Positions 1-64,000 of a stretch of 64,000 nucleotides of DNA are shown one piece after another. The notes below the pieces were generated by a model that worked only from the letters and a program-made list of their open reading frames with translations, was not told the DNA's origin and searched no databases. Every line of letters starts with the position of its first letter. Within the stretch, counting starts at the first letter, position 1. Origin of the DNA: Vibrio gallaecicus (GTDB lineage: Bacteria > Pseudomonadota > Gammaproteobacteria > Enterobacterales > Vibrionaceae); contig NZ_AP025490.1 in assembly GCF_024347495.1 (NCBI RefSeq), positions 1,736,001-1,800,000 of the forward strand, in the 5' to 3' direction. A program made the translations under genes and the position numbers.

Positions 1-161
1 TCTTCAAACTCGGCATTATCGGCTAAGTCTGAAATGTCGTAGCCTCGATAAGTAAGACCAGTCCCCGTTTGACCGACAGTGCATAATGATGTGGTTCCAG
101 CGCTTTGACCTCTAAGACCTGCGCCACCTATAGCTTGATTCTTATTAGAAGAACTAGGCAT
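1..161 (-). CDS. prpC: 2-methylcitrate synthase, N-terminal part (runs off the window)
   Basis: This is the first 53 or so codons of PrpC, which condenses propionyl-CoA with oxaloacetate to 2-methylcitrate in the methylcitrate cycle. Translating the minus strand from the ATG at 161 gives a short Ser/Asn-rich start and then the conserved block AGLRGQSAGTTSLCTVG followed by GTGLTYRGYDI, typical of the citrate synthase family and especially PrpC. A good Shine-Dalgarno (AAGGAG) lies just before the ATG. It follows prpB on the same strand after about 200 bp, the usual order regulator-prpB-prpC in Vibrio and Shewanella. The rest of the gene lies outside the window, so its integrity cannot be judged. 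Confidence 0.93.
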   Translation of the reverse strand, partial: MPSSSNKNQAIGGAGLRGQSAGTTSLCTVGQTGTGLTYRGYDISDLADNAEFE

Positions 162-364
162 TGTGAACTCCTTTTCTATCTTAGTGAGTGCGCCCTCTTT
201 GGAGCGATTACTTTGTCGCAGGTGCAAGTGATTCAACGAACACTTTGATTCAGCGAGAGTAAATACATCACACTAATTTTCACGTTATTGGATTAGGTTA
301 ATTTGTATTTTCTTTACGTTTTAATTTCTTTTTTTACTTAGCTGTTTCTTAAATACTTAGTTGT

Positions 365-1261
365 TTAATCATTTTTAAACAGTTGATCGAGTTTATCTTC
401 ATAATCATGATAATTAAGGTGCTGATACAGCTCTTTCCGAGTTTGCATATCACCTAATAATGCCTCTTGATTACCTTGCTCAAGCAAGTGGGCATAAACC
501 ATTTCAGCTGCTTTATTCATGGCTCTAAAAGCACTAAGCGGGTACAACACCATGTCCACTTTTGAAGCTGCTAGCTCTTGAGTATTAAATAATGGCGTTT
601 GTCCAAATTCAGTAATATTCGCCAAAATTGGAATGTGTTTACCTGTTGCGGATTCCAGTGACGTTGAGAATTGAACATATTGGTCTAGAGTATTCATCGC
701 CTCAGGGAAAATCATGTCTGCCCCTGCTTCTACGCAAGCTATTGCTCGTTCAATCGCACTATCAATACCCTCTACTGCTAGGGCATCAGTTCTTGCCATC
801 AAAACAAATTCAGGGTTAATGCGAGCATCTGCGGCAGCTTTTACTCGATCCACCATTTCTTGTTGGCTGACAATTGCCTTATTCGGTCGGTGACCACATC
901 GCTTTTGGGCAACTTGATCTTCCATGTGAACAGCTGCTGCACCTGCTTTTTCCATCGCTTTAATAGTTCGAGCGATATTAAATGCCCCACCGAAACCCGT
1001 ATCAATGTCCACGAGCAGTGGAAGATCACAGGCATTAGTGATTCTTTCGACATCCACCAGCACATCATTCAAGGTTGTGATCCCTAAATCTGGAAGCCCA
1101 TAGGATGCATTCGCAATCCCCCCTCCAGAAAGGTAAATGGCTTGATGACCTAAATTTTTCGCCATCATCGCGCAATATGGGTTAATAGTGCCGACAACTT
1201 GTAGTGGGTTATTGTCTTCAACTGCTCGTCGAAACTTAGCCCCGGGACTTAAACTCATCAT
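365..1261 (-). CDS. prpB: 2-methylisocitrate lyase PrpB
   Basis: PrpB cleaves 2-methylisocitrate to pyruvate and succinate, the last step of the cytosolic methylcitrate cycle. The 298-residue protein has the usual length. It carries the isocitrate-lyase-superfamily signature KRCGHR at residues 120-125, whose cysteine is the catalytic base, and the metal-binding VDIDTGFG segment at 84-91. Two start codons are adjacent (MM); AGGAG lies 5-8 nt upstream, so either could serve. It is flanked by the GntR regulator upstream and prpC downstream on the same strand, so one transcript from the operator region near 2.15 kb is likely (inference). No terminator was seen between prpB and prpC. Confidence 0.97.
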
Positions 1262-1356
1262 TGGTTCTCCTGTTAATAATACTTATCCGTGTATTCTTTT
1301 TTATCCATGCGTTCTTTTCTGTAAATTCCTAACAGCGCTTAACAAACTTAGTCGTA

Positions 1357-2079
1357 CTACCCTGACGTGGTACTCATTTGCTGTTCTATCAGTGTTCGGC
1401 TTCCTGAGATATGCCTTCTCATTAGCATTTCTGCTAACTCCTCATCACCATTTTTTATCGCTTGAAGGATGTACTTATGTTCGTCGAGGGCTTGTTCTGG
1501 TCGAGATTGAGATCGTGGTACCTGATAACGGTACATTCTAAGAAGGTGGTATAGCTCATTACACAATAGGGAAATAAGTTGGGTATTACGGCTAGCTTTG
1601 ATGATGCGATAATGAAAATCAAAATCGCCGTGTTGATGGAAGTAAGAAGAACCTTCAACTTCATCAATGTGCTTCGAGTGTGTTGACAATAGACCTTCAA
1701 GAGCAAGCAATTCATCCTGAGTGATATGTCGAGCCGCTAAACGAGCGGCCATGCCTTCCAGTGCCTCACGGACGGCATAAAGCTCCATTAGTTTCTCTGG
1801 GGAGAAGGTGATTACCCGAGCTCCAACATGAGGGATTCGTTCTATCAGTCCCAAGCCTTCCACTCTCATGATGGCTTCACGTAAAGGACCACGACTAACT
1901 TCAAAACGCTTGGCTAACTCAGGTTCTGATATTTTACTGCCTGGAGCAATCGAGCCTTCAACAATCGCTTCAATTAAGTACTCGGTAAGGCTTTCCGATT
2001 TTGTATTTTGAGATTCAGACTTAGATTTATCAGACGTACGATTATTCGTTTCATTATTTATCGAAAGCGTACTGTTCAT
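1357..2079 (-). CDS. GntR-family (FCD type) regulator of the propionate operon
   Basis: A 240-residue transcription factor: an N-terminal winged helix-turn-helix (about residues 45-90, with the SRGPLREA recognition-helix signature) followed by an all-helical FCD effector-binding domain. FCD regulators usually bind organic acids, and this one sits directly upstream of prpB and prpC, so it is probably the local methylcitrate or propionate sensor that replaces the sigma-54 PrpR of enterics (inference from position). The frame extends eight codons further to an ATG at 2103, but the ATG at 2079 has the better ribosome site (AAGGTG), and both starts share the same GCTCACAATGAA context. Palindromic operators lie just upstream, which suggests autoregulation. 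Confidence 0.88.
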   Translation of the reverse strand: MNSTLSINNETNNRTSDKSKSESQNTKSESLTEYLIEAIVEGSIAPGSKISEPELAKRFEVSRGPLREAIMRVEGLGLIERIPHVGARVITFSPEKLMELYAVREALEGMAARLAARHITQDELLALEGLLSTHSKHIDEVEGSSYFHQHGDFDFHYRIIKASRNTQLISLLCNELYHLLRMYRYQVPRSQSRPEQALDEHKYILQAIKNGDEELAEMLMRRHISGSRTLIEQQMSTTSG

Positions 2080-2129
2080 TGTGAGCACCTTATACTTAGT
2101 CATTCATTGTGAGCGATTTAGATACTCAC

Positions 2130-2204
2130 ATTGTCTACAATTTGTTTCTCTAAATATAAAATAGACGATAAAAGTGTCGACAATCAAGAAAATTGTCGAC
2201 AATT
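2130..2204. promoter_or_regulatory. Cluster of three TTGTCGACAA-type operators upstream of the prp regulator
   Basis: Three related palindromes sit in the gap between the GntR gene and the AraC gene: TTGTCTACAA at 2131-2140, GTGTCGACAA at 2174-2183 and the perfect TTGTCGACAA at 2193-2202 (AATTGTCGACAATT at 2191-2204). Short symmetric sites of this kind are typical for GntR/FCD dimers. No such site was seen directly before prpB or prpC, which fits one operon promoter here. The assignment to the neighbouring GntR protein is inference. Confidence 0.7.
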
Positions 2205-2257
2205 TAGACTAAGGTAGTAGAGTGCTACAGGGGGTATGAAAGGGGTTAAAATCAGGA

Positions 2258-3073
2258 TTAACTAAAGAATGACTGATACAACCTAGGTGTAACGGCGGTT
2301 CGCTTCTTAAAGTTACGTTGGAAATGCGCCTGGTCTGAAAATCCTAATTGATTTGAAGTGTCGACAATTGTTTGACCTGTTTTAAGCATCTCTTTGGCGC
2401 GCTTGATTCGCTCATCCAGTAAATACGCATGTGGAGACAAGCCGTAATACTGCTTAAAGCTTCGAATAAGATGATACTGACTAACGCCGATTTCTTGGGA
2501 TAATTCAGTCAAAGACATATTTGAATCGAGGTTATCTATAAGCTTTTCTTTTACTCTCGAAAGATGAGGCGCAGTGAATACTTTGCTCTCTTGAGGTTTA
2601 TTTGAAAGCGTAAAGCCTTTACTTATAAATTCAAATAACTGGTACTCTGCCTCAAGTACACTTTCACCACTGATTAAGCTTTGGTACAAAGCTTGAAATT
2701 GTTTCTGAAGGTCAGTTCGCTTTTCAAAGTCATTTTCAAAAGCAAAATAGTCGTAACTCGAGCTATCAAGGATTTGTTGCTGCACTTTTCCCATCCAAAG
2801 ACTATCAACAAACAGCATGGAATAAGACCAATTACCTTGCTCTGGGTTACATGAATGAACATCAGCAGGGTTTATTGTCACAACATCATTCACACCAATA
2901 TTATGCTTGCTTCCACGGTTGGTATAAAAGGCTTTCCCGCTATTGATGATTCCGAACGAAAATTCATCATGTGAATGCGCTTCATAGCAAGCATTTGAAT
3001 CGCTCGCTACGCGAATTTCAATTTGTGGTAATAACGAGCTTTGTTTAAACGCAACTGAGTTATCTTTTGCCAT
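2258..3073 (-). CDS. AraC-family transcriptional regulator
   Basis: A 271-residue AraC/XylS regulator with an N-terminal cupin-like AraC_binding domain (histidine-rich stretch around EAHSHDEFSFG) and a C-terminal double helix-turn-helix of about 100 residues containing GVSQYHLIRSFKQ and GFSDQAHFQRNFKK, the two family recognition segments. An upstream extension to a TTG at 3115 is open, but the ATG at 3073 follows AGGTGG and is preferred; it leaves 13 bp after the LysE stop instead of an overlap. It is co-directional with the LysE exporter gene and probably in one operon, a common pairing in which the AraC protein controls export of an amino acid or similar molecule (inference). The effector is unknown. 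Confidence 0.88.
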   Translation of the reverse strand: MAKDNSVAFKQSSLLPQIEIRVASDSNACYEAHSHDEFSFGIINSGKAFYTNRGSKHNIGVNDVVTINPADVHSCNPEQGNWSYSMLFVDSLWMGKVQQQILDSSSYDYFAFENDFEKRTDLQKQFQALYQSLISGESVLEAEYQLFEFISKGFTLSNKPQESKVFTAPHLSRVKEKLIDNLDSNMSLTELSQEIGVSQYHLIRSFKQYYGLSPHAYLLDERIKRAKEMLKTGQTIVDTSNQLGFSDQAHFQRNFKKRTAVTPRLYQSFFS

Positions 3074-3086
3074 TCCCTGCCCACCT

Positions 3087-3683
3087 TTAAACCCAAATAC
3101 TCGAAATTGATACAACTAAGAGCATTGCCATGGTTTGATTAAATCGTTTTTGTCTTTTTTCTGACTGTAAAAATTGACGAATAACATGACCAATAGCCGC
3201 CCATGAAGACACTCCAATAAAACAAGCTACTAAAGAAATTCCCGTAAAAATGACCAGCTGAAGCTCCACTGAGTCGTAACCTACAACATATAAGCTAATT
3301 CCAGACATAGCAACTAACCAAGCTTTGGGATTAATGCACTGCATTACAACGCCATGCAGTAAACTTGGTGCTTTTCTTTGTTCTGCTTCGCTAACACTTT
3401 GGAAAGGAGCTGTAGCAATTTGCTTAGCTAGGTAGAGTAAAAATAAGCTACCGATGATTTGCATGGTTTGCGCTAAGTTTGGGATTAAGTTGGCTAATGA
3501 ACTCAGTAAATGTCCAGAGATAAATACCACTGCACTGTACGCAATACTGGCTCCTGTTACGTACATTAACGCTTTCATAAACCCATAATTCGCAGCTGTA
3601 CTTGTCGCGACCAAGTTCACTGGCCCTGGCGAAATAGCACCAACAATTGCAAATACTGACATCGCAACCATAATTTGTTCCAT
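3087..3683 (-). CDS. LysE/RhtB-family amino acid exporter
   Basis: A 198-residue inner-membrane protein with about six hydrophobic segments. The first carries the family signature AISPGPVNLVATS near residues 16-28, and a central NPKAWLVAMSG motif is also characteristic of LysE/RhtB exporters. The family exports amino acids such as lysine, arginine or homoserine lactones by proton antiport; the substrate cannot be read here. AGGAG precedes the ATG by 5 nt. It is the first gene of a probable two-gene unit with the AraC regulator downstream. It is somewhat shorter than the usual 205-215 residues but appears complete. Confidence 0.9.
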   Translation of the reverse strand: MEQIMVAMSVFAIVGAISPGPVNLVATSTAANYGFMKALMYVTGASIAYSAVVFISGHLLSSLANLIPNLAQTMQIIGSLFLLYLAKQIATAPFQSVSEAEQRKAPSLLHGVVMQCINPKAWLVAMSGISLYVVGYDSVELQLVIFTGISLVACFIGVSSWAAIGHVIRQFLQSEKRQKRFNQTMAMLLVVSISSIWV

Positions 3684-3800
3684 AAATACTCCTAAATTCC
3701 TACACTCACTTTAACCAAGGGTGAGTTTAATTTATTGAACAATATTGCGGTTTAAGTGCTTTCCTTTGCTGATTAGTTCCTGTTCCGAAACTAACAAGTA

Positions 3801-3830
3801 ATAAAAAAGCGCACGATCAGGTGCGCTTTA
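3801..3830 (-). terminator. Intrinsic terminator of the first giant HD-GYP gene
   Basis: A 9-bp stem AAAGCGCAC / GTGCGCTTT (3806-3814 and 3821-3829) with a 6-nt loop. Read on the minus strand it is followed by a run of T, and it lies about 30 bp after the stop of the HD-GYP gene at 3862. Confidence 0.85.
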
Positions 3831-3861
3831 AAACCAAACCATTCCTAACATATGCTATGGG

Positions 3862-6800
3862 TCAGCCTGCTTTAGCTAAGGGTGCGAAGTATTTATTAAT
3901 ATCAACAAAATCAATTTGTTCTGGCTTCAAGTATTCCTGTGCATATCGAACATGAGTACCACTAGATAAAAACAAGCGGAAAAGCTCCATATCTAAATGT
4001 TCATCCAACGCCATTTTATACATGATATCAACCGCGATACTGATAGGTTTAGCTTTCTTATACGGCCTGTCAGCGGCAGTTAACGCTTCAAATATGTCAG
4101 AAATTACCAAGATACGTTCAGGAATAGAAAGATCTTCAGCGGTTAATTTCCTTGGATATCCCGTCCCTTTTAAGGTTTCGTGGTGTGTTGATGCATAACG
4201 CGGTACACGGCTTAATTCTTTCGGGAAAGGCAGGTTCTCAAGCATCTTTATGGTACTGAGCATATGCTCATTAATTTTAAAACGATCTTCTGGAGTCAAT
4301 GTGCCACGAGCGATACTCAAGTTATACACCTCTCCCATATTGTATAGATGTTCCGGTACATCCATTTTTATACCATGCTTAGGATCGAACTCCAGTGGTC
4401 GATCTCGCTTAACAATATGCTCAGGCTTATCAGAAAGCAGAGGTTCTACTGCAGGCAAAGAAGAGTGAGTCACTTTATTAAGTTCTTCAATTGGTGATAG
4501 ACCAAGTGCATCATCAAAGTTTCTCATCCACGTGATTTGAGCAATCTCTTGAATTCGAACAACTTTGTCATTACTCATGAATTCACCACCAACATTTGAT
4601 GTAGCTATGAATTCAAAATCTTCTTTCAACTGCAATTGTTTAGCCGCTAAATCAACTTCAATCACTTCAGTTGACTCAACACCTTCCAATTTTTTCTTAA
4701 GTGCAGTAATTTCCGCATCTCGCCAAAGTACTTCAAAACGAGTTCTCACTTCGTGAATGCGGTTATAGTTAGCTTCTAATTTGCTTCCTTTATCAACAAT
4801 ATGCTCTGGTGTAGTGATCTTTCCACAGTCATGTAGCCAAGCTGCAATTCGGAATTCTCGGCGTTCGTCATCATTTTCAAACTGAAAAGATTCAAAAATA
4901 CCGGTGTCACATTTTTCTGCAGCATCGGCCAACATTAACCCGAGTTCTGGAACTCGATTACAGTGCCCAGCAGTGTATGCCGATTTGTCATCGATAGCTT
5001 GTGCAATAAGTTTAATGAATGCTTCTACAAACGCTTCTTGTGCTTCTTCATGCCGTTTGATTTCTTTCGACATTTCCACAATCGCGGCCGACAATTCCCA
5101 AATTTCAGAAATACGTGTATCTGATTGTTTCACCTCATCGTATTGGCGATCTTTAATCAGCTGAGTTTGATCGATTAGGTCTTTGATTGGGTCGACAATT
5201 GGTGAGCCGAAACGCCATGCAAGAGGTAATAAGCACAACAAGAAAGCACCAGTAATCAGCACTGATTTCGTCACTTTATCCATGACCTGAGCAAGTACAA
5301 CGCTTTCTGCAATTAATACTGCGAAATATTCACCATTCACATGATCTCTTGTTGGAGTAATGTAGATGTATTTGTCCACACCAGACACAGTTCGCTTAAG
5401 AAGTTGACCATGAGTAGATTCAGAATGTGCCAACTCATATAGTTCCAAGTATGGAACTCGTCTCATGTCTTCTTTCGCTTTCTTATTTTTTAAATTTAAC
5501 CACTTGTCATCTAAATATTGTCGTTGCTCTGGGGTAATGTTCGCAATCGCTAAATTGATGATATCGACAATCTCTTTATCCTGAGATTTCATCAAAATGT
5601 GGTAAGCGGTTGGGAAGTTGTTATCTAATTCAGCAACACCTTGATTTACCGTCACATCAGCCAAGAAGTATTGCTTAACAGCAGATTGCAAAATGGCAGA
5701 AGTATCAATGAAAGCACTGATTTCATCAGCTCTTAAAGCATCGATGACCTCATTTATTGTCGAGAACTCTACCAATTCAATATCAGGATATAGGTCACGA
5801 AATTTAGGTACGATTGACCAACCAGTGAGAATCCCAAGCTTCTTGTCACTAAGCTGATTCAATGAATTGATTTCACCAAAAGACTTTTTGGTCGCAAGCG
5901 CAAAAGGTAAATGATAAATAGGATCACTAAAATCCCCTACCGCATAGCCTTGATTATTGTTTTGTAAGGAATGTAATACATCTAACGAACCATCGGTGTA
6001 CTGCTGAAGTAACTCGCTCCAAGTAAAACCATTGATGAACTCAAATTGTAAACCAGTTGATTTAGATAATTCATTGAGCAAGTCTACTGCATAGCCTCTT
6101 GGCTCTCCCGATATAGCATAGTCCATAGGACCCCAAGCATTTTGGTTGGATACTTTTAAAGAGCGCGCACCATTAACTAATGCTTTTTGTTCATCACTCA
6201 ACACCAGAGTTTTACCTGCTGGCATCTTATTGGAATAATCAGGGGCAAGGTTAGTTGCTATGACTTCTCCGTTACGTCTAAAAACAAAAGCTTCAACGCC
6301 TATAGTGGGGCCTGAGCTCGCGAGAATTGACTTCATTCTATCGGACATAGAAGAAAGCAAAACATCGACTCCGAGAACTTGCTTATATCTAGGCAGTTCA
6401 ATTGAGAAGGTCTGACCCGTTATTTTCAAATGTTGAAATAAGTAAGGCTGAGTTTTGTAAACCTCATCGGATGCACTTTTGAACCATGGTCGCTGAGTGG
6501 GGAAATAATTACTGTCAACTGAAGTCATGTAACGCTCTTGGAAGCTCTCATCGAAAAAATGAGTTTGCTTTAAGCGTTTCGTCCCTTCATTAAATACATG
6601 GATTACGACCCAGCGGTCTTGAGGAGAGGCATTGATTTTTTCACGAACAATAGGAGAAGATTCAAGGTTAATAAGCTGATAAAAGTTATCATCTTGCCCA
6701 CCAACATAAACACTGTAAATATGAGGGTTATTATTAAGAACATCAGAAAAGATATTTCTCATAGTGAGTCGGTCTAGTTCTGAGTCGGTCGCCTTTAATA

Positions 6801-7050
6801 TTGAAGCAAGTAATTTTGTTGTGTAACTGCTTTCGCCATCAGAATCTTTTACATAATCACTAATATTATTGGCAATTATTGAGTATTTAGTCAGCGTATT
6901 TTCTGTAGCCAATTTATTATTGAAGTAATACTGCAATGAGATAGCCAGCATTGCAGTAATGATTGTCGCAAGAATAAACATCCCGCCGACAGTAAGCCGA
7001 ATAGAAAACTTTTTATTATCCCTGTAGACTTTATCCATATAGTCTGACAT
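3862..7050 (-). CDS. Membrane sensor with Cache, substrate-binding (SBP_bac_3), HAMP and extended HD-GYP domains
   Basis: A 1062-residue inner-membrane protein. Order: transmembrane helix (about 19-41); a periplasmic Cache-like region (45-280); a family-3 solute-binding domain (about 300-520, with GYAVDLLNELSKSTG and GWSIVPKFRDLYP); a short Cache-like module ending YFAVLIAES near 585; a second membrane helix (about 590-612); HAMP (615-670); then HD-GYP. The catalytic HD (LHDCGK) is near 740 and HHETLKGTGYP near 955-965. HD-GYP domains hydrolyse cyclic di-GMP, so it probably lowers c-di-GMP in response to a periplasmic ligand (inference). The distance between HD and GYP is about 150 residues longer than usual. 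A paralogue lies 139 bp upstream on the same strand. Confidence 0.9.
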   Translation of the reverse strand: MSDYMDKVYRDNKKFSIRLTVGGMFILATIITAMLAISLQYYFNNKLATENTLTKYSIIANNISDYVKDSDGESSYTTKLLASILKATDSELDRLTMRNIFSDVLNNNPHIYSVYVGGQDDNFYQLINLESSPIVREKINASPQDRWVVIHVFNEGTKRLKQTHFFDESFQERYMTSVDSNYFPTQRPWFKSASDEVYKTQPYLFQHLKITGQTFSIELPRYKQVLGVDVLLSSMSDRMKSILASSGPTIGVEAFVFRRNGEVIATNLAPDYSNKMPAGKTLVLSDEQKALVNGARSLKVSNQNAWGPMDYAISGEPRGYAVDLLNELSKSTGLQFEFINGFTWSELLQQYTDGSLDVLHSLQNNNQGYAVGDFSDPIYHLPFALATKKSFGEINSLNQLSDKKLGILTGWSIVPKFRDLYPDIELVEFSTINEVIDALRADEISAFIDTSAILQSAVKQYFLADVTVNQGVAELDNNFPTAYHILMKSQDKEIVDIINLAIANITPEQRQYLDDKWLNLKNKKAKEDMRRVPYLELYELAHSESTHGQLLKRTVSGVDKYIYITPTRDHVNGEYFAVLIAESVVLAQVMDKVTKSVLITGAFLLCLLPLAWRFGSPIVDPIKDLIDQTQLIKDRQYDEVKQSDTRISEIWELSAAIVEMSKEIKRHEEAQEAFVEAFIKLIAQAIDDKSAYTAGHCNRVPELGLMLADAAEKCDTGIFESFQFENDDERREFRIAAWLHDCGKITTPEHIVDKGSKLEANYNRIHEVRTRFEVLWRDAEITALKKKLEGVESTEVIEVDLAAKQLQLKEDFEFIATSNVGGEFMSNDKVVRIQEIAQITWMRNFDDALGLSPIEELNKVTHSSLPAVEPLLSDKPEHIVKRDRPLEFDPKHGIKMDVPEHLYNMGEVYNLSIARGTLTPEDRFKINEHMLSTIKMLENLPFPKELSRVPRYASTHHETLKGTGYPRKLTAEDLSIPERILVISDIFEALTAADRPYKKAKPISIAVDIMYKMALDEHLDMELFRLFLSSGTHVRYAQEYLKPEQIDFVDINKYFAPLAKAG

Positions 7051-7189
7051 CCATTTTTATATTGTTATCATCGCATCTGAGTATTTCAGAACTATATACT
7101 GTATATAATAAATCCATCGATGACAATAATGTCATAAGAATTATTTAAATGATCAGAGCATCCATGCTCTAAATCTTTCATCAATGACT

Positions 7190-10100
7190 TTATGCCAAAT
7201 ACTTTTCTATATCGACATGGTCATTTTGTTCTGGTTTCAAGTAAATTTGAGCATATTTAACATGTGTACCGCTGATTAAAAATAACCTGAACAACTCGAT
7301 GTCCATGTGCTCATCTAAAGCCATCTTGTGCATAATATCTACAGCCACACTGATAGGCTTAGCTTTCTTATAAGGTCTGTCTGAAGCCGTTAAGGCTTCA
7401 AAAATATCAGCGATGACTAATACTCTCTCAGGTATAGATAAGTCTTCAGCAGTCAGTTTACGTGGATAACCAGTTCCTTTGAGAGTTTCGTGGTGTGTAG
7501 AAGCATAACGAGGCACCCGACTTAACTCTTTAGGAAAAGGTAAGTTCTCTAACATTTTGATGGTACTGATCATGTGCTCGTTAATTTTAAACCTGTCTTC
7601 AGCAGTTAAAGTGCCTCGCGCAATCGAAAGGTTGTACACCTCACCCTGGTTATATTGATGCTCAGGCATTTCCATTTTGATATTGAAGCTTGGGTCAAGA
7701 TCCGCTTGTCTTGTTCTATGAATAATGTGTTCTGGCTTATCAGAAAGTAATTTTTCTTCTACCGGGAGCTCTAGTTTAGATTCGCCTCGTGACATTTCTT
7801 CAATCGGTGACAAACCTAAATTGTCATCAAAATGCCTTAGCCAAGTAGTTTCCGCAATTTTCTTAATTTTATCGACTTTGTCATCGCTCATGAATTCGCC
7901 TCCTACGTTGGAAGTTGCGATGAATTCATAATCTTGAGTCAACTGTTGATGGGCCAGTTTTAAATCAGATTCAATTTGCTCTTTACTCGCAGTTCCTTCA
8001 AGTAAGTCTTTCAATGCCTTGATTTCTGCATCACGCCAAAGTACTTCGAACCGCGTTCTCACCTCGTGAATACGGTTATAGTTAGCTTCCAATTTAGTGC
8101 CTTTGTCGACAATATGTTCTGGAGTGGTAATCTTCCCGCAATCATGTAACCAAGCCGCAATTCGGAACTCTCTTCTTTCCTCATCATTCGTAAAGTTAAA
8201 GTCTTTGAATGAACCAAAATTAGACTTCTCGGCAGCTTCCGCCAACATCATTCCAAGCTCCGGGACTCGATTACAATGCCCTGCTGTATATGGGGATTTG
8301 TCATCGATGGCTTGAGCGATCAGCTTGATAAATGCCTCTACAAATTCTTCTTGCGTCTGTTCATGCTGTTTTAATTCCGCCGACATATCTTGAATAGCAG
8401 TAGAGAGTTCCCAGATTTCTTTGATACGTGTGTCAACAAGCTCGACATTGTCATAATCACGTTTTTTTATTTTCCCAGTTTCCATTCGCAAATGCTTGAT
8501 CGGCCTTACAATTGGTGCACCAAACACCCAAGCTACAGGTAGCGTTAAACACATGAGAAAAACCGTTACACCAATGGATGTTGTCACTCTTTTTGTCACT
8601 GTTGCATAAATTTCTTTCTCGGGAATGACAACCGCAAAGTACTCACTGTGACTGTCGTCTCTAGGAATTGCTTTCAAATAAAGATGCTTAATTTTGCCAT
8701 CAAGTTCAATTTGAATCATTTTGCCTGTTACTGTCGCGGTTTCTGCCATGCTGTGTAATTCACTGTAAGGCACCATGGTATTTTTATTCGCAATTCCCGG
8801 CTTAAACCATTTATTTTCTAGAACAGTCATTTGTTCGGCGGATATATTACGAATCGCACGATTAATTATAGGGATCAAAGCAGAATGCTCAGGTCTTAGG
8901 GCAATATAAAACTTTGTAGAATAAGGACCGGTCAAATCTTCAAGGTTTTCACTAACTTTTAAATCAGTGTGGAAGTACCTTTCTAATGCAAAGGCTAGGA
9001 CAGGTCTCACATCAAGTACCGCATCACACTCCCCTTTTTCAACCGAATCTAACGCCTTTTCTAAACTAGAGAACTCCACTAATTCAATACTTGGAAAATC
9101 TTCCTTTAACTGTTTGATAATCGACCACCCCGAAAGGACCGCCACTTTTTTACCTTCTAAATCCGCATATTTTGAAATAGAAACGGAGTTAGAATGCGTC
9201 ACAACAGAAAACGGTAAATCAAAGATAGGATCGGTATAAAGACCTTCTACACCATTGCTCGAGTATTTCTGAATGGAATGTAACGCGTCTAACTCACCTT
9301 CTTTGAATTGATTCACCAATTCTCCCCATGAGAAGCCGTTGACAAATTCGAAGTTAATACCAGACATGTCTTCAATAATAGACAACAAATCAATAGCATA
9401 GCCTTGCGGCTTTCCTGATACGGAAAAGTCCATCGGTCCCCAATCATTTTGATTAGAGACCAAAACGGCACCAGTTTCAGCAACCTCTTTCTTCTGAGCT
9501 GAGGTCAAATCAATACTAACTGTATCCTGAATTACGTCTTTAATTTTTGAAACTTGGTTAGTCGCGATTATGTGACCTGATTTAGAGTAGAGGTAGGACT
9601 CAACTTCACTGTCTGCCTCTAGCCCTAAAGCACCTGCTGACATTTTATTTGATAACGAAGACAAAACGATATCAATACCAATCACGTGCTGGCTACTTTG
9701 ATTGTTTTTAGAAAGGAAAGCTAAAGAGTAAGTTTGGCCTGTAATTTGTAAATGTTGGAATAAATAAGGTTGAGTTTTTTCAACCACTTTTTTATTCGCC
9801 GAAATATACCAAGGACGAGTTGTCGGGAGATAGTTTGTTGACTCTGTAGTGCGGTCACGCAGGTTAAAATTAGCGTCATAAAATTCAGTACTTCGAATTC
9901 TACCTTCTGGACGGTTTTGAATATCTATCACCACCCAACGATCTTCCAGTGTTGCCTGTATTTTGTCCCTAACTCTTGGAGAGGATTCTAGGTTGATGAT
10001 CTGGAAAAAGTTATCGTTTGATGACCCAATATAAATACTATAGAAGAGTGGGTTATCTTTAATGGCTTCAACTAAGATAGTTCTTACTTCTGTCTTAGTT

Positions 10101-10348
10101 AGTTGGTTGCTGATAGAGCGGTTTACTGAAGAGAGTAAACGAATGGTATTCGCAGCATCTGAATCAATAGAGCCCATATAATCACTCAGTTCTTCAGAAG
10201 CCATTGTTAATTTTGATAGCGTATGTTCCGTTGCCATCTTCTTACTAAAATAATACTGCAAAGACACGGCAACTAAAGCTGTCAATATCGTTGCAAGTAA
10301 AAACATCCCTCCAACGGTAACTCGTAGTGAAACCTTTCGATCTGTCAT
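7190..10348 (-). CDS. Paralogous membrane sensor with Cache, SBP_bac_3, HAMP and extended HD-GYP domains
   Basis: A 1052-residue paralogue of the downstream gene with the same architecture: membrane helix near 15-35, Cache-like periplasmic part, SBP_bac_3-like domain (GYAIDLLSIIEDMSG, GWSIIKQLKEDFP), second membrane helix, HAMP and HD-GYP with LHDCGK and HHETLKGTGYP. The cytoplasmic half is nearly identical between the two, while the ligand-binding half has diverged, which points to tandem duplication followed by change of sensory specificity (inference). AGGA sits very close to the ATG at 10348. The 529-bp region upstream is shared head-to-head with the tctCBA transporter, so a link to carboxylate sensing is possible but not shown. 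Confidence 0.9.
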   Translation of the reverse strand: MTDRKVSLRVTVGGMFLLATILTALVAVSLQYYFSKKMATEHTLSKLTMASEELSDYMGSIDSDAANTIRLLSSVNRSISNQLTKTEVRTILVEAIKDNPLFYSIYIGSSNDNFFQIINLESSPRVRDKIQATLEDRWVVIDIQNRPEGRIRSTEFYDANFNLRDRTTESTNYLPTTRPWYISANKKVVEKTQPYLFQHLQITGQTYSLAFLSKNNQSSQHVIGIDIVLSSLSNKMSAGALGLEADSEVESYLYSKSGHIIATNQVSKIKDVIQDTVSIDLTSAQKKEVAETGAVLVSNQNDWGPMDFSVSGKPQGYAIDLLSIIEDMSGINFEFVNGFSWGELVNQFKEGELDALHSIQKYSSNGVEGLYTDPIFDLPFSVVTHSNSVSISKYADLEGKKVAVLSGWSIIKQLKEDFPSIELVEFSSLEKALDSVEKGECDAVLDVRPVLAFALERYFHTDLKVSENLEDLTGPYSTKFYIALRPEHSALIPIINRAIRNISAEQMTVLENKWFKPGIANKNTMVPYSELHSMAETATVTGKMIQIELDGKIKHLYLKAIPRDDSHSEYFAVVIPEKEIYATVTKRVTTSIGVTVFLMCLTLPVAWVFGAPIVRPIKHLRMETGKIKKRDYDNVELVDTRIKEIWELSTAIQDMSAELKQHEQTQEEFVEAFIKLIAQAIDDKSPYTAGHCNRVPELGMMLAEAAEKSNFGSFKDFNFTNDEERREFRIAAWLHDCGKITTPEHIVDKGTKLEANYNRIHEVRTRFEVLWRDAEIKALKDLLEGTASKEQIESDLKLAHQQLTQDYEFIATSNVGGEFMSDDKVDKIKKIAETTWLRHFDDNLGLSPIEEMSRGESKLELPVEEKLLSDKPEHIIHRTRQADLDPSFNIKMEMPEHQYNQGEVYNLSIARGTLTAEDRFKINEHMISTIKMLENLPFPKELSRVPRYASTHHETLKGTGYPRKLTAEDLSIPERVLVIADIFEALTASDRPYKKAKPISVAVDIMHKMALDEHMDIELFRLFLISGTHVKYAQIYLKPEQNDHVDIEKYLA

Positions 10349-10877
10349 TCCTATTCAATCCCTGAATTTAAACAATACTGTACTCAATTCTATAAGTACT
10401 TATTCCTATATTTTTGTCGTAGCGTCAACACCTTTCAATACAATATTCGATAAAATGCAGCTTTTCCCTCAGCCTTCCGCATTTTTTACCCTATTTTATA
10501 TAGTAACAGTGTCATATAAACCCGTTCATTTATTTTGTGTATTTCTCTTAAAAATGCGGCGATCATCATTTAAATTTTTCATTTTCATTCTTGTAAATAT
10601 TACGTATTGAGCACCTGAACTTTACACCTCTGCCTTATTTCGACTCCGTTATATGTCTTTCATCCACCAGTTACCTATCAGGGTGTGAACTTTATGAACA
10701 AAATTCCCTTTATGTTCTTTATTCTCAATATCACCACATTAAAGACAACCTCGTAACATCACGTTAACTTTATGAACATCTACTCGACGAAGTGTTTTAC
10801 TAAAAACGTTCAGTAGGAACCATAAAAGCATAAGTATCAAACAACGATTTGATACGCTCACATAAGGAACGTGAATC
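10349..10877. promoter_or_regulatory. Divergent control region between the HD-GYP gene and tctC with direct repeats
   Basis: No gene is visible in these 529 bp. The 13-mer AACTTTATGAACA occurs exactly at 10688-10700 and again at 10766-10778 in the same orientation, 78 bp apart. A related GAACTTTA lies near 10616, and CTTTATGTTC lies near 10709. Repeats spaced about 7.5 helical turns apart upstream of tctC look like activator binding sites. The CitAB-type system at 27.9-30.3 kb is one candidate binder (inference only). Confidence 0.5.
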
Positions 10878-11849
10878 ATGTTTAAGGCTCTAAAACCTAC
10901 ACTAGCCGCTTCAATCATCGCAGCTACCTTCTCATTTAGCTCTTTTGCTGCCGATGTTGAAAACATCCATTTCCTAATTCCCGGCGGTGCTGGTGGTGGT
11001 TGGGATATGACGGCTCGAGGCACTGGTGATGTACTGGTCAAATCTGACATCGTCGAAAACGTCTCTTTCCAAAACTTATCTGGTGGTGGTGGCGGTAAAG
11101 CAATTGCCCACCTTATTGAGACGGCGAAACGTCAAGAAGACACGCTAATGGTGAACTCTACACCTATCGTTGTTCGATCTCTTACTGGTATATTCCCTCA
11201 ATCTTTCCGAGACCTAACTCCTGTAGCTGCAACCATTGCTGACTATGGCGCTATCGTGGCGTCTGCCGATTCTAAATACAACACGTGGGAAGATGTAGTT
11301 AAAGAGTTCGAATCAAACCCACGTAAAGTAAAAATTGCTGGTGGTTCAGCACGTGGCAGCATGGATCATTTAGTGGTTGCAGCTGCATTCAAAGGCGAAG
11401 GGTTTGATGCCAAAAAAGTTCGCTACATCGCATACGATGCTGGTGGCAAAGCGATGGCCGCTCTACTTTCAGGTGAAACTCAGCTGCTTTCGACTGGTCT
11501 AGGTGAGGTTTTAGAAATGTCTAAATCTGGTCAAGTAAAAGTACTGGCAGTAACGGCACCTAAGCGACTTGAAGCCGCACCAAACATTCCTACCCTAATG
11601 GAATATGGTAATGAAACAGTTTTCGCTAACTGGCGTGGCTTCTTCGCCGCACCGAACACCAGCCAAGCAAAAATTGATGAGTGGAACCAAGCTCTAAATA
11701 AGATGTACCAAACGGATGAATGGCAAGTGGTTCGTGACCGCAATGGTTGGATCGATAACTACAAAGCTGATAAAGATTTCTACGCGTTCCTTGAAGACCA
11801 AGAACAGCAAATGGGTGATTTAATGCGTGAATTAGGCTTCTTAAAATAA
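10878..11849 (+). CDS. tctC: Tripartite tricarboxylate transporter substrate-binding protein (TctC/Bug family)
   Basis: A 323-residue periplasmic binding protein with a clear signal peptide ending SFSSFAADV near residue 24. The mature part starts with the Bug-family phrase IHFLIPGGAGGGWD, which forms the carboxylate-binding loop, and has the second half-motif KVKIAGGSARGSMDH around 155. Bug proteins deliver citrate, other di- or tricarboxylates or related acids to TctAB. AAGGAACGTGAATC precedes the ATG. A hairpin follows the gene before tctB, a usual way to make more binding protein than membrane subunits (inference). The actual ligand is unknown. Confidence 0.95.
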   Translation: MFKALKPTLAASIIAATFSFSSFAADVENIHFLIPGGAGGGWDMTARGTGDVLVKSDIVENVSFQNLSGGGGGKAIAHLIETAKRQEDTLMVNSTPIVVRSLTGIFPQSFRDLTPVAATIADYGAIVASADSKYNTWEDVVKEFESNPRKVKIAGGSARGSMDHLVVAAAFKGEGFDAKKVRYIAYDAGGKAMAALLSGETQLLSTGLGEVLEMSKSGQVKVLAVTAPKRLEAAPNIPTLMEYGNETVFANWRGFFAAPNTSQAKIDEWNQALNKMYQTDEWQVVRDRNGWIDNYKADKDFYAFLEDQEQQMGDLMRELGFLK

Positions 11850-11861
11850 GGTCCGATTTAC

Positions 11862-11882
11862 AGGGCTGTTAATCTCAGCCCT
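11862..11882 (+). terminator. Hairpin between tctC and tctB (probable attenuation or mRNA-stabilising stem)
   Basis: Stem AGGGCTG / CAGCCCT with a 7-nt loop, 13 bp after the tctC stop. There is no T-run, so it is more likely a processing or stability element or a leaky terminator than a full stop. Confidence 0.5.
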
Positions 11883-12126
11883 ACCCTGATTGAAACAGTT
11901 TCACCGTACATGAGTGCAACCCCAAACTCCTTTGTTATTAGTGAGTCGTTTTCCTCTTTGTTATCGCTGGCTGCACCTAACAGTTGTTAATATCGATAAT
12001 TGTAAGCCTGTGGCTATGGCTGAAATGAGTAAGCTTCTTACCTTCTGTTAATGATCCCGATCTTTCTCATTAACTCGCTTATGTACGGTTTTTTATTTCT
12101 TTTTTACCTTTCAAACGGAGTTGGAT

Positions 12127-12624
12127 ATGTCGGATTCGCCAACCAATTTTTTAAGTAAGGATTACTTGCTATGTCGAGATCGCGTCGGCGCAATGATATT
12201 CCTGCTTGTATGCCTATGCTATGGCTACCAAACCACCCTCATTCCTCTTTTTCCAGGCGACGAATACGAACCGTTCACGGCTCGAACTTTGCCGACTTTA
12301 CTGACCTATGCCGGAATTGCATTATCACTTTTACTACTAGTCACTGGTCAGGAAGACAAAGACAGCGGCGCTGTCACTGAATTTAACTGGAAACTGCTCA
12401 TTGGTTTCTTATCTCTTATGGCTCTTTACGGGTTAGGGCTGACTTACATCGGGTTCGTACTTTCTACAGGCTTATTCTTAATGTCAGGCTTCTACCTGTT
12501 AGGTGAGCGTAGCAAACCCATTTTATTTGGTGCTTCATTCCCATTTGTGATCGGTTTTTATCTTCTTTTAACTCAAGGCTTAGATATTTATTTAGAGCCT
12601 GGCTTAATTTTCACTCTTTGGTAG
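12127..12624 (+). CDS. tctB: Tripartite tricarboxylate transporter small membrane subunit TctB
   Basis: A 165-residue membrane protein with four predicted hydrophobic helices, matching the small subunit of TTT transporters. An in-frame TTG at 12121 opens the frame, but the ATG at 12127 with CGGAG 7 nt upstream is the better start. It lies 277 bp after tctC and 9 bp before tctA, the standard tctCBA order. TctB is poorly conserved, so the call rests on length, topology and position. It contributes to sodium- or proton-coupled uptake of the acid bound by TctC. Confidence 0.9.
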   Translation: MSDSPTNFLSKDYLLCRDRVGAMIFLLVCLCYGYQTTLIPLFPGDEYEPFTARTLPTLLTYAGIALSLLLLVTGQEDKDSGAVTEFNWKLLIGFLSLMALYGLGLTYIGFVLSTGLFLMSGFYLLGERSKPILFGASFPFVIGFYLLLTQGLDIYLEPGLIFTLW

Positions 12625-12633
12625 GGAAACATT

Positions 12634-14154
12634 ATGTTAGACGGAATTTTACAAGGGCTTTCTACCGCCATAATGCCAATGAACATCATGATGGTGATCG
12701 TTGGGTGTTTTGTAGGAACCTTCATCGGCATGCTGCCCGGTCTAGGTCCTATATCTGCAATAGCGTTAATGATCCCAATCACTTATGGTCTTGACCCATC
12801 TTCGGGCTTAATCTTAATGGCTGGTGTTTATTATGGGGCGGTATTTGGCGGCTCAACTTCTTCGATACTGATTAATGCACCGGGCTGTTCATCAACTGTT
12901 GTGACGGCTTTCGATGGTTACCCAATGGCTCAAAAAGGACAGGCAGGTAAAGCTTTAGCCCTCGCTGCTTATTCTTCTTTCACTGGAGGGACACTTTCAG
13001 CCATTATGCTTCTGATCGCAGCTCCTGCATTAGCAAGCGTGTCACTGAGTTTCCAATCTTCAGACTACTTTGCGCTTATGTTACTTGGTCTATCTGCTGT
13101 TGCAGCATTCGCAGGACCAGGACAAGTAGTAAAAGCATGGATGATGACTATTTTAGGTTTGATGCTTTCAACCGTTGGTATTGACAAAGGTGTGGGCGTA
13201 GAACGCTTTACCTTTGGGCTGACTGATTTAATGGATGGCTTTAGCTTCTTATTATTAGCAATGGCAACATTTGCGCTTGGTGAAACGCTGATGGGGATTT
13301 TGAAACCTGAAAAAGACACTAGCAGCGAAGAAAGCCAAAAAATGGCAGATATAGGAAGCATGAAAGTCACGAAGGAAGAAATCAAAGAAGTGGCACCCGT
13401 TTCTATTCGCTCTTCCATTCTTGGCTTCTTCACGGGAGTATTACCAGGCGCTGGTGCGACTATTGCGGCTTTCCTAAGCTATGGCATGGAACGAAGCTTG
13501 GCACCAAAAGATAAACAAAAAGAGTTTGGTAAAGGCAGTATTCGTGGCTTAGTCGCGCCTGAGTCGGCAAATAACGCAGCATCAAGTGGTTCATTTGTTC
13601 CTTTACTAACTTTAGGTATTCCTGGGTCTGGCACCACCGCTATTATGTTAGGCGCATTAATCGCTTATGGTATTCAGCCTGGTCCTCGCCTATTCGTTGA
13701 GCACCCAGATGTTTTTTGGTCGGTCATTATTTCCATGTACTTCGGTAACATAGTATTAGTGATTCTGAACTTACCTTTAATTCCATATATCTCTAAGCTA
13801 TTAGCTGTACCAAGAACTGTACTTCTTCCAATGATCTTGTTCTTCTCGATTACTGGTGTGTATTTAGTCTCTTTCAACACGATGGACGTGTTCATCATGC
13901 TTATAGTGGCAATGGCAGCTATTGCTTTACGGCTTGCTAACTTCCCTCTTGCACCACTGCTTTTAGGCTTCATATTAGGCGGTCTGATGGAGGAAAACTT
14001 GAGACGTGCACTGATGATTGCTGATGGCGAACTTAGTTTTTTATGGGAACGACCTATTACGATGACCTTTACCGTTTTAGCAGTATTGGTTCTGAGTAGC
14101 CCAGTACTAATGAAATTGTTCCAGCGATTTAAAGCAAAACCAGTTGAAGCTTAA
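12634..14154 (+). CDS. tctA: Tripartite tricarboxylate transporter large membrane subunit TctA
   Basis: A 506-residue polytopic inner-membrane protein of the normal TctA length. It shows the diagnostic GTFIGMLPGLGP segment near residue 30, the GAVFGGSTSSILINAPG motif near 70-85, and the mirrored FFTGVLPGAGATIAAF and LTLGIPGSGTTAI motifs in the second half, reflecting the internal repeat of the family. AGGGAAACATT lies before the ATG. It ends the tctCBA operon and is followed by a strong terminator. The substrate class is carboxylate; the exact one is not readable. Confidence 0.96.
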   Translation: MLDGILQGLSTAIMPMNIMMVIVGCFVGTFIGMLPGLGPISAIALMIPITYGLDPSSGLILMAGVYYGAVFGGSTSSILINAPGCSSTVVTAFDGYPMAQKGQAGKALALAAYSSFTGGTLSAIMLLIAAPALASVSLSFQSSDYFALMLLGLSAVAAFAGPGQVVKAWMMTILGLMLSTVGIDKGVGVERFTFGLTDLMDGFSFLLLAMATFALGETLMGILKPEKDTSSEESQKMADIGSMKVTKEEIKEVAPVSIRSSILGFFTGVLPGAGATIAAFLSYGMERSLAPKDKQKEFGKGSIRGLVAPESANNAASSGSFVPLLTLGIPGSGTTAIMLGALIAYGIQPGPRLFVEHPDVFWSVIISMYFGNIVLVILNLPLIPYISKLLAVPRTVLLPMILFFSITGVYLVSFNTMDVFIMLIVAMAAIALRLANFPLAPLLLGFILGGLMEENLRRALMIADGELSFLWERPITMTFTVLAVLVLSSPVLMKLFQRFKAKPVEA

Positions 14155-14173
14155 TTGCTAAATTCAAATACCT

Positions 14174-14216
14174 AAAAGCCCTAGCAAACAAACCTGTTCG
14201 CTAGGGCTTTTTCTTC
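14174..14216 (+). terminator. Intrinsic terminator after tctA
   Basis: A 12-bp perfect stem AAAAGCCCTAGC / GCTAGGGCTTTT (14174-14185 and 14200-14211), followed by TTC TTC, 20 bp after the tctA stop. Confidence 0.93.
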
Positions 14217-14326
14217 TTCACAGAACCACTATCACTAAAGTGCATATCAGAACTAAACAGAAGCGCTCCATAATGATAGTGTGGTCAGAATGCTAATAAA
14301 TACTTGCCACAGAGAAAGGAATCTCA

Positions 14327-15160
14327 ATGCAATTAGGTTGGTTAACACTTCCCGACTCGTTAACGCTATTCGATTCGTTAAAAATGTTCGATTGGGTCGT
14401 ATTATTCACTGCTGGCGTTTTTGGTGGAGTGCTTAACTCAATAGCTGGAGGCGGAAGTTTTCTTACCTTTCCTGCCCTCTTGTTTGTGGGAGTCCCTCCC
14501 ATAACAGCAAATGCGACCAATACATTTTCATCCTGTGCAGGTTACCTCAGTGGCGCTTATGCGCTTAAAGCTGAAATAAAATCCGACAAATCTCGACTTG
14601 TACAAACCGTCATATTAAGTGTTATTGGTGGAGCCATAGGCGCGTTCCTTCTACTACACACACCCGAGACTGTTTTCACACAATCTATTCCTTGGCTGCT
14701 TTTATTTGCGACCATACTTTTCACGTTTGGAGGAAAACTCAATCAGCTTTTAAAACACGCGACAAGTCAGAGTAAGAATACGACTCGTGCTGGGCTATTT
14801 TTTTCTGGATTACTACTGTTAGTTGTTTGTATTTATGGCGGTTATTTCAACGCAGGCTTAGGGATTGTGACATTGAGCTATTTAGCGCTCGCTGGCTACA
14901 CCAACCTAACCGTTATGAATGGAATTAAGCTACTCGTCTCCGCCTGTGCTTCTTTCGCCGCTATTATATTATTTGTGCTGAATGGCTCGATTGATTGGAG
15001 TTCGGGAGTTGCCGTTCTATTGGGTACATTAGTTGGCGGATACTATTCTGCGAAAATTTCGCGAGGCATTCCAGATCAGTATGTGAGAAAGACTGTCATC
15101 ACGGTAAGTATACTTATCACGGTTTACTTTTTTTATACCACCTATGTCGTCAGCAACTAA
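14327..15160 (+). CDS. TSUP-family (TauE/SafE) permease
   Basis: A 277-residue inner-membrane protein with about eight hydrophobic helices. The family hallmark FGGVLNSIAGGGSFLTFPALL is near residues 35-55, and a second-half mirror lies at YGGYFNAGLGIVTLSYLAL. TSUP proteins move sulfite, sulfonates or related organosulfur anions and sometimes other small acids; the substrate here is unknown. AAGGAATCTCA precedes the ATG. It stands alone after the tctA terminator, so it is probably a single-gene unit. Confidence 0.9.
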   Translation: MQLGWLTLPDSLTLFDSLKMFDWVVLFTAGVFGGVLNSIAGGGSFLTFPALLFVGVPPITANATNTFSSCAGYLSGAYALKAEIKSDKSRLVQTVILSVIGGAIGAFLLLHTPETVFTQSIPWLLLFATILFTFGGKLNQLLKHATSQSKNTTRAGLFFSGLLLLVVCIYGGYFNAGLGIVTLSYLALAGYTNLTVMNGIKLLVSACASFAAIILFVLNGSIDWSSGVAVLLGTLVGGYYSAKISRGIPDQYVRKTVITVSILITVYFFYTTYVVSN

Positions 15161-15397
15161 AGCGCTAGTGCATATGCGATTAATAACTAATCAGCAATGT
15201 GATGTTGATTGCACTAGCTTCAAATAAATCACCGATTTTGTATCTTTATTTTACATTTATCTAACCAAACCAATGAGAGTGGCATACTATTACGCCTGCT
15301 TTTATAAACTGGCGTGATAACTACGCACAGTACTAAATCAAATCATTACACATTATGGTTATTTTGAATCTGCTCACTTTTAAGGATGTAAAGTGTC

Positions 15398-17137
15398 ATG
15401 AAAAACCTATCGTTTAAAAATAAGATTATCACTCTTATCGTTTCAATCATTACCCTCACAATTCTTGTTTCATACTTCAGTGTAAACCACTTTATCAGTG
15501 GTTATATTTACCAGTCTGATACCAAAAATATCACCCATAATATCAACTTAATGCAGCAAAAGCTGACAGGTGAACTTCAAAGTAAAGTTGCCCTTGCTGA
15601 AAACCTTAACTTCAGCATGATGGATATTTCGGAAACAAAAGAACGTTCTGGGTTTAATCAGGTCGTAAAAATCGTAAATGGCTATGCTTTTGATGATTCT
15701 GGCAATATGGAAGATGCCGATGCTCAAGCCTTTATTGATTTGGCAGAGAAACACAATGACAACACTGTTGTGAGCCCCGTATCTCTTAAAGGTGACACTG
15801 CAACCCTCACTATATCTATCAAGCGTATCGATGATTCTGTCGATTTCTTCGTTATGGATTTACAAGAGTTTGCAGATGTAATTCGCCAGTATTCGATAAA
15901 AGGAAGCTATGCAGAATTAATATCAGATAACAACATCACCATTTATTCAAATAAGGTTAGTGACCAAGTTATCCCTGTGTACCACACCGTTGAGTTCCAC
16001 GGACAAACATGGCAATTAAATGGTTATATCGACACTACTCTTATTGAGCAAAATACCGCTAGTCTAAATGAAAGGATCACGTTAGCCCTTATTGTTTGCG
16101 GTCTTATTTTTATCGCGATCAGTATTGCGCTACTAAGCATTGCTTTTAAACCTCTATTGAATTTAAAAGCCGTTGTCGCCGATCTATCACAAGGTAATGG
16201 TGACCTAACTCAACGATTAAACGTTGTTTCTCAAGATGAAATTGGGCAGATATCAACATCCATTAACCTATTTATTGAAAAACTACAGGCAATGTTTATG
16301 GAAGTGCTAGACTCTTCTGCACAAATAGATGCAGCCATAAGCCAGCTTTCCCAGCAGTCAAAATCAAATGTTGCCACGCTCAATAGCCATACTGTCGAGA
16401 CTGAACAAGCGATCGCCGCTATTGAAGAAATGAGTGCAACTGCTAGCTCTATTGCTGAAAGTTCAAATGATGCAGCGAAACTCACTGAACTCACTAGCTC
16501 AAACGCCAGCGATTCAAAAAATACAGTAACGAACGCCGTATCAAGCGTTTCCTCACTTATGGATCAAGTCGCTTCTATGTCTGGCACCATCAGTACGATG
16601 AACGAAGATACGAAACAAATTAATAGTGTTTTACAAGTGATTGGTGATATTGCCGAGCAAACTAACCTACTGGCATTAAATGCTGCTATTGAAGCCGCTC
16701 GTGCTGGTGAACAAGGTAGAGGGTTTGCGGTAGTAGCTGATGAAGTAAGAGCATTAGCGGCTAGAACTCAACAAAGTACTTCCCAAATAAATGAGATGCT
16801 GGCGAAGCTTCACAAAACGACAGATAACGTAGTTTCTGAAATGGCGACTACCCATGCAAGTTGTGAGCAAACGGCAGAAAAAACAAACCAAGTAATGTCT
16901 TCACTTAATATCGTCACGGGATCTGTTGTTGAAATTAATGATCTCAATACACTAATGGCAACGGCAGCAGAACAACAAAGCCAGGTAACAAGTGAAGTAA
17001 CGCGAAACATGGCTGCGATTCAAGAGATGATTCAAAGGCTTAATTCCAATGCGAGTGAAACCACTTCTGTTAGTGACGAACTTAGAGCTACGTCAAGCAA
17101 CCTATCAGATGTTGTCGGTCGCTTTAAAGTCCAATAG
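15398..17137 (+). CDS. Methyl-accepting chemotaxis protein
   Basis: A 579-residue chemoreceptor: membrane helix near 10-32, a periplasmic domain of about 190 residues (single-Cache type by length), a second membrane helix near 228-250, HAMP (about 250-305), and a cytoplasmic signalling coiled coil with the hairpin tip [20 protein letters not shown] starting near residue 419, which contacts CheA and CheW. The C-terminus (VVGRFKV) lacks a CheR-binding pentapeptide such as NWETF. The ligand is unknown. The gene is monocistronic, with a terminator downstream. Confidence 0.95.
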
Positions 17138-17215
17138 AAACAGGCTTTCAGTTATCACCGTAAGCTTGAACTTGATATAAAACATTCGAGCTTCTAACTC
17201 ATTACTCAGCTTTTC

Positions 17216-17244
17216 AACGCCATCAGTCATTGATGGCGTTTTTT
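17216..17244 (+). terminator. Intrinsic terminator after the chemoreceptor gene
   Basis: A 10-bp perfect stem AACGCCATCA / TGATGGCGTT with a 5-nt loop, followed by TTTT, about 80 bp after the stop. The rest of the 317-bp gap up to the next gene shows nothing else clear. Confidence 0.92.
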
Positions 17245-17454
17245 ATTAAGCAACCTACCGCATAAAGACTCAGTTAACATATCTGCTGAAAACACCCTGC
17301 AATAACCACAATAAAAGTGATGCTATAGGAAGTTATAACACTTTATGGTTACATTTAAGTAACATGGTTGATATCTTACTTATTCTTACTTTTGAGATAC
17401 AAACATTCCAAATAAAAACAGACAAATAACAATAAATTAAGGTTGGCTTGCGAC

Positions 17455-18606
17455 ATGTTTGACTACCCCACGCTCAGTAAACTTGCGGCTCAAGACAAAG
17501 ACATTCCACTTATATTCAGTGAATTATTTGATCTCGCACGCTCTTATTACCCTAGCTTGTCACGCTTTTCAGTCGTACTTTCTGAAGATAATAAAGCATC
17601 TAATTACTTCATTGCAGATAAACTCTGTCCAACCGGAAAGCATGACTACAGTGAACAAGAAATTACTTCTCGCTCAGCGCTCTTCCAAATATACACAAAC
17701 CATAAAGTCAGAGTTATCGATGACCTCACTTCCGTAACACCGACCAAACGGCTTATTCATTTGATTGAAATTGGGCATCAAAGTAGTTATACAGCACCAA
17801 TATATTATCGTGGTATTCACCTTGGTTTTGTTTTTATTAATGCGTCTAACTTGTGTTTTTTTAATCAACAGAATGCTCAACGTGACATTGCTTTCTTTAC
17901 CCAATTAATAACAAACCTATTGATTCAACAATATGAAAGCCAAAAACATTTTAGGTCTTCGTTAGCGGTTGCACTTAATATGGGGCACTCACGTGACCCC
18001 GAAACAAAAGAGCACTTAACCAGAATGGGAAGATACAGCGAGTTACTAGCGCGTATTTTGTCAGATACTAAACAAGATATTACCCACCAATTTATACACC
18101 GAATTCGCTTGTATGCGCCCTTCCATGACATCGGGAAATATCGTATTCCTGATCATGTCCTTTTCAGTACCAAAAAATTTACTGATGAAGATCGTAAAAT
18201 TATGAACAACCATACGCTTTATGGTGAAGAAATTATCAATGATGTGGTGAGCCTATCGGATAACCACTCGATTACTGTAGAAGAAGTTCAATTTATAAAA
18301 AATATCATTCGTCATCACCATGAACGATTTGACGGGAAAGGCTTACCCGATGGCTTAAATAAAGACAGTATTCCATTAGAAGCTCGGATTGTTACTTTAG
18401 CTGATGTGTTTGATGCCCTGCTCAGTAAAAGAACTTATAAGCATGCATGGTCTGTTTCACAGGTGATGGAATATATTGAAGCTCAGGATGGTTTAATTTT
18501 CGACCCAGACTGTGTGGCAGCGCTGCGAGACAATTTTGAATCTTTCATGAATATTCGTCAGCAACTTTCTGATTCAGGAGAAGAGCTTTGTTCGCCAGTT
18601 TTCTAA
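17455..18606 (+). CDS. Cytoplasmic HD-GYP phosphodiesterase with N-terminal GAF-like domain
   Basis: A 383-residue soluble protein. Residues 1-165 look like a GAF-type sensory domain. Residues 165-370 form an HD-GYP domain with FHDIGK near 222-227 and HHHERFDGKGLPDGL near 285-299, so the usual GYP is GLP here. Spacing between HD and GLP is canonical (about 63 residues), unlike the two giant paralogues at 3.9-10.3 kb. Expected activity is hydrolysis of cyclic di-GMP, though variants of GYP can be altered in activity or partner binding. A TTG four codons upstream also opens the frame, but it touches the AAGG ribosome site; the ATG is preferred with modest confidence. Confidence 0.88.
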   Translation: MFDYPTLSKLAAQDKDIPLIFSELFDLARSYYPSLSRFSVVLSEDNKASNYFIADKLCPTGKHDYSEQEITSRSALFQIYTNHKVRVIDDLTSVTPTKRLIHLIEIGHQSSYTAPIYYRGIHLGFVFINASNLCFFNQQNAQRDIAFFTQLITNLLIQQYESQKHFRSSLAVALNMGHSRDPETKEHLTRMGRYSELLARILSDTKQDITHQFIHRIRLYAPFHDIGKYRIPDHVLFSTKKFTDEDRKIMNNHTLYGEEIINDVVSLSDNHSITVEEVQFIKNIIRHHHERFDGKGLPDGLNKDSIPLEARIVTLADVFDALLSKRTYKHAWSVSQVMEYIEAQDGLIFDPDCVAALRDNFESFMNIRQQLSDSGEELCSPVF

Positions 18607-18778
18607 CCGACACTCTATACCTTATGGTGCACCTCATAATGTATATAGCCTAGAAGTTAAGCACTCAAACTTTATGAAATAGCTCACTAAATCATCTTTT
18701 TTGATATTAATTTAGCTTAATTTTCAATCAACAATGCAATAATAGACATGTTGAAAAAAGTATAAATCAGGGGGCATT

Positions 18779-18970
18779 ATGAATAAAAAACTCGGTCATA
18801 TCATGTCATCAAGTCGGCTCATTTCATTTGTCGCCTTTCTTGCTGCAACCTTTGCGTGGATACTCAAAATGCCAGCGTTATTTTTTGTATCCGCAATGTT
18901 TCTTATAGTCAGTGCCATTATTTATGGCGTTGATCTCTGGAAAAAGCGCTTGAAAGATAGCCAAGCTTGA
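18779..18970 (+). CDS. Small hypothetical membrane protein
   Basis: A 63-residue protein with two hydrophobic helices (about 15-32 and 35-52), a basic end (WKKRLKDSQA) and a plausible ribosome site (GGGGG, 5 nt before the ATG). I do not recognise a family. It is co-directional with the HD-GYP gene but separated by 170 bp, so probably transcribed on its own. Length and the hydrophobic pattern support a real gene; the function is unknown. Confidence 0.6.
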   Translation: MNKKLGHIMSSSRLISFVAFLAATFAWILKMPALFFVSAMFLIVSAIIYGVDLWKKRLKDSQA

Positions 18971-19112
18971 TTTGTCTAGTAGTCACACTCTGAAAAATAT
19001 TAGACGCTCTATTATAGGTAGTGTGGATTTTAGCTGTTGAGGGAACTTTAGTCCTTAGTTCTTAGTCCTTTAGTGGATGATTGAAGCTATAGACGTTTCT
19101 TCTAGAAACAAT

Positions 19113-19134
19113 AAAGGAGCGAACTCGCTCCTTT
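19113..19134. terminator. Hairpin downstream of the VF530 gene
   Basis: A perfect 9-bp stem AAAGGAGCG / CGCTCCTTT with a 4-nt loop, 27 bp past the stop of the minus-strand gene at 19161. The T-tract is weak on both strands, so termination may be partial. Confidence 0.6.
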
Positions 19135-19160
19135 ATATACATAACAAGGTACCATTCCCA

Positions 19161-19571
19161 CTATCGGCGGAAATTGCGACCATTTCCTCTACGCTCTTTA
19201 AATGCAGAAGCCGCTTTTGCTTGTGAAGCTAGGATTGACTCAACTGTTAATTCCATAGGTTCACGAGGCTCTAAGCCATGTCGAAATGTACGTGAACGTG
19301 GCGGCATCTGATATTCAACATCCGAAGCTTTTGGCATACGCTTAAAGCGATAAAGATAAAAGTTCTCTACCTTCTCTCTCGCCCATTCTGTTTTCTTCAA
19401 ATATTTAACCGCGCTTGCAACTGTCGGCTTAGTGTTGAAGCAATTCATTCGCATTGCAGCGTCTAAAATTTCCCAACCGTAATGATCCACAAGCTCAGTG
19501 ATCAAGGTTTCAAGCTTTAAGCCGTGTAGAGGGTTGTTCTGTTGAAGTTCAATTCTTTCTTGTTCTGTCAT
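19161..19571 (-). CDS. VF530-family (DUF2132) DNA-binding protein
   Basis: A 136-residue protein. Residues 10-75 match the small VF530/DUF2132 fold: NNPLHGLKLETLITELVDHYGW, then MRMNCFNTKPTVASAVKYLKKTEWAREKVENFYL. VF530 proteins of Vibrio are small and described as DNA-binding; no precise role is established. The C-terminal 50 residues are an Arg-rich low-complexity tail ending RRGNGRNFRR that could bind nucleic acid (inference). AAGGTAAAG precedes the ATG. Confidence 0.88.
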   Translation of the reverse strand: MTEQERIELQQNNPLHGLKLETLITELVDHYGWEILDAAMRMNCFNTKPTVASAVKYLKKTEWAREKVENFYLYRFKRMPKASDVEYQMPPRSRTFRHGLEPREPMELTVESILASQAKAASAFKERRGNGRNFRR

Positions 19572-19879
19572 ATCTTTACCTTTTCACAACCTAAACCGAG
19601 TTAGGCTCTGAATTTCTCTTGGTACGCCATCATCAATAATGCTTACCAATAATTTTCTATGGGGATGTCCGTTTCCCCTATCACTCCCTTTATGATGGCA
19701 TAAAGCACGTCAGTATCCTAACTCTGTGCTCTTTATATTTTAGTTAACACGATTAAACGGCTCTATTTCCATCAACCGCTGCCCAAATTAATTTTTGTCG
19801 AGTGTTAATATATAAAAAAGAGGGCTGTAATGCCCTCTCTAATAGTTTCGCGTCCTAAATCACTAAGTCTCACTGACGC
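19572..19879. other. Gap between the VF530 gene and the RND permease gene
   Basis: About 300 bp without a gene. It holds the VF530 promoter side and, at 19813-19838, the terminator of the RND operon. I see nothing else of note. Confidence 0.6.
19813..19838 (-). terminator. Intrinsic terminator of the RND efflux operon
   Basis: Stem AGAGGGC / GCCCTCT with a 6-nt loop; on the minus strand it is followed by TTTTTTATAT, 42 bp after the permease stop. Confidence 0.9.
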
Positions 19880-22879
19880 TTATTTTTGTCTTGTCGTTAA
19901 CACGTACAAACACGGAACAATAAACAAAACGACAGGAACAGAGAACAACAAACCATAACCCAACGTTAATGCCATTGGTCCCATGTTTACATCTGCCCCA
20001 CCAATGCCGTAAGCAAGAGGTAGCAAGCCTACTACAGTAGTGATTGACGTTAATAATATGGGTCTTAGACGAGTCTTCGCCCCTTCGATCACGGCTTGGG
20101 AGATTTCAAGCCCTTTCGCTCTCATCCCATTAATCCGTACAATGAGTACCAACGAGTTGTTAACCACTACTCCGCACATTCCTAACGCACCAACCAGAGC
20201 AAACAATGAAATAGGCTGCATGTGTAAGAATAGCGCAGACAGAGATGCCACCAAAGCGAATGGAATAACTGAAATAACCAGTAGTGGCTGTAGAAGCGAA
20301 CCAAACATTATCGCCAATACAAAGTAGATCGCCAAAATAGCAGCAGGGAATGCAACAACAATACCCCCTAGCGTTTCTTCTGCAGCTTCTACTTCACCAC
20401 CAATATCAAGTGTGACATCCGCGCTGATCTTATCTTTTACCGCTTCCCATAGCTCTTCGGTAATTTCATCAGGGTCCAGTTGCCCACCTCCGACTTGTGC
20501 TGTGACAAGCACTTGTCTGTCACCATTAAAGTGCAAAATGATACGTTCAGCTTGGGTGTATCGTACATGTGCCAATCGGCTCAATGGAACTTGAGTACCA
20601 TCAGCAGTGTAGATCTTAGTATTACGAAGTTTTTCAAGGTTACGATATTGCTCGGTCAGTATGACTCGCAAGCCCACTTCTTCGTCACCAATCCAAGTCG
20701 TTGATACTTTTTCACCGTCAAAGGCAATACGTAAAGTCGTAGCTAAATCATCAACGGTTAAGTTGTAACGCGCTAACCATTCATACTGAGGGACAATTTC
20801 AAGTTGCTGATCTTTAAGCTCTTCATTATTAGTAACATGGCTTAAACCTTCATAGTTAGCTAGCCACTCAGAGACCACATCAACGGCTTGATCACGAGAC
20901 TCTTTGTTCTGCCCAATAACACGAACTTCTACGGGCTCACCAAGAGGTTCACCACCCGCATCGACAGAGAGTTTAATGAAAGGAACAGCGGTGTTATCAG
21001 CTAACTGCTCTCGCAAACTATCCACGATCACATCTGCAGTTCTGTCTCTATCTTCGGCATTCGTTAGGTTAATTAAGCCTTTACTCACAGGTGTTGAGTA
21101 AGTCATTTCGTAGCTAAGCAACTCCGATTCAGGTAGCGAACTGATCACTTCCTCTATTTGCTTATGTGCAGCACGTACTTTATCCATTGGTGTACCCGGT
21201 TTCACCTCGGTATACACTTCAATATACTTGGCGGCTTGGGCTGGGAAAAAGTCTAGCCTCATCGTAGCGATGATCGCACCACCGGCACCCAACGCCGTCA
21301 ATGCCAATAACACCACTGTAAACTTATGGTTCAAAGCACTTGCAAGAATCGACTCATAGCGCGCTGATAATTGGTTAAATACTTCCGTTGATTTGGTTTT
21401 TGGCGTCGGCTTTTTCATTGCGTCGGCTAAATGCGCTGGCAACGTCACCGTACATTCAAACCAAGAGAAGGTTAAAGCCATAATGACCGTCAGTGGGATC
21501 ACCGCAATTTCCATACCTAGCTCACCTGGGATGAAGAAAATTGGGATAAACACAAGCACTGTAGTCGTTAAACTTGCTAGTACAGGTTTGTATACCTTGA
21601 GCGTACCTTCTATCGCCGCCTCAAGTGGGGAGGCTCCTTTTTCACGTTCACTATAGATACTTTCAGCAACAATCACTGAATCATCCACAATAATGCCGAT
21701 AACAAGCAATAACGCAGACAATGTAATGGCATCCAGCGTCATTCCCATTCCAGGAATAAGAGCCAGCACGCCAAAAATACAGAAAGGAATCGAAACAGCA
21801 ACCCAAAAAGCCACTTGGCGCATCAATGCAAGACCAAGTACAACAAGCACTAAGAGAAGACCAATTCCACCGTTGCTTGCAACAATCGAGAACTTCTCTT
21901 GCATGTCTTTTGCAAGGTTGATTGAGGTGTGAAATTCGAACTTCCCACCCAACTTTTCACGCTCTAGATCTAACGTTTCCAACACAGCATTGATTGCGGT
22001 ACGAACATCAGCATTCGCTGTTTTGGTTATATTAAACAAGATAGCCTGTTCGTTATTGATCATGCCGTATTCAGTCGCTTTCTCGAAACCATCGGTCACC
22101 GTTGCAACGTCACTCACACGAACTAAACCACCATCAGGCAATACTCGAATAATGGTTTTTTCTAACTCTTTTGCACTCGTCACTTGTGTCAGAGTGACCA
22201 AGCGGTGCTCTGACTTCCACGACTCAACCACACCACCTGAAAGTGACAAGTTGCGGCTATTAATGGACGTCATGATGTCATCAAACGTTAGGTTGTAACG
22301 ACCAACTTTATTGGGATCAACTTCAATCCAAAACTCACGCTCGCGAAAGCCCGACATCGTTGCCGTACCAATTCCAGGTATCGATTTAACACGTTTCTCT
22401 AACTGACGTGCATATTGTTGTAAATCCGCGTAGGTGCCCGTTGTTGTGACACCAAAGCGCAACACCTCGAATGACGACGTACTCTCTTGAAGCACCAGCG
22501 GGGGATCTGAAATATCTTTCGGTAAGCCACTGACTCGATCGACCGCTTGCTGAATTTTGCGTACGACGTCAGCAATGTCGGCAGTTTCATCGACTTCAAG
22601 CAAGATCAAAGAAGTACCTTCTTTTGATTCAGAAGTCATTTCACGGATGTTTTGCACACCGCGTAGCTCTTTTTCGATTTTGTTGGTGATATTCAGTTCA
22701 ATATCTTGTGGCGAGGCGCCCGGATAATGAGTCACCACTTCCACTTCCGGAAAGGCAACTTCCGGATCTTCCTGCATTTTAATGATACTTAGTGATGCAA
22801 GACCAACCGCAAATACCATCATGGTGATCACACGGGCTAGAAACCCCCGCGCAGCAAAGTAGCTAATAATATTTCGCAT
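19880..22879 (-). CDS. RND-family efflux permease
   Basis: A 999-residue inner-membrane pump subunit of AcrB-like topology: one helix at the N-terminus, a large periplasmic loop (porter domain part 1), helices 2-6, a second periplasmic loop, and helices 8-12. Family motifs are PEVEVVTHYPGASPQDIE (about 45-62), GIIVDDSVIVAESIY near 393-407 with the paired aspartates of the proton relay, and GALGMCGVVVNNSLVL in the second half. It is proton-driven and would export drugs, detergents or metabolites. It lies 10 bp after its adaptor gene; no outer-membrane TolC gene is in this operon, so an unlinked TolC is probably used (inference). Confidence 0.94.
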   Translation of the reverse strand: MRNIISYFAARGFLARVITMMVFAVGLASLSIIKMQEDPEVAFPEVEVVTHYPGASPQDIELNITNKIEKELRGVQNIREMTSESKEGTSLILLEVDETADIADVVRKIQQAVDRVSGLPKDISDPPLVLQESTSSFEVLRFGVTTTGTYADLQQYARQLEKRVKSIPGIGTATMSGFREREFWIEVDPNKVGRYNLTFDDIMTSINSRNLSLSGGVVESWKSEHRLVTLTQVTSAKELEKTIIRVLPDGGLVRVSDVATVTDGFEKATEYGMINNEQAILFNITKTANADVRTAINAVLETLDLEREKLGGKFEFHTSINLAKDMQEKFSIVASNGGIGLLLVLVVLGLALMRQVAFWVAVSIPFCIFGVLALIPGMGMTLDAITLSALLLVIGIIVDDSVIVAESIYSEREKGASPLEAAIEGTLKVYKPVLASLTTTVLVFIPIFFIPGELGMEIAVIPLTVIMALTFSWFECTVTLPAHLADAMKKPTPKTKSTEVFNQLSARYESILASALNHKFTVVLLALTALGAGGAIIATMRLDFFPAQAAKYIEVYTEVKPGTPMDKVRAAHKQIEEVISSLPESELLSYEMTYSTPVSKGLINLTNAEDRDRTADVIVDSLREQLADNTAVPFIKLSVDAGGEPLGEPVEVRVIGQNKESRDQAVDVVSEWLANYEGLSHVTNNEELKDQQLEIVPQYEWLARYNLTVDDLATTLRIAFDGEKVSTTWIGDEEVGLRVILTEQYRNLEKLRNTKIYTADGTQVPLSRLAHVRYTQAERIILHFNGDRQVLVTAQVGGGQLDPDEITEELWEAVKDKISADVTLDIGGEVEAAEETLGGIVVAFPAAILAIYFVLAIMFGSLLQPLLVISVIPFALVASLSALFLHMQPISLFALVGALGMCGVVVNNSLVLIVRINGMRAKGLEISQAVIEGAKTRLRPILLTSITTVVGLLPLAYGIGGADVNMGPMALTLGYGLLFSVPVVLFIVPCLYVLTTRQK

Positions 22880-22889
22880 CGCCAGTTCC

Positions 22890-23654
22890 TTAATTCACAG
22901 TGCTTGCGTGAAGAGACATGCCTGGTTTGATAAGGCTATTACTATTAGGGATCTCAATGTCGATTGGGTAAGCTAATAATGTAGGGTCTAAGTTTATACC
23001 AATACGCTTAATCTTAGATTTCACCTTAATTTTTGGATTAACATCGCTCCAAACGGTAAGTTCTTGCCCAACAGACAATTCAGTAAGATCATGCTCACTG
23101 GCAAGCAGACGAATGATAATATTTTCTACATCAGCCACGCTGTAAAGCAGGTTCCCTTTTTCCACCCATGAGCCTTGCTCTACATTACGTTTTACTATGT
23201 AACCATCAATATCAGAGTTGATTTGAGTATGTTCAAGGTTGTCTACCGCTTGCTCTAGATCGATTTCTGCCAATTTCACATTAGCTTTCGCAGCTTGTAG
23301 GTCAGCGAAAGAGATATCTAGTTCGTGCTGCGACAAACTTTTCTTCGCTTTTAGTTCTTTATAACGGTTATAGATACTATTCTTGATTTTGAGATCGGCT
23401 TTGACCAATTCTAGGTTCGCTTTTTGGCGACTCACCTCTAGAACAAAATCATTGTCTTCAAGAACAATAAGAGATTGACCTTTCTGTATAGCTTCACCAA
23501 GTTGATATGGCTTGTTTTCAACAACACCACTCACCTGAGCGACCACATTTTGAAACTGTTGAGCGGTTGCATGACCAATTAGGTCGACTGCCAATGCGTG
23601 ACTACTTGGGAATGAGAGAGCTACCATAGCCGAGAACACTGCTAATTTTTTCAT
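22890..23654 (-). CDS. RND efflux periplasmic adaptor (short membrane fusion protein)
   Basis: A 254-residue adaptor with signal peptide (cleavage after SHALA, near residue 22), barrel-sandwich lipoyl half-motifs (QVSGVVENKPYQLGEAIQKG near 40-60 and DGYIVKRNVEQGSWVEKG near 160-177) flanking an alpha-hairpin of about 80 residues, then a beta-barrel. It is shorter than the usual 350-400 residues because the membrane-proximal domain is largely absent: the protein stops soon after PGMSLHASTVN. The frame is intact with a good ribosome site (CGGAG), so this seems to be a genuinely short type rather than a truncation. First gene of the operon. Confidence 0.9.
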   Translation of the reverse strand: MKKLAVFSAMVALSFPSSHALAVDLIGHATAQQFQNVVAQVSGVVENKPYQLGEAIQKGQSLIVLEDNDFVLEVSRQKANLELVKADLKIKNSIYNRYKELKAKKSLSQHELDISFADLQAAKANVKLAEIDLEQAVDNLEHTQINSDIDGYIVKRNVEQGSWVEKGNLLYSVADVENIIIRLLASEHDLTELSVGQELTVWSDVNPKIKVKSKIKRIGINLDPTLLAYPIDIEIPNSNSLIKPGMSLHASTVN

Positions 23655-23825
23655 ATTTTAATCTCCGACAGAGTCTATTTATTACAGAGATTAATGCAGT
23701 GAACGTGAATTTTTTGTATACCATGCGGGAGTTTTATCAATGGTAAGTTATTGATATTCTAGAAGGCGAGATAAAATACATTGCAGGATTGATAGAATTA
23801 AGCATAAATCCTATAAAGCCCAACA

Positions 23826-23856
23826 AACAAAAAAGGATGCCATGTGGCATCCTTTT
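23826..23856 (-). terminator. Intrinsic terminator after gnd
   Basis: A near-perfect stem AAAAGGATGCCA / TGGCATCCTTTT with T-runs on both strands, about 40 bp past the gnd stop. It can also block transcription coming the other way. Confidence 0.92.
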
Positions 23857-23895
23857 TAATTAAAGCGTCTTAATGACTAGCTTTATAACTCACGA

Positions 23896-25344
23896 TTATA
23901 CGTCGTAAGTTGTAGAAGCAGTATCACCGCCTGTACCAGTCCAGTTTGTGTGGAAGAATTCACCACGTGGACGGTCAGTACGCTCGTAAGTGTGAGCACC
24001 AAAGTAATCACGTTGAGCTTGTAGAAGGTTCGCAGGAAGACGAGCTGTAGTGTAGCCGTCTAGGAACGTTAGTGCAGAAGTCATACATGGCATTGGGATA
24101 CCAGATTCCATAGACTTAGCTGCAACTTTACGCCAAGCGCCCATGCAGTTGTCTAGGATGCCTTTAAAGTATGCATCTGAACCTAGGAAAGCGATCTCTG
24201 GGTTCGCTTCGTAAGCATCACGAATGTTGCCTAGGAATGCAGAACGGATGATACAACCGCCACGCCACATAAGTGCAACGTTACCGTAGTTTAGATCCCA
24301 GCCGTTTTCGTTCGACGCTTCACGCATTAGCATGAAACCTTGAGCGTAAGAGATGATCTTAGAAGCAAGTAGAGCTTGACGGATTGCATCAACCCACTCT
24401 TGCTTGTCGCCTTCAACTGGAGCAACAGTTTTGCCGAACAGTTTCTCAGCTTCAACACGTTGGTCTTTAAGTGCAGACAGGCAACGAGAGAATACAGATT
24501 CAGTGATTAGCGTTAGTGGGATACCCATATCTAGCGCATTGATACCTGTCCATTTACCCGTACCTTTTTGACCAGCAGTGTCTAGGATCTTCTCAACTAA
24601 TGCTTCACCGTCTTCATCTTTGTAGCCAAGGATGTCAGCAGTGATTTCTACTAGGTAGCTGTCTAGCTCAGTTTTGTTCCAATCAGCAAATACAGCCTGC
24701 ATTTCGTCGTGGTTCATACCTAGACCATCTTTCATGAATTGGTATGCTTCAGTGATAAGCTGCATGTCACCGTATTCGATGCCATTGTGAACCATCTTAA
24801 CAAAGTGACCAGCACCATCGTTACCAACCCAATCACAACAAGGCTCACCAGCGTCAGTTTTCGCAGAGATGCCTTGGAAGATAGGCTTAACCGCTTCCCA
24901 AGCTTCAGGAGAACCGCCTGGCATGATAGAAGGACCAAAACGAGCGCCTTCTTCACCACCAGAAACACCAGTACCGATGAAGTGAATACCTTTCTCACGA
25001 AGAGCAGCAACACGGCGGTTAGTATCTGGGAAGTTAGTGTTACCACCATCAATGATGATGTCACCTTTGTCTAGAAGTGGAACAAGCTTGTCAATGAACG
25101 TATCTACAACGTCACCAGCACGTACCATTAGCATTACTTTACGAGGCGCTTCTAGCTTTTCAACTAGCTCTTCTAGAGAGTAAGCACCAACAATGTTAGT
25201 ACCTTTAGCTGGACCTTCTAGGAACTCGTCTACTTTTGCAGCAGTACGGTTGTGAGCCACAACTTTGAAGCCGTGGTCGTTCATGTTTAGGATAAGGTTC
25301 TGACCCATTACTGCTAGGCCAATTACACCGATATCACCTTTCAT
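23896..25344 (-). CDS. gnd: 6-phosphogluconate dehydrogenase, decarboxylating
   Basis: A 482-residue cytosolic enzyme that oxidises 6-phosphogluconate to ribulose 5-phosphate and CO2 with NADP. The N-terminal Rossmann motif GVIGLAVMGQNLILN is at residues 6-20, followed by VAHNRT, which selects NADP. The signature ISGGEEGAR-type segment (TGVSGGEEGARFGPSIMPGG, about 127-146) and HNGIEYGDMQLI (about 186-197) are intact. Length is normal. AAGGAGATATAAATA precedes the ATG. It is third in the operon zwf-pgl-gnd, 29 bp after pgl. Confidence 0.98.
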   Translation of the reverse strand: MKGDIGVIGLAVMGQNLILNMNDHGFKVVAHNRTAAKVDEFLEGPAKGTNIVGAYSLEELVEKLEAPRKVMLMVRAGDVVDTFIDKLVPLLDKGDIIIDGGNTNFPDTNRRVAALREKGIHFIGTGVSGGEEGARFGPSIMPGGSPEAWEAVKPIFQGISAKTDAGEPCCDWVGNDGAGHFVKMVHNGIEYGDMQLITEAYQFMKDGLGMNHDEMQAVFADWNKTELDSYLVEITADILGYKDEDGEALVEKILDTAGQKGTGKWTGINALDMGIPLTLITESVFSRCLSALKDQRVEAEKLFGKTVAPVEGDKQEWVDAIRQALLASKIISYAQGFMLMREASNENGWDLNYGNVALMWRGGCIIRSAFLGNIRDAYEANPEIAFLGSDAYFKGILDNCMGAWRKVAAKSMESGIPMPCMTSALTFLDGYTTARLPANLLQAQRDYFGAHTYERTDRPRGEFFHTNWTGTGGDTASTTYDV

Positions 25345-25373
25345 TATTTATATCTCCTTGCGGCTATTCGCAA

Positions 25374-26090
25374 TTACGCGATAGCACTTGCTGCATTTGA
25401 ATCTAGGAACCACTCTGTTTCGCCAGTCTTAGACTGAATTTTTGCTGCCGGGTAAGGCAACTCAGAAGCAGGAGTTGTATGAATTTCTTTAACGATCTCA
25501 ACTTTACCTGCGCCAAGCACTAGGTAGCTGATTCGTTTCGCGGCTTCTAAAACTTTAGCTGTTTTAGAAACACGGATCTGACCCGACTCAGGGTGAGAAG
25601 CTAATACAGATAGGTTCTCATCTTGGTAGTCAGTTACGCCCGGGAATAGTGAGGCTGTGTGACCATCTGCGCCAACACCTAGCAGGATCCAATCGAATAC
25701 CGGCGTACCGTTTTCAGTTGGGATAACATCTGCCATTTCTTTTGCGAAACGCTCAGCTTCTACTTTGGGTTCATCTTCACCACGAATGCGGTGGATGTTC
25801 TCTGCCGGAAGGTTCACATTCGAGAAAAGTAGCGCATTCGCTTCACCGAAGTTGCTTTCAGCGTCATCGGGTGCAACACAACGCTCGTCGCCCCACCAGA
25901 AGTGAAGGTTATTCCACTGAATACCATCAGCGTATGGTGCTTGAGCTAAAAGCTTGAAAAGCATTTTGGGCGTACTGCCACCAGAAAGCGAAATATGAAC
26001 AGGTTTGCCCTGCTCGCTATACGCTTTCATTTCATTTGCTAAGTTTTCAACAACCAATTCAGGCGTTTCAAAGATCTTGTGATTGATCAT
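25374..26090 (-). CDS. pgl: 6-phosphogluconolactonase
   Basis: A 238-residue cytosolic enzyme that hydrolyses 6-phosphogluconolactone to 6-phosphogluconate. Motifs include [31 protein letters not shown] and [18 protein letters not shown], all typical of the NagB/DevB fold. The reading frame is open upstream, but the ATG at 26090 overlaps the zwf stop as ATGA, which fixes the start and implies translational coupling. It is the middle gene of the oxidative pentose phosphate operon. Confidence 0.97.
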
Positions 26091-27589
26091 AATTCGCAGT
26101 AATCCGTGTCTGTTAAGTTTTTGCATGGGAAACGCCATGCACGACCATCTCTTTGTAGAAGGTCATCGGCTTCTTGAGGGCCCCAAGTACCACAAGCATA
26201 ACCAAAGAGCGCTTGAGGGTCTTGTTTGAAATCTAAAATCGGTTGGACGTATTTCCAACATGCTTCTACTGCATCAGTACGTGCAAACAGAGTTGCATCA
26301 CCGTTTAATGCATCAAGAAGAAGACGCTCATAAGCCGTTAGCATTTGAGTTTCTGGCAAGTCAGAGTAAGAGAAGTTCATTTTCACTTCTTTTGCTTTGA
26401 AACCAGCACCAGGTTCTTTCAAACCAAAACTCATTTGAATACCTTCATCCGGTTGAATGCGGATAATCAGCTTATTTTCAGGTGCATCTTGACCGAATAC
26501 TGGGTGTGGTGTGTTCTTAAAGTGAATCACAATTTCAGTCACACGAGTCGGTAAACGCTTACCAGTACGCACGTAGAAAGGTACACCATTCCAACGCCAG
26601 TTGTTGATGTACGCTTTCAGACCAATATAAGTTTCAGTACGTGAGTCATCAGCCACGCCGTTTTCTTCACGGTAACCAAGTAAATGTTGGCCACGCACAT
26701 CTGATGCAGTGTACTGACCTAATACTAGGTCTTTACGTAGATCATCTTCTTCAAGAGGTTTAAGGCACTGAAGTACTTTAACCACTTCGTCACGGATTGA
26801 ATCCGCATTAATCTGTGCAGGCGGCTCCATACCAACCATTGCTAGAACTTGTAGCAGGTGGTTTTGGAACATATCTCGCACAGCACCAGAACCGTCGTAG
26901 TAACCGCCACGTTCTTCAACACCAAGGAATTCAGCACCTGTGATTTCAACGTAATCAATAAAGTTACGGTTCCACAAAGGTTCGAACATCGCGTTCGAGA
27001 AGCGCAATACAAGAAGGTTTTGTACTGTCTCTTTTCCTAGGTAGTGGTCGATACGATAAATTTGGTGTTCTTGGAAGTGATGATGGATTTCTTCATCTAA
27101 CGCTTGAGCTGAAGCCAAGTCGTAGCCAAACGGCTTTTCTATGATAAGACGTCGCCAACCATTTGATTCATCGTTCAAACCATGTGCAGCAAGGCTTGCT
27201 GGGATCACACCGTATAGACTTGGTGGCGTAGCTAAGTAAAACAACGTGTTGTGATTTTCAAATTGGTAATCTTTCTCAATTTGATCCAAACGGGTTGCTA
27301 GACGTGCGTAATCTTCAACGTCAGAAGTATTGATCGCCTGATAATGCAGGTGATCAATAAAAGCATTCAGAATCTCAGGCTCTGTTTTTTCCATATCCTG
27401 AAGTGATTGCTTTAATTTTGCGCGGTAAGATTCGTCACTGTAATCGGTACGACTAACACCTAAAATCGCGAAAGATTTTGGCATCTGATTGTTCGCGTAT
27501 AGGTGATATAAAGCAGGGATCAGCTTTCGGTAGGTCAAATCTCCCGATGCACCGAAAATTACGATGCTGCTGTTTTCAGGTATTACCAT
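26087..27589 (-). CDS. zwf: Glucose-6-phosphate 1-dehydrogenase
   Basis: A 500-residue enzyme that makes 6-phosphogluconolactone and NADPH from glucose 6-phosphate. The dinucleotide motif [14 protein letters not shown] is at residues 8-21, and the active-site signature RIDHYLGKE lies near 180-188. The frame extends 18 codons upstream, but a double ATG follows AGGAAAG and the second (27589) gives the usual Vibrio N-terminus MVIPENSS. A perfect FNR-type box and a separate inverted repeat lie about 165-190 bp upstream, suggesting redox control (inference). It is first in the operon zwf-pgl-gnd. Confidence 0.97.
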
Positions 27590-27751
27590 CATCTTTCCTA
27601 TAAAAACAAGGTTTTTAGTATTCGCTAAAAGTATCAGCGACATACGAAAATAGATAATAGGTCTTAACTATTATATCAATAGTAAATGCCTATTAACCTA
27701 GAAATGTGTTTGGTAAATGGGGTGAAATCTATCACCTCTATTCGGGTCGGT

Positions 27752-27766
27752 ATTGTCTACGACAAT
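27752..27766. promoter_or_regulatory. Inverted repeat ATTGTC-N3-GACAAT upstream of zwf
   Basis: Perfect 6-bp arms separated by 3 bp, directly abutting the FNR-type box. It may be the site of a second regulator. It resembles but is not identical to the prp operators at 2.13-2.2 kb. Confidence 0.45.
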
Positions 27767-27780
27767 TTGATTTACATCAA
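27767..27780. promoter_or_regulatory. Perfect FNR-type box upstream of zwf
   Basis: TTGAT-TTAC-ATCAA matches the textbook FNR consensus TTGAT-N4-ATCAA exactly. Its right end lies about 190 bp before the zwf start. Whether it controls zwf or the oppositely placed response-regulator transcript cannot be told from sequence alone; zwf is the only gene that starts from this gap. Confidence 0.6.
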
Positions 27781-27819
27781 CCACTGTGAAGGCAATCGAT
27801 TAAATATTAACTCATTTCA

Positions 27820-27841
27820 CCAGTATTTTATTTAATACTGG
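27820..27841. repeat. Inverted repeat in the zwf upstream region
   Basis: A perfect 8-bp inverted repeat CCAGTATT / AATACTGG with a 6-nt loop, without a T-tract. It may be a weak stem downstream of the response-regulator gene or a protein site. Confidence 0.35.
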
Positions 27842-27890
27842 CAAAAAAGTGAGGAGGATTATGAAAGGAGATGAGCAGTTAAATCGTACT

Positions 27891-28583
27891 CTATCGGATT
27901 AACTTCATGTAGCAGCGTTCCGGACGCCCTACTGTTCCGTAGTTTAAATCGGCCTCTAATTCACCGGCAGTAATTAAATACTCAAGGTAACGTCGAGCTG
28001 TAGTTCGGCTTGCCCCTATTTTTTCCCCGGCTTCATCAGCCGTGATCTTGAATTCGCCATCGGTGAAAAGTATTCGAATCTTATCAAGGGTCACACCATC
28101 AATTCCTTTGGGTAAACGCTTAGGTTGCGAATTGTCGGAGTGTGTAGAGGCTTGGAGCATTTTATCAACTAAACCTTGATCAAGGTCTGAAGCATTATCA
28201 ATGTTCTCCCTTTGTGATGAGTATTTCTTCAAAGCAGCTTCAAGACGAGGAAACATTACCGGCTTGAGCAAATAATCCACCACCCCACCTCTCATCGCAT
28301 GTTGTAGGGTTTCAACATCACGTGCAGCCGTGATCAAAATAACATCGCAACCTTGGTTTGAGCCTCGAACCTTAGTCAATATATCTAAGCCAGAACCATC
28401 AGGTAGATACACATCCAACAAGACTAAATCTGGGTTAAGTATATCAAGTTGAATCTCGGCTTCAGCTTGTGTCGTTGCAATACCAATAACTTCAAACCCG
28501 TCCATTTGAGACAAATATCGGTGATGTAGCTCTGCAATAGCAATATCATCTTCAATGATCATCACTCTAGTTAACGTGTTCAT
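27891..28583 (-). CDS. CitB/DcuR-family response regulator
   Basis: A 230-residue two-component regulator. The receiver domain has the acidic pocket EDD at 11-13, phosphoacceptor Asp57 (VLLDVYLPDGSG) and Lys107 (YLLKP). The C-terminal helix-turn-helix ends in the CitB-type phrase ASRTTARRYLEYLI and the tail TVGRPERCYMKL. Members control uptake and use of citrate, malate, fumarate or other carboxylates. Its start overlaps the kinase stop by ATGA. There is no transporter in the same operon; tctCBA at 10.9 kb is the only carboxylate transporter seen in the window and is a candidate target (inference). Confidence 0.94.
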   Translation of the reverse strand: MNTLTRVMIIEDDIAIAELHHRYLSQMDGFEVIGIATTQAEAEIQLDILNPDLVLLDVYLPDGSGLDILTKVRGSNQGCDVILITAARDVETLQHAMRGGVVDYLLKPVMFPRLEAALKKYSSQRENIDNASDLDQGLVDKMLQASTHSDNSQPKRLPKGIDGVTLDKIRILFTDGEFKITADEAGEKIGASRTTARRYLEYLITAGELEADLNYGTVGRPERCYMKLIR

Positions 28584-30295
28584 TTTTGCTTTCCTTTTTG
28601 AAAAGGATATTCAATTGAATTAATTCCTTCTTGCGCAAAAATATCTTCTTTCGGTAAATAAACCGTCATTCTTGTTCCATGTTCCTTATTACTTATCATT
28701 TCCAATTGTCCGTGGTAACGATCAGCAAGCTGTTTTATCAAGTACAGCCCTACTCCACGGTTTGATTTAGCCTTACTTGAAACACCTTTATCAGTTAGAG
28801 ACTTTTCGGAAAATTCAAGTGGTAACCCACATCCTTTGTCATCAACCTCTAAAATCATTTCATTACCAAAATCACTAATAGACACTTCTACGATTCGTCT
28901 TGAATACGCGATATGTTTTTCATTTTTAATTGCGGTCATCGTTGCATCAAAAGCATTATCAATTAGGTTACCTAAAATGGTCACAACATCATCCGAGTTT
29001 AGCCATTTTGGTAAAGCTTCTAATCGCGAGCCTTCTTCAACTTTTAGCTCTAAACCAATTTCTCTTGCACGTTCTGTTTTCCCTAGCAACATCCCTGCGA
29101 TTAAAGGGTCTTTGACCGTCTCTCGTAAAAATTCGATTAAAACTTGATAGTGAGCGGTTTCTTGACCGATTAACTGCTGAACAGATTCTAAATCGCCCAT
29201 TTGCACAAGACCGCTGATTGTATTGAGTTTATTCCTGTGTTCGTGAGTTTGAGAGCGCAGTAAATCGGCATATTCGAGGGTTTGAGATAGCTGTTCGGTC
29301 AGTTCGTTTATTTCATCACGCAATCGAAAACTCGATACAGCCCCAACAACAGTGCCATTAACAATTATTGGGCTTCGGTTGGCAATCAAACGCTTATTAT
29401 TAAGATACAGCTCGATATCATGGTCAGATTCACCACTAATTAACAAATCTTCAAGGTCACTTCCTGGTAATACATCGGCTAACCGTTGGTTTAATGCCAT
29501 TTCACGATCGATGCTTAAAATTTGGCACGCACTTTTATTAATTGAACGAAGAACACCCTGAGCATCAATACTTATAATCCCCTCTTTTAGAGTACTCATC
29601 GTGACATCAAGCTCTACATATAAGCGGCCAATTTCCTCGGGTTCAAACCCTAAAATAGCTTTTTGGAAACGGCGGGAAGCATAATTTGAAATAACCGCAT
29701 TCACTCCGACCACCAGCAATGCCATTAAAATCAAAAAAGCCAGGTAAGGCTCAATTCTGTCTTGCAATGAATCCAGTAAATAACCGACTGAAACTACGCC
29801 GATGATTTTTCCGCTCTCATCTTTGACAGCCGCTTTACCACGAACTGATATGCCTAAAGAGCCCTGTGCGATTGAGACGTAAGACTCACCTAACACTAAT
29901 GCCTTCTGGTTATCACCACCTCGCATTGGCTTACCAAGGCGTTGATCGATGGGATGAACTAAGCGAATACCTTGTTCATTGCCGATTACGATAAATGCAG
30001 CGCCAATTAAATGAGTTAAGTTTCTAAAACGCTGCTGAACTTCATCTTCTGCAAGGTGATTTTGACTAAGCTCGAACTCTAGGCTTGAATTTTTATTCTC
30101 TTCAATAAAATTGATGACGGTATTTGAATTTGATAAGAACTCTGCCACCCCTAAAGCTTTCAAGCCCATTTCTTGCTCTTGAGAATCTTTTATGTAGGCA
30201 AAACCAGCACCAGATAAGATCAAAAGTTCAACTAACCCGGTCAAAGTCATTATGATCAGTAATCGCTTTCGAAAACTAATATTTCGCCACTGCAT
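28580..30295 (-). CDS. CitA/DcuS-family sensor histidine kinase
   Basis: A 571-residue membrane kinase: helix near 11-33, periplasmic PDC/Cache domain (about 35-175), second helix near 178-200, cytoplasmic PAS (about 222-330), then the CitA-type dimerisation block SQTHEHRNKLNTISGLVQ, with the phospho-accepting histidine near 351, and a HATPase (GNLIDNAFDA, DDKGCGLP, GVGLYLIKQL). The periplasmic domain of this family binds di- or tricarboxylates. It is cotranscribed with the response regulator through an ATGA overlap. The ligand is unknown. Confidence 0.94.
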   Translation of the reverse strand: MQWRNISFRKRLLIIMTLTGLVELLILSGAGFAYIKDSQEQEMGLKALGVAEFLSNSNTVINFIEENKNSSLEFELSQNHLAEDEVQQRFRNLTHLIGAAFIVIGNEQGIRLVHPIDQRLGKPMRGGDNQKALVLGESYVSIAQGSLGISVRGKAAVKDESGKIIGVVSVGYLLDSLQDRIEPYLAFLILMALLVVGVNAVISNYASRRFQKAILGFEPEEIGRLYVELDVTMSTLKEGIISIDAQGVLRSINKSACQILSIDREMALNQRLADVLPGSDLEDLLISGESDHDIELYLNNKRLIANRSPIIVNGTVVGAVSSFRLRDEINELTEQLSQTLEYADLLRSQTHEHRNKLNTISGLVQMGDLESVQQLIGQETAHYQVLIEFLRETVKDPLIAGMLLGKTERAREIGLELKVEEGSRLEALPKWLNSDDVVTILGNLIDNAFDATMTAIKNEKHIAYSRRIVEVSISDFGNEMILEVDDKGCGLPLEFSEKSLTDKGVSSKAKSNRGVGLYLIKQLADRYHGQLEMISNKEHGTRMTVYLPKEDIFAQEGINSIEYPFQKGKQK

Positions 30296-30843
30296 AAAAT
30301 TACCCTATAAACTCGTCATCAAACGTTAACACTGAGTTAACACCTGTGTCTTGTCGCAGTTTTATATCTGTGATTACTATGCTGATAATTTATTTACTAC
30401 TTTGTTAATAAAACCTTCGTACGACTCGCATTTCACTAAATTTACTCAGTAAAATATGATTTTTTAGAACTTACGCAACTTGATGCAAACAGAAGTGGTC
30501 ATTTATTGAGCTAGATCACTCAAGTTTTAGGTCTTTTTTAGGTTGGTTAAAATAAATACGATTATAATATGTACAGATAAAGAAATTCATTGTTGCATGA
30601 TTTGTTAATCACTATTTTTAAAACCTTATTCATAGGCTTCAACATGGATTAACAAAATAGCAACAAGGTGTTTATGGACAACGTTAGTAAAAGGCTAGGT
30701 TAAGCTACTTACATAGCAACCATATAATAGAAGTACATTTCGAATGCACTCATAATAAAAATACTCAACGGGGACATGGCACAGCTGAATTTCAAAGTGA
30801 ATTAAAAACATAACGTATATACATTGTTATAAGGATACCGACA
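30296..30843. other. Long gap between the sensor kinase and the 75-residue gene
   Basis: 548 bp with no convincing gene. It contains two symmetric sequences: TTTACT-C-AGTAAA at 30441-30453 and TTGAG-N8-CTCAA at 30506-30523. Either could be a regulator site, but neither matches a consensus I can name with confidence. Promoters for both flanking genes must lie here. Confidence 0.45.
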
Positions 30844-31071
30844 ATGAAACGCGATACTTTTGGAATTTGCCTTAATAAGGCCATGCTGTTTAACAACTTA
30901 AAAGCAACATTTACTCATGTCAGAGCTTATGAGAAAGACGCCACTTCGCCTCTTGATCTCAAAGTCTTACTTAGCTTTCCGCAAATGTCTGGGCAAGATT
31001 TATTGCAAACCATGCAAGGCTCTCGACAGCTTGAATGGAGAGCCGATCACCATTGCCCTAGTTTTAAGTAA
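30844..31071 (+). CDS. Small hypothetical protein, free-standing
   Basis: A 75-residue soluble protein with no signal peptide or membrane helix and two cysteines (FGICLNKA and DHHCPSFK). I do not recognise it. It is likely to be a real gene because AAGGA lies 8 nt before the ATG, a long promoter region precedes it, and a strong intrinsic terminator follows about 65 bp after its stop, making a compact single-gene transcript. The CitAB-like system is divergent from it, so the two may be co-regulated (inference). Confidence 0.6.
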   Translation: MKRDTFGICLNKAMLFNNLKATFTHVRAYEKDATSPLDLKVLLSFPQMSGQDLLQTMQGSRQLEWRADHHCPSFK

Positions 31072-31134
31072 TAACTCACTTTAAGTAAAAACTAGATTTT
31101 ACTCCCCCCTAAAACCATCATTTTTGAAACACCC

Positions 31135-31163
31135 AAAGAGTGCGCTAGTCGCACTCTTTTTTT
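31135..31163 (+). terminator. Intrinsic terminator after the 75-residue gene
   Basis: A 10-bp stem AAAGAGTGCG / CGCACTCTTT with a 5-nt loop followed by a T-run. It isolates the small gene from the export operon that begins at 31320. Confidence 0.93.
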
Positions 31164-31319
31164 ATTTACTCTTTCTATTTTTGTACTTCTTTGTTTTTAA
31201 TCATTTCTTAGCTAACCTATTATAATCTCAGTAATGATTTTCATATCAAGTGATTCAAGACAAAATCAATTACTCCTGTTAACATTAGAGCTTATACTCT
31301 AAATAAGAAATTAGACTCA

Positions 31320-32789
31320 ATGACCAATCAGACAAAAAAAACGTTCACGTCTAACTCTCTCCTAGTTGGTTTACTCAGCAGTGCTCTGAGCTTTTCTTGT
31401 TTGGCAAGCCCAATTTCCTTTGCCGATGCATGGAAAATGCTTCAAGAAAACAACAATTCTCTTGCGGCACAACAAGCGAATGTTGAACGATATGGGCATC
31501 TACAACGTGCAACTAACAGTTTAAACCTCCCCTCTGTAAGCTTAAGTGCTAATTACACGCATCTAGACAATGATGTCACCCTGAATGGTGAGCAGTTTGC
31601 AGATAGCTTAAGCGGTGTACCCGCAGTACCTCCTTTACCTGGAATTGGAAACATTATCAGTGGTCTAGGCGGAATTACTTCTACGATCACTGAACAAGAC
31701 ATTTTCACCTCTTCAATTCGCGCTATCTGGCCTATTTTTACGGGCGGAAGAATTACAGCAGCACAAGATGCCGCACAAGGTAAAAGTGAAGAAGCTAAAA
31801 GTCAGCTATTAATGGAGACTCAAGCTCGATATGAAGACCTTAGTAAGTACTATTTCTCAGTTTTGCTTGCTCAGGATGTTCTACAAACACGCAAAGCGGT
31901 GACATCAGGTTTAACTCAACATCGCAACTTCGCGCTTAAACTTGAAGAGCAAGGACAAATCGCAAAGGTGGAGCGCTTACAAGCAGAAGCTTCACTCGAT
32001 AAAGCTAAAGTCGAACAAAACAAAGCAAAAAACGACCTAAATATTGCGCAAATTGCATTAACTCAAATATTAGGACAAAGCCAAACCATCGAGCCTTCTG
32101 AGCAGCTTTTCATCAATACTAGCTTACCAAACATGAATGCCTTTATTGAACAAACACTGGCAACCTACCCTGGTTTGCAATTATTAGAGGCAAAAGAGAA
32201 ACAAGCGGACAGCTTAATCAGAGCGGAAAAAGGGAAATACTACCCAGAAGTTTATCTATATGGTGATTACAGCCTGCACGAGGATGATTCGCTCGCCAGT
32301 GAAATGAAACCAGATTGGTTAGTAGGGATAGGAGTAAATGTCCCATTGATTGACACGTCAGGTCGTTCAGACAAAGTAGCTGCGGCGCATAGCGCGGTAT
32401 CTCAAGTTCAGTATCTAAAAGCTCAAGCGAAGCAAGATCTTAAAGTATTGGTGCAAAAAACCTACCTCGAAGCGCAACAATCTATTGAAGAAGTATTAGG
32501 GCTAAATTCAAGCCTGTCTCTCGCACAAGAAAACTTGTCGCTACGTAAAAAAGCATTCAACCAAGGTTTGGCAAATTCATTAGAAGTCGTTGATGCCGAA
32601 TTGTACCTTGCTAGTATCAAAACCCAACAATCGGTTGCTCGTTTCCAATACCTTATTTCTTTAAATAAGTTACTCGCTTTGAGTAGCGAAATGACCACCT
32701 ATTCGACTTATTTACATAATGCCGTATTGCCGATTTCAGAAAGCCGTACCGAAAGCAACGTTGAAAGCACATCACAGGATCACTCATGA
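31320..32789 (+). CDS. TolC-family outer membrane efflux protein
   Basis: A 489-residue OEP-family protein with a signal peptide (hydrophobic stretch SLLVGLLSSALSFSCLAS near 13-30), two internally repeated coiled-coil and beta-barrel halves, and family segments such as SIRAIWPIFTGGRITAAQDAA and VGIGVNVPLIDTSGRSDKVAAA. It would form the outer-membrane duct of a tripartite exporter. It is first of four tightly coupled genes: its stop overlaps the adaptor start as ATGA. The ribosome site is weak. The substrate is unknown. Confidence 0.92.
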   Translation: MTNQTKKTFTSNSLLVGLLSSALSFSCLASPISFADAWKMLQENNNSLAAQQANVERYGHLQRATNSLNLPSVSLSANYTHLDNDVTLNGEQFADSLSGVPAVPPLPGIGNIISGLGGITSTITEQDIFTSSIRAIWPIFTGGRITAAQDAAQGKSEEAKSQLLMETQARYEDLSKYYFSVLLAQDVLQTRKAVTSGLTQHRNFALKLEEQGQIAKVERLQAEASLDKAKVEQNKAKNDLNIAQIALTQILGQSQTIEPSEQLFINTSLPNMNAFIEQTLATYPGLQLLEAKEKQADSLIRAEKGKYYPEVYLYGDYSLHEDDSLASEMKPDWLVGIGVNVPLIDTSGRSDKVAAAHSAVSQVQYLKAQAKQDLKVLVQKTYLEAQQSIEEVLGLNSSLSLAQENLSLRKKAFNQGLANSLEVVDAELYLASIKTQQSVARFQYLISLNKLLALSSEMTTYSTYLHNAVLPISESRTESNVESTSQDHS

Positions 32790-33760
32790 AATCTATCAAG
32801 CCTCTAATATTCTCATTTGTTGCTTTAAGCATTATCGCTTGGGTTGCATTCAGCTTTTACCAAGCATACCAGCCACAGCCAATTAAACTGCAAGGGCAAA
32901 TTGATGCTCAGCAATACAGTATTTCCTCAAAAGTACCAGGACGAATTGATCAAGTGCTGGTTCGTAAAGGGGATAACGTAGAAAAAGGTCAGCTTATATT
33001 TACTCTTCATAGCCCTGAAATTGAAGCTAAGCTTGAACAAGCAAAAGCGGGGCAAAAAGCCGCAGGAGCATTAGCTTTAGAAGCAGAGAAAGGTGCCCGA
33101 ACTCAACAAATTCAAGCAGCCAAAGATCAATGGCAAAAAGCTAAAGCGGCGGCAAAATTGATGGAGAAGACATACCAACGAGTAAACAACTTGTATAACG
33201 ATGGTGTCGTTGCCGAGCAAAAGCGTGATGAAGCAAAAACACAGTGGCAAGCCTCGAAATACACAGAAAGCGCAGCATTCCAAATGTACCAATTAACGAA
33301 AGAAGGTGTTCGTGATGAAACTAAGCTTGCTGCTTCTCAAAAGGCATTAATGGCTGCAGGCGCAGTAGCGGAAGTGGAAGCTTATGCCGCTGATACCAGT
33401 ATTGAAAGTTGGTTTAACGGTGAAGTATCGCAAGTATTATTAAGCAGTGGTGAACTAGCCCCTCAAGGGTTTCCGGTAGTCACTGTGATTGATACCAAAG
33501 ATGCATGGGCGGTACTAAATGTACGTGAAGATTTATTGAAACATTTTGAGAAAGACAGCCATTTTACGGCTTACTTGCCCGCACTTGATAAAACATTAGA
33601 GTTTAAAGTCTCGCATATTTCAGTAATGGGTGACTTTGCGACTTGGCGCTCAACCGATTCTGCACAAGGCTTTGATTTGCGTACTTTTGAAATTGAAGCA
33701 CGCCCTGTCGATACGACTCAACCATTACGCATGGGCATGAGCCTAGTCGTAGAGCTGTAG
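32786..33760 (+). CDS. HlyD-family periplasmic adaptor of an ABC-2 type exporter
   Basis: A 324-residue membrane fusion protein with one N-terminal membrane anchor (about residues 7-26). A lipoyl half-motif is at QIDAQQYSISSKVPGRIDQVLVRKGDNVEKGQ, written here as residues 38-69, followed by an Ala/Lys/Gln-rich alpha-hairpin of about 110 residues, the second half-motif and a beta-barrel. It is of the YbhG/YhiI type that links ABC-2 permeases to TolC. Overlaps the TolC-like gene upstream and lies 7 bp before the first permease gene. Confidence 0.92.
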   Translation: MKSIKPLIFSFVALSIIAWVAFSFYQAYQPQPIKLQGQIDAQQYSISSKVPGRIDQVLVRKGDNVEKGQLIFTLHSPEIEAKLEQAKAGQKAAGALALEAEKGARTQQIQAAKDQWQKAKAAAKLMEKTYQRVNNLYNDGVVAEQKRDEAKTQWQASKYTESAAFQMYQLTKEGVRDETKLAASQKALMAAGAVAEVEAYAADTSIESWFNGEVSQVLLSSGELAPQGFPVVTVIDTKDAWAVLNVREDLLKHFEKDSHFTAYLPALDKTLEFKVSHISVMGDFATWRSTDSAQGFDLRTFEIEARPVDTTQPLRMGMSLVVEL

Positions 33761-33767
33761 GCAAACT

Positions 33768-34922
33768 ATGCGAAAAGAGTTTTTAACACAATGGCGCATT
33801 GTCACTGGTGACAAATGGCTATTGTCGTGTTTAACCTGGATACCTATCTTTTTGGCGGTGGGAATTTGGCTTATCTTTTCACAAGGCATTGCTCGTGATT
33901 TACCCATTGCCGTGATTGATTTAGAACATAGCCAATTATCTCGACAGCTTACTCAACGTTTTGATGCATCCCCTACTCTTGAAGTCACACAAGAATATGC
34001 GGATATAAGTGCCGCAAAAAAAGCGATGATCCAGCAAGATATCTATGGCTATATTGTTATTCCAAAGCATTTTGACCGCGATGTATTCCAGAATTTAAAC
34101 CCTCAAGTTTCTGTTTTTTATAACAGCCAATTCATCTTGGTAGGTAAACTTCTTAACTCCGCAATTTTACAAGTCCAAGGTACCTTGAATGCTGAAATCG
34201 AAGTAATGAAAGGGTTGTCCCACGGAGATGTAGACACTCAAACGGCTCTTGGGCAAGCCGTAACAGTACAGACTCAAATTACTCCACTTTTTAATAAAAA
34301 TACGAGTTATGCGCAGTTCCTCATTTCTGCTGTCGTGCCTGCGCTTTGGCAAATAACCATTGTTGTTGGTACCATACTGATCTTGGCGGCGAATATTCGA
34401 GAACGAGGTTTGAAAGAATGGTTAAGCTCGGCACCTTTAACTGCACTAGGTAAGACTCTACTTCCATATCTCGGTCTGTTCTTAATACTAGGAACCGCTT
34501 TTATCTGCTGGTTCTACTCCATTCTCCAATGGCCATTTAATGGTAATTTATTGGTATTAGCTTTAGCGCAGCTGCTCACCGCTGCCGCCTGTATGATTGT
34601 TGGCTCTACTTTCTTCTTTTTAACACTAGACCCAGCTCGTGCCATGAGTTTTGCGGGAGCTTTCACAGCCCCTAGTTTTGCCTTTATGGGCATCACTTTC
34701 CCAGTCAGCGAAATGAATACAATGGCTCAAGCATGGCGCAGTTTACTGCCAATCAGTCATTATATTGAAATTCAAACCGCACAATCTAGTTACGGCGTAA
34801 CTAACTGGCAGTCTATAGTAGAGATGTTGCCATATGTAGGCTATGCCTTCCCTGCCATTATTACTGTTGTTCTTATTAAAAAACATCTATCTATAGTATT
34901 GCCTTTAACGGGGAAATCATGA
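33768..34922 (+). CDS. ABC-2 type permease, first of a pair
   Basis: A 384-residue inner-membrane protein of the ABC2_membrane_3 type: one N-terminal helix (about 20-38), a large periplasmic domain of about 140 residues (DLPIAVIDLEHSQLSRQL start), then five helices. It resembles YhhJ/YbhS-type exporter subunits. Its stop overlaps the start of the second permease by ATGA, so the two are made together and probably form a heterodimer (inference). No ATP-binding protein gene is present in the operon, which is unusual for this class. Confidence 0.9.
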   Translation: MRKEFLTQWRIVTGDKWLLSCLTWIPIFLAVGIWLIFSQGIARDLPIAVIDLEHSQLSRQLTQRFDASPTLEVTQEYADISAAKKAMIQQDIYGYIVIPKHFDRDVFQNLNPQVSVFYNSQFILVGKLLNSAILQVQGTLNAEIEVMKGLSHGDVDTQTALGQAVTVQTQITPLFNKNTSYAQFLISAVVPALWQITIVVGTILILAANIRERGLKEWLSSAPLTALGKTLLPYLGLFLILGTAFICWFYSILQWPFNGNLLVLALAQLLTAAACMIVGSTFFFLTLDPARAMSFAGAFTAPSFAFMGITFPVSEMNTMAQAWRSLLPISHYIEIQTAQSSYGVTNWQSIVEMLPYVGYAFPAIITVVLIKKHLSIVLPLTGKS

Positions 34923-36094
34923 AAACGGATATCAACTTTCCTCAACTTCTTAAAAATGAATTATTGGCAATTTTACGTAATCCGGTTGTCGCATTAACTG
35001 TATTTGGTGGAGTGATCTTTTATTCATTTCTATACCCTCTTCCTTACGCTAATCAGGTATCCCAAGAGCTACCGATAGCAATCGTCAATTTAGACCGTAG
35101 CCAAACCAGCTATCAATTAGAACGCATGGTCGATGCTACTTCTCAAGTACAAGTTGTACAAAGAGATCACAGCATTGCAGAGGCAAAAGCTGCTCTGCTC
35201 AAGCAAGAAATTGGTGGTTTATTAGTTATTCCGGAGCACTTCTATAAGGATTTACTACTTGGGAAAAGCCCTACCCTTGCTTATGCAGGTGATGCTTCGT
35301 ATTTTCTGGTTTACGGAACGGTTGTAGAAGGTCTAGCTAAAGCAGGAGGAACGCTGGCAGCACAAGTAAAAGTGAGCCATCTTCTTGTTGAAGGCGTTCC
35401 AATCGCGCAAGCCCAAAGCCAGTACAGCGCATTTAGCTTGAATATGAAGCCTACTTTTAACAGCAGAATGGGTTATGTTGATTACGTCGTGCCTGCGGTA
35501 TTTGTCTTAATTCTTCAACAAACTCTAGCAATGGCTGCAGGGCTAATAGGCGGAACTCAAAAATCAGTCCATATTGGGCATGAACACGCCTACTGGCTGA
35601 AGGTCTCTCCTTTAAAGCTACTGGCTGCTCGTTGCATAACCTTGATCAGTGTTTATTACCTATTAGCTATGTACTATTTTGGCGGCAGTTTTGAGTTTTA
35701 TGGGATAAATAGACTCGCGTCCATGACCAATATTTTAACGTTATTACTGCCTTTCTTATTAGCCAGCACTTTCATTGGTGCATTACTTGGTGATCTACTT
35801 CCGAGAAAAGAATTAGTCACCGTGGTGGTATTAATAAGCTCAATGCCGCTTATTTTCTTAGCGGGGTTTATTTGGCCGGTAGAAGCCATACCAACAGCTT
35901 TAGTCGCTATCTCACAACTTTTTCCAAGTACTCCTGCAATACAAGGATTCCTAGCGCTCAATCAGATGGATGCAAATTGGTCTGATGTTTCTTATCAATG
36001 GACGTTACTTTGGGGGCAAGCACTTATCTGGGGAATACTTTGCTTTATCAGGTTTAGACATACCTTTAAGCGGGCTGTTTTAGCCAATCAGTGA
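34919..36094 (+). CDS. ABC-2 type permease, second of a pair
   Basis: A 391-residue paralogue of the preceding permease, with the same layout: N-terminal helix, periplasmic domain beginning ELPIAIVNLDRSQTSYQLERM, then about five membrane helices. It closes the TolC-HlyD-permease-permease operon. With no nucleotide-binding subunit encoded next to it, it must either recruit one from elsewhere or work without one. A tandem 7-bp repeat and a hairpin follow. Confidence 0.9.
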   Translation: MKTDINFPQLLKNELLAILRNPVVALTVFGGVIFYSFLYPLPYANQVSQELPIAIVNLDRSQTSYQLERMVDATSQVQVVQRDHSIAEAKAALLKQEIGGLLVIPEHFYKDLLLGKSPTLAYAGDASYFLVYGTVVEGLAKAGGTLAAQVKVSHLLVEGVPIAQAQSQYSAFSLNMKPTFNSRMGYVDYVVPAVFVLILQQTLAMAAGLIGGTQKSVHIGHEHAYWLKVSPLKLLAARCITLISVYYLLAMYYFGGSFEFYGINRLASMTNILTLLLPFLLASTFIGALLGDLLPRKELVTVVVLISSMPLIFLAGFIWPVEAIPTALVAISQLFPSTPAIQGFLALNQMDANWSDVSYQWTLLWGQALIWGILCFIRFRHTFKRAVLANQ

Positions 36095-36103
36095 ATCCCA
36101 GAT

Positions 36104-36132
36104 CTTCTAGCTTCTAGCTTCTAGCTTCTAGC
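36104..36132. repeat. Short tandem repeat, four copies of CTTCTAG
   Basis: A 7-bp unit repeated four times in a row, 10 bp after the stop of the second ABC-2 permease. Slippage-prone but non-coding; no role is apparent. Confidence 0.8.
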
Positions 36133-36173
36133 ATATTAATAATTGAACTACCCCTTAAAACAATCCCACTATA

Positions 36174-36202
36174 AAAAGAAAAGGCTCCAATTAGGAGCCT
36201 TT
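36174..36202. terminator. Bidirectional terminator between the ABC-2 operon and the coiled-coil gene
   Basis: A 9-bp stem AAAGGCTCC / GGAGCCTTT with a 5-nt loop. The T-run is better on the minus strand (TTTTCTTTTT), serving the gene at 36315, and weaker on the plus strand. Confidence 0.85.
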
Positions 36203-36314
36203 AACATGTCTATCTATCGGATTCTTATTTAGATTAATCATCGAGTTATCTAATTAAATTTTGAATCAGCTTTCATCTTACAAACTGCAATGAATCCCTC
36301 AGCACAATACAGTC

Positions 36315-37049
36315 TTATAAGCCTATTTCTTCGATAAGGGATTTAATCTGTCGCAAATCCATATTGTGTACTTGAATCATCTGGCGAATATCACTCAATC
36401 GAGAATTAGCTGCATCGTATCTATCACAAGAATCGGATTTAGCATCCCATGACGTGCCCTCGAGGTACACATCACACTCACTCTTTAATGTACTCAAGTT
36501 CGGTTCAATACGATCTCTTTCTTGCTCAAGCGATTCCAATGCTTGTGCAATTTGAAGCTCTTTGCGGAAAAGCTCACGTGAGCGATCAAACATTGTCGCT
36601 TGCATGTCAGCTTGACGATTCAAACTTTGATTTTCTTTTGCAGTTTGTTCAATTGCTAGCTTTTGCTCATTTAATTGCTGTTCTAGTGAAAGGTTGGCTT
36701 TCTCCAGTTCAATCGAAGCTGTTTGTAGATCTTTCAATTCAGTTTTATGATGCTCAGCTTGCTCCGCAAGAGCCTCTTCAATTTTTGCATCTGTCGCAGT
36801 ATCCGCATCCGCGACTTTCGCTTCGACGTCACTAACCAGTTGTTGCTTGCTATCGCTTAGAGTTTGATAACGGGCTTCCAACACATGATAAGTCGCTTCC
36901 CATTTATTCGCCGTCAAAGAAGAACCAATCAAACCACCTAAAGCTAAACCTATGACAGCAGCAATACCAATATATAACTGGCTACGTTTATCTCGCTCTT
37001 CAATAACAACAACTTCGTCTTCGTTGTCTTGTTCAGTCTTTTGGTTCAC
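36315..37049 (-). CDS. Single-pass inner-membrane coiled-coil protein
   Basis: A 244-residue protein with an acidic cytoplasmic N-terminus, one membrane helix (about 26-46, rich in Gly/Ala/Leu) and a long periplasmic or cytoplasmic coiled coil (about 50-190, rich in Glu/Gln/Lys). Two cysteines near the end (SECDVYL and KSDSCDRYD) could form a disulfide. I do not recognise a defined family. It starts with GTG preceded by GGGAGTG. The 52-residue membrane protein gene lies 59 bp upstream on the same strand, so they may form an operon. Confidence 0.75.
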   Translation of the reverse strand: MNQKTEQDNEDEVVVIEERDKRSQLYIGIAAVIGLALGGLIGSSLTANKWEATYHVLEARYQTLSDSKQQLVSDVEAKVADADTATDAKIEEALAEQAEHHKTELKDLQTASIELEKANLSLEQQLNEQKLAIEQTAKENQSLNRQADMQATMFDRSRELFRKELQIAQALESLEQERDRIEPNLSTLKSECDVYLEGTSWDAKSDSCDRYDAANSRLSDIRQMIQVHNMDLRQIKSLIEEIGL

Positions 37050-37108
37050 TAATTGGGCACTCCCATTTGGAATAATTTACGTGAAAAACAATTTACATAA
37101 AAAGCAAT

Positions 37109-37267
37109 TTAGCGCGTAAGTTCTGAAATCATTAAACTTGCTGTATACAGAATAAAACTGCCTACCACAGCAATCACCACGCCTTTTTGTACTTTCTCAT
37201 TTGTCCTATAACGGAATAATACAAAAGCTAATGCCAGTAAAAACACTATCGCTATTAATCGAGTCAT
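37109..37267 (-). CDS. Very small membrane protein (52 residues)
   Basis: Reads MTRLIAIVFLLALAFVLFRY, then a charged turn (RTNEKVQKG), then a second hydrophobic helix ending SLMISELTR. The ribosome site AAGGAGGAGTT immediately before the ATG is excellent and strongly supports expression. It precedes the coiled-coil membrane protein on the same strand with a 59-bp gap. Function unknown; the two-helix hairpin topology suggests a small inner-membrane protein that could partner with its neighbour (inference). Confidence 0.75.
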   Translation of the reverse strand: MTRLIAIVFLLALAFVLFRYRTNEKVQKGVVIAVVGSFILYTASLMISELTR

Positions 37268-37443
37268 AACTCCTCCTTGTTTCTCTTATTTTATACCATT
37301 AATCTCAGTTAATTACGTCAGAGTATGGTTGTTTAAACGTTTACTTGACTAACATTTGTGCAAACAGTTTTTTTGCCGATGACATCACACTTTTTATTTA
37401 TTAGGATGCTCATACAGATTATCTATAACTAGATAATTGTTCC

Positions 37444-37685
37444 GATGAAGACTGCAGGAGAGTGGTTTTTAACTAAATATTAACATTTAGTTAGAATGAC
37501 CCGCCGAAGAAGTAAATCTTTCAGGCGCTTTATGCTGATGAAAATCAGAAAAGTGAGGACTGTCGTTGGAGGAACCTCTGGAGAGAACCGTTAAATCGGT
37601 CGCCGAAGGAGCAAGCTTAGTATTCGCAGCTGACCAAAATGCTCATTACTAAGTGAAACTCTCAGGCAAAAGGACAGAGGAGTGG
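37444..37685 (+). ncRNA. Tandem glycine riboswitch (two aptamers)
   Basis: The leader shows two successive aptamer cores. The first runs from GGAGAGTGG (37456) through CCGCCGAAGAAG to the GAGGACTGTC and GGAGG segment near 37556-37570. The second has GGAGAGAACCG, CGCCGAAGGAGCAA and the hallmark CTCTCAGGCAAAAGGACAGAGG (here split across 37661-37682). Tandem glycine aptamers were first described in Vibrio. The aptamers lie about 155 bp upstream of an alanine/glycine symporter gene and should control it in response to glycine. The expression platform was not resolved. Confidence 0.93.
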
Positions 37686-37840
37686 AAAGCTTACACCTTA
37701 ATTAACGAAAGAATTCTATCTAGAAATCCGTATTTATTAAGCCGTATCTTCATTTGTTTTGATCAACCTTTTGATCACGACTGAATTAAAATACGTCCTT
37801 TCCCTCTTCTCCTTAAATTTTTATTTATTAAGGGGAAACC

Positions 37841-39232
37841 ATGAACAACTTACATACAACACTTCAAACCATCGACAGCCTTATTTGGGGACCTCCTCTA
37901 CTTATATTGCTTGTTGGTACCGGTATCTACTTTACTTTTCGATTAGGCTTACCCCAATTTAGACACCTGCCAACCGCCCTTAAGATGGTTTTTACTAAAG
38001 ACAAATCGGATTCTAGTTCTGGTGATGTTTCTAGCTTTGCTGCTCTTTGTACAGCTCTTTCTGCAACCATCGGAACCGGTAACATTGTTGGCGTAGCAAC
38101 CGCAATAAAAATGGGTGGACCTGGTGCATTATTCTGGATGTGGTTAGCTGCCATATTCGGGATGGCAACCAAGTACGCAGAATGCTTACTTGCTGTAAAG
38201 TATCGTAAGGTCGACAGCAAAGGGCAAATGGTTGGTGGGCCAATGTACTACCTTCAGTACGGGGTTGGCTCAAGAATATTAGCGGTTCTGTTTGCGGTTT
38301 TTGCTTTAGGGGTCGCCTGTTTCGGTATTGGAACTTTCCCACAAGTGAATGCTATTTTAGATGCGACTGAAATATCTTTCGGTGCACCTCGTGAAGCTTC
38401 AGCAGTCGTTCTAACCATTCTAGTAGCTGTCGTTACTTTAGGTGGTATCCAGTCCATTGCTAAAGTTGCTGGTAAAGTTGTACCCACAATGGCGCTTCTA
38501 TATGTTGTTGCGTGTTTAAGTGTGCTTATCTCTAATGCAGATCAATTACTGAATGCGATTCAGCTTGTTATTAGCTCTGCATTCACCAATACCGCAGCAA
38601 CAGGTGGTTTCCTTGGTGCAAGCATTATGTTGGCGATTCAATCAGGTATTGCACGCGGAGTGTTTTCGAATGAATCGGGGCTTGGTAGTGCACCAATGGC
38701 CGCAGCAGCAGCGAAAACGGATTCTTGTGTGAAGCAAGGGCTGATCTCAATGACTGGTACTTTCTTTGACACCATCATTATTTGTACGATGACAGGTTTA
38801 GCATTAATTTTGACGGGTGCATGGCAAACCGACCTTTCTGGCGCTGCGATGACAACTCACGCTTTTGCTGTTGGTTTAAACGCCGATACACTTGGACCAA
38901 TGTTAGTATCTACAGGTTTAATCTTCTTCGCGTTTACGACTATCTTAGGCTGGAACTATTACGGTGAGCGCTGCGTTGTATTCTTGTTTGGTACTAAAGC
39001 AGTACTTCCATACAAAATCGTTTTTATTGGCTTAGTCGCTTCTGGTGCATTCTTACAACTGGATATGATCTGGCTAATTGCAGACATCGTGAATGGATTA
39101 ATGGCGGTGCCAAACCTTATTGGTCTAATTGCTCTAAGACATGTAGTTATTGAAGAAACCAAGCAATTCTTCGCAAAACTGCCAAACGTTAAAGCTGAAG
39201 GTAGACACCCCACCAGCCCTCTTATTCGCTGA
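37841..39232 (+). CDS. Sodium:alanine/glycine symporter (AGCS family)
   Basis: A 463-residue inner-membrane transporter with about eleven helices. Family motifs are clear: FAALCTALSATIGTGNIVGVATAI near residues 63-86, GGPGALFWMWLAAIFGMATKYAE just after, and GVFSNESGLGSAPMAAAAAKTD near 275-296. AGCS proteins import alanine or glycine with sodium. The glycine riboswitch in its leader points to glycine as the regulated substrate. Usual length for the family. A strong terminator lies downstream. Confidence 0.96.
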   Translation: MNNLHTTLQTIDSLIWGPPLLILLVGTGIYFTFRLGLPQFRHLPTALKMVFTKDKSDSSSGDVSSFAALCTALSATIGTGNIVGVATAIKMGGPGALFWMWLAAIFGMATKYAECLLAVKYRKVDSKGQMVGGPMYYLQYGVGSRILAVLFAVFALGVACFGIGTFPQVNAILDATEISFGAPREASAVVLTILVAVVTLGGIQSIAKVAGKVVPTMALLYVVACLSVLISNADQLLNAIQLVISSAFTNTAATGGFLGASIMLAIQSGIARGVFSNESGLGSAPMAAAAAKTDSCVKQGLISMTGTFFDTIIICTMTGLALILTGAWQTDLSGAAMTTHAFAVGLNADTLGPMLVSTGLIFFAFTTILGWNYYGERCVVFLFGTKAVLPYKIVFIGLVASGAFLQLDMIWLIADIVNGLMAVPNLIGLIALRHVVIEETKQFFAKLPNVKAEGRHPTSPLIR

Positions 39233-39326
39233 TTAATGGTTGGTACTCGCATGATTAGAGACACTGAATCACCAGCACGTTAATCAGCTAATCAAGAAGT
39301 TAAAAATAGAAAGTTGGATGTAAATA

Positions 39327-39365
39327 AAAAGCCCCCAAAATGAAATCATGATGGGGGCTTTTATT
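39327..39365. terminator. Bidirectional terminator between the symporter and the RhtB-type gene
   Basis: A 10-bp GC-rich stem AAAAGCCCCC / GGGGGCTTTT with a 16-nt loop (39337-39352) and T-runs on both strands. It serves both convergent genes. Confidence 0.92.
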
Positions 39366-39404
39366 TGTCTATCTCATGACAGCATCTATTAGATGATGCA
39401 AATT

Positions 39405-40049
39405 CTAGGCAGGCGTGGGGGCATCTTCCAACATCAACTTGATCCCAAGAGTAATGAGTACAGCACCAGTGACCCCTTCCATCCAGCCAATCACAGATGG
39501 GCTCTTAAATAACTGCTTTGCTGAGTTTACCGCGCCTGAAATCCCGCATTGCCAGATCATCGCAATAATAAAGTGAATACTTGCCATAAGCATCGATTGA
39601 GCAAATGCTGAACCTTCAGGGTCGATAAACTGTGGTAAAAATGCCAAGTAGAAAACCGCCGTTTTAGGGTTTAATACATTAGACAAGAAGCCTTCTCTTA
39701 AAGAGCGTTTTACACTTAGATTAGAGTGAACAATACCTTCAACTTGAAAAGCTGCATTGCCCTTCACTACCCCGTAAATACTAGATAGCCCTAACCAAAT
39801 TAAATAAGCGGCACCCAAAAATTTTATCATTTGAAACAGATCGGCTGATTGCAGAAGAATAGCCGAGATACCAATCGCCGAAAAAGTGGCGTGAACAAAT
39901 AGCCCAAGACAAACGCCTAAGCTTGTAATTGCGCCATCTTTAACACCAGAGCGAGTCGTATTACGAATCACCAATGCCGTGTCTAACCCCGGAGTTAACG
40001 TTAAAATCGTTATTGCTATCAAGAACGCTTCAATATTTAAAATTGCCAT
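39405..40049 (-). CDS. LysE/RhtB-family amino acid exporter
   Basis: A 214-residue inner-membrane exporter of normal length with six hydrophobic helices. The family signature TLTPGLDTALVIRNTTRSG spans about residues 17-35, and the second motif NPKTAVFYLAFLPQF is near 126-140. AAGGAATAGGG precedes the ATG. It is closer to the RhtB subgroup than the protein at 3087-3683. The substrate is unknown; a threonine, homoserine or similar amino acid is likely. Confidence 0.92.
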   Translation of the reverse strand: MAILNIEAFLIAITILTLTPGLDTALVIRNTTRSGVKDGAITSLGVCLGLFVHATFSAIGISAILLQSADLFQMIKFLGAAYLIWLGLSSIYGVVKGNAAFQVEGIVHSNLSVKRSLREGFLSNVLNPKTAVFYLAFLPQFIDPEGSAFAQSMLMASIHFIIAMIWQCGISGAVNSAKQLFKSPSVIGWMEGVTGAVLITLGIKLMLEDAPTPA

Positions 40050-40277
40050 CCCTATTCCTTCCTATCTCGATATCCTATTAGCGCCCCGCCTAAACAGGCT
40101 AGCCACCAAGTCTTTAATTCTTGCATTGTGTAAGACGAAGCCAAGATTGTAAATTATTAGTCATCATCAATATACCATTACAATTTATTCACATTTCATA
40201 TCAACTATTCGAATAAATGTATTGGTTCAACCGTTATTTGGTTGATAAGATCCCATTTTTACTCTCAGGGAAGTACT

Positions 40278-41750
40278 ATGAGTGCCTTCAAAAAATTAGT
40301 CGACCATTCTCAAAAATGTTCTCACTTCAACCACCTAGCTGCAATTTGCGGTTGGGATCAAGCGTCAATGATGCCTTCTGGTGGTAACCAAGCTCGTAGT
40401 GAAGCTATGGCTCAGTTATCCGTTCATATTCACGGAATGATGACCCAACCACAACTATCCGATTGGATAAATGACGCAGAAAATGAATCATTAAATTCTG
40501 AACAGCAATCGACATTACGCGAAATCAAGCGTAACTGGCAACAAGCAAACCTACTTCCAGAGAAATTAGTTCAAGCTAAATCACTCGCTGGCTCTAAATG
40601 TGAACATGCATGGAGAACTCAACGCGGTGAAAACGATTGGGTTGGCTTTGAAAAAAACTGGCGAGAAGTCGTTGAGCTTTCTAGAGAAGAAGCGCAAATT
40701 CGTGCTGACTTTGCAGGGCTGACTCCATACGATGCCATGCTTGATATTTATGAACCAGGAACCAGTTCTGCGTCTCTTGATACTTTATTCTCAGACGTAA
40801 AAACATGGCTACCAGGCTTAATTGATCAAGTCATTGATAAGCAATCTACTGAACAATTTACCGCGCCATCAGGTAAATACTCGACAGACAAGCAAAAAGC
40901 GCTTGGTCTTCAAGTGATGAGCTTGCTTCAATTTGACTTCAACCATGGTCGTTTGGATGAGAGTGTCCACCCATTCTGTGGCGGTGTTCCATCTGATGTT
41001 CGTATTACCACTCGCTATGATGAAAATGAATTTGTTCAGTCTTTAATGGGCATCGTCCATGAAACAGGTCATGCTCGATATGAGCAAGGGCTTCCTAAGC
41101 ACCTTTCCGGCCTTCCTTCTGGTGAGGCTCGCTCAATGGGTATCCATGAATCTCAATCACTATTTTTTGAAATGCAGATTGGTCGCAGTGACGAATTCAT
41201 CGGTCACTTAGCTGAACTTGCAGAGCAACAATTTAGTGGAAATGAGTTTGAGAAAAGTAATTTCCAAAAAATTTATACTCGCGTAGAAAAAGATTTCATA
41301 CGTGTGGATGCAGATGAACTGACCTACCCAGCCCACGTAATTCTTCGATATGAGATTGAACGTGACTTAATTAACGGAAAAATCAAACATACAGACGTTC
41401 CTGAACTTTGGAACCTTAAAATGCAGCAATACTTAGGCTTGTCTACTGAAGGTAATTTTAAGAATGGTTGCATGCAGGATATTCACTGGACAGACGGAGC
41501 ATTTGGCTACTTCCCTAGCTATACACTAGGTGCAATGTACGCCGCTCAATTTATGGCTTCGATGAAGAACGATTTGGATGTGAGTTCTGTCATTCAAAGT
41601 AAAGATCTAACGCCTATCTTCAATTGGTTAGAAACGAACATTTGGAGCAAAGGTAGCTTACTCACAACTGACGAACTCGTGAAGCAAGCAACAGGTGAAA
41701 CATTGAATGCTCAGCATTTCCAAGATCACCTGAAAAATCGCTACCTCTAG
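40278..41750 (+). CDS. M32-family metallocarboxypeptidase (Taq type)
   Basis: A 490-residue zinc carboxypeptidase. The HEXXH motif reads HETGH near residue 262 with the downstream SMGIHESQSLFFE segment that supplies the third ligand, and the characteristic RYDE and TYPAHVILRYE blocks are present. These enzymes remove C-terminal residues from peptides in the cytosol. A TTG further upstream is open, but the ATG follows AGGGAAG. The last 242 bp and more of this gene are repeated at 44716-44976 beyond about 3 kb of unrelated cargo. The final four codons here (CGC TAC CTC TAG) differ at each wobble position from the second copy, so this tail was probably brought in with the insertion (inference). 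Confidence 0.96.
   Translation: MSAFKKLVDHSQKCSHFNHLAAICGWDQASMMPSGGNQARSEAMAQLSVHIHGMMTQPQLSDWINDAENESLNSEQQSTLREIKRNWQQANLLPEKLVQAKSLAGSKCEHAWRTQRGENDWVGFEKNWREVVELSREEAQIRADFAGLTPYDAMLDIYEPGTSSASLDTLFSDVKTWLPGLIDQVIDKQSTEQFTAPSGKYSTDKQKALGLQVMSLLQFDFNHGRLDESVHPFCGGVPSDVRITTRYDENEFVQSLMGIVHETGHARYEQGLPKHLSGLPSGEARSMGIHESQSLFFEMQIGRSDEFIGHLAELAEQQFSGNEFEKSNFQKIYTRVEKDFIRVDADELTYPAHVILRYEIERDLINGKIKHTDVPELWNLKMQQYLGLSTEGNFKNGCMQDIHWTDGAFGYFPSYTLGAMYAAQFMASMKNDLDVSSVIQSKDLTPIFNWLETNIWSKGSLLTTDELVKQATGETLNAQHFQDHLKNRYL
41490..41750 (+). repeat. Left copy of the direct repeat (3' end of the M32 gene)
   Basis: Matches 44716-44976 at a constant offset of 3226. Positions 41499-41740 are identical to the other copy over 242 bp. 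One mismatch is at 41498 with 8 matching bases beyond it, and four mismatches lie at 41741, 41744, 41747 and 41750, all third codon positions. Confidence 0.97.
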
Positions 41751-41760
41751 TTAGGTTACT

Positions 41761-41792
41761 GACATGTACTCAATTTCCTCTGAGTACATGTC
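41761..41792. repeat. Perfect 12-bp inverted repeat at the left edge of the insertion
   Basis: GACATGTACTCA (41761-41772), an 8-nt loop, then TGAGTACATGTC (41781-41792). It starts 11 bp after the M32 stop, has no T-tract, and is the first sequence of the cargo side. It might be a terminator lacking the T-run or a structured end of the mobile segment. Confidence 0.75.
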
Positions 41793-41892
41793 TCATTATT
41801 CAAAACCATCAAAACCATCAAAACTAAGCTCGATCAACCACTAGGTAGATTCTATGAAGCAGTTTATTCCTGAATTAGCTGCGTAATCTCGG

Positions 41893-42051
41893 CTATATCA
41901 CCCATTTGATAATTAGATAAATCACACTGATTGTTGCCAATGTACTCATTGTTGATTCAGTGTTGCTTCTATAAGTTGTACCATAGCTATAAATACCAGA
42001 GACAGTAGTCCAAATTATTACGACAGCAATAATAGATAAAATAATATTCAT
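41893..42051 (-). CDS. Small two-helix membrane protein of the cargo (52 residues)
   Basis: Starts MNIILSIIAVVIIW, has a polar middle rich in Ser/Thr (GTTYRSNTESTMSTLAT) and ends in a second hydrophobic stretch SVIYLIIKWVI. AAGG lies about 9 nt before the ATG. It begins 10 bp after the stop of the secreted helical protein on the same strand and so is probably cotranscribed. I do not recognise it. A small membrane protein beside a secreted partner could be an immunity, anchor or export component (speculation). Confidence 0.6.
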   Translation of the reverse strand: MNIILSIIAVVIIWTTVSGIYSYGTTYRSNTESTMSTLATISVIYLIIKWVI

Positions 42052-42061
42052 ATGTTCAGCC

Positions 42062-43300
42062 TTATTGCATTTGTGCTGTTAATTTTTCGAATTCTTCTTT
42101 CATTTTTTCGTTTTCGAAAGAAATCAAATCAGGCGCTTGCAAATTCATCACATCATCAAATAGCTTTGAATTTTCATTAATTAAATTTGCAACATTAAAT
42201 GATAGATCAACAGTTTTGTAAGTATTCACCGCAACAAGATAATCTTCTTTAAGTCGATATTTTGCATTTTTTATTTTTTTCAAATCCGATTGCAACTGCT
42301 TCTTATATAAATCTACAGCTTTTAAAGTAAACCTCTGATTATCTAAGTTATTTTGATATACATTTTTATTATTTCCTTTAGCTTTCCTAACTAATCGCTT
42401 AGTATCTTCAATTAACTTCACATTACTCTTACGCAACTCATTAATTTGTGGGATAAACGTATAATCTAACTTATTAATATATTGATCTTGAATAAACAAT
42501 TGAAGCTCTAACAACATTACATACATACCGTAATATTTTTTAGCAGCTTCTAAGTCTTCTCCAGTATCTTGAGTAACTTGTCCCAAATAATTAGCAAACT
42601 CACTGATAATAGGAAATATTGTTGTCATTGAAAGAATATCATCAGCATTTACTTTTATTAGCAAAGCTTCAACTTGCTCCTCAGTAACATAAGTTCCAAA
42701 ATCAGATAGTCGATTTTGTACAGCTACAATTATTTCACTTTTTTTTGCGTCGGTATAAGCTATTTTTTCTTCTAATTTTAAAATGTTGTTTTGTATTTTT
42801 TCTTTATCATCTGCATCAAAACTAAATCTATAATTCTCTTTTAACTTAGACAAATCTGAAAGCTGCTCCTTTCGATAGTCTGCATTCTTAATTAATTGCT
42901 TTTTATAATCCTCTAAATCTTCATCACTAATAGTTTCAAATATTTGACCTAGTAGTTCATTAATATCATCTTGATATTTATCTTTGCCTTTTTTAAGAAA
43001 CCCAGACTGTTTGGGGGCATCTTCCTGCTTTTCTTTGATCTCATAGATTTTACTGAATCTCTTATTAAGACTTTCCCAGTGCTCTACAACTGATTCTTCA
43101 GTTACCGTCGGTTTAATTTCTTTAGAGGCTGGGGCTAAATCTAAAGTGATAGAATCTGAAGAGTTTACAAGTTCTTTTGCTTTGTCTAACCCTGAATTCA
43201 GAGTGTCTTTCCAATCAGCATATGCAGGTTGTGCCATAGCAAAACTAAGTAGAATAGAAGAAATTAATATGTGCTTTTTGATATTCACGACTGTACTCAT
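42062..43300 (-). CDS. Secreted, mostly helical protein of unknown function (cargo)
   Basis: A 412-residue protein with a clear signal peptide: basic start, hydrophobic core SILLSFAMA and cleavage after PAYA near residue 28. The mature part is predominantly charged and helical, with long Lys/Glu/Asp/Leu stretches suggesting coiled coils (about 95-200 and 290-360), and no cysteine. No family is recognised. The gene is strikingly A+T-rich compared with flanking metabolic genes, which suggests acquisition by transfer. It is divergent from the repeat protein at 43352, with only 51 bp between the two start codons, so the promoters must overlap and expression is likely linked. Confidence 0.7.
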   Translation of the reverse strand: MSTVVNIKKHILISSILLSFAMAQPAYADWKDTLNSGLDKAKELVNSSDSITLDLAPASKEIKPTVTEESVVEHWESLNKRFSKIYEIKEKQEDAPKQSGFLKKGKDKYQDDINELLGQIFETISDEDLEDYKKQLIKNADYRKEQLSDLSKLKENYRFSFDADDKEKIQNNILKLEEKIAYTDAKKSEIIVAVQNRLSDFGTYVTEEQVEALLIKVNADDILSMTTIFPIISEFANYLGQVTQDTGEDLEAAKKYYGMYVMLLELQLFIQDQYINKLDYTFIPQINELRKSNVKLIEDTKRLVRKAKGNNKNVYQNNLDNQRFTLKAVDLYKKQLQSDLKKIKNAKYRLKEDYLVAVNTYKTVDLSFNVANLINENSKLFDDVMNLQAPDLISFENEKMKEEFEKLTAQMQ

Positions 43301-43351
43301 ATGTTATTTTACAGAACTCTATTCTGGTAAATTATATGAGGTCTAAAACTC

Positions 43352-44476
43352 ATGTCAAACATAAAACTGGTTGCAATTACATTTTTAACAACATCGACAA
43401 CAATACTATTAATTTTGGCTACAACGTTTCACTTTGGTAAATATAAAGTAATCCATGTTAACGAATATGATAAATCCAAAATCTTTATTGCAAAAATAGA
43501 TGGCTTTAAAGATAAATATGAAAAAAAAGCTAAAGATCTAACTAAAAACTACGTAAAAAACACTACAAAGAAAATGACCAAGAGTGCTATTTCATCGGCT
43601 ACTATTGGCACAGCAGCGGTGGTCGGTATCACGGCAATCTTTGCAGCAGAAGATTACTGTACATCTCATCGAGATATGATTGATGAAATCAATTTTTTAT
43701 TTGATAAAAATGATAAATTTGATTTTAAAAAATGCTATTTTCAGGCCATTTCAGATTTACAAGAATCGGGCAAATATCTAAAAACAGAATTAACAAAGTA
43801 TACAGTTTTAACTATTGGTGGCACAAAAGCACATTTTTCTAAACAAGCTGACTCTGCATCACAAAGCTGGGAAGACATGCTCACGAAAATAGACTCTGTG
43901 ACTAATGACTCTTTTTCCAACAGCCTCAATAAGGTTAGTAGTTCAATTCGAGTACAAAGCAACAAAATAGCAAATACATCGACAAGCACTGTGAACCTGA
44001 TGAAAAATAAAACTGAAGACCTTTCTGATGCTACTGAAGACGCTATCGATGCCATGAAAGACAAAGCTCAAGACATTTCTGATGCTACTGAAGATGCTGC
44101 CGATGCCATGAAGGACAAAGCTGAAGACCTTTCTGATGCTACTGAAGATGCTGCCGATGCCATGAAAGACAAAGCTAAAGACCTTTCTGATGCTACTGAA
44201 GACGCTGTCGATGCCATGAAGGACAAAGCTCAAGACCTTTCTAATGCTACTGAAGACGCTGTTGATGCCATGAAGGACAAAGCTGAAGACCTTTCTGATG
44301 CTACTGAAGACGCTGTTGATGCCATGAAGGACAAAGCTGAAGACCTTTCTGATGCTACTGAAGACGCTGTCGATGCCATGAAGGACAATGCTCAAGACCT
44401 TTCCTATTCTATGTCTTCAAAATTAGACAAGCTCAGCAACTCAGCTAAAGATGGCTTGGGAAAACTTACCAATTAA
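43352..44476 (+). CDS. Membrane-anchored protein with seven 18-residue amphipathic repeats (cargo)
   Basis: A 374-residue protein. The N-terminal helix (about 7-27) acts as anchor or uncleaved signal. A second hydrophobic stretch SSATIGTAAVVGITAIFAA lies near 82-100, and two cysteines (EDYC, FKKC) follow. Residues about 220-345 are seven near-identical repeats of 18 residues of the type KAEDLSDATEDAVDAMKD. Eighteen residues equal five turns of an alpha helix, so every repeat keeps the same face, giving one long amphipathic acidic helix, as in LEA or apolipoprotein-like proteins (comparison of pattern only). I recognise no family. Divergent from the secreted protein at 42062 and carried on the same inserted segment. 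Confidence 0.75.
   Translation: MSNIKLVAITFLTTSTTILLILATTFHFGKYKVIHVNEYDKSKIFIAKIDGFKDKYEKKAKDLTKNYVKNTTKKMTKSAISSATIGTAAVVGITAIFAAEDYCTSHRDMIDEINFLFDKNDKFDFKKCYFQAISDLQESGKYLKTELTKYTVLTIGGTKAHFSKQADSASQSWEDMLTKIDSVTNDSFSNSLNKVSSSIRVQSNKIANTSTSTVNLMKNKTEDLSDATEDAIDAMKDKAQDISDATEDAADAMKDKAEDLSDATEDAADAMKDKAKDLSDATEDAVDAMKDKAQDLSNATEDAVDAMKDKAEDLSDATEDAVDAMKDKAEDLSDATEDAVDAMKDNAQDLSYSMSSKLDKLSNSAKDGLGKLTN
44009..44386 (+). repeat. In-frame 54-bp tandem repeat, seven units
   Basis: Seven consecutive 54-bp units, each encoding 18 residues, with a degenerate eighth start after 44387. Units differ at a few positions (I/A/V in DAxDAM, E/Q/K before D) and at synonymous sites, so the array expanded by duplication and then diverged slightly. 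Units 6 and 7 are the most alike. Confidence 0.95.
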
Positions 44477-44525
44477 TCTTTTGCTTTGAGAGCATCTGCA
44501 GTTAACTATTAATTTGTTTTAGGGA

Positions 44526-44744
44526 ATGCTAATGCTAACCTTAAAGTTATTATTTGCTGGGATAATACCGTATTCCAATACTGGATTGGTATTGTCCATT
44601 TCTTGGATTAACGCACTCTGCATTTCGTTCTATAGCACATACTACAAAGGGTTAGAGCGCGGGATTAAGAAAGGCTCAATTGTTTTGAACAATAACGCCC
44701 GTATACTAGAATCAAACAGACGGGGCATTTGGCTACTTCCCTAG
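44526..44744 (+). CDS. Small membrane protein cut by the right repeat junction (cargo)
   Basis: A 72-residue frame. AGGGA lies just before a pair of in-frame ATGs (44526, 44532). It has a hydrophobic N-terminal helix, a second one (LVLSISWINALCISFY) and a basic tail (RGIKKGS). The final nine residues or so (NRRGIWLLP) are read from the duplicated M32 sequence that begins at 44716, so the original C-terminus was lost or replaced when the segment joined here. Unknown family; possibly a third membrane component of the cargo. Confidence 0.45.
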   Translation: MLMLTLKLLFAGIIPYSNTGLVLSISWINALCISFYSTYYKGLERGIKKGSIVLNNNARILESNRRGIWLLP

Positions 44745-44976
44745 CTATACACTAGGTGCAATGTACGCCGCTCAATTTATGGCTTCGATGAAGAACGATT
44801 TGGATGTGAGTTCTGTCATTCAAAGTAAAGATCTAACGCCTATCTTCAATTGGTTAGAAACGAACATTTGGAGCAAAGGTAGCTTACTCACAACTGACGA
44901 ACTCGTGAAGCAAGCAACAGGTGAAACATTGAATGCTCAGCATTTCCAAGATCACCTGAAAAATCGTTATCTATAA
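44716..44976 (+). pseudogene. Duplicated 3' fragment of the M32 carboxypeptidase gene
   Basis: This repeats the last 261 bp of the M32 gene (86 codons plus stop) at an offset of 3226. It encodes the same C-terminal residues but lacks a start region and the HEXXH catalytic part, so it cannot make an active enzyme. It ends with CGT TAT CTA TAA, and the normal-looking terminator follows 38 bp later. It therefore probably represents the original chromosomal 3' end, displaced by the insertion (inference). Confidence 0.93.
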
Positions 44977-45013
44977 GCCTAGGATTTTTAGGCTAGTTCT
45001 GAATACTAAAGTT

Positions 45014-45046
45014 AAAACCGCTCATAATGTGATTGAGCGGTTTTTC
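45014..45046. terminator. Bidirectional terminator after the M32 3' fragment
   Basis: A 10-bp stem AAAACCGCTC / GAGCGGTTTT with an 11-nt loop and a T-run on the plus strand. It lies between the M32 fragment and the convergent TraF-like gene, and was probably the native terminator of the M32 gene. Confidence 0.9.
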
Positions 45047-45081
45047 TATTTATCTAGTCGGAATAGTCTGCTCAGAAAATG

Positions 45082-46212
45082 TTAGAACGTTAGTGCTAGG
45101 TTTGCACTTACTCCAAATTGATTATCACCTGCGTAAGACGCTGCTAAATCAAAACTCACAATATCCCATGGTGAGATCCCCAAACCAGCATTCATGCTAT
45201 CTTCTAAATTATCTTCTAAATCGGTCTCATAGCCTGCCCTTAATTGAGCCCAACCCCAAGCGTTAAACTCTATGCCTGCCCTAACAAATTGAGTGGCATT
45301 ACTACTCATAGAAAAGCGTTCTTGACTTGTTAAATCGGCATCAAGGCTTACAGTAAACAACTCTGTGATATAACCGCCGCCAATTGTCACTTTGGGAGCA
45401 AGTTCATACGTAAGGTGTGAGTTTTTCGTCTCAATCTCTTGTTTAATCAAGTTTTTACCAACAAGTCCCACACGCCAGTTATCCTTATACCAAACGGCTC
45501 CCACGTCTACGTTGAATACCGTATCTGACACTTCACTATCTTCATAGTCATCAATATCAAAGTCATCTAAAGATGTAACATCAGAATAGGTACGAAGCTC
45601 TTGCAGTTTAGGGCTAATACCAAAAGAAAACTTTTGCTCCTTTAGTATGTATTCCTTCGATAAAGCTAAACCAAATTCAGCGACACCAAAGCCCGTAAGG
45701 GCGACTTCAGAATTTTCATATCGCTTTTTAGCATTAGCTTCATCACCAATCAAAGGGTTAGCCATTATCTCCACATATGTGGATGAGAACACATTCACTG
45801 AGGCGTATTGATTAGGGATAGAAATGCTAAATGCAATCCCGCCATTTACGTTAATTGGCTTTGCACCTGACAAGTCATTCAGATACTGATCCAATGTGTC
45901 GTATTCTTCTTGAGAAGGTAGCCTTCCCATTGAATCATAATGATCTTGAACATCATCAATCATTGCTAGTGCATCGTCTGAGTCTTGGACAGTAACACCA
46001 ATAGCAGGGATTAAGAGCCCAATATCATCTTCTGCACGATATGCAGCGCCTAATGCTGGGTTGTGAAAAGGAGCGGTTAAAAAGTCTGCGGTTACAACAC
46101 CAGTGTTACCCATACCCATACTGCGAGCATCAGTTGAAAATGTACTGGCTTGCGCTGTGCTTGCTGCACACACGGAAGCCACGGCTAATGTGATTAAGCC
46201 TTTGCTATGCAT
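45082..46212 (-). CDS. TraF-like outer membrane beta-barrel protein (TraF_2 family)
   Basis: A 376-residue protein with a signal peptide cleaved after TAQA near residue 22, followed by STDARSMGMGNTGVVTADFLTAPFHNPAL, the N-terminal plug-like motif shared by FadL-like and TraF_2 proteins. The rest alternates in beta-strand style and ends in an aromatic terminal strand (VSANLALTF). Such proteins are often named conjugal transfer TraF in Vibrio, but no other conjugation gene is here, so that name says little about function. AAGGAATTGCT precedes the ATG. It may transport hydrophobic or small molecules across the outer membrane (inference). Confidence 0.85.
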   Translation of the reverse strand: MHSKGLITLAVASVCAASTAQASTFSTDARSMGMGNTGVVTADFLTAPFHNPALGAAYRAEDDIGLLIPAIGVTVQDSDDALAMIDDVQDHYDSMGRLPSQEEYDTLDQYLNDLSGAKPINVNGGIAFSISIPNQYASVNVFSSTYVEIMANPLIGDEANAKKRYENSEVALTGFGVAEFGLALSKEYILKEQKFSFGISPKLQELRTYSDVTSLDDFDIDDYEDSEVSDTVFNVDVGAVWYKDNWRVGLVGKNLIKQEIETKNSHLTYELAPKVTIGGGYITELFTVSLDADLTSQERFSMSSNATQFVRAGIEFNAWGWAQLRAGYETDLEDNLEDSMNAGLGISPWDIVSFDLAASYAGDNQFGVSANLALTF

Positions 46213-46633
46213 AGCAATTCCTTTGTCTTAAATGTAGTTGATAACAAAGAACAGCAAGATAAGGAGTAATTTCAAAATTCGATCTCGCTGTATCTACATT
46301 ATTTATTGGATGGGGATTATGACAAGCTGATCCATAAATTTGGTTATATAAGCAATAATCAAAGTTATATGGTCATCATTAAATCGTGTTGATTTGTAAG
46401 GTTTTTTAAAACTAACTGTTTCATTTTACTTTCTGAAAGTTAAATGAGCACCTAGCGTTTGTTGCTAAATATTTTGGGGATCGACAAAAGACACAACAGT
46501 AGGTGAGACAATAAAAAACAGCATGATTGATACAGATATCGGTAGGGAAAGGATCGGATGAAGAGAGATATTTAGATCTTTTACAAAATAAACTAAATAC
46601 AAGGCTCGACACCTTGTTGTTTCTAATGTTTAA

Positions 46634-46673
46634 GCAAAAAAAACGCCCATGTTGCCTGTATCAACATGAGCGT
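46634..46673 (-). terminator. Orphan intrinsic terminator on the minus strand
   Basis: Arms ACGCCCATGTTG and CAACATGAGCGT (one mismatch) with a 7-nt loop; read on the minus strand a run of eight T follows. No intact minus-strand gene lies upstream within 600 bp, so it may mark a lost gene or an unannotated small RNA. Confidence 0.8.
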
Positions 46674-46758
46674 AAAGGTAGTGCACGACTACCGCTTCTA
46701 TTCCCCTAATCGAGAAATGAAGGATTCATTAGAATAGTTGGGAGCAATAATGAAAATG

Positions 46759-46881
46759 CTAGCTGAGCACTTCAATAATGTCTTCTTCAATGATTAGAGT
46801 CGCAGCAATGTATTTAGAGCCATCAATTACATTGCCACTTGCGATTACTGAAAACACCCTCAACTTTAGCCATCAAAGTTT
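46759..46881 (-). pseudogene. Possible remnant of a small gene
   Basis: On the minus strand an ATG (GATGGCTAAAG, near 46873) opens MAKVEG, and one base later the frame continues as VFSVIASGNVIDGSK and then YIAATLIIEEDIIEVLS to a TAG at 46759. One extra G in the GAGGGTG run would explain the break. The protein-like composition of the second part and the strong terminator 86 bp further on suggest a decayed or frameshifted small gene. No ribosome site is visible and I do not recognise the product. Confidence 0.35.
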
Positions 46882-46912
46882 GATTATTGCCAGACGCCTT
46901 AATGTATAAATA

Positions 46913-46928
46913 TTAATGTATTACAAAT
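46913..46928 (-). promoter_or_regulatory. Proposed alginate-regulon operator, site 1
   Basis: Reads ATTTGTAATACATTAA on the minus strand. It matches the copy at 55936-55951 in 15 of 16 bases and lies about 345 bp upstream of the KdgM-type porin at 47273. Confidence 0.5.
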
Positions 46929-47136
46929 TAAAAAGGAAGAGCTAAAGATTAAGTTTTTGCATCAGTGCACATTTTTTAACTAACAAATCAAACCAGCCCA
47001 CGAACAAAAATCAACAAAATAGATACAAAACAAGTACTTATGTCATTTATTTCAGTTTGTAACACTTTGTTAATGCCTGATTTATAACTGCATCTTGATC
47101 CAATTCACAGTTCTTACCTTCTTATAGAGTTAGCAT

Positions 47137-47152
47137 ATTTGTATTATTTTAA
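47137..47152 (+). promoter_or_regulatory. Proposed alginate-regulon operator, site 2
   Basis: ATTTGTATTATTTTAA, 121 bp before the start of the KdgM-type porin at 47273. Confidence 0.6.
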
Positions 47153-47272
47153 TGCCAGATAATTATTCTATAAGGAACATTCAATAAGTGAATAATTAGT
47201 AGAAAAGTATATATGGCGTCATTTTTTGGTCCTATTGACCTTATTTATAATCGATAGAGTGGAATTATTACC

Positions 47273-48025
47273 ATGAATAAACTTAAAACAATTGTGATAG
47301 CAATGTCATCGCTAATGGCGGTAAGTTCTGTTTCAGCTGCATCTTTTGATATGAGACATGAGTATAAAAGTCATACAGATCAACATGCAACGCGAGTAAA
47401 GCTTGCAGATAACATTGGCAATTTCTTAGTCGACATTGAGGCCAAATTTAAAGGCGAAGATGGTGAATTCATGGAAGATCTAAAAAATAATGGCTGGGAG
47501 CTCGGACTCAACTATCGCCATGTACTTAACGATAACTGGACCATGACTTACGGGATGCCTATTGAAGGTCGTGAATCAGGTGTCACTTACAAGCCTCAAG
47601 TACGTGCCACTTACAGTGTTGATAGCATCGATGGTTTAAGCCTAAGTGCTCGTTACCGCTACGATATGAGACAAAATACTCGTAGTTCTGAATATCAATT
47701 TGACGATGCTGGTAACGTTATTGTTGATGGTGATGGCGTGCCTATTATGGTTGATAGCAATGTCGCTAATCAACGTAGACACCGATTAACCGCTAATATT
47801 AACTATGCATTAAATGACTGGCGCTTTGGTTTTGAAGGAAACTATTACAAAGCTGATGGATATGACATTTACGACAATGACGACACGAACTATGAGCTTA
47901 ATGTAAGTGCACGTCGCATGATGGGTGCATGGGCACCATATGTAGAGTTTGGTGATGTAAGCACATCGAGCACTTCTGCTACACGTGAACTAAGAAGTCG
48001 TGTCGGTTTAACTTACAGCTTCTAG
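47273..48025 (+). CDS. KdgM-family oligouronate porin (first copy)
   Basis: A 250-residue outer-membrane porin: signal peptide cleaved after SVSA near residue 22, then the family N-terminus SFDMRHEYKSHTDQHATRVKL, a central block GLNYRHVLNDNWTMTYGMPIEG, and a C-terminal strand ending RSRVGLTYSF with terminal phenylalanine as the assembly signal. KdgM-type porins take up oligogalacturonates; in Vibrio the neighbours are alginate lyases, so alginate oligomers are the probable cargo here (inference). The ribosome site is modest. It carries the proposed operator upstream and its own terminator downstream. Confidence 0.9.
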   Translation: MNKLKTIVIAMSSLMAVSSVSAASFDMRHEYKSHTDQHATRVKLADNIGNFLVDIEAKFKGEDGEFMEDLKNNGWELGLNYRHVLNDNWTMTYGMPIEGRESGVTYKPQVRATYSVDSIDGLSLSARYRYDMRQNTRSSEYQFDDAGNVIVDGDGVPIMVDSNVANQRRHRLTANINYALNDWRFGFEGNYYKADGYDIYDNDDTNYELNVSARRMMGAWAPYVEFGDVSTSSTSATRELRSRVGLTYSF

Positions 48026-48084
48026 TTCCTGACCTCTAGCTTCCAAAGAGTCGTCGGAAGTAAAATTAATCATAAATAACATTT

Positions 48085-48109
48085 AAGCCAGCGAATCTGC
48101 TGGCTTTTT
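48085..48109 (+). terminator. Intrinsic terminator after the first KdgM-type porin
   Basis: Stem AAGCCAGC / GCTGGCTT with a 6-nt loop followed by TTT. Confidence 0.9.
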
Positions 48110-48164
48110 AGCTAGTCAAAAAATCAATTTATTTAAATATCTATCTTCTGACTTTCTAATGGTA

Positions 48165-48881
48165 CTAATGACTCATTCGATACAACTGAGAAATGGGCAC
48201 CTCTTTACCTTGCGCCACCCGTTTTTGCTGGGCCAAAAATAGTTCAGCAGTCGAAACCGCATCCGCTAACGCATTATGATTGTTGTATTCGGGGAGTCGA
48301 TACCGTTCTCGTGTTGCCGCCAATGTTAGATCCACTTCTTCATGGTTGCTGATCGCTTGCTCCATTTTCTTCTCAATACATAACGTATCCAACCAAAGTA
48401 AGGGGAGACTTCTCAAGCCATAACAACGCAGTAAATATTGATTGATGAAGTTTTCTTCAACAACACATGCATGGGCGACAATAATTTTGCCTTTAGCTGA
48501 CTCGAAGAATGCCTGCATGGCATCATGAATAGATAAACCTTCCTGCAGCATTTGAGGTGTAATGTGGTTGATCACTGCCGTTTCTGGATTTATTTGAGAG
48601 TCATTATTCAAATATAAGTGTTTCGCTGAAGCTAAGTCGATTCGACCTTTGCTTATTTCCACCCACCCCATAGACAAAATAAGATCGTCTTCACTGCTTA
48701 GCCCCGTCGTTTCTAAATCTAGAATGATATATTCGGCATCTTTAGCAAGATCAAACATTTGTGGCAAAGGCTGTTCGAGAACATTAAACAACACTTCCGG
48801 TAATTTCACGGTATTTAAGTACTGCTTTCGCTTGCGTTTTATACGCTCAAGAGGATGAAAGTAATTAAATAACCCTTTCAT
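48165..48881 (-). CDS. DEDDh-family 3'-5' exonuclease (DNA polymerase III epsilon-like)
   Basis: A 238-residue protein. Exonuclease motif I is YIILDLETTGL (Asp and Glu, about 51-61), motif II has NHITPQMLQEG around 115-125, and motif III reads NHNALADAVSTAELFL near 199-214, where His and Asp complete the DEDDh set. It lacks the polymerase-binding tail of DnaQ, so it is probably a separate RNA or DNA nuclease. Its ATG overlaps the upstream gene's stop as TAATG, so the two products are made together. In other Vibrio and Pseudomonas this pair is found near acetate genes (from memory). Confidence 0.9.
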   Translation of the reverse strand: MKGLFNYFHPLERIKRKRKQYLNTVKLPEVLFNVLEQPLPQMFDLAKDAEYIILDLETTGLSSEDDLILSMGWVEISKGRIDLASAKHLYLNNDSQINPETAVINHITPQMLQEGLSIHDAMQAFFESAKGKIIVAHACVVEENFINQYLLRCYGLRSLPLLWLDTLCIEKKMEQAISNHEEVDLTLAATRERYRLPEYNNHNALADAVSTAELFLAQQKRVAQGKEVPISQLYRMSH

Positions 48882-50749
48882 TATCGGGCTCCAAATCTAA
48901 TTTTTGCAGCTTCTTGAAGGTCAGCAATGATTCTAAAGGCATCTTTCAAGTGCTTACGTTCAAAACTGCCAAAGCTATCTGGATTAATATTATTGTCGGG
49001 TACTTCACCATTTTTTAATGCTTCCAGCTGATGACCAAACCGGAGCGATAATATGTATTGATAGGCACCTAATATATTTTTATAGGCATCATCACTCAAC
49101 ATGCCCTTTTCATTGGCTGCTGTAAACCTGTCATCCGTGGCAGACAAATCGCATTCCACTGCTAAACCGTAGATGCGAGCCAAATCGATTATTAGATTTA
49201 TCGCATACTTCTTAACGTTCAGCGTTTTTTTATTCTCACCAGATTTTTCCAATACTAGGCTGTTGAAAATTCCCAACGGTGGATTCGTGTTCACCGCATC
49301 TCTCACTAATGTACTTAGAAACTCTCGGTTACTTCGGATATTTGAATGCAGCTCATCGCGAAGAATCGTTTCGTACTCACTATTACCATAAATAGTCCGA
49401 ATTTCTAAAAAAACACTGATGTTTAGTAAGCGTTCATACTCCGGGTTTGATACCCATTTTTTGTAATAGTGCTTCCACACGCCTAAAGGTTGGCACCATT
49501 TCGGCGTTGCAGCCATGAATTTACCTGGACATAGTGGATAATCACAACTTGCCAACCCATTAGTCACCATCATAGCTAAGTGTTTGAAATAAATACGGTC
49601 GCTGTCTGTTGCGTCATCAGCAAGTACAATCGCGCTGTCTTGATCAGAAAGCATGTGTACTTCATTACGTGCGTGGGAACCTGCAACAATCCAAGAGAAG
49701 TCGCAAGGTGGAGGTCCTAATTTATCAATCGCAATTTGAATTAGTCGCCGCGTATAAGCATCCATGATCATGGTCATGACTTTGCCAACCGTTTCTGGCG
49801 CTACTTTACCTTCAACTAAGGCTTCAAAAATGGCTTGCCTCTCTGAAGTAAACGAAGACATGGTTTTAACACTGCCCGCGTATTTGATTTTCTCAATTAA
49901 GAAAATCGCTTGAACACGGTGATTTTGAACAAGGTGAGAAGTGGTTAATAAACCAATAACTTTATTCTCTTTCACTACAGGGAGATTACGAATATTGAAC
50001 TGCATCATGATTGACGCAGCATGTAAGACTAAATCATCCGGTTTAACTGTTAACGGTGAATGTGTCATGACTTCTGAGATAACATTATCAGTACTCACAC
50101 CATGTGCTATAACACGTTTAGTCATATCTCGATCGGTAATTAATCCTACAATTTTGTCATCTTCATAGATAACCGCACAAGGAGATCTCTGGTGCAGCAT
50201 TTCTGTGGCAACAGATTGAATCGACTGGTCTGATTTTACTATTGCGACATGACCACTTGCGACATCTTCCACTTTTCGAATAAATAACCCTTTTTCTTTA
50301 TTCGACCAAACCACATCTAAAGCCGATTTCAAACGAACTTGGGCTTGAGAAGCAAATTGTTCCGCGCAACTAGGGAAAGTTTTAAACAAAGTTTGTAACG
50401 CATTGTGCGGGATAACATAGAGTAAGGTATTTTCTATGGCAATAGCTCGATAGCCCTTATCATCATTGACTTTAGATTCAAGAAAAGTAAAACCAAATAG
50501 GTCTTCGCTACCTAGCCTAGCCCGTAAAACACCATCTGATTTTCTCTGCTCCATTGAGCCCGTGCGAATAATATAAAGAGACTTTTCTTTTCCAGACTCA
50601 CACAAATCAACGACATCACCTTTTCCAAGATAAATAATCTGTACGTGCGAAGATAACTCTCTTAGCGCATCTTTTGGTATTTTATCGAAAGGGTCAATTT
50701 GTCCAATAAATTGAAGAATATTGGGTAATAAAGATTGGGACATAGTCAT
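48881..50749 (-). CDS. cNMP-binding / CBS / DUF294 nucleotidyltransferase-like signalling protein
   Basis: A protein of about 622 residues. Order: cyclic-nucleotide-binding domain (about 15-135), a CBS pair (about 165-285, with VGLITDRDMTKRVIAHGV and VIGLLTTSHLVQNH), a DUF294 putative nucleotidyltransferase domain with GSHARNEVHMLSDQDSAIVLAD (about 355-376, the G-S and D-x-D metal-site pattern), and the helical DUF294_C domain. A GTG at 50755 extends the frame by two codons; ATG at 50749 or 50743 is more likely. Coupled with the downstream exonuclease. Function unproven; domain content suggests a nucleotide-sensing regulator. Confidence 0.9.
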   Translation of the reverse strand: MTMSQSLLPNILQFIGQIDPFDKIPKDALRELSSHVQIIYLGKGDVVDLCESGKEKSLYIIRTGSMEQRKSDGVLRARLGSEDLFGFTFLESKVNDDKGYRAIAIENTLLYVIPHNALQTLFKTFPSCAEQFASQAQVRLKSALDVVWSNKEKGLFIRKVEDVASGHVAIVKSDQSIQSVATEMLHQRSPCAVIYEDDKIVGLITDRDMTKRVIAHGVSTDNVISEVMTHSPLTVKPDDLVLHAASIMMQFNIRNLPVVKENKVIGLLTTSHLVQNHRVQAIFLIEKIKYAGSVKTMSSFTSERQAIFEALVEGKVAPETVGKVMTMIMDAYTRRLIQIAIDKLGPPPCDFSWIVAGSHARNEVHMLSDQDSAIVLADDATDSDRIYFKHLAMMVTNGLASCDYPLCPGKFMAATPKWCQPLGVWKHYYKKWVSNPEYERLLNISVFLEIRTIYGNSEYETILRDELHSNIRSNREFLSTLVRDAVNTNPPLGIFNSLVLEKSGENKKTLNVKKYAINLIIDLARIYGLAVECDLSATDDRFTAANEKGMLSDDAYKNILGAYQYILSLRFGHQLEALKNGEVPDNNINPDSFGSFERKHLKDAFRIIADLQEAAKIRFGAR

Positions 50750-50884
50750 ATTCACACATCATTTCAATTATGTATTATTATATAACCATTAAATGTAATT
50801 GCTAGCCGATTTATTAAAACGAGTGAGCTTTGCCTAAATAATAAGCTAACACCTCCACAATCTACTTACGCAACAAAACCCAGC

Positions 50885-50912
50885 CAAAAAAAAGCACGCA
50901 AAATGCGTGCTT
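50885..50912 (-). terminator. Intrinsic terminator of the GntR gene at 50937
   Basis: A 9-bp stem AAGCACGCA / TGCGTGCTT with a 3-nt loop; on the minus strand it is followed by eight T. About 25 bp after the stop. Confidence 0.93.
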
Positions 50913-50936
50913 AATCAATCATTTAAAAATATTTAC

Positions 50937-51656
50937 TTAGCTAACACTTGAAAGCCTATGGTTTGACTCGTGCAGGTGATTTGCTGAAGCGATACGTGCT
51001 TTTTCACTGTTGCCAGCCATGATTGCATCATAGATCTGACGGTGCTCATTAATACACGTGCTACCTTCTTCCGAAGAATGAGAAATAAAGTTAATGAACA
51101 TAGTCGTGAGGATATTACCGAACGGTAGGTAAAAATCATTACCTGTCGCATTAAAAATCAGGCTATGGAATTTAATGTCAACTTCTGTCCAACGCTTTTG
51201 GTCGAAGATTTCTGCATCCGAGATTTCAACCATTTGCTGAAATGTCTCTGATAATTCAATACGTTGATCAGCTGTAGCAAACTTTGCAGCAAGAGCACAG
51301 GCTTCTGGCTCAATAGCACGACGTAAACCTAAGAATTGATGACAGAATTCATCTGGATCCGCTAGCCCATCCATCCATTCAATGAGCTGTGGATCAAGGA
51401 AGTTCCAGTACGCTCGATCAACAACTCGTGTACCGATTTTAGGTCGGGATTCTAATAAACCTTTTGAAGTCAGAAGCTTAACGGCTTCTCTTAATGCTGT
51501 TCTACTAATTCCGAACTGTTCACAGAGCGCCATTTCACCAGGAATGATAGAACCTTGAGGAAGGTTACCAGAAAGAATACCACGGGCGATTTCACGAGCA
51601 ACTTGCACGTGAAGGCTTCGCTTAGAGCCTGAAATAGGTTTGAATGAACCAGCCAT
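50937..51656 (-). CDS. FadR/DgoR-type GntR regulator, probable alginate or uronate regulator (copy A)
   Basis: A 239-residue regulator: winged helix-turn-helix (about 20-85, FGISRTALREAVKLLTSKGLLESRPKIGTRV in two pieces around 50-80), a linker with the DgoR-like NFLDPQLIEWM phrase, then an FCD domain with the acidic metal or ligand residues near GLRRAIEPEACALAA. FCD proteins of this subgroup usually respond to sugar acids. A paralogue (copy B) is divergent 455 bp away, and alginate genes are near, so a role in controlling uronate use is likely (inference). Confidence 0.9.
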   Translation of the reverse strand: MAGSFKPISGSKRSLHVQVAREIARGILSGNLPQGSIIPGEMALCEQFGISRTALREAVKLLTSKGLLESRPKIGTRVVDRAYWNFLDPQLIEWMDGLADPDEFCHQFLGLRRAIEPEACALAAKFATADQRIELSETFQQMVEISDAEIFDQKRWTEVDIKFHSLIFNATGNDFYLPFGNILTTMFINFISHSSEEGSTCINEHRQIYDAIMAGNSEKARIASANHLHESNHRLSSVS

Positions 51657-52111
51657 GAGTCTACTTACTTATTAGATATGTATTATTTAATAAGAATTAT
51701 AGCATTGATTTATATAGAGCTCCAAAGTAAGTATCTTAATAACGTGAGCTCCCTTGTATTCTGGGTTCAATCAAAAACCATCGTTTGCCATTTAATTGAA
51801 AAATTCAGATCTATTATGTCACTTTTACACCTAGAAATAATTATCATTTGTAATACTAATATATGCCTGAAATCACAAAATAGATTATGAGTTAACTATT
51901 TACCGGGAAAATTACTCATTTTGGTTACCCTCCCTCTTGCACAATCAAAGTGTTATTGTATGATTTATATGTGGCAGATGTTATTTACACGACATTGACC
52001 CTTTATAATTATTTTTGGTAAGTAATGCTCTGCTTTAAGGGCATGTCAGACACAAAAGAAAGCTTCACTCTATTTGAAGCCCTGCTTTTATGTCCAACTC
52101 AGGTGGTTTAC
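51657..52111. promoter_or_regulatory. Divergent control region between the two GntR regulators
   Basis: 455 bp, A+T-rich, without a credible gene. It contains the proposed operator at 51847-51862 and, nearer copy A, TGTATTATTTAATAA around 51678-51692, which partly resembles the same motif. This fits cross- or autoregulation of the pair (inference). Confidence 0.5.
51847..51862 (+). promoter_or_regulatory. Proposed alginate-regulon operator, site 3
   Basis: ATTTGTAATACTAATA between the two divergent GntR regulator genes. Its first 11 bases are identical to site 1. Confidence 0.45.
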
Positions 52112-52834
52112 ATGTCAACATTTTCATTGGTGGAAGATTCGAGCCGCCGCATTCATGTTCAAATTGCGAGACAAATTGCTCGCAAGATTTTATCTGGCGA
52201 ATTACAAGAAAATCAAAAATTACCCAGCGAGATGAACCTATGTGAAGTTTTTGGCGTTAGCCGAACTGCACTTCGTGAATCAACAAAATTGCTTTCAGCC
52301 AAAGGGCTTATCGAGTCTAAACCTAAAGTTGGCACCCGTGTCATGCCCCGCTCTCAATGGCATTTCCTTGATCCTCAACTACTAAACTGGATCCAAGATT
52401 TAGAAGATACCAAACCCTTCTTATCTCAATTTTTAGGTTTACGAAAAGCCATTGAACCAGAAGCTTGTGCGCTTGCAGCAACTAACGCTACGGTTGAACA
52501 GCGCAAAGAGCTTTCGGTTTTATTTCAAAAAATGACGATGGCTGCTGAAAGTTATGATTATGGATCTTGGACGATAAACGATCATCTATTTCATAAAACT
52601 ATTTTCCTTTCTACAGGCAACCAGTTTTATGTGCCATTTGGAAACATTTTATCTACGATTTTCAAACAGTTTATCGACCACTCTGCTGAAGGTGGGCGCT
52701 TTTGCTTAGAAGAGCATAAGGCAATATACGACAGTATTATGACTGGTAATGCGCCACAAGCTCGAATTGCATCTAAAGGGCTACTCGATGATGAAAATCA
52801 GAAATTATCCAATATAGAATTAGCTATCGCTTAA
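52112..52834 (+). CDS. FadR/DgoR-type GntR regulator, paralogue (copy B)
   Basis: A 240-residue paralogue of the divergent copy A, with the same helix-turn-helix (VFGVSRTALRESTKLLSAKGLIES), the linker HFLDPQLLNWI and the FCD domain with GLRKAIEPEACALAA. The frame is open upstream to 52025, but the ATG at 52112 follows AGGTGG and matches the start of copy A, so it is preferred. The MATE transporter follows in the same direction after 210 bp. Two such paralogues side by side may sense different oligouronate breakdown products (speculation). Confidence 0.9.
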   Translation: MSTFSLVEDSSRRIHVQIARQIARKILSGELQENQKLPSEMNLCEVFGVSRTALRESTKLLSAKGLIESKPKVGTRVMPRSQWHFLDPQLLNWIQDLEDTKPFLSQFLGLRKAIEPEACALAATNATVEQRKELSVLFQKMTMAAESYDYGSWTINDHLFHKTIFLSTGNQFYVPFGNILSTIFKQFIDHSAEGGRFCLEEHKAIYDSIMTGNAPQARIASKGLLDDENQKLSNIELAIA

Positions 52835-53044
52835 TTCGACTTCCACCAAATCTTAAGTTCTGCCATGTAGAGAGCTTAAGGTTTCATTTACAGACCGCAA
52901 CATTTTAGCCAACAAGCCTCTAGGGTTGTTTATTGCCGTATCTTTTAGAACAACTAAACCAACGGTTTATCTTCTTTATCATGGACGGTCTAGAGGTCAT
53001 TAATGGTATGGAATAAATCACGCTCTTTCTAAAAAGGTTGTATT

Positions 53045-54403
53045 TTGTCTTCCCAATCATACGTTAGAAAAAATTTCTCATTAGCCTGGCCTTTAGCCCT
53101 TAATGCATTGCTTATGCAGTCGATGCTGATGATCGATACTTTGCTTGTTTCACCTTTAGGCGAGGTTCCTCTTGCTGCAATGGGAATTGCTACAACCATT
53201 ATTGCCTTTATTCTAGGCATACAAATGGCACTAGCTAATGGTACTCAACTGGTTTTAAGCCGTGCGGTCGGTTCAGGAGTCCAAAGTTCACTTTCAAAAG
53301 CATTTTGGGCGGGGCTATCAATCAATCTAGCTGTTGCACTCATATTTTGGAGCTTGCTGACTTTCTTCGAGCAACCACTAATACAGGCATTAACCGACAA
53401 TTTTGCTCTGTATACTGGAATCAGCCATTATTTAGATATATCAAAACACTTGGTTATCTTTACCGCTTTAACGCAAGTTATCATTGCTTTATTTAACGGC
53501 TTAAGTCGCACTAAAATCCCTTTTAAGGGCTACCTTATTGAATTGCCTATTAATGCACTACTGTCCTATCTATTAATTCATGGTTTCTCAACATTTGAAG
53601 GTCTTGGCGTGCAAGGTGCAGCCCTTGGTAGCGTGATTGCCATTACATTTAGGCTGTTCTATCTCGCCTTGTGTGTTCACTATGACTCTACGATCTCATT
53701 GTCTTTACACGCCCAAAAATCTGAATTAGTCGCTAATATACGTAAGCATTTTATTGAGATATTTCCGGTTGCAGCAAACGTGACAATGCTTTCAATTGGT
53801 GCCACAATTTATCAGCTGCTCTATTCACAGCTCAACATTAATGCTTATGTTGCAATTACGCTCGTTATGCCCTGGCTACGCGCTGGTACTCAGTTCATTA
53901 CAGCTTGGGCACATTCATCTGCAATCACCATTAGCCAAGCGATTGGTTCTAAAAAAATGGATGATCTGACAAAGAATGTCGATACGAGCATTGATGTCGC
54001 GGTTGGAATATCTATCGTCTGTGCGTTTTTATTTGGCGGCCTAAGTTTAGCTATTAATGACATCTACCCCGATTTAGACAGTTCAACCTACCAAGCACTC
54101 GCAGTTATTGCTCCCCTCTATATATTTCTCCCAATTGTTCGTGGATACAACACGGTTCATGGGCACGTATTAAGAGCATTGGGAAAAACAACTGATGTAT
54201 TCAAAATTAACTTCACAGGGCAATGGATCATCTCGATTCCATTATGTGCTTTGATTATTTTCGGTCTTGATGGTTCTATTTTCTGGGCATTTGCTATTCA
54301 ACCTTTTGAAGAAGTGGTGAAAGCTTTTCCATTTAGGCACCTTGCAAGAAAATCGTTAAGGGAGTTTTATTCTCAAAAAGCCAAATCACTAATGTACGAT
54401 TGA
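53045..54403 (+). CDS. MATE-family efflux transporter
   Basis: A 452-residue inner-membrane protein with twelve hydrophobic helices in two homologous halves (first: NFSLAWPLALNALLMQSMLMIDTLLV, in parts; second: EIFPVAANVTMLSIGATIYQLLYSQ, in parts). MATE proteins export drugs or metabolites with sodium or protons. The start appears to be TTG at 53045, preceded by AAGGTTGTATT; no in-frame ATG fits as well. Position among the uronate genes may be fortuitous. Substrate unknown. Confidence 0.9.
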   Translation: MSSQSYVRKNFSLAWPLALNALLMQSMLMIDTLLVSPLGEVPLAAMGIATTIIAFILGIQMALANGTQLVLSRAVGSGVQSSLSKAFWAGLSINLAVALIFWSLLTFFEQPLIQALTDNFALYTGISHYLDISKHLVIFTALTQVIIALFNGLSRTKIPFKGYLIELPINALLSYLLIHGFSTFEGLGVQGAALGSVIAITFRLFYLALCVHYDSTISLSLHAQKSELVANIRKHFIEIFPVAANVTMLSIGATIYQLLYSQLNINAYVAITLVMPWLRAGTQFITAWAHSSAITISQAIGSKKMDDLTKNVDTSIDVAVGISIVCAFLFGGLSLAINDIYPDLDSSTYQALAVIAPLYIFLPIVRGYNTVHGHVLRALGKTTDVFKINFTGQWIISIPLCALIIFGLDGSIFWAFAIQPFEEVVKAFPFRHLARKSLREFYSQKAKSLMYD

Positions 54404-54511
54404 GCAGCCTGAGTTTATGTTCATAAACTTGAAGCATGCTTTTTTAATAAGAAGTAGCGGTGTTTTTTATACATTTTGAAAGTTGTCAGAACTCAAGGTG
54501 AAGATTATTTG

Positions 54512-54551
54512 AGCTATATTTATTTTCGGTTTTCTGAAAATAAATATAGCT
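54512..54551. repeat. Perfect 16-bp inverted repeat with 8-nt loop
   Basis: AGCTATATTTATTTTC (54512-54527), loop of 8, then GAAAATAAATATAGCT (54536-54551). The stem is A+T-rich and has no T-tract after it. Much longer than needed for a terminator here. Confidence 0.85.
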
Positions 54552-54720
54552 ATTTCCAAAACTAAGCGTATAGTCCGGCTCTTGGCTCTTATTTAAGAGT
54601 TGTTAATGCTACATTTAGTCCAAGTTTCTACACAGACAGTTCACGATTTTTCCTCGTTACACCTATTCTGCGTCAGCTTTACCTCGATAGATCATTCAAT
54701 AGCTTTAAACCATTTGCCTC

Positions 54721-54797
54721 AATTAACTATTGGCTTCAATAAACTGTTAGCTTCAACAAACCGCTACCTTTAATAAGCCGTTAGCTCAATAAACCAA
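54721..54797 (+). repeat. Four imperfect direct repeats of about 17 bp
   Basis: Successive units resemble GTTAGCTTCAATAAACC, with variants ending CAATAA, CAACAA, TAATAA and CAATAA. They are non-coding; purpose unknown. Confidence 0.5.
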
Positions 54798-54884
54798 TCC
54801 GATTATTTACGTTTGTACTGAGTGTTCAGTAGCGTATCTAGTTATTCGGGTAAATCATTACTGTAATAAAACTAAGGCACAATT

Positions 54885-54977
54885 ATGTCAAAAAGAACAA
54901 CACGACAAATCCATTGGTACCAACTAACACGCGAAAAAGCGTTTACAAAATCACAAGGTAATAAATGCTCAAAATAG
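54885..54977 (+). CDS. Very small basic protein (30 residues), overlapping the next small gene
   Basis: Reads MSKRTTRQIHWYQLTREKAF and continues for ten residues to a TAG. AAGG lies 7 nt before the ATG, and the last 13 bases overlap the start of the following 69-residue gene, which itself has AAGGTAATAA before its ATG. Paired ribosome sites and the overlap argue for a real coupled pair, but the product is too short to identify. It may also be a leader peptide controlling the next frame. Confidence 0.4.
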   Translation: MSKRTTRQIHWYQLTREKAFTKSQGNKCSK

Positions 54978-55174
54978 AAATTAATTTATTAAAAGAAGAC
55001 CTGTCTTGGGTCGCAGAGATACGCCAGCTGAACAGCGACATTTTACACCGTCACATACTGCCAAAGCTTCAACATACAAGTTATCTAATCGACTTCGAAT
55101 TCAGTGAACGAGACAACACTGGCACCATATTATCAAGTACTGGTTGCACGCTAGGAAATTTCACAATCCTATAG
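54965..55174 (+). CDS. Small hypothetical protein (69 residues)
   Basis: A soluble protein of mixed composition (starts MLKIEINLLKEDLSWVAEIR, one cysteine near the end) with a good ribosome site (AAGG, spacing 6). No family recognised. It overlaps the 30-residue frame. It stands alone between the MATE gene and a long non-coding stretch before the second KdgM-type porin, so its context gives no hint of function. Confidence 0.45.
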   Translation: MLKIEINLLKEDLSWVAEIRQLNSDILHRHILPKLQHTSYLIDFEFSERDNTGTILSSTGCTLGNFTIL

Positions 55175-55755
55175 CGAAAGACTTATATAACGAAACTAGA
55201 GACTTCGCCATGTCTCCGGAAAATCTATAGTCTTTACCATCGTCTCAGGTCGCCTTATCGACCTTAAGCATACAATAGAATCGAACCTAGTCATTTGCAT
55301 TTCACTCGCGGCTCACGCTCACTAGGTTTTACTCTTATTGCTCATTCTATTGATGTTCACTCTACTCAATCAATTTATTACTCTCTATTACCCACACACC
55401 ATTACACATTCCGCGTATGTTTGAGCATCTTGAACATTCGATTCGACAGCTTTATGCATGACTTTCATTAATATAAGAAGCCTATCCGAATTGAAGTAGC
55501 TCAATTCATGTCAAACAGGCTATCGTATAAAATCAGGAAAGTTCACTACGGTCATTTTAAATCACTTCACCCTACCCGCCTCAAGCTAAACACATAGCTC
55601 ACTTCAATATCTTATTAATCAATTAACATTTAATTTCCAATGATTAAGCAAACCTCACGATATGCACAAAGGCATAAATATAAGGAATATAAATATGAGT
55701 TCTCAACATTGAAATTATTAAACTGTGCGACACATTACTAGCCAAACAGCACCAT

Positions 55756-55771
55756 ATTTGTCTTATTTTAT
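55756..55771 (+). promoter_or_regulatory. Proposed alginate-regulon operator, site 4
   Basis: ATTTGTCTTATTTTAT, about 255 bp before the second KdgM-type porin. The flanking ACCAT is shared with site 5. Confidence 0.6.
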
Positions 55772-55935
55772 GCTTTAGATTATCGGTATCATTATTGTAA
55801 TGAGATCACTATCAAGATTAGTGTTGAAAGTTCGCTTGAAAATGGGATAACCATAACACTTAGTTATAAATAAGACGGAGTGATATGAACTTTTTGATTG
55901 GTATCACAGAATAGATAGCCGATAATACATACCAT

Positions 55936-55951
55936 ATTTGTCATACATTAA
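55936..55951 (+). promoter_or_regulatory. Proposed alginate-regulon operator, site 5
   Basis: ATTTGTCATACATTAA, about 75 bp before the second KdgM-type porin, 180 bp after site 4. Confidence 0.6.
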
Positions 55952-56025
55952 TTCAATAGCATTGTTGTTGTTTGATGAAATAAAAGGGTACTAAGGATGT
56001 ATCCATAATTATAAATCATAGCGAG

Positions 56026-56793
56026 ATGATAAGTATGAAACCAGTAACAAAAATTGCACTATTCGTAACAACCACACTTTTAGCCGGCACTGCTGCAGCT
56101 GCTACCATTGATTACCGTGGCGAGTATAAGCATGAAGATGAAAAGTACGCACACCGTATTAAAATTGGTGCAAACACTAAAATCCTTGATGACCAAGCAA
56201 AGCTATCTTTTGGTGTTGAGCAAAAATTCCAAAGTAGTGACCAAACTGACTTTTGGAAGGAAGTGGTTCGTGGCGATTCTGAGTTTAGCTGGGATGTAAC
56301 TTACAAACTAGATGATAAGTGGTACATACAACCAGGTATGCCAATTACTTTTGCTGAAACTAAAACGACTTATAAACCTCAATTCCGCGTGGGTTATAAA
56401 GCTGATTTCGGCTTAACAACTGCTTTACGTTACCGTCATGAACTGCAAACTTTTGAAACTGGTACAGGCACTGCAAGTGCTGCTGGCGGTGGCAAAGTTG
56501 TACGTGATGGTAAAACTCTGCAACAAGGTAAATTCACGTTAACTGGTTCATACAAGTTCAGTGACGAAGCTTGGAAAAACCTAAAGCTAAGTTACGAAGC
56601 TAACTACAATGTGAACTACGACGACGTTCGTCTTGCGAACGATAAAAATTGGGAATGGGATCTTGGTGTTAAAGTAGGTTACAAAATGGGTGACTTCACT
56701 CCTTACATGGAATTCTGGTCATCTGATTACGGTTCATCTGCTGAAGATGATCGCCAGCTTAAAACTCGCTTTGGTCTTAAGTACAGCTTCTAA
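56026..56793 (+). CDS. KdgM-family oligouronate porin (second copy)
   Basis: A 255-residue outer-membrane porin. Signal peptide TKIALFVTTTLLAGTAAAA is cleaved near residue 26; then TIDYRGEYKHEDEKYAHRIKIG, central YKLDDKWYIQPGMPITF, and a final strand RFGLKYSF with terminal Phe. The frame starts at ATG 56026, but the ATG three codons later (56035) gives a more usual N-terminus; either is possible. It differs clearly from the porin at 47273, suggesting uptake of a different oligomer size or type. Its long control region carries two proposed operators. Confidence 0.9.
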   Translation: MISMKPVTKIALFVTTTLLAGTAAAATIDYRGEYKHEDEKYAHRIKIGANTKILDDQAKLSFGVEQKFQSSDQTDFWKEVVRGDSEFSWDVTYKLDDKWYIQPGMPITFAETKTTYKPQFRVGYKADFGLTTALRYRHELQTFETGTGTASAAGGGKVVRDGKTLQQGKFTLTGSYKFSDEAWKNLKLSYEANYNVNYDDVRLANDKNWEWDLGVKVGYKMGDFTPYMEFWSSDYGSSAEDDRQLKTRFGLKYSF

Positions 56794-56864
56794 TTATAAG
56801 ATTTAATGTCACTAAGTAACTGTTTTTAAAATTCTATTATTTACTTAGTTAAGCTTCGATTTAA

Positions 56865-56893
56865 AAAGGTTTAGCATCGCGCTGAGCCTTTTT
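56865..56893 (+). terminator. Intrinsic terminator after the second KdgM-type porin
   Basis: A 13-bp stem with G-T wobbles: AAAAAGG at the left base pairs with CCTTTTT at the right, and the inner TTTAGC pairs with GCTGAG, loop about 5 nt. About 75 bp after the stop. Confidence 0.75.
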
Positions 56894-56895
56894 AA

Positions 56896-56949
56896 TATCC
56901 TCTCTATCCTCTCTATCCTCTCTATCCTCTCTATCCTCTCTATCCTCTC
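56896..56949. repeat. Microsatellite, six perfect copies of TATCCTCTC
   Basis: A 9-bp unit repeated six times without error, immediately after the porin terminator. Copy number probably varies among strains. Confidence 0.95.
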
Positions 56950-57377
56950 GGAAGATAAGCTTTTACTCACTGTAACCAAACTATACTTTACCTAAATCAT
57001 CACCGCTGTAGACTGCTTCAGAAGCTTAACTTATATTATCAAGCACATTACGCCCGCCCTTATTGAAGACAATATTTAGCAGTCTCTGCTTGTTCGTATT
57101 GATGAACATGTTCATCAATACGAATACTCACGAAAAATAGCCAATTCAATGACTCTGCGTTTTAATTAACAGGGAGATTTTTGTAACAATCGGATGAGAT
57201 TAGAATATCTTTTATTGCGACGTTTGCAGGCTGAGAGTAGCTCAATGTGTTTTAAACAAAGTGTAAATATGAAAACAGTAAATGAGCGTCTACACACGTT
57301 TAGAGAGGCGCATATCGATGCTGATTAGGAGCGTATTAATAGCTTTGATCATGGTTTATAAAAATCAGCATCAATAA

Positions 57378-57410
57378 TAAAAAAGCGCCATTCAATCAAT
57401 GAATGACGCT
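57378..57410 (-). terminator. Intrinsic terminator of the duplicated-module lipoprotein gene
   Basis: AGCG-C-CATTCA / TGAATG-A-CGCT with a 5-nt loop and one internal mismatch; on the minus strand it is followed by TTTTTTATTATT, about 55 bp after the stop. Confidence 0.87.
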
Positions 57411-57465
57411 CAATTCGTTGCTTATAGCAAAGGTACTTATAAAAAGTACTGATGGTAAATAAAGC

Positions 57466-59211
57466 TTATTTATCCATTGGGTCCGGCGCAACAACAGCTG
57501 AGAACGTACTTGAATTGTAATCATTACCCTTTAGCACATCACCGATAGTGCGCGAGTCAAAATCATCTATGAAAACTTCTAATTGGGCCGCTTCATCAGA
57601 ATAAACTTCATAGTCATCAACGTATAATGTTGTATCTGCCATTCCACTATTTGAAGAGAACTTAATAGTAGTTGCTGTTACGGGAACGCTAGAATCTGAG
57701 TGGTTTGCGTCATTACCTGCGTTCTGAGAGTCATAAGGACCAAACTCCACACCATCAACTTTAACTGTGTAAGTACCAGTTTCAGTCGTCGAAGATGTAT
57801 CCCAAGACATTTCTAGGTCAATCCAAGTACCAGGAGTAAACGTTGTTACTTGCTCATCTTCACCACGTAGCGTGATTTTACCTTCGTCAATTTTCAGCTC
57901 ACCCACCAAAGAAGAAGTGGAGTTTTTAGTATCAAAAAGAGAAACGTAAGCTGACTCTGTTTCTGCAGTGTCGTAATACATAGATACTTTATGCGTACCA
58001 GTTGTCATACCTTCCGCAAACTTGTAACGCAATTCGCCTGTATCACCTTCATCTTGGTCAGTGATTGCCGCAACTTGATTGCCCGTTGGTTCTGGATCTG
58101 TTGGAGTGCCTCCATCACCAGCTACTGTTGCTTCAGAGCTACTGCTGTTGTAAGGCGTTGTATTTAATACTTTACCAATAGTGTAGCCATTGAAGTCATC
58201 TTCAAAAACTAGCTCTTCAGAACCACTATCACTTGAATATACTTTTAGGTTATCAGCAAGTAGTTCAAAGTTATTCGTACTGCCGTTATCACCCAACCTT
58301 AATGCAATCACTTGGACAGGACCACTTTCTGGGATTTCATCTGCTAGATATGAATGTTCAACGTCATTTACTTTGAAGCTGAATACACCATTACTCCAAG
58401 TTGCTTCGACTGTTAGTGTCTCACCTTCCGTATAACCGCCATCGATAGCATTCAGTTGCTTGGCACTGTCACGGTATTTAATAACACCAGCTTCAAAAGC
58501 AATCTCACCATGTAGGTTTGCTGTTGATGTACCTGAAGCATAAACTGAAACATACGCGTTTTTGCTGTTATCATCTCCGACAGAATCTTCATCAAGTTGA
58601 TAAACTAAATCAACCGTTAAACGACCTGAAGTAATGTTATCAAGGCTATTATCAGAGAGCTTTAATCTAAGTTCACCAGTATCAGAAGTTGAAGTATCAA
58701 TGATTTGAACGTAGTTGTTTACACCAGACTCTTCATTTGCATCTTTAACAGCATCACTTACAGATGTGGTAGTGGCTTCATCAGCCCCTACTAATTCACC
58801 CTCAGTTGCAGTATCTACCATTAATTCGCCATTCGTTACAGAGTAACCACCATCAACAACGGCACCATTAGCGTCTGCACCGTAATAGGTAAACGAAATT
58901 GTTTCTGCGTCCAGATCTTCTGTATACGTTGCGGTTTTAATTTCGTACGTACCAGGAACTGCATCGTCGTAGTAATATTTTTGTGTGCCATCTGCAAATA
59001 CATAAACATTGGGTAGATCGGTAGAAGTGGCTGCAGGTAAAGCACTTGTGCTTACTGTCGCGGCACCAATTTCCCACATACCGCCATCAAGAGGTGATGT
59101 TGGTGCTGGCGGTGTTGGTACATCATCAGGAATGAACTCAACATCTGTGTCACAACCGAACAACAAACCTGTAGACATAGTTACTGCAAGTGCAATTTTA
59201 GAAATCTGCAT
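57466..59211 (-). CDS. Lipoprotein with two homologous LamG-like modules, probable polysaccharide-binding
   Basis: A 581-residue lipoprotein: signal with lipobox LLFGC (Cys20), a Pro-rich linker, a small N-terminal domain (about 43-130), then two similar modules. Module 1 (about 165-350) has TGELRLKLS and AYVSVYASGTSTANLHGEI; module 2 (about 385-565) has TGELRYKFA and AYVSLFDTKNSTSSLVGEL. Each ends in a DDF-x(n)-TIG phrase, and a third truncated DDFDSRTIGDVL sits at the C-terminus. The pattern suggests concanavalin-like beta-sandwich folds that bind polysaccharide. It sits with the alginate lyases and probably binds alginate at the cell surface (inference). Acidic throughout, with no catalytic motif that I can identify. 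Confidence 0.75.
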   Translation of the reverse strand: MQISKIALAVTMSTGLLFGCDTDVEFIPDDVPTPPAPTSPLDGGMWEIGAATVSTSALPAATSTDLPNVYVFADGTQKYYYDDAVPGTYEIKTATYTEDLDAETISFTYYGADANGAVVDGGYSVTNGELMVDTATEGELVGADEATTTSVSDAVKDANEESGVNNYVQIIDTSTSDTGELRLKLSDNSLDNITSGRLTVDLVYQLDEDSVGDDNSKNAYVSVYASGTSTANLHGEIAFEAGVIKYRDSAKQLNAIDGGYTEGETLTVEATWSNGVFSFKVNDVEHSYLADEIPESGPVQVIALRLGDNGSTNNFELLADNLKVYSSDSGSEELVFEDDFNGYTIGKVLNTTPYNSSSSEATVAGDGGTPTDPEPTGNQVAAITDQDEGDTGELRYKFAEGMTTGTHKVSMYYDTAETESAYVSLFDTKNSTSSLVGELKIDEGKITLRGEDEQVTTFTPGTWIDLEMSWDTSSTTETGTYTVKVDGVEFGPYDSQNAGNDANHSDSSVPVTATTIKFSSNSGMADTTLYVDDYEVYSDEAAQLEVFIDDFDSRTIGDVLKGNDYNSSTFSAVVAPDPMDK

Positions 59212-59721
59212 AATTTACTCTCTTTCACGTTAGTCATTAATCCCTTAAATGATATTGTCAGACAAAAGCGGTCATTCTTCAATCATGGATATTTAATATG
59301 ATGACCTTTCTCACAGTCGCTGCTATTTAGGTTATAGAACTCATGCATACATCACATTAATAAGCAAAGTTGACGTATTTATTGCTATATACGCCACCTA
59401 ACATGAAGCATATAATATGATTATTACGCCCCACCCTAACCCAAAAGTGACTATAAACTTACTATCAATAAATATCAGATGACGGTAGATACAAAAGGCA
59501 GATCTTCTTTAAATTAATTTTTCGTGAGCCTCATACTAAACACACTGCTTATTTGCACATTCCTACTCAAGAAATAACATGCTTTCAATCTATAATTTAT
59601 TTTTAAGTTCTCAGTTCTATAAATAAAAAAATGGTCAGTAAATTAACAAAGTAATAAATTACCCTATTCATTTACCGACCATTCATTATTAGATTATCTA
59701 TTGAGAATTAATCTCAGGTAA
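59212..59721. other. Gap between the lipoprotein gene and the CBM32-PL7 lyase gene
   Basis: About 510 bp. It contains the lipoprotein promoter side with a palindrome TTGTC-A-GACAA near 59254-59264, and the lyase terminator at 59623-59683. No copy of the ATTTGT operator was found here. Confidence 0.5.
59623..59683 (-). terminator. Probable terminator of the CBM32-PL7 lyase gene
   Basis: A 14-bp stem AATGGTCAGTAAAT / ATTTACCGACCATT (one mismatch) with a 26-nt loop; on the minus strand it is followed by TTTTTTTATTT. The loop is long for a classic terminator but the T-run is good. Confidence 0.7.
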
Positions 59722-61299
59722 TTATTTACCTTGGTATTGATCGTGAGAAACATTTAGCTTGTAGAATGTCGCCTGTGAGTAATCGTCTAGATCACCACTG
59801 ATATTCTGGTTGTAAACACCAGCCTTGAAGTACATGTATTTGCCGCCTACGTCGTAGCCGCTTTTACTCATATCAACCACTTGTACTACGTCATCTTTGC
59901 CTTCACGCATTAAAGAAACGGTCATTGTGTTGCCTTTAACATCAATGCGATAGCTGAAGACTTCACCAAGAGCAATACCATCGTCACCAACTTCAGCTGT
60001 CATATCACCCACTAGAGGATAGAAGTCCTCTTTTGTCGCGTCTTGACTTTCATGTGCAAAGTAAACTGCGCCTGTGGCTTGGTCTGGTAATTTGCGGTAG
60101 TACAAACGAATCGGCTCATCGTTTTGATCGTGAATCTGACCAATGATGAAACGACCTACTTCATTTGCATTACCAGTAGTGGTTGCGTGATCTATCTTCA
60201 ACGTTGCTTCTAGTACGCCGTCGATACCTGCTGCAGCTTCTAAGTCAGACTCAGGTGCGCTTGAGAATACCCAGTTGTTTTTGTTAACACCTTTAGTGCT
60301 AATAGACTTATCACCACGACGCATCATTTCACGAAGTTCAGTACGTGCGTACTTTGTGTTTTTAGAGGTACGAACACCTTTCACGTAAGCCTTGAATACT
60401 AGGCCGCCGTCATCTGCTGTGTAGAAAATTTCTGGGTGTTGGTAACCATTTGCGAGGTTCCACTCAGACACATCATCAGGCTTGCCATTTTTGTCATGAT
60501 CAAATGGTTGAGATAAGTACCAATGAGTCATGTCAAAGTTTTCACTTGGAGCATTACCTGCCAGTGGTGTTTCTGGAAGGTTAGTCGGTACTGGTAGTGC
60601 ACTACGAGTGTCACACTGAACCGTTGTTTCACATGGGTAAACTGCCGCTACGCCGAAGTTGCCAGAGCGAAGATCTTTACGCGCTTGCTTGCGTGCTTTT
60701 TCCACGGCTTTCATTTCTGCGATCATTGCTTGTTCAGCTGCAACTACGTCTGAAGTGATGATATGACTAGCAGGACAAGCGTTAACATTACAGTTTACAG
60801 CAGCTAGACCTGTCACACTGTTCCAACCATTTTTGGTGTTACCGTGACCAACGTATCTTACGTAGCGAGCTTGAACCGCCGGAGCAAATTGGAAACGCTC
60901 AAGACCGATAGCTTTACCTGAACTCATTTGATTCTCAAGTACCGTTGTCCAGTTTTCGCCATCAACACTGACTTGAATATCAAACTTAGATTGGCGCTCG
61001 TTACCTTTACTGAATGATGCTTGAACAGCGTCAAATTCATGTACAGAACCATAGTCCAACATTGCCCACTCGCCGTCACCGGCTGAAGACCAACGTGTTG
61101 TTAGATCTTGGTCAACTAGGCGATCAGGACCGTTACCATCGTGACTACTAGCAGTAGCAGCAACCGGCGTCATAATAACTTCACCAGTTTCTTTATTATT
61201 AGGGAATTCAGCTGCTGTCGTGGAAGATCCAGTACTCGTACAACCAACAGCGAATAGGATAGAAGTAGCTAGCAAGCTTTTAAGATAAATGTTTTTCAT
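59722..61299 (-). CDS. Alginate lyase lipoprotein with CBM32 and PL7 domains
   Basis: A 525-residue lipoprotein: signal with lipobox FAVGC (Cys20); an F5/8 type C (CBM32) domain at about 42-170 (ASSHDGNGPDRLVDQDLTTRW, in parts, and ARYVRYVGHG); a helical, Lys-rich linker (about 175-215); and a PL7 alginate lyase domain (about 245-525) with RTELREMMRRGDKS near 320, GQIHDQ near 387 and YFKAGVYNQN near 490. These supply the catalytic Arg, Gln, His and Tyr. It cleaves alginate by beta-elimination, probably on the outer-membrane surface. The ATG at 61299 with AGGTGA is preferred over an upstream open extension to 61440. Confidence 0.95.
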   Translation of the reverse strand: MKNIYLKSLLATSILFAVGCTSTGSSTTAAEFPNNKETGEVIMTPVAATASSHDGNGPDRLVDQDLTTRWSSAGDGEWAMLDYGSVHEFDAVQASFSKGNERQSKFDIQVSVDGENWTTVLENQMSSGKAIGLERFQFAPAVQARYVRYVGHGNTKNGWNSVTGLAAVNCNVNACPASHIITSDVVAAEQAMIAEMKAVEKARKQARKDLRSGNFGVAAVYPCETTVQCDTRSALPVPTNLPETPLAGNAPSENFDMTHWYLSQPFDHDKNGKPDDVSEWNLANGYQHPEIFYTADDGGLVFKAYVKGVRTSKNTKYARTELREMMRRGDKSISTKGVNKNNWVFSSAPESDLEAAAGIDGVLEATLKIDHATTTGNANEVGRFIIGQIHDQNDEPIRLYYRKLPDQATGAVYFAHESQDATKEDFYPLVGDMTAEVGDDGIALGEVFSYRIDVKGNTMTVSLMREGKDDVVQVVDMSKSGYDVGGKYMYFKAGVYNQNISGDLDDYSQATFYKLNVSHDQYQGK

Positions 61300-61677
61300 T
61301 TGTCTGTTCACCTTTAAATATAAAGTTTGAATAATTAGATCTATTTGTTTTATTAAAAGCAGAGCATTTGGGCATTGAAAATGATTCAATCGCTTGCCTA
61401 TAAATAGGCATATAAGCAACGTTGTATATTGTTGTGCCAATATGTTCTGCTCATTTGATACGAATCATTATATACATAATAAAATAGTACAAATAAGCAA
61501 AGAATCATAAATGAGATCACGGTCTTGTACCTAGCCTCTCAAAGGGTGAATAAATGAGATCCCGCTCAATATGAATTTCATATAAGTTAAATTTCATCAG
61601 TAATGATAAGCATATGTCTTACAAAACCTTCACAAAGAAAGTGGTATCCATTGATTACAGATACCCTCTAATTATGA
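61300..61677. other. Gap upstream of the CBM32-PL7 lyase gene
   Basis: About 380 bp holding the lyase promoter and the proposed operator at 61479-61494. An open frame from 61440 runs through the promoter region but lacks a ribosome site. Confidence 0.5.
61479..61494 (-). promoter_or_regulatory. Proposed alginate-regulon operator, site 6
   Basis: ATTTGTACTATTTTAT on the minus strand, about 180 bp before the start of the CBM32-PL7 lyase at 61299. Confidence 0.6.
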
Positions 61678-63420
61678 TTAATGATGCTCCGCAATTAATG
61701 AAACAAAGCTGACATCGAACAGCTTTCCCTGATAATTACTCTCTGGTTTGAATTGAGGGTAGATACCGCCTTTAAAATAAAATGCGACATCAGATGAAGA
61801 CCAGTCGGAGGTAAGAGAAACGGTATCTCCATCTTTATCAGTATAATCTTCGCCCCATAAGATATTGTGAGAAACGGTATTTGTACCATCAGCATCATGA
61901 GTGGCTAGATACACTCCGTCTGCATTTGCACGAATCGTGTAGCGCCATTCTTCATTTGCAGCATAAGATCCTAGTGTCACACTGAATGGCTCACAATGAT
62001 TACAATCGGCATTATTGCGTTCAAAATCAGAGTTTAAGATCACTCTTACTGGTTTATCTTCGCCTTCCCAAAGTAACTTGACCAAGGCTTGATTGATCTT
62101 CCAACCATGGATTTGACCTAAAACGACTTTAGGGACTTGGTTGCTTATCTCTGGGTATTCTTCAATCTTTAACTGAGCCGTTAACACATGTTCCGAAGAG
62201 TTAGTGCGGTTATCAACAAGGTACCAACTGGTGTCTTCATCGCTGGTACTGCAATCAGGGCTACTGCTACTGACATAAAGCTCTCGAAGTTCAGAGCGGA
62301 TATAACTAGAGTTAGCCGTTGTCGTGCCATACCCCATGTCCGTTCTAAAATGCATTCGTCCATTTTCAACGTTAAAGTATGACAAATTGATGCTGTTATC
62401 ATAGACATCACTATCATCTGTAAGCTCATCTTTACTGGAATTACATCTTACTGGTTCTAATTCCGCAGCACTGCTACCACCGTCGCCATACCAAGTATCT
62501 TTACTAGCCGGAATGGTCAACTTCCAGTGACTAATATCCCAGTCACTTGAATTATTGAGGCTTGTTTTTGAATGCTGTAACTCTTGAAAATGTGCGACAC
62601 CTTCTCCATTTTCAAATTGATTGTAAATGCCAGCTTTAAAGTAGCTGAGCAAGTGTTCCCAATATTGAATGTCGTGAGTGACAGAGAGTTGACCATCTAC
62701 TTTTATAGCAAGCGTGCTTTCGAACACAGACAATTCAAATTTAGTGAAGTTATTAAGATCTGCTTCACCTAAGTCATAACGATCATAAGAAGTGGCATAA
62801 CATGTTGATGAGTCTGCTGCTTTACTACAATCTATGGCGTTATTTTTTACAACAGCCCAATAATGACCAGTAATGCCGTCTCTTTCTTGTTCCCATACCA
62901 CACGTAATAAAGGATGAGGTATGTTCCCAGTACCACTGTCATCGGTGCCTTTATTATGGATTTGTAAGAATGTTACTTCATCGTGGTCAGCTGGCGAGCT
63001 AGCCACCGCCAAATCTATACCTGGCAGTTTCACTTCTGCATAAAGAGTTCGCTTAGTATTCTCTTCATTGACATCAAAGTTCTCACCTTCTCGAACTTCT
63101 GATCTCATTTTGTAGTTCGACATTTTAAAAATCAGATTCTCAGTACTCTTGTCAGCATAAAAGTATTCACTTTTGTATCCGTCAAAATTGCCGTTTTTTA
63201 CTTCAGAAGTTTTATTACCTTCTGATCCATTGGGATCAGACACCTGTAAATCTGAATTGGAAAGAATACTTTGATATTTAACGAGATCGAAAGGGGCTAT
63301 TGTTTCTTCTGGTGTTCCAGGGTTACTCGGGGCTGTACTGCTACTGCCTGAGCTACCTCCACCACAACCGTAAACAAGACCGGTTAATGCTACAATCATA
63401 AGCGGCTTCATCGCATTCAT
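61678..63420 (-). CDS. Alginate lyase lipoprotein with two PL7 domains
   Basis: A 580-residue lipoprotein with lipobox GLVYGC (Cys19), a Gly/Ser-rich linker and two consecutive PL7-like domains. Domain 1 (about 43-283) has RSEVRE at 106-111, QIH at 153-155 and YFKAGIYNQF at 260-269. Domain 2 (about 293-575) has RSELRE at 375-380, QIH at 436-438 and YFKGGIYPQF at 548-557. Both keep the Arg, Gln-His and Tyr catalytic set, so both could be active. The domains differ in sequence and may prefer different blocks of alginate (inference). The ATG four codons in (63411) is an alternative start. Confidence 0.93.
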   Translation of the reverse strand: MNAMKPLMIVALTGLVYGCGGGSSGSSSTAPSNPGTPEETIAPFDLVKYQSILSNSDLQVSDPNGSEGNKTSEVKNGNFDGYKSEYFYADKSTENLIFKMSNYKMRSEVREGENFDVNEENTKRTLYAEVKLPGIDLAVASSPADHDEVTFLQIHNKGTDDSGTGNIPHPLLRVVWEQERDGITGHYWAVVKNNAIDCSKAADSSTCYATSYDRYDLGEADLNNFTKFELSVFESTLAIKVDGQLSVTHDIQYWEHLLSYFKAGIYNQFENGEGVAHFQELQHSKTSLNNSSDWDISHWKLTIPASKDTWYGDGGSSAAELEPVRCNSSKDELTDDSDVYDNSINLSYFNVENGRMHFRTDMGYGTTTANSSYIRSELRELYVSSSSPDCSTSDEDTSWYLVDNRTNSSEHVLTAQLKIEEYPEISNQVPKVVLGQIHGWKINQALVKLLWEGEDKPVRVILNSDFERNNADCNHCEPFSVTLGSYAANEEWRYTIRANADGVYLATHDADGTNTVSHNILWGEDYTDKDGDTVSLTSDWSSSDVAFYFKGGIYPQFKPESNYQGKLFDVSFVSLIAEHH

Positions 63421-63455
63421 TTCACTTATCCATCTGTATAAAAAGAATAACTTAC

Positions 63456-63471
63456 ATTTGTAGTATTTTAA
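63456..63471 (+). promoter_or_regulatory. Proposed alginate-regulon operator, site 7
   Basis: ATTTGTAGTATTTTAA, about 35 bp before the start of the two-domain lyase gene at 63420, in the opposite orientation to that gene. Closest to site 2 (15 of 16 bases). Confidence 0.55.
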
Positions 63472-63583
63472 TTCAATTAAAGTGTAATGATAATGTGATA
63501 GCTAACTTGAATAAGTTTTTATTATTAGAAATGAGTAATAAAACCAAAGAGTCATGCAGATTAATGTTTGAAAGGTCTCTCAA

Positions 63584-63615
63584 CAAAAAGGCTGCCCTAA
63601 AATCAGGGCAGCCTT
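63584..63615 (-). terminator. Intrinsic terminator of the chemoreceptor gene
   Basis: An 11-bp perfect stem AAGGCTGCCCT / AGGGCAGCCTT with a 6-nt loop; on the minus strand it is followed by TTTTGTTG. Confidence 0.93.
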
Positions 63616-63660
63616 GATAAGACTCGGTTAGAAGTACTAAATTAGTTCTAAAGTATATTT

Positions 63661-64000
63661 TTACACCTTAAAGCTGCTCATCAACTCACTAACGCTGGTG
63701 TTCAGCGTTTTAATTTCTGCTGATTCTGCCACTTGATTTTGGCTTAATTGGTTAAGTTCTACTACAAAATTTTCAATAGTATGCATGTTTTTCGCAATGC
63801 TCTGTATCAGAGAGTTTTGCTCAACAGAAGAACCCGAAATATCATTATTAAAACGACTCACTGTTTCCATTTGTTCGGTCAATTTAGACAATATATCAAC
63901 CGCTTGCACAACTTGAGAGCGAGTCATTTCGCAATTCGTTTTTGTTTGCTCAATTGACTTAACCAGCCCTTCAGATTTATTTTGCAAGCTTGATAACGCT
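63661..64000 (-). CDS. Methyl-accepting chemotaxis protein, C-terminal part (runs off the window)
   Basis: The last 112 or so residues of a chemoreceptor, entering from beyond the right edge in frame (ALSSLQNKSEGLVKSIEQT and on). The sequence is the heptad-repeat descending helix of the signalling domain and ends with the usual LNTSVSELMSSFKV. Ligand and N-terminal architecture are outside the window. Placed next to the alginate lyases, it might steer cells to alginate or its products (speculation). Confidence 0.88.
   Translation of the reverse strand, partial: ALSSLQNKSEGLVKSIEQTKTNCEMTRSQVVQAVDILSKLTEQMETVSRFNNDISGSSVEQNSLIQSIAKNMHTIENFVVELNQLSQNQVAESAEIKTLNTSVSELMSSFKV

Follow-up and report, generated by a model that had tools for sequence, protein, structure and literature searches.

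A probable serine-recombinase island remnant at the M32 carboxypeptidase gene of Vibrio gallaecicus

Introduction

Phage 21 and e14 in icd use a tyrosine integrase and supply the replacement 3′ end of this metabolic gene; the islands described here resemble them in replacing a gene 3′ end and differ in the type of recombinase. Islander-type islands, as far as the accessible text of PMC4383910 describes them, likewise restore the disrupted gene, with the restored target and a displaced fragment marking the island ends, but they mostly use tyrosine integrases and tRNA or tmRNA genes, whereas here a protein gene is the target and a serine recombinase the enzyme. In addition, unlike Islander-type islands, members of the present family that bear a large serine recombinase (LSR) leave an in-frame scar and thereby rebuild the site. 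The accessible sections of PMC6222049 describe SCC/ECC elements, whose ccr large serine recombinases act at the 3′ region of rlmH and which share with the present islands an LSR, the 3′ region of a conserved gene, very variable cargo and recombinase-less remnants with att sites; according to the same sections, their flanking repeats are about 50 bp, as against about 83 codons of gene end here, and they use a ccrAB pair where we find one LSR. The locus studied here falls outside SCC/ECC, its target being the M32 gene, not rlmH, and its genome having no serine recombinase match.

The PLE of Vibrio cholerae is likewise a Vibrio island moved by an LSR, but in the accessible portion of PMC6002521 the chromosomal site that was tested is a repeat in V. 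cholerae rather than a restored protein gene, and the island is phage-induced, with a phage-encoded directionality factor. The LSR of the Bcep22-like phage JC1 is related (33% identity), and its attP, in the part of PMC9144972 available, precedes the LSR gene by 41 bp, which we count as a likeness; unlike the M32 islands, JC1 has its integration site at the 5′ end of rimO. A search of the open-access literature found no account of the M32 carboxypeptidase gene as a target of Vibrio genomic islands or LSRs, and the M32-targeting LSR island family is apparently undescribed before. A paper on VC1414, a V. cholerae locus name, reportedly concerns riboflavin and iron. Two further candidate papers were set aside, PMC5382208 since its accessible text concerns a different carboxypeptidase, and PMC12884075 since its accessible text has no carboxypeptidase.

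Results

A duplicated M32 gene end encloses A+T-rich cargo

The window, the whole 64,000-nucleotide stretch of Vibrio gallaecicus DNA that was analysed, contains an intact M32 carboxypeptidase gene of 490 aa (40278–41750, + strand; Pfam PF02074 Peptidase_M32, E 2e-158). Its last 261 bp form the left repeat copy (41490–41750, +), taken to be the end with which the element restored the gene, and the right copy (44716–44976, +) is the displaced M32 3′ end, which lies downstream of the intact gene and begins at HWT-Asp-G codons, with its GA at 44719–44720. As an earlier sequence-only reading of this DNA had reported, the copies align over 261 bp at a constant offset of 3226 with 242 bp of uninterrupted identity (41499–41740); overall, 256/261 bp are identical. 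That reading had listed four differences at the right end, namely three silent third-position changes and one in the stop codon (41741, 41744, 41747 and 41750), all of which are present, but it missed a fifth at the left edge (41498). With five randomly placed differences the chance of an identical run of at least 242 bp is ~7e-6, indicating that the differences cluster at the edges. Across the whole genome, the repeat copies occur at these two places only.

The cargo is A+T-rich, as had been claimed, with 27–34% G+C over ~42000–44000 (500-base windows, starts 41750 to 43500) and a return to ~40% in its repeat-bearing part. The restored gene is followed by a hairpin with a 12-bp stem (41761–41792, +; z −4.25), possibly an element-borne terminator; such a hairpin is unsupported as a hallmark of these elements, being found after 5/17 genes with elements and 20/39 without. 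The cargo further comprises an ORF of 52 aa (41893–42051, −), possibly a membrane peptide with only a sub-threshold Pfam match; a 412-aa protein, predicted to be all-helical with a signal-like start (42062–43300, −); a 374-aa protein with 18-residue (54-bp) repeats (43352–44476, +); and an ORF of 72 aa that enters the fragment in another frame and is perhaps truncated (44526–44744, +). No Pfam family was found for the 412-aa protein, its predicted structure (mean pLDDT 76) matches nothing in the PDB at E ≤ 0.001, and its relatives in another genus adjoin genes that, on our own reading of the sequences, are metNIQ-like, away from M32 genes and LSRs; therefore we assign it no function. The cargo is seen in 1/329 Vibrionaceae genomes, and another contig, of different length (P0003), carries a protein identical over 95% of the 412-aa protein.

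An empty site in the closest relative and other cargo across Vibrio

The closest relative, G171, whose M32 protein is 97% identical, has the M32 gene, then a terminator-like stretch, then the same TraF_2 gene, and thus provides an empty site of the kind that the sequence-only reading had proposed to look for. In the window, the hairpins after the fragment (44976–45046, +; z −3.84) have their counterpart in G171, in agreement with the claim that what follows the fragment is the M32 gene's native terminator region, and the TraF_2 family host gene, identified by Pfam, lies beyond them (45082–46212, −). In 20 Vibrio genomes, the window's and nineteen others, the gene has extra M32 3′ ends downstream of it (one survey step scored three candidates per genome), and, again as anticipated, repeats of this kind enclose different cargo in other Vibrio. 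The locus thus has a restored target, a displaced old end and an empty site in a relative, the marks of a gene-restoring island, and the proposed insertion that duplicates and restores the M32 gene end is borne out. Among the cargo across M32 sites are relaxases as well as BREX, Septu-like and toxin-antitoxin proteins. Ten phage records have an M32-end match, every one under 60% identity.

Fragments share a boundary codon and left arms

Most fragments start no more than about 10 bp from one codon, the Asp of HWT-Asp-G (Asp406 in the window, counted from the ATG at 40278). Specifically, in all 11 fragments measured, the window's included, identity to the own gene is 0.12–0.38 upstream of the GA (−50 to −10) and 0.72–1.00 downstream of it (0 to +60). 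Other fragments start upstream of the codon (G068, G141 and one in G198) or downstream of it (G029, G156, G201, G218, one in G007 and one in G198).

For the comparison of left arms we took fragments whose match starts at residues 381–414, together with seven fragments from named loci or unjoined contigs, the window and a plasmid; 5/34 were dropped, their core not being recognisable. In 11/29 left arms the gene motif lies exactly 5 bp further out, and 5 bp is a known serine-integrase attP/attB offset in the accessible text of PMC3783163. Several LSR-less islands share left arms with LSR-bearing islands. The window's candidate attP arm, the 40-base stretch to the left of the GA in the fragment (44679–44718, +), matches none of the recognised types among the arms compared. 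At the left junction, the putative crossover would fall at the GA of codon Asp406 (41493–41494, +), the boundary common to the other junctions.

Large serine recombinases of one clade adjoin the M32 site

LSRs (PF00239 + PF07508) adjoin the fragment in G050, G062, G202 and G155 and the M32 gene in G024 and G125. In an LSR-only scan of named genomes, an M32 end lies 50–255 bp from the LSR start in 5/10 loci, those with an M32 end nearby being from Vibrio, Enterovibrio and Marinomonas. Nine M32-associated LSRs, two of them from Marinomonas, form one clade with support 95 in a tree of 40 LSRs; a locus entered the tree if it had a long ORF with a match at E 1e-15, identical proteins were excluded, six loci were set aside as duplicates and L166 was left out. 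Eight LSR relatives were found on viral contigs, and the DNA examined shows no M32 end with any of them.

The window's whole genome has no PF07508 or PF00239 match, that is, no LSR and no resolvase, so the window's copy is at most an LSR-less derivative of M32-targeting LSR islands. The sequence-only reading was thus right that the segment holds no recombinase, but it missed both the LSRs that several family members carry and the one-codon boundary, and the integrase acting in trans that it had suggested has no present source in this genome. A motif scan for tyrosine recombinases gave no match among the window's cargo ORFs and, in the other islands, only a chance-like match to a 1237-aa DUF3584 protein in G044 and G202.

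In-frame scars and foreign gene ends

LSR-bearing islands leave in-frame scars in which the site is rebuilt, with the layout host HWTD, linker, second NYxxGCMQDIHW and remainder of the gene end. Such scars are found in eight Vibrio and two Marinomonas genes, and the gene of G029 has two stacked scars; we know of no stacked in-frame scars for phage 21 or e14 in icd. The window's M32 gene, at 490 aa, has no second NYxxGCMQDIHW and hence no scar, a condition common to the window's copy and the other LSR-less islands. G208 has a scar yet a native-like gene end.

Identity between gene end and fragment is 61–76% in LSR-bearing islands and 65–99.6% in LSR-less ones, so divergence between copies in relatives, which had been named as evidence against a recent insertion, gives a mixed picture. 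The low values in LSR-bearing islands are explained by the gene's present end being foreign. In the gene-end tree, a quick build with 44/93 inner branches open and the abnormal branch G018 retained, the fragments of G202, G062 and G044 fall inside a supported native clade and their gene ends outside it. Both M32 ends in the window are sister to the M32 end of G171, so a foreign end is not visible in the window.

A significant breakpoint is present in 42/71 close gene pairs, and the 3′ side is more divergent at every one of the 42; the breakpoints lie at codons 405–407 in 16/42 and elsewhere in the gene in 26/42, the 42 pairs coming from 24 genomes and not being independent. The turnover test comprised 62 genes out of 218 genomes with a match, many of them chosen for having two matches, and is not a random sample. 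Island visits appear to have swapped the M32 gene ending in many species.

Discussion

We propose, with a probability of about 0.7, that 41750–44716 is a stranded, LSR-less remnant of an island family that enters the M32 gene by means of an LSR. The LSR would join the attP of a circular island to an attB at the HW-T-D-G codons, with the crossover most likely at the GA of the Asp codon, and the island would supply the last ~83 codons in a version of its own. LSR-bearing members would also duplicate about 14 of the codons before these, such that the restored gene would gain a short in-frame insertion and a new attB, while the old end would be pushed downstream and left as a fragment. Without a directionality factor, known serine integrases pair no sites besides attP and attB (PMC3783163, accessible text), so the scarless form needs an extra step. 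In the window's copy, the scar would have been removed, the LSR lost and the ends made near-identical by homologous recombination; we infer that this copy began with an LSR, and we likewise infer the exact crossover bases and the order of decay.

Homologous recombination or natural transformation might alone have moved a gene-end-replacing element, with a circle or fragment carrying cargo and a conspecific gene end recombining within the repeat. We consider this unlikely, though possible, as the origin of the window's copy. It would fit the 242-bp identical core with differences at the edges only, the similar case of G187 (one difference in 249 between its copies), the genome lacking LSR and resolvase, and the unscarred gene. 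However, the boundary is that of LSR-bearing islands, homologous recombination leaves the one-codon start unexplained, left arms of LSR-bearing islands recur in several LSR-less ones, and an LSR founder plus later recombination explains the same data. The spread by homologous recombination put forward in the sequence-only reading is at most a candidate for the origin of the family, whereas homogenisation of the window's two copies by this route is likely.

It is improbable that another recombinase, of tyrosine type or of the host, placed the cargo at the same codon: the genome without an LSR and the left arm of no recognised type are compatible with this, but the boundary coincides with that of the LSR islands, and the motif scan of island ORFs gave nothing beyond the DUF3584 match, which lies outside the window's cargo. 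A local duplication, with DNA gained by chance between the two gene ends, or the assembly artefact raised earlier, would account for two near-identical ends and is very improbable in view of the empty site in G171, the A+T-rich cargo in 1/329 Vibrionaceae genomes, the recurrence of this arrangement at one codon across many species, the assembly of the genome as 2 contigs and the identical cargo protein on another contig.

Extending the LSR-island reading, we tentatively suggest that the M32 site may be a self-renewing docking site, at which LSR-less units ride their neighbours' recombinases and losses leave the gene end foreign for good. Each arriving gene end would contain a new attB, so that islands would stack by order of arrival and the host enzyme would retain an in-frame scar of the visits; the small LSR-less units would be the serine-recombinase counterpart of integron cassettes.

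If the LSR-island reading is true, Vibrio and marine relatives have an apparently undescribed integration hotspot, a serine-recombinase clade has a predictable target codon, and a host enzyme holds a readable record of island visits. The last sixth of a conserved gene would be repeatedly replaced by mobile DNA, and gene trees would be misled. Given the BREX, Septu-like, toxin-antitoxin and relaxase cargo, the M32 site is worth searching for defence genes. Short tandem units, some with toxin-antitoxin genes, are found in G007, G158 and G188, and they are like integron cassette arrays in resemblance only.

Organization of the M32 locus in the window

Sequence alignment confirms the direct repeat that the sequence-only reading placed at the 3' end of the M32 carboxypeptidase gene (40278..41750, + strand), with copies of 261 bp at 41490-41750 and 44716-44976. 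The copies differ at five positions, the first at the left edge and the others within the final ten bases; the 242 bp in between are identical. A search of the whole genome (two contigs) matches the repeat at these two sites only. The inter-repeat DNA is A+T-rich along most of its length and contains two ORFs of appreciable size (412 and 374 aa). G171, which scored best in the genus search (G-numbers denote Vibrio genomes compared), has the M32 gene, then a terminator-like stretch, then the same TraF_2 gene; per 100 bases, its M32 gene is ~83-97% identical to that of the window upstream and 78-80% in the last 200 bases. Because of the composition of the cargo and its presence in one of 329 Vibrionaceae genomes, we favour gain of the cargo in the window over its loss in G171.

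The 412-aa protein, all-helical by prediction, has a named relative in Moritella marina (65%) and relatives at 38-42% in five genomes of another genus. In that genus (loci L172-L176) the gene is probably a resident, since its position adjoining metNIQ-like genes is conserved. Within the gene for the 374-aa protein, 54-bp repeats (43946-44465, seven copies in register) encode an 18-residue repeat with a high content of Ala, Asp, Lys and Glu.

Recurrence and boundary of M32 fragments

A DNA search with the gene end finds a match in 195 of the 227 genomes of the genus and two or more in 29, and a protein query finds a match in 218 and two or more in 39, some of the second matches being weak and on other replicons. 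Sorting by position places M32 3'-end fragments downstream of the gene, on the same contig, in 20 genomes including that of the window (G000, G007, G010, G029, G042, G044, G050, G062, G068, G141, G156, G158, G162, G187, G188, G200, G201, G202, G204, G218), the fragment of G029 comprising 22 residues only. Fragments lie on contigs other than the gene's in G024, G125, G155, and G198. The gene-fragment distance ranges from ~0.7 kb (G141) to ~51 kb (G062), and two or more fragments stand in tandem in G007, G044, G158, G188, and G202. An unannotated M32 3' end of 80% identity is also found on the V. diabolicus plasmid pSLV18-213K (L167:12001-12255), with no large serine recombinase (LSR) among the annotated genes near it. 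In five Vibrio genomes (contigs G046 C2, G205 C10, G206 C2, G208 C2, and G212 C2), a weak match to the M32 end (46-49%) on another contig sits within a ~730-750-aa frame.

All 11 fragments that were aligned to the gene of the same genome show an identity of 0.12-0.38 from -50 to -10 and of 0.72-1.00 from 0 to +60, counted from the GA of the Asp codon. In G010, G042, G162, and G204, it is also high in the nine bases preceding the GA. The fragment boundary therefore lies at the GA or up to ~10 bp before it. A recognisable core is present at the boundary in 29 of 34 junctions examined. Exceptions start further upstream (G068, G141, one G198 fragment) or further downstream (G029, G156, G201, G218, and one fragment each of G007 and G198); those of the second kind may be eroded.

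A large serine recombinase at the site

A protein of 530-618 aa with Resolvase and Recombinase domains adjoins the fragment in G062 and G202 (~30-35 bp) and in G050 (~280 bp), and G155 has an LSR-fragment pairing likewise. In G024 and G125, the LSR lies directly 3' of the M32 gene, that of G125 being cut by the contig end. When named genomes were scanned using only the LSR alignment, 10 loci emerged. In five of them, an M32 end lies at a distance of 50-255 bp from the start of the LSR: Marinomonas sargassi (L157), V. fluminensis (L158, same as G050), Vibrio sp. J1-1 (L161), M. rhizomae (L163), and Enterovibrio (L166, LSR disrupted). For the remaining five (two Variovorax, Endozoicomonas, Hydrogenophaga, Rhodoferax), the locus DNA examined has no M32 end. 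In a tree of 40 LSRs, the nine M32-associated ones included cluster in a single clade (SH-aLRT 95), whose sister group comprises viral contigs, Variovorax, and Endozoicomonas. LSRs of whatever kind occur in 55 of the 227 genomes.

A scar, an in-frame insertion in the M32 gene, is present in G024, G050, G062, G125, G155, G202, G208, and both Marinomonas. The scarred protein reads host NGCMQDIHWTD, linker, second NYxxGCMQDIHW, and remainder of the end; G029 has two scar units in a row. The island thus brings gene sequence starting ~14 codons before the crossover, so that the protein is restored with an insertion and the attachment site sequence is rebuilt. Wherever an undisrupted LSR occurs with the gene in view, the gene is scarred; this applies to eight loci (G024, G050, G062, G125, G155, with gene and LSR on separate contigs, G202, L157, and L163). 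PF07508 has no match at any of the 16 loci where a scarless gene is followed by fragments, and it matches elsewhere in two of these genomes (G007, G068). The Enterovibrio locus combines a broken LSR with a scarless gene. G029 and G208 carry scars, but have no PF07508 match genome-wide. In G131 (C1 155358-155606), whose genome has two matches, the open frame of the M32 gene spans 588 aa, and the gene is possibly another scarred one.

PMC3783163 describes a zinc-domain motif, bound by serine integrases, whose position in attP is shifted outward by 5 bp relative to attB. In 11 of 29 candidate attP arms, left of the fragment's GA, the sequence that best matches the TATGCAAGAC block of the gene lies exactly 5 bp further out; 12 arms score above zero, namely these 11 and a plasmid fragment, at shift 0. 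Four of the shifted arms belong to LSR-bearing loci (G155, L157 twice, L163) and seven to LSR-less loci (G007, G042, G158 twice, G162, G187, G204). A second arm type, recognised by eye around AGTGTTCA, occurs in LSR-bearing (G050, L161) and LSR-less loci (G010, G044, G188 twice, G200), and also in G198. The window's arm is of neither type.

Turnover of gene ends

In the gene-end tree, both fragments of G202, both of G044, and that of G062 fall among native ends in a clade with support of 98, whereas the present M32 gene ends of these genomes fall outside it; in these genomes, the present end is the newcomer. G208 is a counter-example, having a scar yet a native-like end, and the scarred ends do not form one group. 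Over the last 83 codons, close pairs from a set of 62 genes have a third-base identity 0.138 lower than over the rest (sd 0.164); the other bins of the same test range from -0.066 to +0.050. A single-breakpoint scan is significant for 42 of 71 close pairs, the 3' side being more divergent in all 42. Of these breakpoints, 16 map to codons 405-407 and the remaining 26 to other parts of the gene.

Islands that restore their target gene, LSR cassettes at the 3' region of a gene, and Vibrio islands with an LSR have all been described; in the open-access library searched, we found no paper on M32 as an integration target. The M32 islands are new relative to these in that the scar rebuilds the attachment sequence, scars stack, and gene ends turn over.

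Proposed history of the window's copy

The window's copy has the boundary common to M32-targeting LSR islands; its genome, searched whole, gives no LSR or resolvase match, and its M32 gene has no scar. The two M32 ends share 98.8% identity over 249 bases; in the gene-end tree, both come out as sister to the end of G171. Because differences at both edges flank an identical core, the alignment fits the overwriting of a once more different end by homologous recombination; G187 has one difference between its ends, likewise near the end. The window's copy probably represents a late stage, after integration, scar loss, LSR loss, and homogenisation, and we infer both the LSR founder and this order of decay. 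That homologous recombination alone made the window's copy stands as the main rival to an LSR founder.

Cargo of other islands

A scan of 76 island proteins, one from the window and 75 of the 141 listed for other islands, matches BrxA, BrxB, BrxC, PglX, and PglZ once each, along with PtuA, MADS, other defence models, toxin-antitoxin families, and two relaxases. From the sizes of the proteins, the BREX set most likely lies in G062, where a 51-kb island with an LSR at its right end lies between the M32 gene and the fragment (C1 1961726-2012432; loci L044, L096, L097, L043) and probably carries the BREX system. The units of ~1 kb or smaller between M32 ends in G007, G141, G158, G188, and G218 are cassette-like and contain little beyond two small ORFs, one of which in G007 encodes a ParE toxin.
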